Shown: positions 1-56,014, counted from the first letter of the stretch. The stretch is 56,014 nucleotides of DNA from Candidatus Falkowbacteria bacterium RIFOXYD12_FULL_34_57 (GCA_001780285.1 MFGN01000011.1:1-56014), one strand, 5' to 3'. Notes: a model not told the origin generated them from the sequence alone. Made by a program: numbers and translations.

Positions 1-160
1 ATTATTAATTAATTTGAGTTAGATTTTATATGACTCAACCGATAGTAGCAAAGTTAGAAAATAGATGGCTCAATTCGAAGTTATTTTTAAAAATTGTAGG
101 GTGTGTTATAATATAAATATATTGTGTTATAATATAAATATATATAATAAATTAAAAATT

Positions 161-1093
161 ATGAATCAAAAAAAGAAGTATGTCATTTTAATACTGGCAT
201 TCGTTATAATTATTGATATTATTTTGTTCGTTATTTGGTTTCAAAAAAAAGAAAAAAAAAGTACTGGCACGAATACAAAAACCTGTACGGAAAGTCTCCG
301 AAAAATAAATATAAAGCAAATGAATGATAATCAAATCCTAGATGCCTTACTAAACAAAAATAATTCATTATTAAAAGAAAAAAAGAATATCATTGATAAA
401 TATTTTGGTTGTAAAATAAATGATATCAATCAAAATCCCTATATCAATCAACTAGAACAATACATCACAAACAATAACATTAATGATAATTTTAAAAATT
501 ATTTAAATTCAATAAATACCTTGGACAATAAATATGGTATAATAAGCGATAATTATGGAAAAAAATTAGATAATGATACCAGAAATAAACATATCTTATT
601 ATATTTAATGTACGCTTTTACAGATTTAGATTTATTGTGTTCGGGGGAAGTAAAAGATTATTGTATTGAATCATATCAATCTCTGGCTAAACACCCCGAA
701 CTTCAGTTTATGTGTACCAAGCCTTGCGAAATAACAACTACTTTATTAAACAATGAAGAATACTTTAATGCTGTCATACTAAACTTCCATCACTTTCGAC
801 CAGAATATTTACCATTATACCCCATAAAGGATTTAACTAAAAATCCAAATCTTGTAAATAACCCCAAAACATATGAATACCTAGAAAGCTGGAAGGTTGC
901 TTTTGCATATCGTCGGGGTGGTGAAGAGTTGGTACGCAAAATATGTGATGATTTTATTGAAAAAGATGGAAAAGGAACAGATTATTGTAACCTTTATGTA
1001 AACAATCTATTAAACCTGTTAAAAGATTATCAAAAAAATCAAAACGAATGTAATAATTTATTAAATAATCTATCTAATACTATCTGTAAATAA
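161..1093 (+). CDS. Hypothetical protein with N-terminal transmembrane anchor
   Basis: ORF 65..1093; in-frame ATG at 161 begins MNQKKKYVILILAFVIIIDIILFVIWF (TM helix). Upstream codons translate a tandem promoter-like repeat. Confidence 0.6.
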   Translation: MNQKKKYVILILAFVIIIDIILFVIWFQKKEKKSTGTNTKTCTESLRKINIKQMNDNQILDALLNKNNSLLKEKKNIIDKYFGCKINDINQNPYINQLEQYITNNNINDNFKNYLNSINTLDNKYGIISDNYGKKLDNDTRNKHILLYLMYAFTDLDLLCSGEVKDYCIESYQSLAKHPELQFMCTKPCEITTTLLNNEEYFNAVILNFHHFRPEYLPLYPIKDLTKNPNLVNNPKTYEYLESWKVAFAYRRGGEELVRKICDDFIEKDGKGTDYCNLYVNNLLNLLKDYQKNQNECNNLLNNLSNTICK

Positions 1094-1102
1094 ATAAGTA
1101 AT

Positions 1103-1136
1103 CAACCACCGACAAAACAACCGGTGGTTTTGTTTT
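1103..1136 (+). terminator. Rho-independent terminator
   Basis: AACCACCG...CGGTGGTT followed by a T-rich tract. Confidence 0.7.
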
Positions 1137-1379
1137 TGTCGACTAATCGTTAAATAACGGTTTTTGGATTATTATTTATTTAAACTAAAAAATAGTCCCA
1201 AAAATGTAAATTTAGGCTATTTTATTTTTGCTAATTTTAGCCATATTTAAATATTTAATGAAAAATCACAAAAACTTGACTGATCTTAATATTTATGATA
1301 ATATTATATATTATATTATTTCAAAAATTGAAATTTGGTCTTTAAAATTTAAAATATATAACACAAATGAGGTGATCTT

Positions 1380-2432
1380 ATGAAAAAATTATTTTTTTTA
1401 TCACTGTTCTTGTCTACATTATTCCTTTTTAATGCAACAAACCTGAAAGCTATCGATAACATTCAAATCCAAAACACAAAAAAAAGAGAAATTTGCATCG
1501 GTCTTGCACATGATTCCCAAAAACAAGAAGAATTTCAGGAAGCAATTAAATATGCCAATAATATTCTTGCGAAATATGACATTTTTTTAAAACTAGGGGA
1601 GCTTCAAGAAATAAAATTAGATTATGATTTTAAAATTTCTGATCTGGTATTCGGTATTAAATATTCCTTTGATATCCCACAAGATATTTATTTTGCATGG
1701 ACTTCTAAAAATTACAAAGATTTTGCTATTTATTCTCTGAGTAAATACAGAGTAGCTTTGTTGGACAATGATATAAAAAAAGACGATCTTCATAAAATCA
1801 TTGCTCAGGAAGTTTTAAGAATGGTTGCCGGTGAATCAAGTGAAAGATTTATATACGAAGATAAATATTTCAAAAATATTGATGACAGTAAAATAAAAAA
1901 TAATATTGCGACATCCTTTAAAGATCCGGCTTATAACCTGACTCAAAATTATGATAAACCCAGAATAGTTCATGTAAATGTGGGTCTTGATGGCACAAAT
2001 TTAGAAGATGCTAAAAAATATATGGACGAGCTATCAAAAATTTATCATGAAAAATTTAATATCACCTTTAAAGCAAATTATTATGGATATAAATTACCAA
2101 TATCATGGGATAAAAGTAAAATAATTGGAAATTTCATGAGAAGCGCTAACAAAGAAAGTGATATTTATATCATCCTCAGTAACAATCATGAATTTTTCAC
2201 AAGGCATATTGGAGAGGCCAGTCCTTCCCTGGGTTATGTTTTCGTAGAAGATCGTAAAGAAGATACTTTACAAATATTGTTTCATGAAGTGAATCACTTA
2301 TTCGGAGCAGAACATGTTTATAAACCGGGTGTAATAATGACTCCTTATAGAGAAGATTCTGGCCCAGAAATCAGCAAGAAAAACAAAGAAATAATTTTAG
2401 AAAATAAATTTAAAAGTTGGAAATATTTTTAA
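1380..2432 (+). CDS. Secreted metzincin-like zinc metalloprotease
   Basis: Signal peptide; HEVNHLFGAEH (HExxHxxGxxH) followed by a Met-turn-like GVIMTPY. Confidence 0.7.
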   Translation: MKKLFFLSLFLSTLFLFNATNLKAIDNIQIQNTKKREICIGLAHDSQKQEEFQEAIKYANNILAKYDIFLKLGELQEIKLDYDFKISDLVFGIKYSFDIPQDIYFAWTSKNYKDFAIYSLSKYRVALLDNDIKKDDLHKIIAQEVLRMVAGESSERFIYEDKYFKNIDDSKIKNNIATSFKDPAYNLTQNYDKPRIVHVNVGLDGTNLEDAKKYMDELSKIYHEKFNITFKANYYGYKLPISWDKSKIIGNFMRSANKESDIYIILSNNHEFFTRHIGEASPSLGYVFVEDRKEDTLQILFHEVNHLFGAEHVYKPGVIMTPYREDSGPEISKKNKEIILENKFKSWKYF

Positions 2433-2535
2433 GTTTATATTTCTAATTTTGTTAGTTTTACCCCTATTCAACTATTCACAAAAATTAATAGCATTGTTTG
2501 TGACAAAATATATATAATAAAAACTGTTAAAGGAG

Positions 2536-3156
2536 ATGATTATGAAAAAATTAATTATAGCTTTACTCGCCCTTCTTTTGACTTTTATGTTTTCCAGTAT
2601 TACAATTGCTGAAGAAAATATAGAAAAAAATACAATTCAAAATGCTGTTCACGGTCCTCAGATTCCACCTGAAAAAGTACAGGCTTTCAGAGAAAAATTC
2701 ATGGAACTCATGGATGAACTTAAAGAAAAACCCGGTCAGGATTATGTAGAGACCCTAGACGGGCAAAAAGTTGATCTGAGACCTTTTGGAATATATAGTC
2801 AATACGATTGGCAAATCTGTATTCCGGAAAAATTCTATCACTGGAAAAGTGACGTAATAGAAACAACCTCCAAGTGTGAGTCCGGACAATTAGTGCTCCA
2901 TAAAGTAAAAAGATATTGGGCGCCAAGAACAATAGCGTCCGATTATGCCGAAATTCATGGATACGGTTCCCAAAAAGATCTTCATTCCGGATTCGGTGAC
3001 TTTGCCGAAGTGTATGAATCGGGTACCAATAAATTTATGGGGTTCCTGCTCTATGTTGGAAACGGTGAATATTTTATCATGCCCGACTTCAAATACCAAG
3101 CTGAAAGAGAACAGGGCTTTGGTGAAGAAAAAAGGGGGGCTGTCATACCCCTTTAA
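2536..3156 (+). CDS. Secreted hypothetical protein
   Basis: ORF with signal peptide, preceded by AAAGGAGATGATT. Confidence 0.55.
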   Translation: MIMKKLIIALLALLLTFMFSSITIAEENIEKNTIQNAVHGPQIPPEKVQAFREKFMELMDELKEKPGQDYVETLDGQKVDLRPFGIYSQYDWQICIPEKFYHWKSDVIETTSKCESGQLVLHKVKRYWAPRTIASDYAEIHGYGSQKDLHSGFGDFAEVYESGTNKFMGFLLYVGNGEYFIMPDFKYQAEREQGFGEEKRGAVIPL

Positions 3157-3164
3157 AAAACAAA

Positions 3165-3197
3165 ATAGGCAACCAAATCATTGGTTGCCTTTTTCTA
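3165..3197 (+). terminator. Rho-independent terminator
   Basis: AGGCAACCAAATCATTGGTTGCCTTTTT. Confidence 0.75.
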
Positions 3198-3243
3198 TTT
3201 TTGGTTTTTTAGTTCTTAAAAGATATTTATATACTTTTAAATC

Positions 3244-4962
3244 TTAGATTGTTAAGTAGTTCTTAATATCTACTTTATCTTTTTTTATATATAAATATCC
3301 ATCACTCCAAACATAATTAACCATACCCCATTTGGTTGCTGATTTAATATCCGGAAAAAATCCTTTACCAAGATAATTAGCGCTAGTATTGCACAAAACA
3401 GGAATTCCACTTAGTTTTTCATATTCATCTAACAGTTTATAAATATTTTTATTTTCTTTTTTGTTTACGGTTTGCAATCTAGCTGTTCCATCCAAATGTA
3501 TAACTGCAGGAATTTTATTTTTCCATTCTTTTTTTACTTGATGATTAAATAACATATAAGGATCTTTCAGGCCTGGATCAAAAATATACTTAGCTCGATC
3601 TTCCTTGCAAATTGGAGAAATCGGACGATAGCCCTCTCTTCTTTTAATGTTGTTTAAAATATCCTTCATTTTATGAGTGATGGCAGGAGCAACGATACTT
3701 CTATTACCTAAAGCTCTCGGGCCCAATTCACTTTTCCCTTGTAATATCACAACTGGTTCATTTTCTTTATAGAGTATTTTAGCCAAACAATTAATTGGAC
3801 ATTTTTCTTTTATCCAGCCCGGAACTGGTTTGTTTTTTATTATATTAGGTCCACTAAACACACTCCAGTCTAAGTAAAGACTCTTCATTCCACAACATGC
3901 CATACCAATAGCACTTCCAGAATCATTTGTGAAGGGTGGCACATACACTTTATCAAACAAGCCACTTTCACGAATTGCTGAATTCCACTTAATATTCAAA
4001 GCACTTCCACCAACGAAGCATAAATTACGATTATTGGAATTAAATTTTAAAATTTTACTTTTTAGTTCTTTTAATAATAATTGTTCAATAAAATTATGAA
4101 AAGTACATAAAACATCTTCTGTTTTATAACTATCCTTGATAATTCTTTTCTTAAATTCATGTGAAAAAAATTTTGTGGATTCGTATGAAAAAAATTTCGT
4201 AGACCCCATTAAATAAAAATAATTAATATAAATATCACTAAATATTTTAAACAGTTCTTCAGAATTTTTACCCAATGCGATATATGCCATTACTTTACCT
4301 GGTACCGAAAGGTTGTCATGTAGAATCTCGGGGTTAATTTTAAATTGTTCAAAATGATGAGCAAAAACATAATAAATCCTTCCATATAAAAAAAACAATG
4401 CGCCTAAATTTAAAATTTTACGTCTTTTAGCATCAAAAAAATATAATCTAGGATAAGTACCTCCGTCCCAGACTAACACATATGAACTTTCTTCTTTTTT
4501 AGAAAATAGACTACTTGTATATGCGCCCATTATATGACCAGCTAAATGATAAAAACTTGAATAATTATATTCTTTGTTGGCAATCATTAATCCGGTATAT
4601 TTCTTTTCTCTCAAAATATTTTCATTATTTTTTTGTTCATTGTAACCAGCCAGTTTTATTTTATAATTTAAACCATCGCTACTAAATTTTAATCCATTAC
4701 AGGCTTCGTTATTATTACGAATTTTATTGTTCTGATCCCATGCGCAGTCTCCGAAACCATCAATTATGAATTTATCAACATCTGATACATTATACCCCCT
4801 ATCTTCTAGTATGTTTACTATTAAATTTGTATCTATAATTTTTGAAAAACGCGGATTGTTCTCTATTTTCTCCACTTCAATAGAAAACAACAACTTATTG
4901 TCTTTTACTAAAGCTATTGCTCCGTCATGAGTAAATTTTAGTCCGCAAATTAACATAAACAC
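3244..4962 (-). CDS. NodU/CmcH/TobZ-family carbamoyltransferase
   Basis: CGLKFTHDGAIALVKDNKLLFSIEVEK start; GGSALNIKWNSAI; QGKSELGPRALGNRSIVA C-terminal signature. Confidence 0.85.
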   Translation of the reverse strand: MFMLICGLKFTHDGAIALVKDNKLLFSIEVEKIENNPRFSKIIDTNLIVNILEDRGYNVSDVDKFIIDGFGDCAWDQNNKIRNNNEACNGLKFSSDGLNYKIKLAGYNEQKNNENILREKKYTGLMIANKEYNYSSFYHLAGHIMGAYTSSLFSKKEESSYVLVWDGGTYPRLYFFDAKRRKILNLGALFFLYGRIYYVFAHHFEQFKINPEILHDNLSVPGKVMAYIALGKNSEELFKIFSDIYINYFYLMGSTKFFSYESTKFFSHEFKKRIIKDSYKTEDVLCTFHNFIEQLLLKELKSKILKFNSNNRNLCFVGGSALNIKWNSAIRESGLFDKVYVPPFTNDSGSAIGMACCGMKSLYLDWSVFSGPNIIKNKPVPGWIKEKCPINCLAKILYKENEPVVILQGKSELGPRALGNRSIVAPAITHKMKDILNNIKRREGYRPISPICKEDRAKYIFDPGLKDPYMLFNHQVKKEWKNKIPAVIHLDGTARLQTVNKKENKNIYKLLDEYEKLSGIPVLCNTSANYLGKGFFPDIKSATKWGMVNYVWSDGYLYIKKDKVDIKNYLTI

Positions 4963-5016
4963 ATTATTTATTGATTCTTTATTTTAAAAAATCACAAATA
5001 ATTATAAGATTATCTT

Positions 5017-6267
5017 TTATCTAAAATAACCTAACAATCTTAAATTTTCTTTTATTTTTTTTTCATCTTCTTCAGGAAACTCACTTATACATTGATTATC
5101 TTGTAAATACTGAGCTAATTCCTCTCTAAGCTGCTTAGAATTTATTTGAGAAATTATATTATTTTTTTCTTCTGGATCTACTTCTAAATCATAATACTCT
5201 TCTTCGCCTATTGTTGAATTTCTAATATATTTGAATTTATCCGTCCTTAAAGATTGAAGGGCACCCCTTCCTCTTGGTTCAAATAAGTCTTCCGAATAAA
5301 CCAATTTATTTTTTGCGCTACCGCTATTAATTACCGGCAATAAACTCTCTCCATCAAAATTTTCTTCTGTTGTTGGAATACCCGCTAATTCCAATAGCGT
5401 GGGGACCAAATCAACTGACCTTACCATCCCCTTAATTCTTTTATTTTTGGGTAATCCTCCTCCTACTATAATCATAACTACCCTTAAATCACAATCATAC
5501 ATTGTTGTGTGTTGGGGGTATGTTTTTCTACCATCACGCCAGGGAATAGGATCTACTTCATGTTCTCCTAAATTTGTACCATGATCACTCATGATAACAA
5601 TAATGGTATTATCTCTTATGCCCAAATCTTCTAGTGTTATCAAGAGTCTATTTATCACCTCTTTATCGGCCAATTTTATCTTAGCGTCATAATAACCATG
5701 ATCCGATAGTTCATTTTCTTTTATTAGGCCTTTTTGTAATAATTCATGTTCTGAATTTTCATGAGTTTCATAAAGATGCCCCCAAAGAAAGAATGGCTGA
5801 CTTTTATTTTCTTTCAACCAAGAAAAAAAATCATCCGGCCACCAATATCCCTCATAAAAAATCTTATCCGTTCCATCATCATAATCAAGATGACTCCAAC
5901 TTGTTTCCTTGATACACTCATGCCAAAAATCAAAACCATTACTATATTGATGCTTACTAGACAATAATCCATTTCCCACAAAACCAGCCGTCATATAATT
6001 ATTTTTCTTTAAAATTGTAGCAATGGTTGAAGTGTGTAATTTACAAAATGGGTTTCTCATACCATGTTTATTGGGATATTTCCCAGTAATAACAGAACCC
6101 ATAGCAATTGGGGTAAAATCAGAACTACTAATACATGTTTCAAACAAAACACCTTCTCTAGCTATTTTATCAATAGCCGGGGTTTTATTTTTTTTATACC
6201 CATAACAACTCAGATGATCAGGGCGGACTTCGTCTAAACTGATAATAATAATATTTTGCTCTTTCAT
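5017..6267 (-). CDS. Sulfatase-fold (alkaline phosphatase superfamily) hydrolase
   Basis: ISLDEVRPDHLSCYGY, MSDHGTNLGEHE metal motifs, ITGKYPNKHGMR. Confidence 0.85.
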   Translation of the reverse strand: MKEQNIIIISLDEVRPDHLSCYGYKKNKTPAIDKIAREGVLFETCISSSDFTPIAMGSVITGKYPNKHGMRNPFCKLHTSTIATILKKNNYMTAGFVGNGLLSSKHQYSNGFDFWHECIKETSWSHLDYDDGTDKIFYEGYWWPDDFFSWLKENKSQPFFLWGHLYETHENSEHELLQKGLIKENELSDHGYYDAKIKLADKEVINRLLITLEDLGIRDNTIIVIMSDHGTNLGEHEVDPIPWRDGRKTYPQHTTMYDCDLRVVMIIVGGGLPKNKRIKGMVRSVDLVPTLLELAGIPTTEENFDGESLLPVINSGSAKNKLVYSEDLFEPRGRGALQSLRTDKFKYIRNSTIGEEEYYDLEVDPEEKNNIISQINSKQLREELAQYLQDNQCISEFPEEDEKKIKENLRLLGYFR

Positions 6268-6337
6268 ATAAAGTGTTATAAAAATTATTATAATAAATTA
6301 ATAACACTTTGTCCAACATTTTATTCAATAATAAAAA

Positions 6338-6377
6338 AACGTTAAATTCAATATTTAACGCTTTTATTTGTTTTATA
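6338..6377 (-). terminator. Terminator hairpin
   Basis: CGTTAAATTCAATATTTAACG flanked by A-run (plus strand), i.e. T-run on minus strand. Confidence 0.5.
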
Positions 6378-6378
6378 A

Positions 6379-6981
6379 CTATAATTTTACTTCTCTTTGT
6401 GCTAAAACATCTAAATCTCTTGAATCATGTGTTATTACCATGATTGTTGTTTTTGTTTTTATCCATATTTCTTTTAAGTCTTGATATAAAGATAATTTTG
6501 ATTTTGTATCTAAAAAAGAAAATGATTCATCAAATATCAAAAGCTTTGGATTAACAGCTAACGCTCTCGCAATTGACAATCTTCTTTTCATCCCTCCCGA
6601 CAACTGACTTGGATATAATTTTTCACACCCATTCAATTTTACTAACTTAATTAAATCCTCAACATTCCTTGAATTATCACCTCTTAAGGCAAAACTTATT
6701 TGATCTTTTACATTTTGCCAAGGAAATAAATCATTTTCTTGATTTACTAAAAAAATATTTCTACTTGGTTTTCCGGTAACTATCTCCTGGTTTAAAATCA
6801 CGCTACCGAGCCATGGTTGAATATATCCGGAAATAATTCTAGCCAATGTAGATTTACCACAACCCGAGGGACCAGTTAATCCAATACATTCCCCCTGTTT
6901 GATATCAAATGAAATATCCCTTAAAAGTGGTTTGTTGTTGTAACCATAATTTATATTTTTTATACTAATCATTGTTTTCAC
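6379..6981 (-). CDS. ABC transporter ATPase (TauB/SsuB-like)
   Basis: GPSGCGKSTL Walker A, LSGGMKRRLSIARAL signature, LLIFDES Walker B. Confidence 0.9.
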   Translation of the reverse strand: MKTMISIKNINYGYNNKPLLRDISFDIKQGECIGLTGPSGCGKSTLARIISGYIQPWLGSVILNQEIVTGKPSRNIFLVNQENDLFPWQNVKDQISFALRGDNSRNVEDLIKLVKLNGCEKLYPSQLSGGMKRRLSIARALAVNPKLLIFDESFSFLDTKSKLSLYQDLKEIWIKTKTTIMVITHDSRDLDVLAQREVKL

Positions 6982-7615
6982 CTAAATCGTGCCATGGAAT
7001 TATTAATCTTTTAAAAAAACAAACTAATTCACTTAAGAAAAAACCAATTATTCCGATTATTATCATATTCAACACAGTTAGACCAAATTGCAAATTTAGT
7101 GTATATAATTCAATAGCATAACCTAGTCCGTTTTCTCCGCTAAGCATTTCTGCGGCAATTACAGACATCCATCCCATTCCAACTCCAACTTGAATCCCAA
7201 CAAAAATCTGCGGTAATGCGGATTTAAAAATTACATGATATGCGTAATTCCATATGCTAAGCTCCATTGACCTCGCGGTATTTTTATATGTTTCAGGTAT
7301 ATCCCTTATTCCGCTATAGGTATTAATAAAAATTGGTGGAAATGCACCAATAAACACAATAAAGTAAGCCGAAAACTCATTAATGCCTAAAAACAATATC
7401 ACAATTGGCACCCATCCAATTGGTGGCGGAAATCTTGGAAATTCAAAAATAAAATTAACAATTTTATTGTTCTTTATTTTTTTTGGCAAAAAATTTCGCG
7501 CGATTCCAAGTAGCACACCAATTATTATTGCAATTGTTGTACCCACCAAAACTCTTTGGATGCTAAATATGCAATCAATAAATGTTTGTAAAACTAAATC
7601 CATCGCGCTCACCAT
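6965..7615 (-). CDS. ABC transporter permease (TauC/SsuC-like)
   Basis: Multi-TM; GMGWMSVIAAEMLSGENGLGYAIE typical of nitrate/sulfonate/taurine permeases; overlaps the ATPase ORF. Confidence 0.85.
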   Translation of the reverse strand: MVSAMDLVLQTFIDCIFSIQRVLVGTTIAIIIGVLLGIARNFLPKKIKNNKIVNFIFEFPRFPPPIGWVPIVILFLGINEFSAYFIVFIGAFPPIFINTYSGIRDIPETYKNTARSMELSIWNYAYHVIFKSALPQIFVGIQVGVGMGWMSVIAAEMLSGENGLGYAIELYTLNLQFGLTVLNMIIIGIIGFFLSELVCFFKRLIIPWHDLGENND

Positions 7616-7627
7616 TCCTTTACTTTT

Positions 7628-8635
7628 TTATTTTATATCCTTAACATATATATTGTTTACAAATTCTTTCATATTAACCCTTTTTCCAATTTTAGTCTCT
7701 ATAAAATCTGCTGCTCTTTGCATGATTTCAAAATCTTCTTCAATAAAATATACTCTCATCTTTGCCCTGTCTTCAACTTTAATATTTGGTTCAATAGAGG
7801 CTGCAATATTACAAGCATTTTGATCAATATCGTTCAATCTTGATTCTTGCATAAACCATTTGTTGGCCTGTTCAACATTCTTCCTGTAATAATCATAAGC
7901 ATCAAATATAGATTGCATCATTTTTTCTGCGACCTTGGGGTTCTTTTTAATAAAATCATTATTCATCAGAACCAAAGAGCAAACCTTTCCAACATCAAGA
8001 ACCTTTACATATCTTCTAGATTCAAATATTGCCGGGGTAGGATCAAAGCCGCTTAATGCATCAAACTGATCCCATTTTATTTTGTCTTTATTTAAAACAA
8101 CCAAGGCTCCCTGATTTCTGATGTCAATGTTTATAATTTTCACATCTTTTTTAGGATCCAAACCATTTCTTATTAAAGCCTCATTAGTAACTCTTTCAGC
8201 TGCGGCCCCAATTGGAATTCCAATAGTTTTATCTTTTAATTCTTTTATTGTGTTTATTGAAGAATTAATAGGAACATATGTGGATGTTCTATTATACATT
8301 AATCTACCAATCCCAATCCATCCTTTATCTTTTGAGAATAAAGCGGCAGCTGGCTGGTCTGCGGTTAACACCACATCTATCTCACCACCAAGGGCGGCAG
8401 CATTGAGTTCCGGACCATATGTTCTACCCACAAATTCAGCCTCTAAACCATTTTTCTTAAGAATATCTGTGTGCTTTAAAATCTGTACAATTTGCCCCTG
8501 GGTAGCCCATGGAACTTGCCATCCAATTCTTATTTTGGTTTGTTTTGTGTAATCAATGCTGGTACAAGCAACATTAGTAAAAATGAAGCTACAAACAAGA
8601 ATAACAATAAATAATAAGTTTTTTTGTTTCATCAT
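7628..8635 (-). CDS. ABC transporter substrate-binding lipoprotein (NMT1/TauA/SsuA-like)
   Basis: Lipobox (FTNVAC); RIGWQVPWATQGQIVQILKHTDILKKNGLEAEFV periplasmic binding fold. Confidence 0.85.
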   Translation of the reverse strand: MMKQKNLLFIVILVCSFIFTNVACTSIDYTKQTKIRIGWQVPWATQGQIVQILKHTDILKKNGLEAEFVGRTYGPELNAAALGGEIDVVLTADQPAAALFSKDKGWIGIGRLMYNRTSTYVPINSSINTIKELKDKTIGIPIGAAAERVTNEALIRNGLDPKKDVKIINIDIRNQGALVVLNKDKIKWDQFDALSGFDPTPAIFESRRYVKVLDVGKVCSLVLMNNDFIKKNPKVAEKMMQSIFDAYDYYRKNVEQANKWFMQESRLNDIDQNACNIAASIEPNIKVEDRAKMRVYFIEEDFEIMQRAADFIETKIGKRVNMKEFVNNIYVKDIK

Positions 8636-8751
8636 AACAAAAACTCTCCCCCTGATTTGGTTTTAGTTGTTAATGTACGGTTAAATAATTATATTATTTT
8701 AATACATTTTAATTAAAATTAAACATATTGTCAAATATGTAACAAATATTG

Positions 8752-9900
8752 TCAAATTTCAAAATAATTTTTATTTAAATTATTTAATTCATTTTCATCA
8801 TTCTCAAGATCATAAAATTCAATTTTATCACTATCTATTTCTGTAATAATTTTATATTTATTATTAATTCTAAAAGATTTTTTATTTCTTATATTGTTGA
8901 ATTTTCCACTACCAGCCCGTGTTTGTTCTGTGGGATAAAATGTTTCTGAATATCCTAACAAATTTAATTTTTTATTATTATTTATTAATGGTAATAATGA
9001 TATTCCGTTGTATTTATTTTTCTCATAATCAATATTCAATAAATTCAAAATCGTCGGAGTAATATCTACCAACCTAACTTGTTGCATAATATTTTTACCC
9101 CTCTTTAAATCTTGATCTTTTAAAATAAATATTACTTTCTGGGTTTGATCGTAAAGCAAGCAACCATGACCCAGTTCTTCCGGATGCCCTAATTTTTCTC
9201 CGCCCTTATCATTTTCATACATTCCGTCTAAATCCTCTCCGTGATCAGAAAAACAAACAATGGTTACATCATCATATAACCCTTCTTCTTTTAACTTATT
9301 AATAAATAAGTTCATATAGTGATCGGAATAAGCGACTTCTTCTTCGTACACATTGTCACCTCCAAATTTTTTCGGCGCTTCATATGGCCAATGGGCATCA
9401 AAAAAATGTAAAAACAAGAAAAAATCTTCATTTTTATTTTTATCAATCCATTTACAAGCTCGTTCTGCCACAATTTCTCCCCTTTTAAGCGCTGTTCCTC
9501 TTTTTCTTACATCAACAGTCTTGAGAGGATCTGACCCATCCACTAATCTTGGAATCTCATCATCATAAGAATCAAAACCACGACAAAAATCATACCATTT
9601 ATTCATTCCCGGGCAAGAAACAATTGCGCCGGTTTTGTAATTATATCTCTTTAATATTTGGGTAATCGTTTCTACTTTTGGATTTAATTTTTCTTTAAAT
9701 AAATGCCTTATGCCATGATTATATGGTTGAAGTCCGGTCAAAACAGTGGCATGACTAACGGGTGTCAGCGGTGAAGATGATATAGTGTTTAAAAATGTTA
9801 TTCCATCTTTCCGCAACTTATTAACACCGCCAAACTTACCACTATAAGCCACATCAGCCCGAACAGTATCCAGGGATATGAAAATTAATTTCTTTTTCAT
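8752..9900 (-). CDS. Sulfatase-fold hydrolase (second copy)
   Basis: FISLDTVRADVAYSG, TPVSHATVLTGLQPYNHGIR, CFSDHGEDLD. Confidence 0.85.
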   Translation of the reverse strand: MKKKLIFISLDTVRADVAYSGKFGGVNKLRKDGITFLNTISSSPLTPVSHATVLTGLQPYNHGIRHLFKEKLNPKVETITQILKRYNYKTGAIVSCPGMNKWYDFCRGFDSYDDEIPRLVDGSDPLKTVDVRKRGTALKRGEIVAERACKWIDKNKNEDFFLFLHFFDAHWPYEAPKKFGGDNVYEEEVAYSDHYMNLFINKLKEEGLYDDVTIVCFSDHGEDLDGMYENDKGGEKLGHPEELGHGCLLYDQTQKVIFILKDQDLKRGKNIMQQVRLVDITPTILNLLNIDYEKNKYNGISLLPLINNNKKLNLLGYSETFYPTEQTRAGSGKFNNIRNKKSFRINNKYKIITEIDSDKIEFYDLENDENELNNLNKNYFEI

Positions 9901-9912
9901 AATATAATAATA

Positions 9913-10254
9913 TTATAAATATTTTATAAATTTATTTTCTTTATTTACTAATATATTTTTTGGTTTTACCTGTATATCTGATATTTCAAAAGCCATAATC
10001 ACTATCTCATCACCAACTTTTATTAAATGTGCTGCCGCTCCGTTCATACAAATTTTTCCCGATCCCCTCTCTCCGGGAATAACATATGTTTCTAGTCTAT
10101 TACCAGAAGTATTATTCGCCACCAAAACTTTTTCCCCTTCGCTTATATTTGCTTTTTCCATTAAATCCTCATCTATCGTAATACTGCCGATATAACCCAC
10201 ATCAGCCTCAGTAACAATTGCTTTATGTATTTTGGCCCGTAAAAATATTCTCAT
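9913..10254 (-). CDS. panD: Aspartate 1-decarboxylase (pyruvoyl-dependent)
   Basis: [28 protein letters not shown] with Gly-Ser autocleavage site; [17 protein letters not shown]. Confidence 0.9.
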
Positions 10255-10508
10255 ACAAATATTTAAAAACCCTTTTTAGATAGAATATCACATCTTCTCC
10301 TTCGTAACAAGGATTCATAACAAGGATTTTTTGATTTTTTTGATCTATTGACTTTTTAGACAATACTTGTTATTGTTATATACAACAAAATAGACAAATG
10401 ACTTGTTTTATAAAAATGGTTCTTTAAAAATAAAAAAATCAAATCAAATTGGTTTAATAAAGAGGGTTTATTTCATAAACTTTAACAAAAAATACTCAAG
10501 GGGGAAAA

Positions 10509-11786
10509 ATGCTTCAATGGTTATCAAATCTTAAAAAAATTCTTTTTTGCAGGATCTCAAATGCAAATGACTTGTCAAATCTTCCGAATTGGAGAATCGG
10601 TTTAAGTTGTGCGGCTGGTTGGAGTTGGGGTTGGTCGCTTGTGGCCGGTATTGGAATGACGCAAAAATTTGGAATATTACCTTTTTTAATGTGGTTAACT
10701 GGCAACATTTTAGCTGTACCCCTAATGGGTTTAATTTACACATATTTCCCTAGCTCTAAAAAATTCCCCAAGTGGACAATATTCTGGTTGTGGCTGTTTC
10801 TGTTTTCTTACTTTTGTATAATGATTAATATGAAGGCCTTGCTGTGTGGTTTTGGTGGTGGTGACGATGTATTAAGTTTTGCGTTGCTGCCAGCACCATG
10901 GTCAAGCGTAGCGGTTATTTCTATTGCCTTGCTTACAATTTGGTATATTTGGATTGGTGGTTTGCGGTTTAGCGTCATTACGGATTTATATCAATATTTA
11001 ATCCAAATTGGATGTGCTATAACCCTAGCTGTTGTTGGCTTCTTTTTGGTTAATGGCCAAATTCAAGTGCAGTGGATAACAGAATCATCTCAAAGTTTTA
11101 CCAGTTTGGAATGGGGATATTTCTCCTTGTTTGGTGTATTGTTTGGCGCCATCGCTGATGGACAAATGTGGCAAAGATTTGAATCCATAGAAGATAAAAA
11201 TGTCGTCTCGGTAGCACTTTGGAGCGGACTTTTCTTTTCTGTTTATATGTTTTTCGTTTTTGTTACCACCCTCTTTTATCTATCAACAAGCATTATAATG
11301 GGGATTATTTTCTTAATTGCAATGCTTGCACTATGTACAAGTTCTATAGATAGTTATATAGCATCATATGAATATATTCTTAAAAAGGTAAATATTAATT
11401 ATCATATAGCGTTTATTTTTACCATTCTTATTGTCTGCACTTGGCCGCTAACCGCAAAATTCGGAATATTTAAAATTTGGTCTTTTATGGCTGAATACAG
11501 AATGTATTTTATCGGTTTTTTTGTATTGTGTTCAATTTTAATCTCATTTGCTCCCACAAAGACAAACGAAAATATTGTTGTCAGACTACTTATCTCGTCT
11601 ATACTTGCGGCTTTATCGGTCATTGTTTTCCATGCCTCGCATAAAAATCTGATGTTTGCTAATATTGATTTATATGCAGGAATGTTTGTAGCAACAATTA
11701 TTTTTTTAGTTTTATCCATAAAAACCAAACTATTATCTAAAAAATTAATTCAATTTTGCGAAAATAAAAAATTGCTACTTAAATAG
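10509..11786 (+). CDS. Polytopic membrane transporter, sodium:solute symporter-like
   Basis: Many TM segments; N-terminal NLPNWRIGLSCAAGWSWGWSLVAGIGMTQKFG resembles SSS family TM1. Confidence 0.6.
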   Translation: MLQWLSNLKKILFCRISNANDLSNLPNWRIGLSCAAGWSWGWSLVAGIGMTQKFGILPFLMWLTGNILAVPLMGLIYTYFPSSKKFPKWTIFWLWLFLFSYFCIMINMKALLCGFGGGDDVLSFALLPAPWSSVAVISIALLTIWYIWIGGLRFSVITDLYQYLIQIGCAITLAVVGFFLVNGQIQVQWITESSQSFTSLEWGYFSLFGVLFGAIADGQMWQRFESIEDKNVVSVALWSGLFFSVYMFFVFVTTLFYLSTSIIMGIIFLIAMLALCTSSIDSYIASYEYILKKVNINYHIAFIFTILIVCTWPLTAKFGIFKIWSFMAEYRMYFIGFFVLCSILISFAPTKTNENIVVRLLISSILAALSVIVFHASHKNLMFANIDLYAGMFVATIIFLVLSIKTKLLSKKLIQFCENKKLLLK

Positions 11787-11805
11787 CTTAATACAAAATA
11801 AAAAA

Positions 11806-11890
11806 TCCAAGAAAAGCCTTTCTGGCTTTTTGAAGTCTCCGCCTGAGGCGGACACAGCGCCTTTCCATGCCCGCCTCAGGCGGGGGCGTG
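11806..11890. repeat. Dispersed GC-rich palindromic element
   Basis: TCCGCCTGAGGCGGA and CCCGCCTCAGGCGGG; related sequence at 46437-46500. Confidence 0.65.
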
Positions 11891-11969
11891 GTGAATAATG
11901 GAATATCTAAAATTAATCTCTTTGCTTTTGATAAATATAAAAAAATATAAATTCCTATACGATAAAAAA

Positions 11970-11999
11970 GCTTACAAATTAATTGTAAGCTTATTTTTT
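11970..11999. terminator. Bidirectional terminator
   Basis: AAGCTTACAAATTAATTGTAAGCTT with flanking A/T runs. Confidence 0.7.
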
Positions 12000-12384
12000 A
12001 TTTGAGATAAAATTTAATAATATTAATAAGATTTGGCGGCAAGCCATCAAGATTGTTTATGTATCTTTCTTTAAATATCATCCCATTATATTTATATTCT
12101 TTGAAATACACATCTGTTGTAATATAATGTTTAACTTGAAGTTCATTGTTTATTATTTTAATTTCTTCTATTATTGATAATGAAGAATTTATTGCTATAA
12201 TTTCACTTAAAACTATCTTTAAATCACCTGTTTGACTTGAATAAACAATTATACAATTATCTCTTTTAAATTTAAGATCAAATATATTATCAACAGAATC
12301 AAATTTTTCCCAAGATCGATCAACATTACATGAAACAATAAAAAGTAAAAAAAATACACTAAAAATATTAATAATTTTTTTCAT
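11998..12384 (-). CDS. Hypothetical lipoprotein
   Basis: MKKIINIFSVFFLLFIVSC lipobox. Confidence 0.6.
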   Translation of the reverse strand: MKKIINIFSVFFLLFIVSCNVDRSWEKFDSVDNIFDLKFKRDNCIIVYSSQTGDLKIVLSEIIAINSSLSIIEEIKIINNELQVKHYITTDVYFKEYKYNGMIFKERYINNLDGLPPNLINIIKFYLK

Positions 12385-12580
12385 TATATATCTCCCATTT
12401 TTTATAAATGTACTATTATTCTCAAAACCATATCATACAAATATCAAAAAATCAATACTTCTTTTTAAAATAATATTTTATAAACTTATTCTTCTTGTGT
12501 TTTTGCTCTTAAAAATATTCTCATATAATAATTCTATTAAAACTTATGGATGATGTTTTTTTAAATTTATATTTCCTATT

Positions 12581-12832
12581 TTAGAATATAAATATTTTAT
12601 CAAAATTATCTCTAATATAACAAGCAATATCTTTGGAAAAATATCCATTTGTTTGAAGTTCAAATATAATTTTGGTATCAGGATATTTATTCTTACAATA
12701 TGGTTGTAGTTTTTTTATAACATCAATCCTGATTGTAGCTTCGCCGGAATCATAAAATCTAATCCATGGATTTTTTACGATATTTATATGATCATCTATC
12801 ATTAACAGTGCAAAATTCAAATCAATAGACAA
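12581..12832 (-). pseudogene. Radical SAM protein fragment
   Basis: RFYDSGEATIRIDVIKKLQPYCKNKYPDTKIIFELQTNGYFSKDIACYIRDNFDKIFI resembles the core of radical SAM enzymes; CxxxCxxC and C-terminus absent. Confidence 0.6.
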
Positions 12833-12963
12833 GTCTTTACGGGTTCTGGTTTCAGTTAAACAATAGAAATAATTAAATTACACCTAGTCGTGGGCATTAT
12901 TGTTAGTTGTCTTTTTTCGTAGTGTCCCATTTTTTCAAAAGTTATAAAGCTAAAAATAATTCT

Positions 12964-14178
12964 TTAAAACTCCCCCCTTTGAATAGAATACCTTATTCTT
13001 TCCATCATATCAATATAAAATTCCAAATTATTTAAACTGGCAAGACGCGCTCCTAAAGGCTCCTTTATTTTAAATAGATAGTGCAAATAAGCGCGGGATA
13101 AATTCCGAAGCGGAGCAAATTTACTGTCTTTGTTGATTGGGGCTTTATCACTTGCTATTTTAGCATTAGTAATCGTAACAGTTTTATAAAAACTATCTGC
13201 TTTTTGTTTTGAATTTAAAAACTCCTTTTTATTTTTCCATAAGAACAAACGGCCATGTCGACCTTCTCTGGTCGGTATCACACAATCAAACATATCCACT
13301 CCTCTTTTTACAGCTTCAAAAATATTTTCCGGATATCCCACCCCCATTAAATATCTGGTTTTATCTTCTGGTATTTCCGGAACTAAAAAATCTAATGTCT
13401 CATACATTTCTTTGTTGGTTTCACCCACGGCAAGTCCTCCGATATTATAACCATCCCAGCCCCCAGTTAAAGACGAGCGCGGCGAGGCTAATCCGCCTCT
13501 CTGTGTCCGCCTTTGGCCGGAGGCGGAAAAACCAACTTCTATTAAATCTCTCAGGCTTTTAAGCCTTAATTCTTTATCCAATCCTCCCTGTATAACGCAA
13601 AACAAAAGAGGTTTTTTGCCTTTGTGTTTTTCGTGGTGCCTTTTTGCTCTGCGTGCCCACTCAGTAGTCAAATTTATTGATTTCTCCATATATTCCCTTC
13701 CGGAACGACTGGGGGCGCATTCATCTAAACAAACTGCGATATCCACACCCAAATCAATTTGCACCTTTAAAGAGCTTTCTGGGGTCATAAAATATTTCCG
13801 ACCATCCACGAAAGACTTAAATTCTACTCCATCCTTCTTAATTTTTACCAAACTTTCCCCTTTTCTATTTCGCCCCTTGGCAAGAGAAAATATCTGAAAA
13901 CCGCCACTATCGGTCAAAATCGGGCCGTTCCAATCCATAAATTTATGGAGTCCTCCCATTTTCTTTACATAACTTTCTCCGGGGCGAAGCATGAGGTGAT
14001 AAGTGTTGGAAAGTAAAATCTGCGCGCCCATTCCTCGCATCTCTTCGGCAGTAATATGCTTTACTGTTCCCTGTGTTGCTACCGGCATAAAAAATGGTGT
14101 TTTAATCTTACCGTGAGCAGTATCTAAAATCCCTAAACGTGCTGCCGATCTTTTAGAATTTTTTAAAACTTTAAACAT
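12964..14178 (-). CDS. tgt: tRNA-guanine (queuine) transglycosylase with 24-aa insertion
   Basis: HGKIKTPFFMPVATQGTVKHIT, GGLAVGE, CVIPTREGRHGRLF. Confidence 0.95.
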   Translation of the reverse strand: MFKVLKNSKRSAARLGILDTAHGKIKTPFFMPVATQGTVKHITAEEMRGMGAQILLSNTYHLMLRPGESYVKKMGGLHKFMDWNGPILTDSGGFQIFSLAKGRNRKGESLVKIKKDGVEFKSFVDGRKYFMTPESSLKVQIDLGVDIAVCLDECAPSRSGREYMEKSINLTTEWARRAKRHHEKHKGKKPLLFCVIQGGLDKELRLKSLRDLIEVGFSASGQRRTQRGGLASPRSSLTGGWDGYNIGGLAVGETNKEMYETLDFLVPEIPEDKTRYLMGVGYPENIFEAVKRGVDMFDCVIPTREGRHGRLFLWKNKKEFLNSKQKADSFYKTVTITNAKIASDKAPINKDSKFAPLRNLSRAYLHYLFKIKEPLGARLASLNNLEFYIDMMERIRYSIQRGEF

Positions 14179-14382
14179 AATTTACTTATTATCCTTGCAA
14201 AATAAATATTGAATTAATATTTTATACAATAACATCTAAAGATACAAAAAACAAGGACACAAGATACAAACAAATTTCAAATTAAAATAATCAAACTGTT
14301 TTAAATTTTTAATTTGTACCTTTTAATTTGTTTGTTTCTTGTATCCTTGTATCTTATTAATAAACAATATATTGTTATACTT

Positions 14383-16356
14383 TTATTCTACTACTCCTTG
14401 CCCACCAGCAATCGGATCATCTTCCAACTTGGTGGTCTTGGCCTTGGTTTTATATTCTAGCTTATCTTTTGTTTCTCCATCTATAGCCGTAACTGTCGTT
14501 CCCGGCACAATAACCATAATCTTGTTTTTATCATCTTCCGTCGGATTAACGCCGATAGCAAATTCCGCACTAGCTTCATAAACCGTAATCGGCAAACGAC
14601 CAATATCCCACAATATAGAATGCGAAGAACTATCATATTCTACCTCTCCGACAGTGGCTCGTGTTTTGTTTGACCAAAAAACATAATTTGGCAATTTCAC
14701 ACTTACTTTCAAATCATTTAATTCGTGTAGGTTATTAGAAAGTTTCCAATAAACTTTATAAGTGGTTTCTTCACCTACTTTTGGTGGATTTGGACCTGTC
14801 CCCACGGGGATATTATCCTCATTAAAATATCTCAACTCTTCTACTAATTTTAAATCGCTGTTTATTTTATTAATAATAGTATTGCTGCGATTATCTTCCC
14901 CGCTGAATTTTGTATTTTCATTAGTACCGACACTGAATTGTGCATAACTTTTTACTTGATATTCTTTTTTGGCCGATATATTACCAAACCCCGCCATATT
15001 TATAGAAAAATCTATTGTCCCTTCTTGATTTTGTTTCAAGGACTCCAAATCCCCAATCTCATCCTTGCTCCAGATAATAGTATTGCCCTTTTCTCTTCCC
15101 CCCAAGTTATCACTAAGTGTTGTCCAGTCAAGGAATTCACTATTAAGCACCGCCATAATAATCACATCTTTCATTTCCGTCTCTCCCTTATTTTGATAAA
15201 CGATAGAATAATTCAATTTTTCACCAAAATCAACTCCCTGATCCTCCCTAGAACCATTAATAATTAAAGTTAAGTTCAAATCACTCTTCATCACTTCGAA
15301 ATCTAAAACTTTTTCATAAAATTTAAAATACTTATTATCTCCACCTAATTGCTCAAAATTAAAAATAATTGTTTCATAATCAGAAAATTTTTCGGTAAAC
15401 TTAAACCGCACCGGCAGGATATTTTCTTCGTTTTTGATTTCTTTTATGTTCCAAACGCCCGGACGAATCATCTCAAAATCAGCTTGATTCTCTATTTTTT
15501 TATCAAATGAGAGTAATTCAATATTCTCTGCCGGTTCCATGGTGATTCTAAAATTATCAATAAAATTGTTTTTTTCTGGAGTAATCTTGATTAAAATATC
15601 ATCTTCTTGCCCCACCAACGCCGTACTGATATAATTAAAATCAATATTAAATCCCACACCAGTAATTACCGTGGTAATACTTGCATCTTCTTTAAACTGT
15701 GAAGAAAAATTTTCGGGGGTGTAGGTCATATTAGCAACCAATATACCAGTATCATTACGGGAGCCAATCATCATCCCTTTTATTCTAATTTTATCGCTTT
15801 CATTTCCTGCTACTTGCGCAATTTCCCATACGCTATTATTATCAGAGTTGCTTTCCGGGAAACTGTCCAAAAAAATAAAATTATCAGGAAAAGACACTTC
15901 TATTCTGGCGTTGTTTATAGCTATATTGCTTAAATTTTTATAATGAATAGTATAAAAAAATTCTTCTCCGGCTAAAGCCTCGGTATTCCCTTCAATTAAA
16001 AAATCAATTTTAGCGTTTGTTCCCGACTCTAAAAATAAAAAATTATATCCGTAATACACCGAAATTGCCACAGCGCTCAATGCAAAAAATAAAGAAAAGA
16101 ACCAAAACAAAAAACCATGTCTTTTTTTGACATACATTTTTTTTACATCCACCATCTTGCCATTATCATCTTGATATATTTCATTTAAACCATCCTCTAT
16201 TTCTCCTTCTCTGGTTTCTTCTTCAACAAAATCCTCAAATTCCTCCAACTCTTCATTGGTTGGCACCGGTCTCTTGGTAAACTCCGCGAGTGAAGAACCT
16301 CTGTTTTCAATTTTAATGTCTTCTTCGTTTTTGTTTTTGTCTTCTGTCATAACCAC
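14383..16356 (-). CDS. Membrane-anchored protein with extracellular DUF11/CARDB-like beta-sandwich repeats
   Basis: Acidic cytoplasmic N-terminus, one TM (HGFLFWFFSLFFALSAVAISVYYGYNFLF), repeated NxGExxxYxIxYxN motifs. Confidence 0.65.
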   Translation of the reverse strand: MVMTEDKNKNEEDIKIENRGSSLAEFTKRPVPTNEELEEFEDFVEEETREGEIEDGLNEIYQDDNGKMVDVKKMYVKKRHGFLFWFFSLFFALSAVAISVYYGYNFLFLESGTNAKIDFLIEGNTEALAGEEFFYTIHYKNLSNIAINNARIEVSFPDNFIFLDSFPESNSDNNSVWEIAQVAGNESDKIRIKGMMIGSRNDTGILVANMTYTPENFSSQFKEDASITTVITGVGFNIDFNYISTALVGQEDDILIKITPEKNNFIDNFRITMEPAENIELLSFDKKIENQADFEMIRPGVWNIKEIKNEENILPVRFKFTEKFSDYETIIFNFEQLGGDNKYFKFYEKVLDFEVMKSDLNLTLIINGSREDQGVDFGEKLNYSIVYQNKGETEMKDVIIMAVLNSEFLDWTTLSDNLGGREKGNTIIWSKDEIGDLESLKQNQEGTIDFSINMAGFGNISAKKEYQVKSYAQFSVGTNENTKFSGEDNRSNTIINKINSDLKLVEELRYFNEDNIPVGTGPNPPKVGEETTYKVYWKLSNNLHELNDLKVSVKLPNYVFWSNKTRATVGEVEYDSSSHSILWDIGRLPITVYEASAEFAIGVNPTEDDKNKIMVIVPGTTVTAIDGETKDKLEYKTKAKTTKLEDDPIAGGQGVVE

Positions 16357-16521
16357 ATACCCCAGGTATTATTCCGAATATTTTTTTACTCGCTAGCGCT
16401 TGTAAAAAAATATTCGGAATCTACGGGGTAAACTTAAATAACAATATTAATTCTATCCTTTATGCTGGATTCTATCCGCCATCCGCCAACTAGTCGAAGG
16501 CGAATCAGAATGACGCATAAA

Positions 16522-16579
16522 AAATTCGCAAAATTCGAATTCGCTATATTCGCATACAATTCGTAGATTTGCATTATTC
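16522..16579. repeat. AT-rich dispersed repeat (ATTCGCAtAATTCGAATTCGCTATATTCGCAT family)
   Basis: Near-identical to 30089-30154 and 30425-30494. Confidence 0.7.
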
Positions 16580-17101
16580 TTTCTTTATTTGCATAATCTT
16601 ATCCGTTTTAATTTTTGCCTGCTGTTCCACAAAAAATTTATTAATTCCAGGTACTATACTCAGCCATTTTCTTATTAACTCAATTATTTTTTTAGCATGC
16701 ACCTTGCCGGTTTCAATCATAGTGTTTATGGTTCTTGCTGTTTTTTCTCCCACCACCTTAAACTCCATGCGCTTTTCTTCTCCCATACTTAAATAAAATT
16801 CATCTAAATCCTGCGCTAAAACCTCTTCAATTTTTTTCTCTCTTTCCTTATGTTTCTGTAGAACGGAAACAGGCATAATTCCCGTTGCGCCCATTCGCTC
16901 ATCACCATCCCCGCCTTCCTGTATTTTTTCGATTATTTTTTCCTCTTTTTGAGAAATTTTCTCTAAACCTTGATCTATTTTTTCCTGTTTTTCTGTCTCT
17001 GAAACACTAATTTTCTCTTGATCCGTTATTGGTTTCTCCAATTTCGGTTCTATTTTTGGCTCCGAATTTAAGTTTTTATCCTCTGGCATATATTTCGACA
17101 A
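16574..17101 (-). CDS. Hypothetical protein
   Basis: ORF of 175 aa, charged, no recognised domain. Confidence 0.5.
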   Translation of the reverse strand: MSKYMPEDKNLNSEPKIEPKLEKPITDQEKISVSETEKQEKIDQGLEKISQKEEKIIEKIQEGGDGDERMGATGIMPVSVLQKHKEREKKIEEVLAQDLDEFYLSMGEEKRMEFKVVGEKTARTINTMIETGKVHAKKIIELIRKWLSIVPGINKFFVEQQAKIKTDKIMQIKKE

Positions 17102-17279
17102 TTAACAATTAAAATTATTTTTTAATAAAGTTACATTAACTTTTAAGAAAACAACTTAATTATCTAATCCGCTCCACCATCCATCAGTTAATGGAATGAG
17201 TGAATGAATTTTTACTCTTAATTATTATTTATTATAACACAATATATAAAAAAATAAAATTAATGTATTGTGTTTTACT

Positions 17280-17308
17280 TTGACAAAAAGCGAATCTATT
17301 GTTAAAAT
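17280..17308 (+). promoter_or_regulatory. Sigma70-type promoter for the GT-B gene
   Basis: TTGACA - 17 nt - TAAAAT upstream of an AGGAG-preceded ATG at 17364. Confidence 0.65.
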
Positions 17309-17363
17309 GAATCTACTTAACATACAAAAGTTCATTAAAAATATAAGAAAAGGAGAAAAAATA

Positions 17364-18914
17364 ATGAAGTCTGAATACACAATTATTTTTATCAGTCCCG
17401 AAATGATTATTCCCGAACTGGAAGAAACAGCTCTTGGGGCTAATTTTAGAGGCGGCCTCGGAATTTTAGCCGGAGATATCTGCGAAGGCCTGGCTAAACA
17501 AAAAATCAAAGCTATTGCTATTACTCCGCTTTATTCCCGCCATTGGATGACTAAAGAAAATATTGACTATGGCAAAACGCCCGCCAAAGAAGTTTTCAAA
17601 GCCAAACCACTGGCGCATTTCGGAGAAGCAAGCATTTTAAAAACCGACAGAGCCGGTATTGACCATTATGGCATTCTGCAAAAAGAAATATTTGATGAGC
17701 TTTATACTGCCGATCGCGGCAACAGATTGAGCCAGGAAGTCCTCCTGGGGCATGTCTCTGTCGCCGTTATCAAACAACTGAAAATTAAACCGGATATTAT
17801 TTGGATACAGGAAGGCCATAGTTCTATCATTGTCCCGGTAGCCAAAGAAGATGCTTACTTCAAAAACACCAAATACCTTTTCACTACGCACACTCCCGTA
17901 CCGGAAGGAATGGAAAAATTTTTCGGAGATCGTTTTCATGAACTGAAAATCCATGAAAAATACCATTATGTTTTTGTAAAAGACGGCGTCATCGACATGA
18001 CCAGAGCATCTATGATCTTAGCCGACAAAGTGAACGCGGTCAGCGAAGAACATTTCGAACAGACCAAAAAAATGTTTCCTGAATTTATAAACAAAATAAC
18101 CTGGGTTACGAACGGCTCAAGCCGCGATCTTTGGCTTTCTCCCTGCATCAAAAAATATAAAGATATTAACTTTGTGCAGTTGGAAAAAATACATCTGAAA
18201 AACAAAAACGAACTTTGTGAATTTTTGCAAAAAAAATCAGGAATACTACTGGATATCCAAAAACCCATTTTGAGCTGGGTTAGAAGAATCGCCTGGTACA
18301 AGCAGCAAAACCCGATGCTCGCCCCGATCATAGACGCAATCTGCGCCGAAAGGAATGAAATAGTCAGCACACCGCTGGGAAGATTGAACGGCCTGGGATT
18401 TCAGGTTTTCGGAGCCGGACAGGCGCATGAAAGCGATTCTACCTGCCTCGGATGGATGGCTGATTTCCACAACTGGATGACCGACAAACAAAAAGGCAAA
18501 TCTATTTTCCTGCCGCAATACGGCATGGAGCTTCTGCAGCGGGCCGCCTGGGGTTCCGATGTCTGGTTCAGCTGTCCGCTTCCCGGAATGGAAGCCTGTG
18601 GCACCAGCGAAATGAGAGCCACGGAAAACGGAGTTCCTGTTTTGACCACCTATGGCGGCGGAGCACGGGAATATATAGAAGAATATAATATGGTTACCGG
18701 GGAAGGCAACGGATTTTTCATAGAACCATACCAGCCGATATCTGCATATTATAAATTGAAATTTATTTCCGACCTGTATTACGACTATATCCTGAACGGA
18801 AACAACCGCTGGCTGATGTTAAAGCATCATACTTTCAAAACCGGAAAAAAGCTGGACGTGCTTCCGATGATAGAAAAATACGAAAAAATATTTGAAGAAC
18901 TTTTGTTAAAATAA
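17364..18914 (+). CDS. GT-B fold alpha-glucan phosphorylase/synthase-like protein (GT35-like)
   Basis: GANFRGGLGILAGDICEGL, QEGHSSI, FTTHTPVPEGMEKF, EACGTSEMRATENGVPVLTTYGGG; RBS AGGAG upstream of 17364. Confidence 0.7.
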   Translation: MKSEYTIIFISPEMIIPELEETALGANFRGGLGILAGDICEGLAKQKIKAIAITPLYSRHWMTKENIDYGKTPAKEVFKAKPLAHFGEASILKTDRAGIDHYGILQKEIFDELYTADRGNRLSQEVLLGHVSVAVIKQLKIKPDIIWIQEGHSSIIVPVAKEDAYFKNTKYLFTTHTPVPEGMEKFFGDRFHELKIHEKYHYVFVKDGVIDMTRASMILADKVNAVSEEHFEQTKKMFPEFINKITWVTNGSSRDLWLSPCIKKYKDINFVQLEKIHLKNKNELCEFLQKKSGILLDIQKPILSWVRRIAWYKQQNPMLAPIIDAICAERNEIVSTPLGRLNGLGFQVFGAGQAHESDSTCLGWMADFHNWMTDKQKGKSIFLPQYGMELLQRAAWGSDVWFSCPLPGMEACGTSEMRATENGVPVLTTYGGGAREYIEEYNMVTGEGNGFFIEPYQPISAYYKLKFISDLYYDYILNGNNRWLMLKHHTFKTGKKLDVLPMIEKYEKIFEELLLK

Positions 18915-18922
18915 AAATAAAA

Positions 18923-18954
18923 AACGGAGTTGAAAAATCAACTCCTTTTTTAAT
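18923..18954 (+). terminator. Rho-independent terminator
   Basis: GGAGTTGAAAAATCAACTCCTTTTTT. Confidence 0.8.
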
Positions 18955-19132
18955 TTCTACCACTATGTATCATTCTGAATTTGCCTGCCCGCCGAATCGG
19001 AGGGATTCAGAATCTACATAGCAAGACTGATTAAGCATGTCATGGATTCTGAATAAATTTTTCTGCTTTCGCTACAAAATTTTTCAGAATAACACAATAA
19101 AACAATGAAACCATGAAACAATGCAAAAATAT

Positions 19133-20062
19133 CTAATATTTTAATATCTTCTTAATATCTCTTATTGTTTCCACCTGAATTAATTCCCGCCTAAGTTCAC
19201 TGGCTCCTTCAAATCCTTTCGCATACCAACATAAGTGCTTACGCATCTCTATAACCCCCTGTTGGCCTTTATGTTTTTCTGCTAATTTTACATGCTCTAA
19301 AACTATTTTAAATTTTTCCTCTTTTGATTTCGGAAAATCTAAATCTTTAATTTCACTAAATATCCAGGGTCGTCCTAGGGCTCCGCGCGCTATGCCGATT
19401 CCATCTACACCTGTTGCCTGTAATAATTTTTCTGCTTCCGCGCGCGAATAAACTCCTCCATTCGCCATTAATACACCGGAAAAAAAATCCCGCGCTTTTT
19501 TTATGGTTTCTGTATCTATAGCGCCGGAAAATCCTTGCGCAAGCGTCCGACCATGAATCATTAACGCTTTAATATCCAAATCTTTGATAAATTCCAAAAA
19601 GTCCAAAATACTTTTATTATCCACTCTGGTTCTCGTCTTGATGGATACCGGTAAGTCAGTATTATTAATTACATTTTCAATAATTGCGCGCGACTTTTTA
19701 AAATCTTTCATCAGCACCGCTCCGGCTCCTTGTTTCTGAACTTTTTTCACCGGACAGCCGAAATTAATATCTATTCCGTTAGGCTTTATTTCTTTGGTAA
19801 TAATTTTGGTTGCTTCTACGAAATGCTTTGGCTCTGCGCCAAATAACTGCACAACATAGGGCCGCTCTTTTTTTTCAAACTGCAAAATCTCCAAAGTCTT
19901 CTCCGGAGCATAAACCAAAGCGGTAGCGCTCGCCATCTCGCTGTATACTACATCCGCGCCAAAACGCACGCACATTTGCCGAAAGCTACTATCCGTAATC
20001 CCAGCCATTGGTGCCATGGCAAAGAATGGCTTTTTTAAATTTTCCCAAAAATTATTTTTCAT
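19133..20062 (-). CDS. dus: tRNA-dihydrouridine synthase
   Basis: FAMAPMAGITDSSFRQMC, INFGCPVKKVQKQGAGAVLM, GIARGALGRPWIF. Confidence 0.95.
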   Translation of the reverse strand: MKNNFWENLKKPFFAMAPMAGITDSSFRQMCVRFGADVVYSEMASATALVYAPEKTLEILQFEKKERPYVVQLFGAEPKHFVEATKIITKEIKPNGIDINFGCPVKKVQKQGAGAVLMKDFKKSRAIIENVINNTDLPVSIKTRTRVDNKSILDFLEFIKDLDIKALMIHGRTLAQGFSGAIDTETIKKARDFFSGVLMANGGVYSRAEAEKLLQATGVDGIGIARGALGRPWIFSEIKDLDFPKSKEEKFKIVLEHVKLAEKHKGQQGVIEMRKHLCWYAKGFEGASELRRELIQVETIRDIKKILKY

Positions 20063-20157
20063 AACTAATTTAATAATCTTAACTATAAAATATTAACACT
20101 AAAATGTCAATTGTTTATACTAATATTAAATAAAAAAATAAAATTTTTAAAAAGCAC

Positions 20158-20186
20158 TTGACAGATATCAAAAAATATGATATCTT
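20158..20186 (+). promoter_or_regulatory. Sigma70-type promoter
   Basis: TTGACA - 17 nt - TATCTT upstream of the GC-rich ncRNA candidate. Confidence 0.6.
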
Positions 20187-20191
20187 TATAT

Positions 20192-20623
20192 AAATAAATG
20201 TTTTAAATTAAAAAATATTATATTTTAAATTTAAGATAACAGTTTGGAGTTTTGGGAGGCGGCGCCGAGGCCCGTTATGGTCATCTGCCCGGATAAGCGG
20301 AAGTTGTAGAAGTTGTAAAAAACCAAAGCCGTTCCTGTTCCTAGGGAAACACGCGCCGACGGATTGTCCACAAAAAAAAGAAATATTGTTGATACCGACA
20401 ATTCCCCGGCACAATTTTCCCTGGGCCACCCACCAATGGATGAATGTTTGAAAAGGGGTGTTTTATACGGCACCGAGCGACCTGCATTGCCGGCACACGG
20501 TCGCCCATGATTTATCCGCTCTCGGGCCACATTGCCCAGCCCTCCTCCCAAACTCCATTACCCGCCCCCTGGATCCACGCCTGCCAAGATTGGCCGCGAA
20601 AAAGGATCCCGGGGGCTTTTTTT
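20192..20623 (+). ncRNA. Unidentified large structured RNA candidate
   Basis: GC-rich island in AT-rich DNA; closing helix GGAGTTTTGGGAGG/CCTCCCAAACTCC (20246-20259/20544-20556), nested GGCCCG/CGGGCC, GCGACC/GGTCGC and GGATTGTC/GACAATTCC helices; terminator follows; overlapping ORFs are not protein-like. Confidence 0.6.
20564..20623 (+). terminator. Rho-independent terminator of ncRNA candidate
   Basis: GCCCCCTGGATCC...GGATCCCGGGGGC followed by TTTTTTT. Confidence 0.7.
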
Positions 20624-20753
20624 ATTTATCGTTATTATGCTAAAATAAAAATAACATCCAGACTTTAAACCTTATAGACTTTTCAGCCATCAATAATTTA
20701 TATAATATTTTGGCTGATCCGCCTTGGGTAAAACAAATCTTCAACTAACCCCT

Positions 20754-22685
20754 ATGTTCAAAATAACCGAGTACATCTTGCGCCAAATATTAATACTTAT
20801 CTCTCTTATTTGCATTTTCGGCACTGCCGTGTATCACCTCTACATGCTTAATGCTATAGGAGTGTTTGTTGGTCTTGTTTTGACTATCTCTATTTTTAGC
20901 ATCTTAAATTTTTGGGAACGCGCCCATATTAAAAAAATACAAAAACACCAAAATCTTAAATTATCCCTCAAAATAAAATCATCTCAAAAAATTAAAATAT
21001 ATAATTTTTTTGCTTCTTTCTTGTATTTAGCTCTATTTTCTGTATGTTTATCCATTCTTTTTTCCTCTCAAACAGATAAAGCTATAATCTCTCCGTGGCA
21101 GGAAATTCCTTTTTTCTTCTTCGCTCTCTACGCCCTACTTACTATTATTTTAATTATTTCCATATTCCAAAAACATAGAATATTCCTACTATTTTTATCA
21201 CTTCATTACTTTCTTTCATTTTCCATAGCTTTAATCATTTACAAAATTGGATTTGGTTTTGATCAGTTCATTCATACCGCCACCATGGAGGTGATTAATA
21301 AAGCAGGGGAAATACATCCAAAACCATTTTATTATATAGGGCAATATGCACTGATTATCACTATTCATAAACTAACCCTTATTCCAATCACTTTTTTAAA
21401 CAAGATACTAATCCCGCTTTTTGCCTCTATATTTATTCCAATTTTTACTTATAAAACTTTAAAAAAAATATTCAACGAAAAAATAAAAAACCGCTTCGTA
21501 TTATTGTCGTTACTGTTAATCCCCTGTTCCTTTGCCATTGTCTCCACTCCCCAAAACTTGGCTTATTTATTTTTGATTTTAATTATTCTTTTCGGTCTTA
21601 CCTGCGCCTCCCCTTATGAATTAACTATTGTTTATATACTAACCTTGGCCATCATCACCATTCACCCTATAGCCGGTATTCCGGCATTCTTCTTTGTTCT
21701 CCTTTTAACTATTTATCATTCCAACTTAAAACAATTAAAAAATAATCTGTACAGAATAATATTAATACTTAACACCGTCTCCCTGCCCATTGCTTTCCGG
21801 TTTATAAATAATAATTCACCAGTAGAAGAAACTATTTCCAAAAAAATATCTCTTCTAAATTATCTGCCGCAAATACCGGAAAAAGAAAATGTGATATTAA
21901 ATTTTATTTATCTTTATGGATTTAATCTCAAATTTGTTTTTATACTAATCGCTCTAATGGGCATAGCTATCACAATTAAATATAAAAAAGAGTGCCGTAT
22001 ATTTTTTATTTATTTGTTTTTCTCCATTTCTCTTTTTCTCTCATTTATTTTAACCAACCACCTGTCTTTTAACTTTTTAATTGACTATGAACAATCCAAT
22101 TATACAAACAGGGTATTATTAATCTCGGCTCTTTTCCTGTTCCCGTTTATTGTTACTGCTTTTTTTAATTTGTTTGAAAAAATACTAAAACAAAATATTT
22201 TTATTCGCGCCTCACTCTTTTTATTTTTTGTTGTCATGTTTCCGGTTTCATTATACTTAACTTATCCGCGCCTGGATAATTATTTCAATTCTCACAGCTA
22301 CTCCATTGGCGCAAGCGATGTTGATGTGGTTAGATGGATAGATGAAAATGCTGAGGGCGACTATATAGTTTTAGCCAATCAACAAGTATCAGCGGCAGCT
22401 CTGCGCGAGTTTGGATTCAAAAAATATTACAAAGGAGATATATTTTACTATCCTATTCCCACCGGAGCTCCGCTTTATAAATATTTCCTAAAAATGGTTT
22501 ATGAAAAACCAGCCCGCGCCACAATAGAAGCGGCTATGGATTTAACAGAAACCCGCGAAGCTTATTTTGTTTTAAATAAATACTGGTGGGCATTCCCTAA
22601 AATTTTAGAAGAAGCAAAGATAGAAGCTGACTTTACTCAAGAATTTGATAATGGGAATGTTTATGTATTTAAATATAATAAATAG
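20754..22685 (+). CDS. Polytopic membrane protein, GT-C glycosyltransferase-like
   Basis: About 12 hydrophobic segments and a soluble C-terminal domain; ATG at 20754 (MFKITEYILRQ) is the likely start. Confidence 0.55.
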   Translation: MFKITEYILRQILILISLICIFGTAVYHLYMLNAIGVFVGLVLTISIFSILNFWERAHIKKIQKHQNLKLSLKIKSSQKIKIYNFFASFLYLALFSVCLSILFSSQTDKAIISPWQEIPFFFFALYALLTIILIISIFQKHRIFLLFLSLHYFLSFSIALIIYKIGFGFDQFIHTATMEVINKAGEIHPKPFYYIGQYALIITIHKLTLIPITFLNKILIPLFASIFIPIFTYKTLKKIFNEKIKNRFVLLSLLLIPCSFAIVSTPQNLAYLFLILIILFGLTCASPYELTIVYILTLAIITIHPIAGIPAFFFVLLLTIYHSNLKQLKNNLYRIILILNTVSLPIAFRFINNNSPVEETISKKISLLNYLPQIPEKENVILNFIYLYGFNLKFVFILIALMGIAITIKYKKECRIFFIYLFFSISLFLSFILTNHLSFNFLIDYEQSNYTNRVLLISALFLFPFIVTAFFNLFEKILKQNIFIRASLFLFFVVMFPVSLYLTYPRLDNYFNSHSYSIGASDVDVVRWIDENAEGDYIVLANQQVSAAALREFGFKKYYKGDIFYYPIPTGAPLYKYFLKMVYEKPARATIEAAMDLTETREAYFVLNKYWWAFPKILEEAKIEADFTQEFDNGNVYVFKYNK

Positions 22686-22848
22686 TTAATCGCACTATTA
22701 AGTTAACAAGAATATAAAAAGGCCATTAGGGGTCTTTTTATATTTAGAAAACTTGAAAAAAATCCTAGACAAAATCTCTTTTTTAATGTAAATTTATACC
22801 ACTTAAAATATTAATGTGGTACTTTAACAACAAAAAAGGGAGAGAGAA

Positions 22849-23322
22849 ATGCCTTACATCAAACAGGAAAACAGAGCACCATATGACAAGCTTGTAGAAT
22901 TAATAATCAAAAACAACATCAATCCTTTCGGAATTGACAATATTTTGGTAGAATTCTGTAAAAAGCACATAAAACCCGGCTATAATAATTACAAAAACTT
23001 TCGCGGCGAACTCCGAGAATGCCACGATGAAATTGAGAGAAGACTGTATAAACTCGACGAAACAAACTTGGGGTGTCTCGATTGGCCCACAATGTCTGAA
23101 AAAAACAAAAAAAATATCATCGCAGCCATGGCTAAAATAATCAAAGTAGACGGTGATCTGAACTATACTCTTTTTAAACTAGCAAAAATTCTCAAGCAAA
23201 AAGGTTATTCAGCAATAATATCTTTTAATGTTATGCTTTATACGGCCGAAAAAAGAATATTATCTGAATTAATTGTGCCGTACGAAGATGAAAAAATCAA
23301 AGAGAATGGAGATGTATCATGA
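22849..23322 (+). CDS. Hypothetical protein, operon gene 1
   Basis: GGGAGAGAGAA RBS; overlaps next ORF by ATGA. Confidence 0.6.
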   Translation: MPYIKQENRAPYDKLVELIIKNNINPFGIDNILVEFCKKHIKPGYNNYKNFRGELRECHDEIERRLYKLDETNLGCLDWPTMSEKNKKNIIAAMAKIIKVDGDLNYTLFKLAKILKQKGYSAIISFNVMLYTAEKRILSELIVPYEDEKIKENGDVS

Positions 23323-24380
23323 ATAAACGAGGAAAACTCATCTGGGCTACCGGCATTTCCGGATGCGGCCGGAAAGAGTATCTGGACAAGCTGAAAAAAT
23401 TATGTGGAAAACAAAATAAAAAAATTAAAATTTATAATGTCGGCGATATCATGTTTGAAATTGCCAAAAACAATAGCATACACATAACTCACGAAAAAGT
23501 ACTAGACACCCCCCAACCAACACTTAATGCTCTGCGAGCAGCTGTTTTTGAAAGAATTTTGGGTCAAATTAATCAAGACCTTGAAAAAAATGATATAGTC
23601 ATTATCAATGTGCATACTGTCTTTTTTTGGAAAGATTATTGGCTTTCAGCATACAATGTTCAATACATCAGAAAATTCAATCCTGATATGTTTATTAATT
23701 TTATTGATTCTGCGGATAAAATACTGGAAAGACTCCAAAGAAAGGGGCAATGGAAAAACCAGGGCCTTACTGAACAAATTGTCTGGCTTTGGCAAAATAT
23801 GGAATACAACAACACAGAAAACTATAAATATATATTTGATGAAATTAAATCATTCCACACCATCCCCAAAGACCAGCCGGAAGAAACTCTTTATTATTTA
23901 ATATTTGAACCATGGCGTCCTATTGTTTATGCGCAAATGCCTATTTCTCATTTGGATGAACAAGAGCTGGAAAAAGTGCATGAATTTATCAGGTGGCTGT
24001 GGAAATATTTTATCATTATTGATCCGTTGACAATTGATATTAAATATTCCAAAGCGGAAAACGAAGCGGATATGCGCGCCAGAAATAATCAAACTGTTAT
24101 TCGAGATCGCTACTGGCATATCGGGCAATGCGAACTTTGCATAGCTTACTTCGTAAAAATAGTATTTACTGCCGGGGTGGTAGATGAAACCAGGGAAGCA
24201 ATAGATACTAATAAAGACATCTATTGGATATTTCCCAAGGATCCCGGTCCATTTGAAAAATATTTGGTTGATCCTAAAAAAATATACCGCGACCTTGACG
24301 CTTTCAAAAAACATGTCGAAGATGTAATGGTCCCGGAAATTGAAAAGAGAAAAGAGAAATATTTAAATAAGGAGAAATAA
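23319..24380 (+). CDS. P-loop nucleotide kinase-like protein (adenylate kinase-like N-terminus)
   Basis: IWATGISGCGRKEYL P-loop-like; IVIINVHTVFFWKDYW; ORF overlap with 22849 gene. Confidence 0.55.
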   Translation: MNKRGKLIWATGISGCGRKEYLDKLKKLCGKQNKKIKIYNVGDIMFEIAKNNSIHITHEKVLDTPQPTLNALRAAVFERILGQINQDLEKNDIVIINVHTVFFWKDYWLSAYNVQYIRKFNPDMFINFIDSADKILERLQRKGQWKNQGLTEQIVWLWQNMEYNNTENYKYIFDEIKSFHTIPKDQPEETLYYLIFEPWRPIVYAQMPISHLDEQELEKVHEFIRWLWKYFIIIDPLTIDIKYSKAENEADMRARNNQTVIRDRYWHIGQCELCIAYFVKIVFTAGVVDETREAIDTNKDIYWIFPKDPGPFEKYLVDPKKIYRDLDAFKKHVEDVMVPEIEKRKEKYLNKEK

Positions 24381-24602
24381 ATGTCCAAAGAATTAATTGA
24401 CATCAAAGCATATATAGCTACGGCTACTCGTACAAAAAAAAGAAGCGATATGATGGCTAATGCTATCCTTAAAGTAATTCAGGAAAAACCAATCAATACG
24501 GTAAACCATAAAGCTTTTCACCTTGCCATGGAAAAAATAAAAGAAAGAAGCAATATGATGGCTAATGCTTTTATTAAAATAGCGGAAAAAGAGGAAAAAT
24601 GA
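24381..24602 (+). CDS. Small protein with internal duplicated motif
   Basis: Two copies of K[ER]RS[DN]MMANA[IF][LI]K; AAGGAGAAATAA RBS. Confidence 0.55.
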   Translation: MSKELIDIKAYIATATRTKKRSDMMANAILKVIQEKPINTVNHKAFHLAMEKIKERSNMMANAFIKIAEKEEK

Positions 24603-25018
24603 ACAAACACAAAGGATTAAGAGGATTGCTTGGTGAAGGGGCTTATAATGCCGCCAAAGAACAAACTGCAAAAAAACTAACAAACCTAAAAGAAGTCTTA
24701 TTTGAAGCAGAAGAAGAAAAATCGATCGTGCCCTGGAATGCAGACCAAGACTTTTTTCATAATGATGTTGTGTGGTTCATGCGCCTTGATAATCGATTCA
24801 TGGTTGAAGTCAGGCTTTTAAACGATCAGCTAATACCCTTATCGACAAAAATATATATATTTGATCACAATAACAATGATGAGCTGATTCACAGCGTGCC
24901 GGTCGGCTTTATGCTTCTTTCCCACAATAAACCAACTATAGACGATATAAAATTCTGGCAAGATCAAGCCGCTAATTATATTGATAGAAATATATTAAAA
25001 AGATTTGATACTTATTAA
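24599..25018 (+). CDS. Hypothetical protein, operon gene 4
   Basis: ATGA overlap with preceding ORF; terminator follows. Confidence 0.6.
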   Translation: MNKHKGLRGLLGEGAYNAAKEQTAKKLTNLKEVLFEAEEEKSIVPWNADQDFFHNDVVWFMRLDNRFMVEVRLLNDQLIPLSTKIYIFDHNNNDELIHSVPVGFMLLSHNKPTIDDIKFWQDQAANYIDRNILKRFDTY

Positions 25019-25030
25019 TCTAAAAACTCA

Positions 25031-25063
25031 AAAACCGCCTTGAAAAAGGCGGTTCTTTTTATA
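25031..25063 (+). terminator. Rho-independent terminator
   Basis: AAAAACCGCCTTGAAAAAGGCGGTTCTTTTT. Confidence 0.8.
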
Positions 25064-25100
25064 AAGATGATTAATCATGCTACTTGTTACGTGTTATCTG

Positions 25101-26336
25101 TTACTTATCATATACCGGATTCATCTTCCTAAGCCTTTTGATAATTGGAGCTAATTTTTTCACAACCGTCCTGATATCTGTTTCCGTATTATGCTTTCCC
25201 AGTGTAAAACGAATAGAGGTGTGTGCTATTTCTGTCCTGATTCCCATGGCAATCAAAACATGTGAAGCTTTGAGGCTTCCGGATGAGCAGGCCGAACCGG
25301 TAGATACCGCTATTCCCTCTAAATCCAAAGCTAGCAGCACCGACTCTCCTTCTGCGCCAGGAAAAGAATAATGAGCATGTGCGGGCGTGCTATTTTTCCT
25401 ATCGGTATTCAAAATCGCATCTGGAATATTTTTTTCAATTTCCGATACCAGCAAGTCCCTCATTTTGGCTACTTTTTTATTATCTTTTTCCTGATTTTTC
25501 TTGTCTAATTGAACAATGGCCGCGCCAAGACCCACAATACCAGAGCTATTGTATGTCCCGCTGCGCAAATTTCCTTCCTGATGCCCCCCTCTTTGCAGCG
25601 ACTTAATTGGCACCCCCTTTTTAACATAAAAAGCGCCTACACCCTTTGGTCCATAGATTTTATGCGCTGACATAGATAACATGTCCACATAATTCCAATT
25701 AACATCACATTGTACAAAATTAATAGCCTGAGTAGCATCACTGTGAAAATAAATAGGCGTGGGTTTTTCCCCTCTTTCTTTTGGGCGAGTATTATTCCAA
25801 TTTTTTAATTTTCTCTCATTGTGCTTTTTGATAATTTTTCCAATCTCACGAATCGGCATTATGGCCCCCACCTCGCTATTAGCCCACATAATAGATACTA
25901 AAACCGTATTATCCTTGATTGCTTTCCTAACTTCTTCTGCGTCAACCGCGCCATTAGCCTTAACCGGCAAATATGTGACCTCAATTCCCGTCTTTACCAT
26001 CTCCATACAAGGCTCTAAAACAGCATCATGTTCCACAATAGAGGTAATAATATGCATTTTTTCCACACCTCTTTCCCGGAGAGCGCCAATCAAACCCTTA
26101 ATTGCCAAATTATCGGATTCAGTAGCTCCACTAGTAAATATAACCTCGCTAGGCCCGCAATGCAAATAATTAGCCACCTGTTCCCGTGCTTTATCTGTGC
26201 CAGTCAAAGCATCTGCTCCAAAAGAATGAATAGAAGATGCATTACCGAAGCAATCGCTAAAGTAAGGCAACATCGCCTTAAAAACATTCTTGTCTACCGG
26301 AGTAGTGGCGCTATGGTCTAAATATATTTTTTTCAT
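25101..26336 (-). CDS. iscS: Cysteine desulfurase (NifS/IscS family)
   Basis: KKIYLDHSATTPVD, SAHKIYGPKGVGAFYV, STGSACSSGSLKASHVL. Confidence 0.95.
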   Translation of the reverse strand: MKKIYLDHSATTPVDKNVFKAMLPYFSDCFGNASSIHSFGADALTGTDKAREQVANYLHCGPSEVIFTSGATESDNLAIKGLIGALRERGVEKMHIITSIVEHDAVLEPCMEMVKTGIEVTYLPVKANGAVDAEEVRKAIKDNTVLVSIMWANSEVGAIMPIREIGKIIKKHNERKLKNWNNTRPKERGEKPTPIYFHSDATQAINFVQCDVNWNYVDMLSMSAHKIYGPKGVGAFYVKKGVPIKSLQRGGHQEGNLRSGTYNSSGIVGLGAAIVQLDKKNQEKDNKKVAKMRDLLVSEIEKNIPDAILNTDRKNSTPAHAHYSFPGAEGESVLLALDLEGIAVSTGSACSSGSLKASHVLIAMGIRTEIAHTSIRFTLGKHNTETDIRTVVKKLAPIIKRLRKMNPVYDK

Positions 26337-26347
26337 AAAAAACTCTT

Positions 26348-26427
26348 TCATTACGAGCAAAGCGTGGCAATCTCGTTATAAGCTTAATTCATGAGATTGT
26401 TTCGTCGTTTCACTCTTCGCAATGACA
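26348..26427. repeat. Imperfect inverted repeat, CATTnCGAGcAAAGCGTGGCAATCTC type
   Basis: CATTACGAGCAAAGCGTGGCAATCTCG...GAGATTGTTTCGTCGTTTCACTCTTCGCAATGAC. Confidence 0.7.
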
Positions 26428-26474
26428 AATATATTAAATTGTTAAAATGTTAAAATGTTTGTGTGTTAAAATGA

Positions 26475-26714
26475 TTACATTTTTATTACTTCCTTAACAT
26501 CCGGAATAGCTTTCTTTAGTTCAGCCTCTACTCCTTCTTTTAATGTTATTTGCGACATCGGACAATGGGTGCACATGCCCATCATAGATACTTTTACAAT
26601 TCCCCTTTCGGCATCCCATTCCACAAATTCAATATCGCCGCCATCAGCTTGTAAACTGGGGCGAATTTCCTCCAAAACTTTTTTTATTTTTTCTTCAATA
26701 TTTTTTTCTGACAT
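26475..26714 (-). CDS. nfu: NifU C-terminal-domain (Nfu-type) Fe-S protein
   Basis: IRPSLQADGGDIEFVEW...MGMCTHCPMSQITLKEGVE. Confidence 0.9.
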   Translation of the reverse strand: MSEKNIEEKIKKVLEEIRPSLQADGGDIEFVEWDAERGIVKVSMMGMCTHCPMSQITLKEGVEAELKKAIPDVKEVIKM

Positions 26715-26763
26715 ATTTTTTATTATATTAATTATTAATATTAATTTTTTGTAAACCTTTAAC

Positions 26764-27129
26764 CTACCTCTGATCCTTATAATTCTCAATCGCTTTATGA
26801 AGCGCATCTACACCCAAAACCGAACAATGAAGCTTTGGCGCCGGAAGTCCGCCCAACTCATCTATCAATTGATTCTTTGTAATCTTCAAAGCCTCATCAA
26901 TAGTTTTGCCTTTTACCATGTCGGTAAGGGCGGATGATGAAGCAATAGCCGCCGCGCAGCCCAAAGTTTCAAACATTACATCTGTAATGATATTATTTTT
27001 TACTTTTAAATAAAACTTGACTACATCGCCGCAGGCCTGGCTGCCGTCCTCGCCCACAGCACTAGCGTCATCCATTTTTCCCTGATTATGGGGATTTTGA
27101 AAATGTTCTAATACTTTTTTGGAATACAT
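26764..27129 (-). CDS. iscU: Fe-S scaffold protein (IscU/NifU N-terminal family)
   Basis: MYSKKVLEHFQNPHNQGKMDDASAVGEDGSQACGDVVKFYLKV; KLHCSVLG. Confidence 0.92.
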   Translation of the reverse strand: MYSKKVLEHFQNPHNQGKMDDASAVGEDGSQACGDVVKFYLKVKNNIITDVMFETLGCAAAIASSSALTDMVKGKTIDEALKITKNQLIDELGGLPAPKLHCSVLGVDALHKAIENYKDQR

Positions 27130-27178
27130 ATATTTCAAGCGCAAAGCTAATAACTTTGGAGTCGCTTTGCGACATTAA

Positions 27179-27919
27179 TTAATAAATAAAAACCTCTGTT
27201 CCCATTGGCGCCCAATTATACAAAAACTCTGCATCTCCCACCCCCAGACGGATACATCCGTGAGAAACGGGTTTACCTAAATGATCCACCCCTTCTTTGT
27301 ATCCGCCCGGCCACTCCGGAAGTTCGTGGATTCCGAAATATCCGTTTTGCAGGCTCATCCAGTATGGCATCCATAGTCCGTATTTAGCTGACCACGCTTT
27401 TTTATCTTTATAATCAACTTTAAAATGTCCTTTAGGTGTCTCCATTCCCGGCTTTCCGGTAGACACCACAAACTCTTTTATGGCTACATCTCCTAAAAAA
27501 TATTTCAAATTTTGCCTGCCAGTATCAATCTCTATTCTTTTTTTCAAAACAATTTTTTCCGTACTTAGGGGGTCATAACCATTATCTATCTCTTCCATGT
27601 CGATATACCCATCGCCATCCGTATCTTTGTTTTTTAGGTTAGTGTGAAATTTTAATTCCATTCTATCGGACAAGCCGTCGCCGTCCAAATCATTTTCTTC
27701 CAAAGTAATAAGGAGGGAATTGTGAGGCGAAAAACCGAAATTGAGCTCTGTCCAATCAGAATATCCGTCCCCATCCGTATCGCGATTATAAGGATCAGTA
27801 TAATAGACTCCTGTTTCATCTTTATCGGGCACGCCATCCAGATCGGAATCCAATAATAAATTAGCGGAAACAGGAAAAGCGAATAGAATTAAAAATATAA
27901 TTGTAAAAAAATACCGCAT
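27179..27919 (-). CDS. L,D-transpeptidase (YkuD) fused to thrombospondin type 3-like calcium-binding repeats
   Basis: Signal peptide; DSDLDGVPDKDE/DTDGDGYSDWTE/DLDGDGLSDRME/DTDGDGYIDMEE repeats; SHGCIRLG catalytic motif. Confidence 0.88.
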   Translation of the reverse strand: MRYFFTIIFLILFAFPVSANLLLDSDLDGVPDKDETGVYYTDPYNRDTDGDGYSDWTELNFGFSPHNSLLITLEENDLDGDGLSDRMELKFHTNLKNKDTDGDGYIDMEEIDNGYDPLSTEKIVLKKRIEIDTGRQNLKYFLGDVAIKEFVVSTGKPGMETPKGHFKVDYKDKKAWSAKYGLWMPYWMSLQNGYFGIHELPEWPGGYKEGVDHLGKPVSHGCIRLGVGDAEFLYNWAPMGTEVFIY

Positions 27920-28030
27920 AACAAACTAAAATCTAATAGCTAAAAACTAAAAGCAACAACTTAAAATTAAAAATTTTAATTATATACTTTAAAATCTAAA
28001 TTGTTATTTTTTATTTTAACTCTTGATTAT

Positions 28031-28435
28031 TCACTTACTTATATCTTTCAGCTTTATTCCCTTTAAAGTATCATTTATAGCCTTTTGCACTTTAACCAAG
28101 ACTAATGTTGCTCCGCATTTACAATTCTTACCACAATACACCTTTCCACTTTCATCCACACAATGAAAAGGGGACATTTTACCCTCCAAAGACTTTACAA
28201 TGTCAAAAACAGTAACTTCTTTTGGATCACGAGCCAAAGCATATCCGCCGCTTGATCCTTTTTCCGCCACTATTAAATCTTCTTTTTTTAATTTTGCAAA
28301 AAGTCTTTCTAAGTATTTGGAAGAAATACCCTCGGCTTTCGCAATGCTGGCAATAGATATTTTTTCTTTTTGCCAATATTTAGACAAATAAATCATCGCC
28401 CTCAACCCATAAGTTGTTCTTGTTGAAAATTTCAT
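28031..28435 (-). CDS. iscR: Rrf2-family transcriptional regulator (IscR-like)
   Basis: MKFSTRTTYGLRAMIYL; Cys cluster CVDESGKVYCGKNCKCG. Confidence 0.88.
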   Translation of the reverse strand: MKFSTRTTYGLRAMIYLSKYWQKEKISIASIAKAEGISSKYLERLFAKLKKEDLIVAEKGSSGGYALARDPKEVTVFDIVKSLEGKMSPFHCVDESGKVYCGKNCKCGATLVLVKVQKAINDTLKGIKLKDISK

Positions 28436-28514
28436 TTATTTTAAAACTATATCCTACTAATTTAGTTGGTATTTTAATAATATCATATCAAAAAAATATG
28501 TCAAATTTTTAAAA

Positions 28515-28558
28515 ATTTTAAAAACCGCTCTATTTGATAGAACGGTTTTATTTTTTTA
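28515..28558. terminator. Terminator hairpin
   Basis: AACCGCTCTATTTGATAGAACGGTT flanked by A and T runs. Confidence 0.7.
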
Positions 28559-29881
28559 TAAAAGTTTACTGGCCAGATCGGCAAGCTCCGATCTTTCGCC
28601 CTTTTCGAGGTTAATGTGGGCATACAATTTTTGCCCTTTCATCTTTTCGATCAGGAAACTGAGTCCGTTAGTCTGGCTATCCAGATAAGGATGATCTATT
28701 TGAAAAATATCTCCGGTAAATACAAACTTAGTACCCTCACCAGCGCGAGTCACAATGGTTTTTACCTCGTGCGGTGTTAAGTTTTGAGCTTCATCCACGA
28801 TAAAAAAAACTTTGACGATGCTTCGTCCCCTGATATAGGATATGGGGGTAATGACAATTTTTTCTTCTTCAATCAATTGCTTGATTTGTTTAGAACCAGC
28901 TTGTTTATCATTAAACTGGCCCTGGATTACGGAAAGATTGTCATACAAAGGCTGCATATAAGGATCCAGCTTAGACGCCACATCGCCGGGCAAAAATCCT
29001 ATATCTTTATTACTTAGAGGTACTATAGGTCGGGCAAGGAATATTTGACGATAGTGTTGTTTATTCTCAAGTGCCGCCGCTAAAGCCAGGAGGGTTTTAC
29101 CAGTACCTGCCTTTCCGGTTACAGTCACTAAAGGAACATCTCGGTTAAGCATAGCGTTTAATGCAAATTTCTGCTCGACATTCCTGGGCTTAATACCATA
29201 ACAGGCGTCCGGCTTAACTGGGTTCAAAAAATCTTTTTGAGAGTCAAAACAGGCTAATGCCGATGTGGAACCCGACTTTATAATAACATTCTCATTCGGA
29301 TACAACTTAATATCAGCCCCCAAGCGCTGCGTATTAACAGGCTTAGAACCCTGAAATAAATCTGAAAAAATATCAAAATCAACATTATCAAAAGTTCTGA
29401 TGCCGGTATAAAGTCCGGAAACATCCTTTACTGATTTTGATTGATAATTTTCTGTTTTGATGCCAATGGACCTGGCTTTAAGGCGCAGGTTTACGTCTTT
29501 AGTTACAAAGATAACCGGTTTTCTCTCTTTTCGACTCAGACAATAAACAGTATTTAAAATCCGGATATCCGAATTAATTTCCTGAAAATTATCTTTAATT
29601 TTTTGATCCAAAGGAAATTCAAGAATCGTCCTGATTATTCCCTGACCGCCGTCAATAGGAACTCCCTGGTCTGATAATTTGCCATCTTCAAACAGCGCAT
29701 CAAAGGTTCTCAAAAAATCACGCGCGTTGGCGTTAATAATGTCATTCCCCTTTTTGAACCTGTCTAATTCTTCAATAACAGCTATCGGTATTGCTATTTC
29801 ATTGTCTTTAAAATTGTAAATACAAGCGCTGTCATGAAGAATAACATTGGTATCTAAAACAAAAATTTTGGTTTTTGCCAT
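28556..29881 (-). CDS. PhoH-family ATPase with N-terminal PIN domain
   Basis: IFVLDTNVILHD PIN start; VTGKAGTGKTLLALAAAL Walker A; FIVDEAQNLTPHEVKTI. Confidence 0.93.
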   Translation of the reverse strand: MAKTKIFVLDTNVILHDSACIYNFKDNEIAIPIAVIEELDRFKKGNDIINANARDFLRTFDALFEDGKLSDQGVPIDGGQGIIRTILEFPLDQKIKDNFQEINSDIRILNTVYCLSRKERKPVIFVTKDVNLRLKARSIGIKTENYQSKSVKDVSGLYTGIRTFDNVDFDIFSDLFQGSKPVNTQRLGADIKLYPNENVIIKSGSTSALACFDSQKDFLNPVKPDACYGIKPRNVEQKFALNAMLNRDVPLVTVTGKAGTGKTLLALAAALENKQHYRQIFLARPIVPLSNKDIGFLPGDVASKLDPYMQPLYDNLSVIQGQFNDKQAGSKQIKQLIEEEKIVITPISYIRGRSIVKVFFIVDEAQNLTPHEVKTIVTRAGEGTKFVFTGDIFQIDHPYLDSQTNGLSFLIEKMKGQKLYAHINLEKGERSELADLASKLL

Positions 29882-29998
29882 TAAAAAGCCTCCTTTGTAA
29901 CTATGATTAAATAAAATTTAAAAAATACGTTTTTTCTTCATTTTTAAAGGACTTTTGTTGCCAAAATCTTAGCAAATTTTTAACTGTCTGTCAAGGTA

Positions 29999-30027
29999 TT
30001 GACATTGGGTATTTATTCATGTATTAT
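29999..30027 (+). promoter_or_regulatory. Sigma70-type promoter upstream of secE-nusG
   Basis: TTGACA - 17 nt - TATTAT. Confidence 0.65.
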
Positions 30028-30088
30028 GACAATATAGATAAAACCGCTCGGCAAGAGCTGTTTTTAATTACCATGAATTAACAATCCA

Positions 30089-30154
30089 AATCTACAAATA
30101 ATTCGCATAATTCGAATTCGCTATATTCTCATAAAATTTGTAGATTCGCATTAT
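30089..30154. repeat. AT-rich dispersed palindromic repeat
   Basis: AATCTACAAAT...ATTTGTAGATT inverted ends around ATTCGCATAATTCGAATTCGCTATATTC. Confidence 0.75.
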
Positions 30155-30160
30155 ATTAAC

Positions 30161-30343
30161 ATGAATAAACTTACAAACTACATTCAAGGATCCGTACAAG
30201 AAATGAAAAAAGTAACCTGGCCAACTAAAAAAGAGGCTAAAAATTACACATTTTTAATTATTGGTATTTCTCTTTCCATGGCCATATTTCTGGGTGCGCT
30301 GGATTATATTTTTTCCTTTGGACTAGAATTACTTTTAAAATAG
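30161..30343 (+). CDS. secE: Preprotein translocase subunit SecE
   Basis: YIQGSVQEMKKVTWPTKKEAKNYT. Confidence 0.93.
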   Translation: MNKLTNYIQGSVQEMKKVTWPTKKEAKNYTFLIIGISLSMAIFLGALDYIFSFGLELLLK

Positions 30344-30370
30344 TTTTTTCACTTCGTAAACCCGCGCTAC

Positions 30371-30386
30371 TCCGCCAGCTGGCGGA
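30371..30386. repeat. GC-rich palindrome TCCGCCAGCTGGCGGA
   Basis: Perfect palindrome; same family as 11838, 13506 and 44436. Confidence 0.6.
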
Positions 30387-30424
30387 TGCGGGACATACGA
30401 ATTAAATATTTAAATTAATATTAA

Positions 30425-30494
30425 GAATCTAGAAACAATATTCGCATAATTCGAAATTCGATATATTCGCATATTAATTTATAGATTCGCATTA
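30425..30494. repeat. AT-rich dispersed palindromic repeat
   Basis: GAATCTAGAAACAATATTCGCATAATTCGAAATTCGATATATTCGCATATTAATTTATAGATTCGCATTAT. Confidence 0.75.
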
Positions 30495-30503
30495 TTATAT
30501 ATT

Positions 30504-31049
30504 ATGGCTAAACAAAACTTAAACCAAGGAAGACGATGGTATGTTTTGCACACTTACTCCGGTTATGAGGAAAATGTAGAAAAAAACTTAAGACAAAGAA
30601 TTGAATCCATGGATATGGAGGACAAGATTTTTAATATTTTAATTCCGGTTGAAAAAAAGATAAAAATCAAAAACGGAAAAAGAACTGTAAAAGAAGAAAA
30701 AATATTTCCGGGTTATGTAATGATTGAAATGATTGTAACCGATGATTCTTGGTATGTGGTTCGAAACACGCCGAATGTAACCGGCTTTATCGGCACCGGT
30801 ACCATTCCCACCCCGATTAGCGACAAAGAGATAAAAGCACTGCAAAAAAGAATGGGCGTGGAAGAACCAAAATTCAAAATTGATGTTTCTGTCGGCTCCC
30901 CCGTCCGCATTATCGATGGTCCGTTCAAAAATCTGGAAGGTAAAATCACCAATATTGACGAAGCAAAAGGAAAAATTAAAGTGCTTGTATCTATGTTTGG
31001 TCGAGAAACACCAGTAGAGCTGGATTTCTTGCAAATTAAAAAAATATAA
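30504..31049 (+). CDS. nusG: Transcription termination/antitermination protein NusG
   Basis: RRWYVLHTYSGYEENVEKNL, FPGYVMIEM, VRIIDGPFKNLEGKI. Confidence 0.96.
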   Translation: MAKQNLNQGRRWYVLHTYSGYEENVEKNLRQRIESMDMEDKIFNILIPVEKKIKIKNGKRTVKEEKIFPGYVMIEMIVTDDSWYVVRNTPNVTGFIGTGTIPTPISDKEIKALQKRMGVEEPKFKIDVSVGSPVRIIDGPFKNLEGKITNIDEAKGKIKVLVSMFGRETPVELDFLQIKKI

Positions 31050-31238
31050 ACTCAGTGAAAAATAAAAAGTTCATAAAATCTATAAGGTCACTAATAAGTC
31101 GCTTCGCGACATTTAAAATAATAAATTATTCTAGTGCTCTATTGTGAGCTTGCTTCTCTAGAAAATATAAAGAAAGTACAAAGTTTATAAATAAATAACT
31201 TTCAACTTTATAAACTTTTAACTTTCAACTAAAATACT

Positions 31239-31661
31239 ATGGCAAAAAAAATATTAACAGTTATAAAATTACAAATTAAAGGTGGGCAAGCTAACCCGGC
31301 GCCTCCTGTGGGACCCGCTCTCGGACAACACGGAGTACAGATTCAAGACTTTTGTTCCAAGTTTAATGACGCCACTAAAGATAAAATGGGAGACATTGTA
31401 CCGGTAGAAATAACCGTTTTTGAAGACCGAACCTTTACTTTTGTTACAAAGACTCCTCCAGCAGCAGAGCTTATAAAAAAAGCGGCAAAAATTCAAAAAG
31501 GATCAGGAAAACCGCTTGCTGAAAAAATAGGATCTATCACCCAGGATCAACTTAAAGAAATTGCAGAGATCAAGCTTCCGGATTTAAACACCAACGACAT
31601 TGAACAAGCTAAAAAGATCATCGCCGGAACCGCCAGACAAATGGGGGTAGAAATAAAATAG
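31239..31661 (+). CDS. rplK: 50S ribosomal protein L11
   Basis: [23 protein letters not shown]. Confidence 0.97.
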
Positions 31662-31694
31662 AACTCAAACACACAAACATTTTAACATAACAAT

Positions 31695-31765
31695 GTGTCA
31701 TTCTGAACGAAGTGAAGAATCCCGCGACCTATAACGATATTCTTCGCTCCGCTCAGGATGACACA
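31695..31765. repeat. Imperfect inverted repeat, TGTCATTCTGAACGAAGTGAAGAATC type
   Basis: TGTCATTCTGAACGAAGTGAAGAATC...ATTCTTCGCTCCGCTCAGGATGACAC. Confidence 0.8.
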
Positions 31766-31835
31766 CGGGTAATTAAATTAATTTGTGGGAGAAAAAAAAT
31801 TTCGAATTATTTTTTTTCGCCACTACCACGAAAAT

Positions 31836-32543
31836 ATGGCAAAAAAACAACAAAAAACAATTGAAAAAACTGTAGAAACAACTGATTCACAAGAGTTTAA
31901 CAAATTAAACACCTACAGGGTTGAACAAGCTATCAAATTTACCAAGCAGTTATCTAGGGCAAAATTTGATGCATCGGTTGAAGTTCATTTCCGACTGGGA
32001 ATCGACCCTAAAAAAGGAGAACAGCAAATCAGAACCGCTGTCAGCCTTCCTCATGGAACCGGTAAAACGGTAAAAGTAGCCGCTTTTGTATCAGACGATA
32101 AAATTAAAGCCTGTCAGGAAGCCGGAGCCGATTTTGTCGGCGGTGAAGATTTGATCACCGAAATTAAAAAAACTGAAAAAACAGATTTTCAAGTAGCGGT
32201 TGCGGAGCCTATTATGATGAAAAACTTGGCGCAAATCGCAAAAATTCTTGGCACCCGCGGACTGATGCCTTCTCCAAAAAATGAAACCGTAACTCCAAAT
32301 CCGGCAAAAGCTATAGTTGAACTTAAAAAAGGAAAAGTAAGCTTTAAAAACGATGATACTGGAAATGTGCATGTAGTAATCGGAAAGGTATCATTTGATG
32401 ACAAAAAATTACTAGAAAATTACGAGACCATTCTGGAAACCATCAAAAAAGTAAAGCCGGCCAAAGCTAAAGGTATATATATCCGAAACATATCCATTTC
32501 ATCATCAATGGGACCCGGAGTAAAAGTACAAGTAGCAAAGTAA
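31836..32543 (+). CDS. rplA: 50S ribosomal protein L1
   Basis: FDASVEVHFRLGIDPKKGEQQIRTAVSLPHGTGK; ATG at 31836 is the likely start. Confidence 0.96.
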   Translation: MAKKQQKTIEKTVETTDSQEFNKLNTYRVEQAIKFTKQLSRAKFDASVEVHFRLGIDPKKGEQQIRTAVSLPHGTGKTVKVAAFVSDDKIKACQEAGADFVGGEDLITEIKKTEKTDFQVAVAEPIMMKNLAQIAKILGTRGLMPSPKNETVTPNPAKAIVELKKGKVSFKNDDTGNVHVVIGKVSFDDKKLLENYETILETIKKVKPAKAKGIYIRNISISSSMGPGVKVQVAK

Positions 32544-32598
32544 ATTTTTTATTCAAAAAATTTACCAGCATAAAATTGAAAATCCATAAATTTAAATA

Positions 32599-32634
32599 AA
32601 AACAAGAGTTCATTTAAACTCTTGTTTTTTTATA
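32599..32634. terminator. Rho-independent terminator
   Basis: AAAAACAAGAGTTCATTTAAACTCTTGTTTTTTT. Confidence 0.8.
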
Positions 32635-32682
32635 AAATAATCTTAGCTTTATAAACTTTTAATTCGTAAATTTTGCATATTC

Positions 32683-33735
32683 TCAAATAGGTTTTACGGC
32701 TCCGTGGGCTACGCTTTCATTCATGCCGGCTGATGTAATTTCAATAAAATCAGCTTTTCCTCTTAATGACTCTATATCAGCAGAGCCGGTATAAGTCATA
32801 CCTGAAGCAAGACCCCCAAGAAGCTTGTCAACAATCGTCTTTACATTACCCTTATACGGCATTAATGTCATCGCTCCTTCTACGTGGACATTTTCTGTAA
32901 TCTCCTTCCCGTCCAACTTCATTTTTTTAACAGTAGCCCGATAGCTGGCCATGCCGCGATATTCTTTAAATTTCTTTCCATCTTGTTCAATTATTTCTCC
33001 GGGGGTTTCATCGGTACCGGCAAATAATGAGCCCAGCATTACTGTATCTGCTCCGGCGCCAATAGCCTTGGTTAAATCCCCCGGCATTTTAATTCCCCCG
33101 TCAGCGCAAACCGGTACCCTTCCCTGAGTAGCCTCGTAAACATCCATCAAAGCTGTAATCTGAGGAACACCTGCTCCGGTCATTATTCTGGTAGTGCAAA
33201 CCGCCCCCGGACCAATACCGACTTTAATAGCATCGGCTTTTTTGCTGATAAAATACTCAGCCGCATCCTTAGTAGCAATATTGCCGACCATAACATCAAT
33301 TTTAGGATGATTTTCCTTAATCCAGTCTAATGTTTTCCCGGTTCGTTTAGAGTGTCCATGAGCCACATCCAAAACCAATATATCTACACCGGCTTTTTCA
33401 AGAAACGGAACTCTTTCCTTAAAATCATGTTCTTTGATGCCAATCGCCGCTCCCACCAACAAGCCTTCTTTTTTAACGAGTTGAACCTCTCTCATTTGAT
33501 CCTCTATAGTCAAAAATCTATGAATAACCCCCAATCCCCCCATTTTGCCAATAGCGATAGCCATTTTTGATTCACAAACAGTATCCATATTAGCCGCAAT
33601 AATCGGTATATCTATCATATGATTTTTAGATACTCTGGTCCTAAATTTAACATCACTCCTGGATAATATTTTATTATATTTAGGAACTATCAATAAATCA
33701 TCATAAGAATAGCCCTTATTTATAATTCTCGCCAT
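32683..33735 (-). CDS. IMP dehydrogenase/GMP reductase family protein lacking CBS domains
   Basis: [20 protein letters not shown] catalytic loop; [31 protein letters not shown]; only 350 aa. Confidence 0.88.
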
Positions 33736-33825
33736 ATATTTTAAATTTAATTATAAAAACTTTACTTATCACCCCTAGTATTATATAATTAAATAAAATT
33801 TATGTCTATTTCCAAGGGGGTAAAA

Positions 33826-34170
33826 ATGAAAAGTTGGGAATTATTAAAAAAAATTAATGAAATAAGAATAATCGCTTTTGACAACATTGAAGATTTACTA
33901 AAGCATCTTGAAAAAAAACGAAAAGATAATCCATGTGATAACTGAGGAATAAGTTTTACGATCTTAGTTAAGGTCGCGCATCAAGAAGGAATCAGTAGAA
34001 AAGAATTAAAAAATGTTCTTTATACAAATGACAAAACTATTGATGATGCTATTAATGATAACAGAATAAAGACCATAGCTTCGCCTGACGGAGACCCTGA
34101 TAAAGAAAAATATTATCTTAGCCGGCAAGGCAAAAAATGGTTAAAACAATTAGAAGAATGCTTAAAATAA
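33826..34170 (+). pseudogene. Small protein gene interrupted by a single in-frame TGA
   Basis: RBS AAGGGGG, ATG at 33826; MKSWELLKKINEIRIIAFDNIEDLLKHLEKKRKDNPCDN[TGA]GISFTILVKVAHQEGISRKELKNVLYTNDKTIDDAINDNRIKTIASPDGDPDKEKYYLSRQGKKWLKQLEECLK*; TGA at 33943-33945; terminator follows. Confidence 0.6.
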
Positions 34171-34179
34171 TCAAAAAAT

Positions 34180-34205
34180 AGCTCCGAAAATCGGAGTTTT
34201 TTCTT
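34180..34205 (+). terminator. Rho-independent terminator
   Basis: GCTCCGAAAATCGGAGTTTTTT. Confidence 0.75.
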
Positions 34206-34286
34206 ATTATTCAACTTGTCATCAGTATTTGCTCTAATTATTAGTATTTGGTAAAATTTAATTACTAATATATAATCAATAAATAT

Positions 34287-34775
34287 ATGAAACACGACAA
34301 AAGACTTGGTTATTTTTCCTGGGATGATACTTTTATGAACATGGCTATTGTGATTGCCCAGCGCTCTAAAGACCCCAATACCCAAAATGGAGCTTGTGTA
34401 GTAAATAACAATAACCTGATTATCGGCGTAGGCTACAACGGTTTTCCTAGAGGATGCCATGACGATGATCTGCCATGGGAAAGAGAAGGCGATTTCTGCA
34501 ACAATAAATATGCCTATGTTGTTCATGCTGAAGAAAACGCCCTACTAAATGCTAACTCTGATACCAATGGTAGCAAAATTTATTGCACCCTCTTTCCCTG
34601 CAATGAATGCACTAAAGTAATAATCCAAAAGGGGGTAAAAGAAGTCATTTATGATTCAGATAAATACCACGACAGCGATATCTGCCAGGCCTCCAGAAAA
34701 ATGCTGGATATGGCCGGAATAAAATATAGGCAATTTACTCCAAAGAAAAAAATAGAGTTTGTTGGTCATGAATAA
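34287..34775 (+). CDS. dCMP deaminase family protein
   Basis: HAEENALLNA and PCNECTKVI zinc motifs; SKDPNTQNGACVV. Confidence 0.93.
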   Translation: MKHDKRLGYFSWDDTFMNMAIVIAQRSKDPNTQNGACVVNNNNLIIGVGYNGFPRGCHDDDLPWEREGDFCNNKYAYVVHAEENALLNANSDTNGSKIYCTLFPCNECTKVIIQKGVKEVIYDSDKYHDSDICQASRKMLDMAGIKYRQFTPKKKIEFVGHE

Positions 34776-34998
34776 ATTAAAATTTTAGTCAAAAATTTAT
34801 AAAGCTTATTCCCCCAAAGCGAATCAATCAAAATATTTAATTAATTTTTACTGATTGAAAGGTTTATAAAAGTTAAATAAACATCCGCGTTAAATCCGCG
34901 TACTAATCAGCGTAAAATCCGCGGCCAAACCGTCTGGCGCGCACTAAACTTTGACTTAAAAACAACTTAATATAAAAAAATAACCATAAATTAAAACC

Positions 34999-35811
34999 AT
35001 GCAAGAATATCTAACACTTTTAAAAACCATTAAAGAAAAAGGCACCGATAAAGGCGATCGCACCGGTACTGGTACTCGCAGTCTTTTTGGCTATCAGATG
35101 CGCTTTGACCTTTCCCGAGGCTTTCCTCTCTTAACCACTAAAAAAGTGCATTTAAAATCAATTATCCATGAACTACTTTGGTTCCTATCAGGCGACACGA
35201 ACATTAAATACCTAAACGATAACGGCGTAACCATCTGGGATGAATGGGCCGATGAAAACGGCGACCTGGGGCCGATCTACGGCAAACAATGGACCGCGTG
35301 GGAAGCCAATAACGGCACCAAGATAAATCAAATTGAAGATGTTGTTAATAGAATAAAAAACAATCCGAACGACAGAAGGATAATAGTCAGCGGCTGGAAT
35401 GTCGGCGACCTGCAGAGCCTGATATCCGGAAAAAAAACCGCCCCCCCGCCCTGCCATACCCTGTTTCAATTTTATGTGGCCGACGGCAAGCTTTCTTGCC
35501 AGCTGTATCAAAGAAGTGCAGATGTGTTTTTAGGCGTGCCATTCAATATTGCCTCATACGCCCTATTAACGATGATGGTGGCGCAGGTTACAGGGCTTGA
35601 GCCCGGAGATTTTGTGCATACTTTCGGCGATGTGCATATTTATAACAATCATGTTGATCAAGTAGAAACTCAACTGGCTCGCGCCCCGCGCCAACTACCG
35701 ACCATAAAAATCAATCCGAATATCAAAAATATTAATGACTTTAAATACGAAGATTTTGAACTCATCGGCTACGATCCGCATCCAGGAATAAAGGCGCCGA
35801 TAGCCATCTAA
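34999..35811 (+). CDS. thyA: Thymidylate synthase
   Basis: [51 protein letters not shown]. Confidence 0.97.
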
Positions 35812-35990
35812 TTTACTCATTCTAGATAAATTGAACCTGCTCTAAATTTAAAATCTAAATTGCTGTAACAAGAAAGATTTAAGAAGTAAGATTTATGATT
35901 TAAGAATAAATTAAAAAATATTCTTTTAGTAATTACTCTCTTGAATCTTAAATCATAAATCTTAAATCTCTGCCGATAGGCAGAAAACCT

Positions 35991-36491
35991 ATGAAAATCA
36001 CATTAATGATGGCTATAACCATGGACGGTAAAATAGCCAAAAACGACAAACACTTTCCTGATTGGACAAGCCCGGAGGATAAAAAATTATTTGCCAAAAT
36101 TTCCAGAGAACACGGCGTAGTAATGATGGGAGAAAAAACTTTTGCCACCTTTCCGGCTCCCCTTCCCGGCAGGCTGAATGTTGTTTTTACTTTAAATAAA
36201 AATCCAAAAAAAACTGAAGGCGTAAAGTGGGTGTCGGGCGATATAGAGAAAATATTAAAAGAACTGGAAGAAATGGGATACGCTAAAGCGCTACTTGGCG
36301 GCGGCGCATTCCTCAATACCACCTTTTTGGAAAAAAAACTAATTGATGAGATCATTGTAACCGTAGAACCGAAAATATTCGGCAGTGGCATTTCTCTTTT
36401 CGGCGGAGATTTTAATATTGATTTAAAATTGTTAGAAGTTAATAAAATAAATAAAAATACGGTAATTCTAAAATATAAAGTGGTGTATTAA
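35991..36491 (+). CDS. Dihydrofolate reductase / RibD C-terminal family
   Basis: MAITMDGKIAKNDKHFPDWTSPEDKKLF; GVVMMGEKTFATFPAPLPGRLNVV; ALLGGGAFLNTTFLE. Confidence 0.88.
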   Translation: MKITLMMAITMDGKIAKNDKHFPDWTSPEDKKLFAKISREHGVVMMGEKTFATFPAPLPGRLNVVFTLNKNPKKTEGVKWVSGDIEKILKELEEMGYAKALLGGGAFLNTTFLEKKLIDEIIVTVEPKIFGSGISLFGGDFNIDLKLLEVNKINKNTVILKYKVVY

Positions 36492-36500
36492 ATTAAATCT

Positions 36501-36592
36501 TAGTCATTCTGGGTAAAGCAAAGAATCTCGTCAAATTATAATTATCGTTATTCACGAGATTTTTTATTCCACTGTGCTACATTCAAAATGAC
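36501..36592. repeat. Imperfect inverted repeat of TCATTCTG family
   Basis: GTCATTCTGGGTAAAGCAAAGAATCTCG...CGAGATTTTTTATTCCACTGTGCTACATTCAAAATGAC. Confidence 0.65.
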
Positions 36593-36604
36593 AATAATTT
36601 ATAT

Positions 36605-37150
36605 ATGAAAAAAATAATCATCGGTCTTACCGGACAAATGTCATGTGGCAAGGGTACCGTGGCCGAATATTTAGAAAAAAAATACGGTGCCAGCACTTAT
36701 CGTTTTTCTTCCATGCTTCGTGATGTTCTGAATAGATTGTATTTAGAAATCACCAGGCACAACATGCAAACCCTTTCTACTCTGATTCGAAAAAATTTTT
36801 CCGAAGACTTGATGGCCCGTGTCATGGCCAAAGATGTAAAAAGCGACAATAATAATTTAATAGTAATAGAGGGAATTCGCAGAATGGCCGATATTAAATA
36901 TCTACAAGAACTAGAAAATTTTAAATTAATAAGTATTGAAGCTGATTCTAAGGTTCGATATGAACGACTCACTAAACGAACCGAAAATAAAGGGGATACT
37001 GAAAAAACATACAAAGAATTCATGGATGACCACAAAACAGAGGCTGAATCAGAAATTCCCAAAACCATGGAACATGCCGATATTATAATCAATAATAATG
37101 GCGATTTAAAAAAACTTTATAAACAAATTGACGATTTGATAAATACTTGA
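36605..37150 (+). CDS. P-loop (d)NMP/dephospho-CoA kinase-like protein
   Basis: IIGLTGQMSCGKGTVAEYLEKKYG; VIEGIRRMADIKYL. Confidence 0.75.
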   Translation: MKKIIIGLTGQMSCGKGTVAEYLEKKYGASTYRFSSMLRDVLNRLYLEITRHNMQTLSTLIRKNFSEDLMARVMAKDVKSDNNNLIVIEGIRRMADIKYLQELENFKLISIEADSKVRYERLTKRTENKGDTEKTYKEFMDDHKTEAESEIPKTMEHADIIINNNGDLKKLYKQIDDLINT

Positions 37151-37233
37151 TTTTGTTAACTTGATATCATTTTAATAATCAGATATAATAATTTCAATAA
37201 GGAGGAGTGCATTATTGCACTCTTTTAATATAT

Positions 37234-38529
37234 ATGACAAAAACTACAGGAAAATTCATTGTAATCGACGGCACAGACGGTTCCGGAAAGGGAACACAGA
37301 CTCGTCTTCTGGTGGAAAAACTGGAATATGCCGGATACAATGTAGAGCTGGCTGACTTCCCCCAATATGGTAAAAAATCAGCCGGGATGGTAGAAAAATA
37401 TTTAAACGGCGCCTATGGCAACGCGCATGAAGTCGGTCCCTACCGAGCTTCTGTTTTTTTTGCTGTAGATAGGTATGATGCTAGCTTTCAAATTAAAAAA
37501 TGGCTCAATGAAGGCAAAATCGTAATATCTAATCGTTATGTTACGGCAAACATGGGACATCAGGGTGGAAAAATAAAAAACTCCGAGGAAAGAAAAAAAT
37601 ATCTTGATTGGCTCTACAAACTTGAGTATGAAATATTCAATATTCCCAAACCTGATTTAAATATTATATTACATGTAGATGCAGCCATTGCTCAAAAATT
37701 GATAGATCAAAAAGAAGAACGCGAATATCTGCACGGAGCCAAACGCGACATTCATGAAGCGGATATCAACCACCTGCGCGATGCTGAACAGGTATATCTG
37801 GAAATTGCTAAAACCTTTCCTGATTTTGAACTCATAAAATGCACCAAAGAGGGAAACATTTTGACGCGCGAAGAGATAAATTATATGCTCTGGGAAAAAG
37901 TAGCTCATTTGATAAATTCCAACGGCAATCATCCTATTTATATAAACTACAAACACTTAAAGAACATAGAAAAAGATATTGAAAATCGCCACAACAGTTT
38001 TGTGGAAAAAGTTAAAAAAATATCTAATTATTCTGCTTATTATACCAACCAAAACATAAAACACAAAAAACAAACAACAGAAAAAATCCTTGGGAACAGT
38101 GATTTCCCCCACCTAAAAATTGAAAGGGTGTCTAGTATTGCTAAATTACCAACTCGTGCCTATAAACACGACATTGGCTATGATATTTATTCAGTAGAAT
38201 TTCATTCTCTTGTTCCCGGGGAACAATATATTGTCAGAACCGGCATTAAAATGGAGATGCCCAATGGCTTTGCCGGTTTAGTGTGGGATAAAAGCGGCGT
38301 AGCCAAAGATGGCGTTCATGTCTTGGGCGGAGTTTATGATCCGGGATACCGCGGAGAAGTAACAGTTACCGTGCGTAATCTGGGAGATGAAATATACCAT
38401 ATCGCACCAGGACAAAAAATAGCCCAGCTGCTTTTCCATAAAGTGGAACTGCCGGAAATAATCGAAGACAAAGTAAACGAAAATACGGAACGCGGAGCAG
38501 GACGACACGGCAGTTCAGGATTATTTTAA
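37234..38529 (+). CDS. Thymidylate kinase - dUTPase fusion
   Basis: N-term TMPK (FIVIDGTDGSGKGTQTRLLVEKLE, SNRYVTANMGHQGGK); C-term trimeric dUTPase (GYDIYS, DKSGVAKDGVHVLGGVYDPGYRGEV, GQKIAQLLF, ERGAGRHGSSGLF). Confidence 0.92.
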   Translation: MTKTTGKFIVIDGTDGSGKGTQTRLLVEKLEYAGYNVELADFPQYGKKSAGMVEKYLNGAYGNAHEVGPYRASVFFAVDRYDASFQIKKWLNEGKIVISNRYVTANMGHQGGKIKNSEERKKYLDWLYKLEYEIFNIPKPDLNIILHVDAAIAQKLIDQKEEREYLHGAKRDIHEADINHLRDAEQVYLEIAKTFPDFELIKCTKEGNILTREEINYMLWEKVAHLINSNGNHPIYINYKHLKNIEKDIENRHNSFVEKVKKISNYSAYYTNQNIKHKKQTTEKILGNSDFPHLKIERVSSIAKLPTRAYKHDIGYDIYSVEFHSLVPGEQYIVRTGIKMEMPNGFAGLVWDKSGVAKDGVHVLGGVYDPGYRGEVTVTVRNLGDEIYHIAPGQKIAQLLFHKVELPEIIEDKVNENTERGAGRHGSSGLF

Positions 38530-38537
38530 AATTTTAA

Positions 38538-38624
38538 TGTCATTCTAGGGGGAGCGAAGCAACTGACAGAATCCCGTTCCATAAAAATATAAAGAAATTC
38601 TATCACTCCACCCCAGAATGACAT
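38538..38624. repeat. Imperfect inverted repeat of TCATTCTG family
   Basis: TGTCATTCTAGGGGGAGCGAAGCAACTGACAGAATCC...ATTCTATCACTCCACCCCAGAATGACAT. Confidence 0.7.
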
Positions 38625-38653
38625 TAAAAATTAAATTCACAAAGGAGGTATGC

Positions 38654-39364
38654 ATGTTCTTTAAATACAAACCGCAAAACTACCCTGGTTACTTAGTGGT
38701 TATTGACGGTACGGACGGATCGGGAAAAGAAACGCAAACTAAACTTTTGGCCGAAAGACTGGAAAAAGAAGGACTTAAAGCAAAAATAGTTGATTTCCCG
38801 CAATATGGAAAAAAATCAGCAGGATCGGTAGAAGAGTATTTAAATGGTAAATACGGGGATGCTGATACTGTAGGTCCTTGGAAAGGATCTATTTTTTATG
38901 CTTTAGATCGCTACTCTGCCAGTTTCGAGATCAGAAAACTATTAAAGGAAGGGTATATAATCCTATCAAACCGATATGTAGCAGCCAACATGGGGCATCA
39001 GGGCGGTAAAATTAAAAACATTCTAAAACGAAAATTTTTCTTTAAGTGGCTCTATTGGTTGGAATATAAATTCTTTCATATCCCCTTTCCCGATCTAAAC
39101 ATCATCCTGCACGTTGAAGCGTCAATCGGACAAAAATTAGTCGACAAAAAAAATGCGCGCGACTATGTAAGCGGCAAAAAAAGAGATATCCATGAAGCTG
39201 ATCTGAATCACTTAAAAAAGGCTGAAAAAATATATTTAGAAATACCAAAATCATTGCCAGGATTCACATTAATTGAATGTACTGAAAATAATACGATTCT
39301 CTCCAGAGAAAAAATTCATGAAATGGTATATAAAACTTTAAAACAAAAATTGGATTTTTTATGA
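38654..39364 (+). CDS. tmk: Thymidylate kinase (stand-alone paralogue)
   Basis: YLVVIDGTDGSGKETQTKLLAERLEKEG; AAGGAGG RBS; TGA stop. Confidence 0.92.
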   Translation: MFFKYKPQNYPGYLVVIDGTDGSGKETQTKLLAERLEKEGLKAKIVDFPQYGKKSAGSVEEYLNGKYGDADTVGPWKGSIFYALDRYSASFEIRKLLKEGYIILSNRYVAANMGHQGGKIKNILKRKFFFKWLYWLEYKFFHIPFPDLNIILHVEASIGQKLVDKKNARDYVSGKKRDIHEADLNHLKKAEKIYLEIPKSLPGFTLIECTENNTILSREKIHEMVYKTLKQKLDFL

Positions 39365-39385
39365 TTCATAATTTAAAATAGAAAA

Positions 39386-39416
39386 AATGGAAGTAAAAAT
39401 ACTTCCTTTTTTTATT
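39386..39416 (+). terminator. Rho-independent terminator
   Basis: GGAAGTAAAAATACTTCCTTTTTTT. Confidence 0.75.
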
Positions 39417-39496
39417 TGATTTTTAGGTTCTTTTGGGGTAGAATATTAGTATTAAAATAAACTAAAAAATAAAAGTGAAAATCTAAGAGTAATCTT

Positions 39497-41002
39497 ATGA
39501 AATATGATGTAATTATCGGTTTAGAGATACATGCCGAATTAAATACTAAATCTAAAATGTTTTGTGCTTGTAACAATAACATTGAAAACAAGAAGGCTAA
39601 TGCCAATACCTGCCCTATCTGTCTGGGTCACCCAGGAACCTTGCCTGTTCCCAATAAAGAGGCCGTAGAATCAACCATTCTTACGGGTCTTGCCTTGAAT
39701 TGCAAAATTAACCAAATTACCAAATTTGACCGTAAAAACTATTTCTATCCAGATCTACCCAAGGGATACCAAATATCTCAGCTCGATCTTCCGATTTGTT
39801 ATGACGGACATATTAATATTGATGATCAACAAGTTAAAATTACCAGAATACATTTGGAAGAAGATACCGGCAAGTCAACCCATCCAAGCGGCAAAGATTA
39901 TTCACTCTTGGATTTTAACCGCGCCGGCACGCCTCTCATGGAAATGGTCACCGAACCCACCATACCTAATGCCGAAATTGCTAAAAAATTCTGCCAGACA
40001 TACCAGCAGATCCTGCAGTATTTAAAAATCAGCGATGCCAACATGGAAAAAGGAGAAATGCGCTGCGAAGCCAATATCAGCCTGCAAGAAAAAGGAAAGT
40101 GGAAATATAAAGGAAATTGTGAAATTGTGCCGATCGGAGATTATAAGCTGAACAAAAAAACCGAAGTAAAAAATATAAATTCTTTCCGCGCCTTGGAAAA
40201 AGCTATAAATTATGAAATTGAAAGACAAGCAAAATTATTGGATGATGGAGAAAAAATACTTCAGGAAACCCGCGGATGGAATGATGACCAAAATAAAACT
40301 ATTAGCCAAAGAATTAAAGAAACCAGTGCGGATTACCGATATTTTCCAGAACCGGATATTCCGTCTTTTCGAATATCTTCGACAAAAATAGAAGAAATCC
40401 AGGCGCGTCTCATTGAAATGCCGCACGACAAGAAAAAAAGATTTATGGAACAATACGATTTCAGCAAAGATACCGCCGAACTTTTGGTCAGTGATAAGAA
40501 TCTGGCCCACTACGCGGAAAATGTTATTTCGGAACTTCGGGCGTGGATAGATTCCACCGGAGACTCATGGGAAAGACAAAAGAAAAAATTGGCTAAAATA
40601 ACATCAAATTGGCTTACCAGCGAACTATTAAAGCATCTAAAAAATGATAAAAAAAATATCAAAAATATCAAAATAACTCCGGAAAATTTTGCCGAACTTT
40701 TGAGCTTGATTTATCAGGATAAGATTAATTCTTCAGCCGGACAAAGTATATTGGAAATTATGTACAAAAATGGCGGGGATCCGACAGATATTATGAAAAA
40801 TTTGGGATTAGAGCAACTTGATGATGAAGGCGCTCTAAAAACAGTGGTTAAGGAAATAATAGAAAAAAATCCGAACCAGACGGCAGAGTATAGAAGCGGA
40901 AAAGAAAACATACTACAATTCTTTGTTGGACAAGCAATGGCTGCTACCAAGGGAAAAGCTAATCCCAAAAAATTAATTGAATTATTTAAAGAACTGCTAT
41001 AA
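39497..41002 (+). CDS. gatB: Asp-tRNA(Asn)/Glu-tRNA(Gln) amidotransferase subunit B
   Basis: YDVIIGLEIHAELNTKSKMFC; LDFNRAGTPLMEMVTEP; DYRYFPEPDIP. Confidence 0.97.
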   Translation: MKYDVIIGLEIHAELNTKSKMFCACNNNIENKKANANTCPICLGHPGTLPVPNKEAVESTILTGLALNCKINQITKFDRKNYFYPDLPKGYQISQLDLPICYDGHINIDDQQVKITRIHLEEDTGKSTHPSGKDYSLLDFNRAGTPLMEMVTEPTIPNAEIAKKFCQTYQQILQYLKISDANMEKGEMRCEANISLQEKGKWKYKGNCEIVPIGDYKLNKKTEVKNINSFRALEKAINYEIERQAKLLDDGEKILQETRGWNDDQNKTISQRIKETSADYRYFPEPDIPSFRISSTKIEEIQARLIEMPHDKKKRFMEQYDFSKDTAELLVSDKNLAHYAENVISELRAWIDSTGDSWERQKKKLAKITSNWLTSELLKHLKNDKKNIKNIKITPENFAELLSLIYQDKINSSAGQSILEIMYKNGGDPTDIMKNLGLEQLDDEGALKTVVKEIIEKNPNQTAEYRSGKENILQFFVGQAMAATKGKANPKKLIELFKELL

Positions 41003-41022
41003 TAAAACTAAAAAAATAATAA

Positions 41023-41958
41023 ATGAAAACTGCAGTAATCGCCTTAGGAGGCAACGCCCTTCTTCAAAGCGGAGAACAAGGGACAATTAAACAACAGGAA
41101 AAAAATGCATACAAAACATGTGCTGATTTAGTGAAACTTTTAAAGAATAAATACAGACTGGTCATTACCCATGGAAATGGTCCCCAAGTTGGCAACATCC
41201 TGCTTCGCAACATGGCTGGTTTTGAAAAATTCAACATACCGCAGATGCCCCTTGATGTTTGCGTAGCCGATTCTCAGGGTGGAATCGGTTATATGATAGA
41301 GAGGCAGCTAAAAAATATATTAAATAAAGAAAAAATAAACAAAAACATAATAACCCTGATTACCCAAGTGCTAGTAAACAAAAAAGATCCTGCATTCAGC
41401 AGCCCATCAAAACCAATTGGTCCTTTTTATACTGAAGAAAATAAAGAAAAACTAAAAAAAGAATTTGGGTGGCAATTTATAAATGACGAAAAACGCGGCG
41501 GGTGGCGCCGACTTGTAGCCTCCCCTGCCCCGATTGAATTCTTGAATCAAAAAATCATAAAAGATTTATTTTTAAAAGGGAATGTTGTGATTGCCTCCGG
41601 CGGCGGCGGAATCCCTATATATAAAGACAAAAAAAATAATCTTTGCGGCGTAGAAGCTGTAGTGGATAAAGATTTGGCATCAGCCCAACTAGCTTCTAAA
41701 ATTGGCGCTAAAATCTTGTATATTATTACAGATGTGCCCAAGGTTTATATAAATTTTAACAAACCGAATCAAAAAGAGCTAAACCAAATATCCCTAAAGA
41801 CAGCCCAAAAATATTACAAACAAGGAGAATTTGGTAGAGGCAGTATGGGTCCTAAGATACTGGCAGCTATTAATTTTATAAAGAGTGGGGGTCAAGAAGT
41901 AATTATTTCTGACTCTATAAGTTTAGATAAAAATAAGGGAACGAGAATAGTTAAATAA
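41023..41958 (+). CDS. arcC: Carbamate kinase
   Basis: VIALGGNALLQSGEQGT; VITHGNGPQVGNILLRN; IASGGGGIPIY. Confidence 0.95.
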   Translation: MKTAVIALGGNALLQSGEQGTIKQQEKNAYKTCADLVKLLKNKYRLVITHGNGPQVGNILLRNMAGFEKFNIPQMPLDVCVADSQGGIGYMIERQLKNILNKEKINKNIITLITQVLVNKKDPAFSSPSKPIGPFYTEENKEKLKKEFGWQFINDEKRGGWRRLVASPAPIEFLNQKIIKDLFLKGNVVIASGGGGIPIYKDKKNNLCGVEAVVDKDLASAQLASKIGAKILYIITDVPKVYINFNKPNQKELNQISLKTAQKYYKQGEFGRGSMGPKILAAINFIKSGGQEVIISDSISLDKNKGTRIVK

Positions 41959-41969
41959 TAATTAATCCC

Positions 41970-42053
41970 TTGTCATTCTGAACGAAGTGAAGAATCTTGA
42001 GAATGACGTACAATAATATTTTAACGAGATTCTTCACTACACCCAGAATGACA
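41970..42053. repeat. Imperfect inverted repeat of TCATTCTG family
   Basis: TGTCATTCTGAACGAAGTGAAGAATCTTGAG...CGAGATTCTTCACTACACCCAGAATGACA. Confidence 0.8.
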
Positions 42054-42073
42054 CCTTAAACAATAAAACAACT

Positions 42074-43540
42074 ATGAAAAATTTCATTAGCATCAATGAT
42101 TTTTCCCGGGAAGAAATTTTTGAAAAAATCATCCCCGGATGCAAGTCTATGGTAGCTAAAGCCAAAACTAAAAAGCCATTAGGATGGCACCCAAGCAAAA
42201 AAGTAATTTTTGCTTTTTTTGAACCCAGCACCAGGACACTGGGGTCATATCTGGAAGCTTCCCGCCTTCTGGGGTGGCGCAATATGCAGATCAACGGCGC
42301 TGAAGCCACATCGCTCACCAAGAAAGAAAGTATGGCAAATACAGTTCGAATGTTTGCCGCACAGGGTGCAGATGTTCTGGTAATGCGCACCAAAATCGAG
42401 GGTGCGCAAAGATTTGCCGCAGAGATCCTGGAGGCTGACGACTGGAACACTTCCGTACAAAACGGCGGCGACGGCACCAATCAGCACCCCACGCAAACAT
42501 TTCTCGACTTGTTGACAATCTCCGAAAAATTAGGCCGATTAGATAATTTTAAAATCGGATTTTTTGGAGATTTGAAATACGGACGCACTGTCCACTCTTT
42601 GTTGTGCGCACTAGCACATCAAAAAAATATTTCTTTGAAGCTTGCTTCTGCTCCAGAAACAGTTTTGCAGGATAGATATAAAAAAATATTTAAAAATGTG
42701 GAGGAGGGCGACTCTTTGGATATTTTAGCTGATTGTGATGTGATTTATGGATCCAGGCTTCAGGAGGAAAGATTTACAGCTGATCCTGTTTCACTTCAAA
42801 GAGCCAGAGATAGATTCAAAATTTCCCACAAACAGCTGGAAATGTTTAAAAAAGATGTGATTATTATGCATCCCATGCCTTATGTAGAAGAATTTGATCC
42901 GCAAATCAGAAAGGATTCGCGATTAATTATTGATCTGCAAGCCTGGCACGGCATTCCGACCAGAATGTTTATGCTGGAGGAAGGATACAAGAATAGAAAG
43001 AAAAAAACTCTAAACAATGAGAAACAAAAAAGTGAATTTGAAATTATCACCAAAATGAAATTGGATAAATATATGGAAGAAAGAAAAAGCAAAAAGACAG
43101 TCCATAAATATTTTATGCCGATTAACAACGGCACAGTAATTGATCATATCCCACGGGGACTTGGCATAAAAATCAGAGAATTTTTGATTAACAAAAAACT
43201 GGTCGGGGATATCGGGGTAAAACATATTATTGAAGATGTGCCCTCTAAAAAACAAAGGTTAAAAAATGTACTGGTACTTGAAGATATTTTTATTCCAAAA
43301 GAAACAATAGCCGCTATTTCTTCTTTTGCGCCGACTATTACTTTTAACATTATTAAAAACAACATCTTTCAAAAAATTAAAATCAAAAATCCGTCCATGA
43401 TTTCGGGTATCGGACGATGCCCGAATGAAAATTGCATCACCAACCACGATGGAGAAGCTTCTTCTAAATTCACTCACCATAACGATAATCTATACTGCTA
43501 CTATTGTGAAAAAGAATTTGAACAGCGGGAAATAATATAA
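42074..43540 (+). CDS. pyrBI: Aspartate carbamoyltransferase catalytic-regulatory fusion (PyrBI)
   Basis: ATCase motifs FFEPSTRTLGSYLEASRLLG and NGGDGTNQHPTQTFLDLLTI; C-terminal PyrI with Cys zinc site CPNENC...CYYCEKEF. Confidence 0.95.
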   Translation: MKNFISINDFSREEIFEKIIPGCKSMVAKAKTKKPLGWHPSKKVIFAFFEPSTRTLGSYLEASRLLGWRNMQINGAEATSLTKKESMANTVRMFAAQGADVLVMRTKIEGAQRFAAEILEADDWNTSVQNGGDGTNQHPTQTFLDLLTISEKLGRLDNFKIGFFGDLKYGRTVHSLLCALAHQKNISLKLASAPETVLQDRYKKIFKNVEEGDSLDILADCDVIYGSRLQEERFTADPVSLQRARDRFKISHKQLEMFKKDVIIMHPMPYVEEFDPQIRKDSRLIIDLQAWHGIPTRMFMLEEGYKNRKKKTLNNEKQKSEFEIITKMKLDKYMEERKSKKTVHKYFMPINNGTVIDHIPRGLGIKIREFLINKKLVGDIGVKHIIEDVPSKKQRLKNVLVLEDIFIPKETIAAISSFAPTITFNIIKNNIFQKIKIKNPSMISGIGRCPNENCITNHDGEASSKFTHHNDNLYCYYCEKEFEQREII

Positions 43541-43609
43541 TCTCATAACTCGTAACAAATAACTTTATTTATTCTCCTTGTATCATTCTGAAATTCAACA
43601 ATTTCAAAA

Positions 43610-43640
43610 GCAGGGTCCTTGCGTTCCCTGCTTTTTTATT
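43610..43640 (+). terminator. Rho-independent terminator
   Basis: GCAGGGTCCTTGCGTTCCCTGCTTTTTT. Confidence 0.75.
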
Positions 43641-43643
43641 TTT

Positions 43644-43985
43644 TTAATACTGAACCTTTATCTCATATGCCTCTAGGGTCTTTAATTCAAATTCTTTATC
43701 AGAAAGGAAATATCCTGTTATTTTTATAGTCTTATCTTTCTTGTCTGCTATTTTAGCTCTAATTAGAGCTTCTGCTTTGGCATTTATAGGGCGGCCACCT
43801 GCGTAACGATAGCCGCTAACATAAAAAATTTTATCGTTATTTTCACAAATTATAGCAATACTACTTTCATTAATTGATACCCCTAATGGAGTAACAGTTA
43901 ATAACTCCTCGTTAATAGCTAACACAAGGCTGTTTAAACTTAAAACAAAAAAACTTAAAATTACAATAATAACTATCTTTTTCAA
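43644..43985 (-). CDS. Secreted hypothetical protein
   Basis: Signal peptide; AAGGAGGTAGAGAC RBS on minus strand. Confidence 0.55.
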   Translation of the reverse strand: MKKIVIIVILSFFVLSLNSLVLAINEELLTVTPLGVSINESSIAIICENNDKIFYVSGYRYAGGRPINAKAEALIRAKIADKKDKTIKITGYFLSDKEFELKTLEAYEIKVQY

Positions 43986-44029
43986 TGTCTCTACCTCCTT
44001 TTATTTTTACTTAATAAATAGCAAAAAAA

Positions 44030-45067
44030 TTATTTTAAAAAATTATGCACTAAAATTATAGCATCTTTCTCTGTTTTTGTCCAGTGTATTTTTTGCCCTT
44101 GCTTTTCCCAGCGCCTCAGCCAGGTCATCTGCCTCTTGGCAAACTGCCCGATCGCGATATTCAGTTTTTCCACCATATCTTCATATCCAATCTCCTTTTG
44201 CAAATACATGGAAATAAATTTATACTCTAGACCAAAAGACCGCAAACGCTTCCACGATACTCCGTGTTTGCCGTGCAATCGTTCTACCTCCCCTACCATA
44301 TCTTCCTGATCCAACCGCTGAATTAAACGTTTATAAATTCTCTCCCGCAAAACTTCCATCGGCCAGGTTAATCCAATAACAAAATAATCATATCCTGACT
44401 TTCCAGCCAACAATTTATTATTATAATTTGACTGGTCCGCCTTGGGCGGATGACTTTTTAATTTCTCACTTTCCTTTTCAATCTCTATATAACGAACCAA
44501 CCTTCTTTTATTCTGCCTATCGCTTTCATTTAACTTAGCTGCAAATTTAGAATTAACCCTTTTAAGCTCGGCAAAAAGTTGTTTAGAATCCTTTTTTTCC
44601 AGCTTCTCTCTTAATTTCTTGTCGCCTTTAATCGGAGACAGGTCGTACCCATCTACGATAGCCTGCGCATAAAGACCGGTCCCCCCGGCAATAATTGGTA
44701 AATTATTACGTTTAATAATATCATCCATCGCCTTATAGGCTTGTTTCTGAAACTTAGCCAGATTAAACTCTGTCTTTGGATCAACCACATCCAGCAAATG
44801 ATAAGGGATCTTGATCTTTTCAGCTCTCCTATTTCTATTAATTCTTGGAACTAATCCGCCTCGGATGGACGACTTAATTTGATACTCTTCCAAATCCTTA
44901 CCAGTACCAATATCCATATACCTATAAACCTGCCGGGAATCAGCGCTGATTATCTCGCCATTAAATTTATAGGCGAGTTTAACAGCCAAACCAGTCTTGC
45001 CACTGGCAGTTGTTCCCACTATGACGATAATTTTATTATTTAACATACTTAAATTAAAAATTAACAA
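44030..45067 (-). CDS. miaA: tRNA dimethylallyltransferase with insertions
   Basis: IVGTTASGKTGLAVKLA, SADSRQVYRYMDIGTGK, YHLLDVVDP, FAKRQMTWLRR. Confidence 0.94.
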   Translation of the reverse strand: MLIFNLSMLNNKIIVIVGTTASGKTGLAVKLAYKFNGEIISADSRQVYRYMDIGTGKDLEEYQIKSSIRGGLVPRINRNRRAEKIKIPYHLLDVVDPKTEFNLAKFQKQAYKAMDDIIKRNNLPIIAGGTGLYAQAIVDGYDLSPIKGDKKLREKLEKKDSKQLFAELKRVNSKFAAKLNESDRQNKRRLVRYIEIEKESEKLKSHPPKADQSNYNNKLLAGKSGYDYFVIGLTWPMEVLRERIYKRLIQRLDQEDMVGEVERLHGKHGVSWKRLRSFGLEYKFISMYLQKEIGYEDMVEKLNIAIGQFAKRQMTWLRRWEKQGQKIHWTKTEKDAIILVHNFLK

Positions 45068-46419
45068 ATTATTTTTCCTGCGAGCCCGAAATCATCCGCT
45101 TTTTCGATTTTTACCGCTACAAACTCCCCTATCAAATTTCTGCCAATATTTTCAGGATTGATTATCTCTACATTTTTGTTTGTTTCGGTTCTGCCGACGA
45201 AATTACCTCTTTTATTCTTCTTGTCTATCAATATTTTATATTTTTTACCAATATATTTTTTATTGTTTCCCGCGGCTGTCCGGCGCAAAACTTCCATTAA
45301 TTCTTCCTCGCGCCTCTTTTTTTCTTCTGTTTCTATATCATCCTCAAATTTCAAGGCGGCCGTTCCGGGGCGCGGGCTGTATTGGGCGATATAAGCCATA
45401 TCATATTGCACTTCTTCAAAAAGTTCTTTGGTTTTGTCAAATTGCTGCCTGGTTTCTCCGGGAAAACCAACTATAATATCAGTGGTCAAAGCCACATCCG
45501 GCATCCTGTCTTTAATCTTCTTAATCAGTCCTAAATAGTGGCCCCTTGTATATCTTCTATTCATCCTATGGAGGACATCATCATCTCCGGCTTGTGCGGG
45601 CAAATGAATGTGGTGGCAAATCTTTTTACGACTTGCAATGGTTTCTATTAATTCATCACTCATGTCTTTCGGATGGCTGGTGGCAAAACGAATCCAAAAA
45701 TCTCCCTTTATATCATTCACCATTTGCAACAACTTAGAAAAATTAATAACTTTTTTAGATTCGCAATCCGCATCGTTGGTATTTATAAGTACATTAGCAT
45801 CACTTTTGTAACTATTTACATTTTGCGCTATCAAGGCAATTTCTTTATATCCCTTTTTAACTAAAATTTTTACCTCTTCCAATATCTCTTCCGCGCTGCG
45901 ATACTTTTCTGATCCGCGCGCATAAGGCACTACGCAATAAGTACAAAAATTGTCACAACCATTGCCAATCGGCACAAAGGCGCTAAAAACAGAATTGTAC
46001 TTTGGCTTTAATTTTAAATAATCATCGTTGGTTTTATATTTAGAATTATAAATTGAAGTATTACAAAAATCATCTTCGCAGTTTTCAAGCAGGGCTTTAA
46101 GTTTTTCCAATTCTTTTACCGGAAGCCAAATATCCACCTTTTCTCCGATTCTTTTTTTTACATCTTCTCTTCCGGCCAGACAGCCGGTCAAAATTATTTT
46201 CACGCTTGGATTTTGTTTTTTTAATTTGGGAATAATGCCGTAAATCCGATTTTCTGCCGATTGCCTGACTCCACAAGTAGTAATTACTACCAAATCAGCC
46301 TCTTTTTCACTAGATTCTTGATAACCCAAATTTTCTAAATAAGAAGCTATGCGCTCACTATCAGACTTGTTCATCTGGCAGCCGATTGTTATAATATGAT
46401 ATGTTTTGTTAGTTGTCAT
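45061..46419 (-). CDS. miaB: tRNA-2-methylthio-N6-dimethylallyladenosine synthase
   Basis: TIGCQMNKSDSERI; CDNFCTYCVVPYARGSE; TDIIVGFPGET. Confidence 0.95.
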   Translation of the reverse strand: MTTNKTYHIITIGCQMNKSDSERIASYLENLGYQESSEKEADLVVITTCGVRQSAENRIYGIIPKLKKQNPSVKIILTGCLAGREDVKKRIGEKVDIWLPVKELEKLKALLENCEDDFCNTSIYNSKYKTNDDYLKLKPKYNSVFSAFVPIGNGCDNFCTYCVVPYARGSEKYRSAEEILEEVKILVKKGYKEIALIAQNVNSYKSDANVLINTNDADCESKKVINFSKLLQMVNDIKGDFWIRFATSHPKDMSDELIETIASRKKICHHIHLPAQAGDDDVLHRMNRRYTRGHYLGLIKKIKDRMPDVALTTDIIVGFPGETRQQFDKTKELFEEVQYDMAYIAQYSPRPGTAALKFEDDIETEEKKRREEELMEVLRRTAAGNNKKYIGKKYKILIDKKNKRGNFVGRTETNKNVEIINPENIGRNLIGEFVAVKIEKADDFGLAGKIIC

Positions 46420-46436
46420 GTAAGTTTATTTTAACA

Positions 46437-46560
46437 AGAAAAGCCCTTCAAGCTTTTTGAAGTCCCCCGTCCTGCCCGCCGAATTGGAGGGAGGGGCGGT
46501 AGATAACAGTGTATATAATATTAGCCGCTTTTATTGTTGCAAATAGCAGCAGATAAAAAT
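46437..46560. repeat. Dispersed element related to 11806-11960
   Basis: AAGAAAAGCCCTTCAAGCTTTTTGAAGTC...CCTGCCCGCCGAATTGGAGGGA; also resembles 18981-19003. Confidence 0.5.
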
Positions 46561-46579
46561 TCCTATATGAAAACATAAA

Positions 46580-47395
46580 TCATTCTAGCGGACTTTTGAT
46601 GTTTTTTATCGCAGGATTAGTAACTTGGGTATAAATTTGCGTGGTGCGGATATTATTATGCCCTAATAATTTTTGTACATAACGCACATCCGTACCATTT
46701 TCTAAAAGATGGGTGGCGAAACTGTGTCGCAGTGAATGAAAGGTTGCATCTTTATTGATATTAGCTTTTTTTAAAGAATTTTTAAAGGTTTTTTGCAGAG
46801 AAGTAGTTGTCATCTTTCCACTTCGATTACTTTCAAATAAAAAATCATTTTTATGTTTGTTTTTAACCAATATTTCCATATCTTTTTTCAATTTTTCAGG
46901 AAAAATTGTAATTCTATCTTTCATTCCTTTGGCCTCTTTAAGATGAATTATCATTTCATCCAAACCAACATCTTTAACCTTTAAATTTATCACCTCACTA
47001 ACCCGCAACCCGGACGCGTACCCAATTGATATCATTAATTTATGTTTAGGATTATTGGTAAATGATAATATCTTTTTTATTTCATCTCTTGATAAAACCA
47101 CAGGGAGCCTTTTGTTTTTTTTGGCGCACCTAAAATCTATCTCGTCTTTCGATTTTAATACTTCTTTATAAAAAAATTTAATAGAATTAAGTGCTAGGTT
47201 AATGGTTTGAGGAGAATTACCCCTGCTCTGTTTACTTAATAAATATTCCTCAATAGCTTTATTTTTATTTGTTATATTATTTTTTTTAGAAAAAGCCAAA
47301 TATTCATTTATATAAAATAAATAAGATTTTATGGTTTTAAGGCTATAATTACGTAATTTCAACAATGAAACTATCTTGTCAAAAATATTATTCAT
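46580..47395 (-). CDS. Tyrosine recombinase, IntI/XerCD-like, lacking the IntI-specific extra domain
   Basis: GYASGLRVSEVINLKVKD (Arg I), HSLRHSFATHLLENG (HxxR), LGHNNIRTTQIYTQV (H and Tyr), terminal IKSPLE like IntI RSPLD. Confidence 0.92.
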   Translation of the reverse strand: MNNIFDKIVSLLKLRNYSLKTIKSYLFYINEYLAFSKKNNITNKNKAIEEYLLSKQSRGNSPQTINLALNSIKFFYKEVLKSKDEIDFRCAKKNKRLPVVLSRDEIKKILSFTNNPKHKLMISIGYASGLRVSEVINLKVKDVGLDEMIIHLKEAKGMKDRITIFPEKLKKDMEILVKNKHKNDFLFESNRSGKMTTTSLQKTFKNSLKKANINKDATFHSLRHSFATHLLENGTDVRYVQKLLGHNNIRTTQIYTQVTNPAIKNIKSPLE

Positions 47396-47493
47396 GCTAT
47401 AATAGACTTGAATACAATTAGTTGGTGTTTACTGCCATGCACCCAAACCTAATAAATTATAAACAATAAAACAATAACATAAGTTTGCATATA

Positions 47494-47547
47494 ATACAAT
47501 AGTGGCGTTTTATACAAACAAAAAGTTTGTATAAAAACCAGTTGTAC
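47494..47547. other. attI/attC-like hairpin at recombinase-proximal end of array
   Basis: ATACAAT...GGCGTTTTATACAAAC-AAAAA-GTTTGTATAAAAACCA-GTTGTAC; perfect 12-bp palindromic stem 47508-47519/47525-47536. Confidence 0.6.
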
Positions 47548-47623
47548 GAAATAATAAAAAGTTTTAAAATCTCTTTCAGAGATTTATTGGGGCAATTTTA
47601 ATTATTTTTTAATCTTAAACACT

Positions 47624-48241
47624 ATGAAGATTTACAAAATCACAAAAGGACAACTAATAACATTGTGGATGTTTGGAGTTTTATTTTTCTTAGGCAATCT
47701 ACTTTATGTATTTGGCCAATATTCACCATCTGGATTTTCATTATTTTTACTTTTATTAGTGCCTGCTATGTTAGTTTTCTATACAGTTGGCTGGAAATCT
47801 CATAATCCGAAAAAGTCACAAGTAGAAAAACTACAAGATAATAATATCAACGATAAAACTACAAGTATGGACAACCAACCTAAATCAAAAAAATCAATAA
47901 ACCACGCTAAAAGAATTAGAGATTGGTCTATTTTCTATTTTGTATTAGCTGCAATAAATATTGGAATCTATGGCTTTATAATATCTGCAACAGAAAGTAT
48001 GATATTTGGTATTTTTATGATACCATCTTTGATTATGGCGGTATTGGCATACTTAATGCTTCGTTATAAAAACAGGATTACGGCTGGCATATTTCTTATA
48101 TATTATTTATTGATTTTTTTGATTAATTTAGGAATAAGTAGCGTAAGTGAAAGTAGTAGTGTAGGCTCATTATTATTTTTGGTAGGTTTAATTGGTATTT
48201 TCCAATGTTATAGTTCCGCAAAAAAGCTGGCTAAAAAATAA
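47624..48241 (+). CDS. Cassette A: multi-TM hypothetical protein
   Basis: 205-aa ORF with TM segments; flanked by inverted arms GTTGTACG.../...CGTACAAC. Confidence 0.7.
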   Translation: MKIYKITKGQLITLWMFGVLFFLGNLLYVFGQYSPSGFSLFLLLLVPAMLVFYTVGWKSHNPKKSQVEKLQDNNINDKTTSMDNQPKSKKSINHAKRIRDWSIFYFVLAAINIGIYGFIISATESMIFGIFMIPSLIMAVLAYLMLRYKNRITAGIFLIYYLLIFLINLGISSVSESSSVGSLLFLVGLIGIFQCYSSAKKLAKK

Positions 48242-48295
48242 TTAAAATTGCCCCAATATTTTGCTAACGCAAAATTAAAAACTTTTCATTACATC

Positions 48296-48648
48296 GTACA
48301 ACACGGGATATCTGGTTCGTAAAATTTCTTTAACTATATAACTTATGAATAACATTGGATTAATTCTTAATGTAATTGGAACATTGTTTCTTGCTTTTTC
48401 CTTTAATAGCCAAAAGGATGACTTATTTGGAAATACTACCGAAGACGGAAAAAAATTACATTTTCATATTTTAAACACCCCTTATTATTTAAAATAGGAA
48501 TTATTTTAATTATTTTGGGGTTCTTGTTTCAATTAAGTTTTTAAAGAAATTTTACTCACCCAAATTCAGTTTCCGTAATCTGCTAGTGCATCCGCACAAT
48601 TTTAGCAGATTACTCCAACTGAACTTCAGATATCCCGAAACGTTACCC
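48296..48648. other. attC-like site 1 (interrupted by nested small gene)
   Basis: GTACAAC-ACGGGATATCTG...CAGATATCCCG-AAAC-GTTACCC; contains CCCAAATT...AACTTC motif pair. Confidence 0.55.
48345..48544 (+). CDS. Nested small membrane protein, two overlapping frames (possible -1 frameshift)
   Basis: 0-frame MNNIGLILNVIGTLFLAFSFNSQKDDLFGNTTEDGKKLHFHILNTPYYLK* ends just after T_TTA_AAA; -1 frame continues FKIGIILIILGFLFQLSF*; flanked by 14-bp perfect IR 48320-48333/48541-48554. Confidence 0.5.
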
Positions 48649-48676
48649 AAAATTCGCTCCGCTCATTTTGGGTAAC
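48642..48676. other. ORF-less micro-cassette
   Basis: GTTACCCAAAATTCGCTCCGCTCATTTTGGGTAAC, inverted core sites bracketing no gene. Confidence 0.5.
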
Positions 48677-48814
48677 GTGCGCGCCTGTGCGAAGAATCGC
48701 TCCGCGAACTTCAGGTAACAACGGCTGTACGGCTCGCGCCCAAATTTTTTCTTTCTCTCCTGCGCTCCGCTCCGGAGAAAAAGAAAAAACTTCGCACAGC
48801 CGCGCACGTTAGCT
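48670..48814. other. attC-like site 2
   Basis: GGGTAAC-GTGCGCGCCTGTGCGAAG...CTTCGCACAGCCGCGCAC-GTTAGCT. Confidence 0.65.
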
Positions 48815-48983
48815 GAAATATTCCTTTTCTTTTTTGGGCTATCGCCCAATTGTTTTAAAAAATTTTAAAATTTCTTTTTCATTTATTAAAGAGGGGTATA
48901 AGGTGTTTTCTCCGCTCCGCTACGAAAACGATTTATTTATAAGGGGAAAACGAATATAATATAACTATTCAATTGAATAAAAT

Positions 48984-50198
48984 ATGGCAAACAGCAGTAA
49001 TCTTAACAAAGCAAAAAAAGCAAAGAATGATGAGTTCTACACACAGTATTATGATATTCAAATTGAGATTGATGCTTATTTGCAATACAACCCTGATGTT
49101 TACCGTAGTAAGGTGGTTTATTGCAATTGCGATGATCCGTACGAAAGTAATTTTTTTCGCTATTTCGTACTCAATTTCAACAAACTCGGATTAAAACAAC
49201 TCATTACCACTAGTTACAAACCTTCGCCTGTTGCTAACACACAACTGGCTTTATTTGGCGATGACAAAACTCTCACAAAATCAAAAGGGCGCCCTAAAAT
49301 AAACGCCAATAAATTTATTATCAATGAAGTGCACGACATAGATGGTGATGGTGAATTTAATTTGAAAGATGTTGCCAAACAGCTAAAAACAAACAAGCAC
49401 AACGAATGGACGCCTTTAGTAGAAGATGGTGATTTTAGAAGTCCCGAATGTGTAGAATTATTAAAACAGTCCGATATCGTAGTAACAAATCCGCCGTTTA
49501 GCTTATTTCGTGAATATGTAAAGCAGCTTTTTGATTACAACAAAAATTTTGTCATTATTGGCAACATGAATGCGATTACCTATAAAGAAGTTTTTCCGAA
49601 GATTAAGGAAAACAAGATGTGGCTTGGCGCAACGAATTTTAATACCGGAATGTATTTTCAAGTACCGGATGAATTTATTTATGCTGATAGTTATAAATTT
49701 GAACGGGAAAAAAATGGAGTTAAAATGAATAGAGTTCCTGGCGTTTGTTGGTTCACTAATCTTGACCATGGGCGCCGTCATCAGCCACTACCGTTAATGA
49801 CTGAAACTGAAGTGATTAAGTTTGTAACAAAAAAACCCTTTGAAAAATATGATAATTACAATGCAATAGAAATATCCTTTGTAAAAAATATTCCAAGCGA
49901 TTTTAAGGGCGTGATGGGTGTTCCAATTAGTTTTTTAGATAAATATAACCCTGATCAATTTGACATTTTAGGAGCCACTCAAAGAGGCTGCCATGATGAG
50001 GTGCCTGATACTAAAAAATATGATGATTACTGGGAAGTAAGACAAAACGGCAAGAAAACCGGCTCTTCTGGTGGAAAAACAAATGAGAATGCAAATTTAT
50101 TTGGAAATGACGGAAAAAAGAATTATTTTATAAACAAAGATGGTAGAATAATCCAATCTGCTTATCAGAGAATTTTTATCAAGCATAAGAAAAAATAA
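48984..50198 (+). CDS. EcoRI-family adenine-specific DNA methyltransferase-like protein
   Basis: [36 protein letters not shown] motif [21 protein letters not shown]. Confidence 0.8.
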
Positions 50199-50199
50199 T

Positions 50200-51369
50200 A
50201 TGAAAACAATTTTAAAAACTAATATTACCGTCAAAGATGTTTGCGAGGGTTTTGTTTATAATGAGCTCGAAGGCAAGGGATTGTTTGGTTTGTCAGGCAA
50301 GCTCACTATTCAGCCAGAATATCAACGCAATTATATTTATGCGTCTGACGGCGGTAAAAGAGAAATGGCCGTCATTGAATCAGTTCTTAAGGGATACCCA
50401 ATAGGATTGCTTTATTTTAATAAGGTTTCTGAAAACAATTTGGAAGTTTTGGACGGACAACAACGAATTACCAGTCTTGGACGATTTGTGACTGACAAAT
50501 TTGCTATCGTGGATGAAAATGGTTTACAACAAAATTTCAGTGGCATGGCAAAAGACAAAAAAGATAAGATATTGGAAACTAAATTACTAATTTATGAATG
50601 TGAGGGTACAGAAAGTCAAATTAAAGAGTGGTTCAAGACAATTAATATTGCTGGAGTTCCGCTTGTCCCCCAAGAATTGTTAAATGCCATTTATTCAGGA
50701 CCATTCGTTACATTAGGTAAAGAAGAATTTAGTAACAGCCAAAATTCCAATATTCAAAAATGGAGTGCTTACATAAAGGGCAGTGCAAACCGACAGGCAT
50801 TTTTTGAGAGAGCTTTAGATTGGGTGAGTAAAGGGAATATTGATGACTACATGAGTAGTCATCGCAACGACAAAAATATCAACGAGTTAAAAAAATATTT
50901 TAACAGCGTGATTGATTGGGCATCTAGTGTGTTTATCGATGTAGAAAGCGAGATGTGCGGTCTTGAATGGGGACGACTGTATGAGCAGTATCACAAGAAA
51001 GCCTATAACTCCAAGGAAGTGTCAACGAAAGTGCGTAAACTTTATGGCGATTCGTATATTAAAAACCGCAAAGGTATTTTTGAGTTTATTCTAGGTGGTT
51101 CTGTTGATACAAAATTACTTGAAGTCCGAGTCTTTGATGACGCAACCAAAAAATCAGTATATAAAGAACAAACAACTAGAGCTGAAAAGAAAAAAGTATC
51201 AAATTGTCCGCTTTGTGCCATTGGACATGATGCAAACAAAGAAAAAATTTGGAGTTTGAGCGATATGGACGCCGATCATGTATCGGCTTGGAGTAAGGGC
51301 GGTAAGAGTGACATTAAAAATTGTCAGATGCTGTGCAAAACACACAACCGAGCAAAAGGTAATAGATAA
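50200..51369 (+). CDS. DUF262 (ParB/Srx-like) - HNH endonuclease
   Basis: [10 protein letters not shown]...[20 protein letters not shown]...[37 protein letters not shown]. Confidence 0.85.
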
Positions 51370-51440
51370 TCAATTTCATTTATAACGTTTACGTGGCGCT
51401 TTCTACACTCCGCTACGAAAACGAATTTAATATTAGGCTT

Positions 51441-52826
51441 ATGCCAAACATCAGGCAACAATTTATTGAATTAAAAGATTTAGTTCTTTGGGATGAAAAT
51501 GCCCGTTTTCCCGATAAGTATTTCAACAAGCCAGACGAAGAACTAATCGAGTATATTTGCTCTAAAAAGAATTTTAAAATTATTGATTTAGCAGAATCTA
51601 TTGTTAAAGAATTTGATTTACCTCAATTAGAAAAAATTGTAATCTATTCTTTGAATGGCAACAATATTGTCTTAGAAGGCAATAGGCGCTTAGTGGCTTA
51701 TAAGTTACTAAATAATCCTGATTTAATTAAAAATCCGCAAACAAAAAATAAGCTCATTGAATTAAAAAGCAAAATTGATATTAATGATAATTTCAAATTA
51801 GAGTGCTTGGTAACAGATGATATTGAGCAAGGGTTTCGATATATAGAAAGAAAACATTTAAATAACAATCACGAAGTCGCATGGGGTGATAATGAAAGAA
51901 CTCACCACAAAGCGCGCAGAGGAAAAGCCAGTGCTAAAGAATTATTTAAAGTTGAAATAACGAAAATAGTTAAAGACCTTGACCTGCCAACCGCTATGAA
52001 AGAATCTGTTTTGGGTCACGGTTATGTCACCAATTTTTGGAGAATTTTGGAAAGCGAGCCCGCTTGGAAAGAATATGGTTTTAAAATTGATAGTGAGGGC
52101 AAACTTCAAATGCAAGACAAAAATTTTAAAGACAAGCTCAAAGTTATTATTCTAAACGTTTTACAAAAACAAGATTTCAGCGGTAATAAAATTGATTCTC
52201 GCTCTCTAAATAAAAACAAGGAAAAGGAAGAATACATCAAATCAATTTCAAACGAAGACATAAAAAAAGTTGAGTCTGAAATAAAAAATCAGACAAAAGA
52301 AAATATTTTTGGTGACGAAACGATAGAAATTAAACCGATAAATCAAAAGAGGAGCAATCCGAAATCCACAACAAGAAGTTATTTAATCCCAAAGACTTGT
52401 ATTCTCGAAATAAGCGAAACGAAAATAAATAACATATACAGGGAGTTAAAAAATGATCTTCTACTTGATGACTCATTACGTGCGGTACCGAATGCTGTCG
52501 GCGTGTTATTCAGAGTTTTTTTGGAAATTAGCATTGATTGTTTTTGGGAAAAAAATGGTTTTACTTTTAAAACCGACACAAAGTTAGCTGGTAAAATTAC
52601 ATTAGCTGCTGATTTTATGGAAAAAAATAAAATTGCAGAAACTAAACAATTAAAAAATATTAGAACTGTGGCAACTGACAAGAATAATTTATTAGCCATA
52701 GAAAATTTTCATAGCTATGTACATAGCTATAAATCGCAGCCAACTTCAAGCACGCTTAAACTAAAATGGGATAATTTACAAGAATTTTTTGAAATTTTGT
52801 GGTCATCTTTAAAGTCCAAAAAATAA
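51441..52826 (+). CDS. ParB-N-like DNA-binding/nuclease protein
   Basis: QFIELKDLVLWDENARFPDKY; IVLEGNRRLVAYKLL; start moved to ATG 51441 because the upstream part is a repeated leader. Confidence 0.65.
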   Translation: MPNIRQQFIELKDLVLWDENARFPDKYFNKPDEELIEYICSKKNFKIIDLAESIVKEFDLPQLEKIVIYSLNGNNIVLEGNRRLVAYKLLNNPDLIKNPQTKNKLIELKSKIDINDNFKLECLVTDDIEQGFRYIERKHLNNNHEVAWGDNERTHHKARRGKASAKELFKVEITKIVKDLDLPTAMKESVLGHGYVTNFWRILESEPAWKEYGFKIDSEGKLQMQDKNFKDKLKVIILNVLQKQDFSGNKIDSRSLNKNKEKEEYIKSISNEDIKKVESEIKNQTKENIFGDETIEIKPINQKRSNPKSTTRSYLIPKTCILEISETKINNIYRELKNDLLLDDSLRAVPNAVGVLFRVFLEISIDCFWEKNGFTFKTDTKLAGKITLAADFMEKNKIAETKQLKNIRTVATDKNNLLAIENFHSYVHSYKSQPTSSTLKLKWDNLQEFFEILWSSLKSKK

Positions 52827-52830
52827 AAAT

Positions 52831-53700
52831 ATGTTTTACTCGCCATTAAGATATCCAGGTGGAAAAAATAAACTAGCGAAATTCATCGCAAAAATTTGCG
52901 TTGAAAATAATATTAATGGACATTATGTGGAGCCATACGCTGGCGGAGCATCGGTTGCTCTATTTCTGCTTTTGAAGAAAAAAGTCTCCAAAATTACAAT
53001 TAATGACTACGATCGTTCAATTTACGCTTTTTGGTTTTCAATATTAAAACATACAGACATATTTTGCAAAATGATTGAAAATACAGAAATTAACATCGAG
53101 ACTTGGAGAAAAGCAAAAGCAATTCAAAAGAAGAAAAAATATTCGTCATTAATACAACTCGGTTTTTCGACATTTTTTCTCAATAGAGTTAACATGTCTG
53201 GAATTATCGATGGCGGCGTGATTGGTGGCATTGATCAAAATGGAACCTATAAAATGGATTGTCGCTTCAATAAACAGGAATTAATTAAGAGAATAAAAGA
53301 AATAGCAAAATATAAAAAGCAAATTAAGATATTTAATTTAGACGCAGTTGATTTGATCGAAATAATTAAAAATGAATCTCAAAATCAGCAAACCATTTTT
53401 TATTTTGACCCTCCATATTATTTAAAAGGAAAATCTTTGTATATAAATCATTATAAGCATAATGACCACGAAAAAATCGGAAAATTGATCAATTCAATTC
53501 AAAACATTCATTGGATTGTATCATACGATAATACAAAAGAGATTAATAAAATTTACAATTGGGTCACTGACAAGAAAAAAATTGAATATTCTTTTTTTCA
53601 TACTGCTCATAGAGCGAAAGAAGGAAAGGAAATATTATTTTTTAGTGACAGTCTAAAAAATATTGATTTGGTTATTAATCCAGTAAAACAAAAATTATAA
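52831..53700 (+). CDS. Dam-family (D12 class) adenine-N6 DNA methyltransferase
   Basis: SPLRYPGGKNKLAKFI; YVEPYAGGASVALFLL; FYFDPPYY. Confidence 0.92.
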   Translation: MFYSPLRYPGGKNKLAKFIAKICVENNINGHYVEPYAGGASVALFLLLKKKVSKITINDYDRSIYAFWFSILKHTDIFCKMIENTEINIETWRKAKAIQKKKKYSSLIQLGFSTFFLNRVNMSGIIDGGVIGGIDQNGTYKMDCRFNKQELIKRIKEIAKYKKQIKIFNLDAVDLIEIIKNESQNQQTIFYFDPPYYLKGKSLYINHYKHNDHEKIGKLINSIQNIHWIVSYDNTKEINKIYNWVTDKKKIEYSFFHTAHRAKEGKEILFFSDSLKNIDLVINPVKQKL

Positions 53701-53706
53701 TAAGGA

Positions 53707-53757
53707 GTTTTGGATTTTGGGCATTCACCCCTGACCCCTCTGCCCAAAATCCAAAAC
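53707..53757. repeat. Hairpin repeat, copy 1
   Basis: GTTTTGGATTTTGGGCATTCACCCCTGACCCCTCTGCCCAAAATCCAAAAC; second copy 55788-55838. Confidence 0.8.
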
Positions 53758-53826
53758 AGAAAAAGAAATTTTAAAATTTTTTAAAACAATTCCGACTGCT
53801 GTCGGAAAAAAGAAAAGGAATACATC

Positions 53827-53924
53827 AGCTAACAACGAGTATCCGGTTACGGCTTTTATCCAAAAGCCTCCACCCAAATTTTTCTTTCGCTACGCTACAG
53901 AAAAACTTCGGATACTCGTTATCG
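53827..53924. other. attC-like site 3
   Basis: AGCTAAC-AACGAGTATCCG...CGGATACTC-GTTATCG. Confidence 0.7.
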
Positions 53925-53960
53925 GAAATATTTTAAATTTTATTTTTTAACATTAAATCT

Positions 53961-54230
53961 ATGAAAGAATTCAAAGAAGATTGGCAGCTTAGTGAAGCCG
54001 AGAAAAAAGAAAATTACGTAAACAATCTTAAACTTAGGATTGAGACTATAACAGAATCGGTCCATAAGCTACATTTTCACCATGGCCATGAGCAAGATGA
54101 AATAAAAGATTTGCCAGAAGAACAAGCCAAGGAATTATACAAAAAGTTAGAAGAAGACATACAACAACTTATTGAGGTTAAAAATAATCTCGAAAAAGGA
54201 AATTCTTATCTTATTGAAAATAAAAAATAA
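53961..54230 (+). CDS. Cassette gene: 89-aa hypothetical protein
   Basis: ORF between GTTATCGGAAATATTTTAAATTTTATTTT and AAAATAAAATTTAAAATACATCCGATAAC arms. Confidence 0.6.
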   Translation: MKEFKEDWQLSEAEKKENYVNNLKLRIETITESVHKLHFHHGHEQDEIKDLPEEQAKELYKKLEEDIQQLIEVKNNLEKGNSYLIENKK

Positions 54231-54245
54231 AATTTAAAATACATC

Positions 54246-54431
54246 CGATAACACCGCGATAAGCGGCTCCAGAAAATTTCCTTTATTAATATTCCTCCTT
54301 CGCTGAAGCTACGGAGGATAAAAATAATGAGTAAAATTTTCTTCCGACCCAAATTTTTATTTCTTTTTTCTTAAATGAATTAACATTAAGGAAGAAAAAT
54401 AAAAACTTCGCTTCATCGGGGAACGTTAGGC
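54246..54431. other. attC-like site 4
   Basis: CGATAAC-ACCGCGATAAGCG...CGCTTCATCGGGG-AAC-GTTAGGC. Confidence 0.6.
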
Positions 54432-54489
54432 GAAATTGAAAGTCAACCCTATCGAAATGTTTTTAATATCTAACTGAAATCAAATTACT

Positions 54490-55005
54490 ATGGCACACGT
54501 AAATATTGAAATCAAAGCAAAATCTAATAATCAAGATGAGATAAGAGAAATCTTAAAATCAAAAAATGCCAACTTTAAAGGTGTCGATCATCAAATTGAT
54601 ACATACTTTAAAGTCGATAATGGAAGATTGAAATTAAGAGAAGGAAAAATTGAAAATCATTTAATTCATTATCAAAGAGAAAACAAAGAAGGTCCAAAGC
54701 AATCTGATGTAACTTTGTTTGAATCTGACCCTAAATCTTCATTGAAGGAAATTTTAACTAAGGCTCTTGGAATTTTAGTTGTTGTTAATAAGAAGAGAGA
54801 AATTTATTTTATTGATAATGTAAAATTACATATTGATAATGTGGAAGATTTAGGGACTTTTGTTGAAATTGAAGCTATTGATAATGATGGCACAATTGGA
54901 AAAGATAAATTACTAAAACAATGTCAATTTTTCCTTGATTTATTTAAGATTTCTCAAGAAGATTTGATTTCAGTTTCTTATAGTGATTTATTGTTACAGA
55001 AGTAA
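54490..55005 (+). CDS. Cassette gene: CYTH-domain protein (class IV adenylate cyclase CyaB/triphosphatase family)
   Basis: HVNIEIKAKSNNQDEIREILKSK; QIDTYFKVDNGRLKLREG; LGTFVEIEA. Confidence 0.85.
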   Translation: MAHVNIEIKAKSNNQDEIREILKSKNANFKGVDHQIDTYFKVDNGRLKLREGKIENHLIHYQRENKEGPKQSDVTLFESDPKSSLKEILTKALGILVVVNKKREIYFIDNVKLHIDNVEDLGTFVEIEAIDNDGTIGKDKLLKQCQFFLDLFKISQEDLISVSYSDLLLQK

Positions 55006-55089
55006 CGGGTTGACTTTCAGCTCAAGGGGACGCTGCGCTTTTGATTTTTCTTTCTTAATATTTTTAATAAGGAAAAAAATCAAACCCTC

Positions 55090-55096
55090 GCCTAAC
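55090..55096. other. Inverse core site (GCCTAAC) ending the CYTH cassette
   Basis: Complement of GTTAGGC at 54425-54431. Confidence 0.55.
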
Positions 55097-55236
55097 AAAT
55101 AAATTTTTTATCTATACTGAAATCAGGGGTTTGATGCGTTGATTTGGGGCGAAAATTTGATTTTTTTTATTTATTTTTATGGAGGGGTAAAAGTGTTTTT
55201 CTGCTCACAAAGAGGCAAAAAATTAATATAATATTT

Positions 55237-55794
55237 ATGAGATTAAATGGTTCTTGGAAAATAAAAGAGAGTCTAGAAAAATATAAAAACCACTGGATGA
55301 AGGTTCGCGAGGATAAAATTATCCAGCCAGACGGAAAGGATGGCATAGTTGGCGTTATTGAATTAAGGGATGGCGTTTCAATTCTCGCTCTTGATGATGA
55401 TGGTTATGTTTATTTGATTAAACAGTTCCGTTATATCTTATCGAGAAAAAGCATCGAAGTTATGGGTGGAGGAATTGATGATGACGAGGATCCTCTAAAT
55501 GCTGCAAAAAGAGAATTGAAGGAAGAGGCGGGAATTATTGCTGACGAGTGGGTTTTTATGGAAAAGTTTCACCCTTTCACTGCTGCCATTAAATCGTCCA
55601 ATACTATGTACTTGGCACGTAAATTAAAATTTACTGAAGCGAGTCCAGAAGGCACAGAACAAATTAAAATATTAAAGGTCAAATTTGAGGATGCATTAAA
55701 AATGGTCATGGGAGGTGAAATTACCCAAGGGCCGAGTTGCGTTATTATTCTAAAAACTTCTGAGTATTTAAAAAATATCAATAAGGTGTTTTGA
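55237..55794 (+). CDS. Cassette gene: Nudix hydrolase (ADP-ribose pyrophosphatase-like)
   Basis: Nudix box GGGIDDDEDPLNAAKRELKEEAGI; ATG at 55237 is the likely start. Confidence 0.9.
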   Translation: MRLNGSWKIKESLEKYKNHWMKVREDKIIQPDGKDGIVGVIELRDGVSILALDDDGYVYLIKQFRYILSRKSIEVMGGGIDDDEDPLNAAKRELKEEAGIIADEWVFMEKFHPFTAAIKSSNTMYLARKLKFTEASPEGTEQIKILKVKFEDALKMVMGGEITQGPSCVIILKTSEYLKNINKVF

Positions 55795-55838
55795 GTTTTG
55801 GGCATTCACCCCTGACCCCTCTGCCCAAAATCCAAAAC
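55788..55838. repeat. Hairpin repeat, copy 2
   Basis: GTTTTGAGTTTTGGGCATTCACCCCTGACCCCTCTGCCCAAAATCCAAAAC. Confidence 0.8.
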
Positions 55839-55939
55839 AAAAATCAAATTTTCTTAGTAGCAAAACAGCATTTAAACCAATAAAAAACGAAATAAAAAAT
55901 TTACATCGCACAACCTTCTATATCAAAATCAATACCAAA

Positions 55940-56014
55940 TCAAGTTAAAGCAGGTTGTGAATTTATTTTCCTGACCTCATAAGGCGTTCCTCTTTTTACA
56001 ATTGCGAAAACTCT
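55940..56014 (-). CDS. C-terminal end of an unidentified protein entering from the right edge
   Basis: Minus-strand reading RVFAIVKRGTPYEVRKINSQPALT* open to the window edge. Confidence 0.35.
   Translation of the reverse strand, partial: RVFAIVKRGTPYEVRKINSQPALT

Follow-up and report, generated by a model that had tools for sequence, protein, structure and literature searches.

Our analyses suggest that a single integron-type cassette in the window, which is the whole of a 56-kb contig of a 1.6-Mb genome, carries two defence systems: an EcoRI-family methylase (M1) that would give its specificity to a constant DUF262-HNH nuclease (R), and, behind them, PD-Lambda-5 as a second layer. We put the probability of this reading at roughly 0.65. 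Read directly from the sequence are the cassette itself, the families of its genes, the recombining segments of M1 and the constancy of R (Table 1). In the mechanism that we propose, M1, with two exchangeable recognition segments, would both protect the host by methylation and, through contact with R, set the target of the nuclease; R would be set off where M1 encounters an unmodified site, cleaving the DNA and probably using NTP via its DUF262 domain; PD-Lambda-5, consisting of a ParB-like effector and a Dam-type methylase, would add an adenine mark of its own; and the IntI-like recombinase would move the whole block, the ends of which would fold up as an exceptionally long attC-like hairpin. 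Of the new results, the exchange of M1 segments beside a near-constant R is the strongest.

Table 1. Features of the four-gene cassette and its surroundings, in window coordinates.
Feature	Position	Strand	Basis or remark
IntI-like tyrosine recombinase (271 aa)	46580..47395	-	Heads the cassette array; best PDB match 2a3v
attC-like hairpin before the four-gene cassette	48674..48810	+	Fold versus shuffles; exact copy on contig C14
Left arm, cassette start, GTTAGCTGAAATATTCC	48808..48880 (73 nt)	+	Complementarity with right arm
M1 leader	48902..48983	+	Small hairpin GTTTTC..GAAAAC, TATAAT-like stretch
M1, EcoRI-family N6-adenine methylase (404 aa)	48984..50198	+	PF13651, PDLC03297
Variable segment V1 of M1 (aa 216-255), class V1c6	49629..49748	+	M1 alignment
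Variable segment V2 of M1 (aa 328-396), class V2c1	49965..50171	+	M1 alignment
R, DUF262 (DGQQR) + HNH nuclease (389 aa)	50200..51369	+	PF03235, PF01844, PDLC03418
PD-Lambda-5_A, ParB/Srx-like N-domain, EGNRR	51393..52826	+	PDLC03998; start likely 51441
Second leader, before the PD-Lambda-5 genes	51395..51440	+	79% identical to 48902-48944
PD-Lambda-5_B (M2), D12-class N6-adenine methylase (DPPY)	52831..53700	+	PDLC04018, PF02086
82-nt element	53690..53771	+	Repeated at 55771-55852; holds GC-rich hairpin, terminator-like
Right arm, cassette end, GGAATACATCAGCTAAC	53759..53833 (75 nt)	+	Complementarity with left arm
attC-like hairpin closing the four-gene cassette	53834..53920	+	Fold z -6.4 alone

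The four genes belong to the families that a preliminary description of this DNA had given them. M1, described there as an EcoRI-type adenine methylase, covers the whole Pfam EcoRI_methylase model (E 8e-127), is filed by PADLOC as a Type II methylase and has NPPF at aa 169-172, invariant in 72 relatives. R, described as a DUF262-HNH protein with DGQQR and zinc cysteines, matches GmrSD_N/DUF262 (1.6e-19) and HNH (3e-7) in Pfam and the Type II nuclease model REase_II in PADLOC (5e-83); DGQQR and the zinc and HNH residues C336, C339, D359, H360, C375, C379, H382 and N383 are invariant in 30 relatives, and the named relatives come mostly from Patescibacteria, in keeping with the sizes of this genome and of those of its phylum-mates. 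DUF262 and HNH are the only domains that Pfam finds in R: a superfamily-2 helicase is absent, as is the DUF1524 nuclease domain, the place of which is taken by the HNH. The remaining two, called a ParB-N-like protein and a Dam-type methylase, are adjacent and match PD-Lambda-5_A (7e-79) and PD-Lambda-5_B (5e-114) in PADLOC. The former has no Pfam match, carries an EGNRR motif invariant in four relatives, probably starts at the ATG at 51441 rather than at 51393, and had no relatives in viral contigs when queried either with the single sequence or with an alignment of four; the latter matches MethyltransfD12 in Pfam and has an invariant DPPY. Sequence matches in the PDB were found for none of M1, R and PD-Lambda-5_A.

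The case for a guided nuclease comes from the main comparison of 72 complete M1-R pairs. In these, M1 has two hypervariable segments, V1 and V2, in a conserved frame, while R lacks a variable segment and has a median pairwise identity of 81%, a figure flattered by the choice of loci (80 in all), which were picked by similarity to R. The pairwise identities of both segments are bimodal and, cut at a threshold of 45%, give 10 V1 and 22 V2 classes; nine of the ten V1 classes are combined with between 3 and 8 V2 classes, and eleven of the V2 classes with between 2 and 6 V1 classes, a reassortment that spans phyla, plasmids and a phage. Identity between nucleases is 81.9% when the V1 class is the same versus 81.2% when it differs, and 81.8 versus 81.2% for V2. 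No column of R tracks the class of either segment, the strongest associations being 0.119 and 0.118 against shuffles of up to 0.140 and 0.137; the middle part of M1 itself associates with the classes at up to 0.32. An independent sample of 12 M1-R pairs, from 11 plasmids of cultured bacteria and one phage, is small and likewise selected through R but repeats the contrast; its median identities are 59% for the N-terminus of M1, 23% for V1, 65% for the middle, 26% for V2 and 60% for R. Single segments stand out from their surroundings: the methylase of a Flavobacterium phage shares 88% of V2 with that of the window and only 50% of the N-terminus, and a Moraxella methylase has a V2 87% identical to that of locus L070 and an N-terminus 49% identical to the window's. 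Among the plasmid hosts, Pediococcus pentosaceus XY62 has a V1c1-like V1 with a V2c0-like V2, and Moraxella osloensis NBRC 115781 a V1c0-like V1 with a V2c1-like V2; Rhodococcus ruber YYL and Leuconostoc mesenteroides F-22 are further cultured hosts of M1-R plasmids.

The classic member of the family falls into the same classes. M.EcoRI, the target of which is GAATTC, is encoded side by side with its nuclease on the E. coli plasmid pU90-3; its V1 agrees best with class V1c1 (72% identity, against 31% for the runner-up class) and its V2 with class V2c5 (62%, against 32%), and its backbone is about equidistant from all 72 M1 proteins (median 52%, range 48-57). The segments beside the constant R are thus of the same kinds as those in a GAATTC-marking methylase. 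From their variability, their reassortment and M.EcoRI, we infer that V1 and V2 are recognition segments. The structural model of M1 is moderate (pLDDT 71, V2 being poor) and gave no Foldseek match at E <= 0.001; the AlphaFold model of R is poor (pLDDT 51), and the protein could therefore hide an unseen contact region.

Seen against these data, an ordinary Type IIP pair accompanied by PD-Lambda-5, in which R alone cuts the site of M1 and the V segments do not set specificity, appears improbable to us. PADLOC does file the two proteins as a Type II methylase and a Type II restriction enzyme, for which reason REBASE may hold an R-type member cutting on its own, and M.EcoRI, from the same methylase family, belongs to a true Type IIP system beside R.EcoRI. 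The kinship with EcoRI, however, is confined to the methylase: M1 is a full-length member of the family, whereas R is unrelated to R.EcoRI in domain content and stays near-constant while the segments of M1 vary. A standard Type II nuclease must itself match the target of its methylase, but the co-variation expected of Type IIP was, by the indirect measure of R columns and segment classes, not seen: the two segments reassort in discrete classes, M.EcoRI with its defined target has one specific class of each, and R tracks neither. As a near-constant R cannot match exchanged segments, unless these play no part in specificity, guidance of R by M1 is the simplest reading.

Guidance of this kind is familiar from other systems, in which Mod guides Res (Type III) and HsdS guides HsdR (Type I). 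Like Mod-Res and the two-domain exchange of HsdS, M1-R combines an exchangeable specificity on the methylation side with a constant nuclease, and the exchangeable segments of Type III Mod proteins are a pattern analogous to that of M1; M1, however, is of a different methylase family, and the pair here has neither a helicase/translocase motor nor HsdS, its nuclease being a DUF262-HNH protein of 389 aa. Independent exchange of V1 and V2 would, moreover, often produce asymmetric sites, another reason for expecting a guided nuclease. An NTP-gated R is plausible since a DGQQR-bearing DUF262 domain forms the predicted NTPase in GmrS (PMC4619093).

The same domain (PMC4619093) speaks for yet another reading, which we judge slightly less probable still than the Type IIP pair: R would be modification-dependent (Type IV, GmrSD-like or SspE-like) and recognise either some invariant property of phage DNA or a methylation mark of a general kind, with M1 only marking self. 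GmrSD, BrxU and SspE, all DUF262 proteins, work on modified DNA or together with it (PMC12707154) and share with R a DGQQR-bearing DUF262 domain at the N-terminus and a His-Me-type nuclease domain behind it; a constant substrate would also suit a constant R. Yet the nuclease part of R is an HNH of PF01844 with zinc cysteines, not DUF1524, and a Type IV enzyme needs no stable partner of the EcoRI methylase family, whereas the pairing of R with one is seen across phyla. Recruitment of a Type IV-like nuclease family to methylation-protected restriction is known from LlaJI, an R-M system derived from McrBC (PMC12707154); unlike M1-R, it is built on the McrB/McrC family and takes its specificity from the B3 domain of the nuclease. 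M1 as the guide of R remains our preferred reading.

On the sequence, M1-R is a real unit and a widespread R-M pair. Of the 80 loci, which come from many phyla (R relatives with 77-91% identity), 76 place M1 upstream of R, and in all 12 of the plasmid and phage loci opened it stands immediately upstream. Three of the four loci lacking M1 are at contig ends; in the fourth (L011, 4454-5623), R is intact and follows a RhuM gene, inside a run of metabolic genes with no M1 nearby. This orphan, one case from a single MAG contig, would do least harm if R has no activity without M1. In 26 of the 76 loci, one to four unrelated genes stand between M1 and R (e.g., L008, L017, L041 and L083), encoding RhuM, Fic, a T5orf172 domain, a Thoeris-like TIR, AAA/OLD-like ATPases or BRO; the gap is an interstitial cargo slot, and many of the inserted genes are of known defence families. 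In the open-access literature, we found nothing on point regarding an EcoRI or EcoRI-family methylase with DUF262.

The preliminary description regarded the four genes as one unnamed system, which did not hold up. PADLOC resolves them into the M1-R pair (PDLC03297 and PDLC03418) and PD-Lambda-5 (_A and _B), a tested antiphage system found by functional selection, with activity shown for another member (PMC9519451). The third and fourth genes match its two components strongly, but the setting reported by Vassallo et al. 2022 (PMC9519451) is a prophage, whereas here it is an integron-type cassette behind another R-M pair. That the four genes never co-occur elsewhere, which the description had named as something that would speak against it, is not borne out: they do so in the same order, M1-R-A-B, at L058, on a Paceibacterota contig, with PADLOC matches of 1e-49 for A and 8e-119 for B, the divergent A protein having been missed by tblastn and recovered by the PADLOC scan. 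But the genes are not an obligate set: among the 80 R relatives, a PD-Lambda-5 pair was found at no R locus other than the window and L058, and among 380 genomes of the phylum, PD-Lambda-5_A occurs in 4 and a close R (70% or more) in 16, the two coming together only in the window's own genome.

PD-Lambda-5, for its part, keeps varied company. The pair adjoins R-M genes in 6 of 7 loci (the window, L058, L122, L123, L124 and L151), with none seen at L150, and the neighbours at L122, L123, L124 and L151 are of differing types: 5mC, other Type II and Type I-like, Type I at L124 and L151 being our own reading of the sequences. M1-R, in turn, lies between the same kind of arms in four other loci, each time with a different further module: an AbiL-like AAA with RloB (L032), three small genes, one of them PDC-S50-like (L033), DUF2130 (L037) and a RelA/SpoT-like PDC-S33 (L047). 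A functional four-component system is therefore very unlikely: the order kept at L058 argues for it, but almost every other M1-R locus, like the plasmid and phage loci opened, lacks PD-Lambda-5, the latter sits beside other R-M types, and the other M1-R cassettes have different partner modules. We dropped the candidate, as the pairs occur apart and with other partners. The leader of M1, a putative promoter, resembles the M1 leaders of L032, L033, L037, L047 and L008; its second copy before the PD-Lambda-5 genes, and another before the AbiL pair of L032, hint at the fusion of once separate cassettes, and the second leader is possibly the scar of such a fusion.

That this cargo is bounded as a single cassette of DNA-modification and defence genes, enclosed by nearly complementary arms, was proposed in the preliminary description, and the arms, the gene families and the ends of neighbouring cassettes all agree with it. 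The arms are 84% complementary, including a 33-nt perfect core, pair with a local-alignment score of 51, where 500 dinucleotide shuffles reach no more than 24, and flank four intact, full-length open frames, all on the + strand. The well-resolved cassettes downstream of the recombinase start with GTTxxxxGAAATA and finish with TACATCxxxxAAC; the neighbours at 47541-48302 and 53918-54252 have GTT..AAC ends and long complementary arms like the four-gene cassette, as do the cassettes on contig C14 of the same genome, and the complementarity of the ends spans 32-75 nt in the window and up to 93 nt on C14. Hairpins resembling attC, with a GTT crossover, recur between the cassettes of the array and have copies on C14; inside the four-gene cassette, none was found between the genes. 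The bottom strand of 48674-48810 folds at -46.1 versus -25.8 for shuffles (sd 2.7, z -7.5), and the junction of the putative circle, in which the closing hairpin is joined to the cassette start, forms a single 232-nt hairpin at -80.7 versus -23.2 (sd 3.6, z -15.8). Given the common cassette ends, the hairpins between cassettes and the circle-junction fold, the arms are the cassette boundaries and, by this sequence reading, the ends of an integron-type cassette.

The likeness to integrons has its limits. The recombinase, the attC-like hairpins and the GTT..AAC boundaries are shared, but the cassette carries four genes, which is unusual, as had been remarked earlier, together with a leader, and the end complementarity of 32-93 nt compares with about 7. 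The recombinase, a divergent one, finds its best PDB match in the integron integrase IntI4 (E 4e-51); the alignment covers its full length apart from the integrase insert of about 25-50 aa, where it breaks; integron integrases have this IntI-specific insert, whereas the recombinase here lacks most of it. In NCBIfam it scores 226 bits for XerA_Arch (cut-off 220) and 224 bits for integrase_gron, under the curated cut-off of 265. The open-access literature yielded nothing on point about integrons of Patescibacteria/CPR.

Taken more widely, the data favour, by somewhat better than even odds, a restriction class so far undescribed and widespread: an EcoRI-family methylase with two freely recombining segments would program a constant DUF262-HNH nuclease, often at non-palindromic sites marked on one strand, EcoRI being the palindromic special case open to an independent dimeric nuclease, and M1-R would be the chassis of integron cassettes in small genomes, each with a different second defence module. 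If so, two short segments would suffice to read off, and perhaps to predict, the specificity of a compact two-gene system, M.EcoRI (GAATTC) providing the first item of a segment-specificity code, and the EcoRI methylase would find its place in a family mostly serving a guided nuclease. Bacteria with reduced genomes would then be moving packages of two defence systems, each package as one integron cassette, a point relevant to the assembly of defence islands.

Several smaller observations concern the carriers. At seven loci, M1-R or PD-Lambda-5 modules lie inside long, near-identical inverted repeats of 55-253 nt (L007 5667-11027, L035 6230-10576, L036 134-7506, L042 2046-6730, L045 6388-11309, L122 6234-12315 and L058 1-5557), which form a second type of carrier and enclose no obvious recombinase. 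A second recombinase of the window's genome (L002, G000:C30:106-792), 48% identical to the array integrase, sits at a contig end, and the 20 kb examined there (L119) showed no cassette-like repeats. Contig C14 (L121, 8764 bp) is a second piece of the window's cassette array; it has several small cassettes, and its attC-like copies match window positions 48660-48820 exactly. Rfam matches in the window are absent. Between complementary stretches of an attC-like site, 48302-48643 holds a 50-codon frame (start MNNIGLILNV), as if a truncated cassette lay inside the hairpin. The two copies of the 82-nt element, 87% identical, stand at the 3' ends of two different cassettes and are perhaps a shared terminator.
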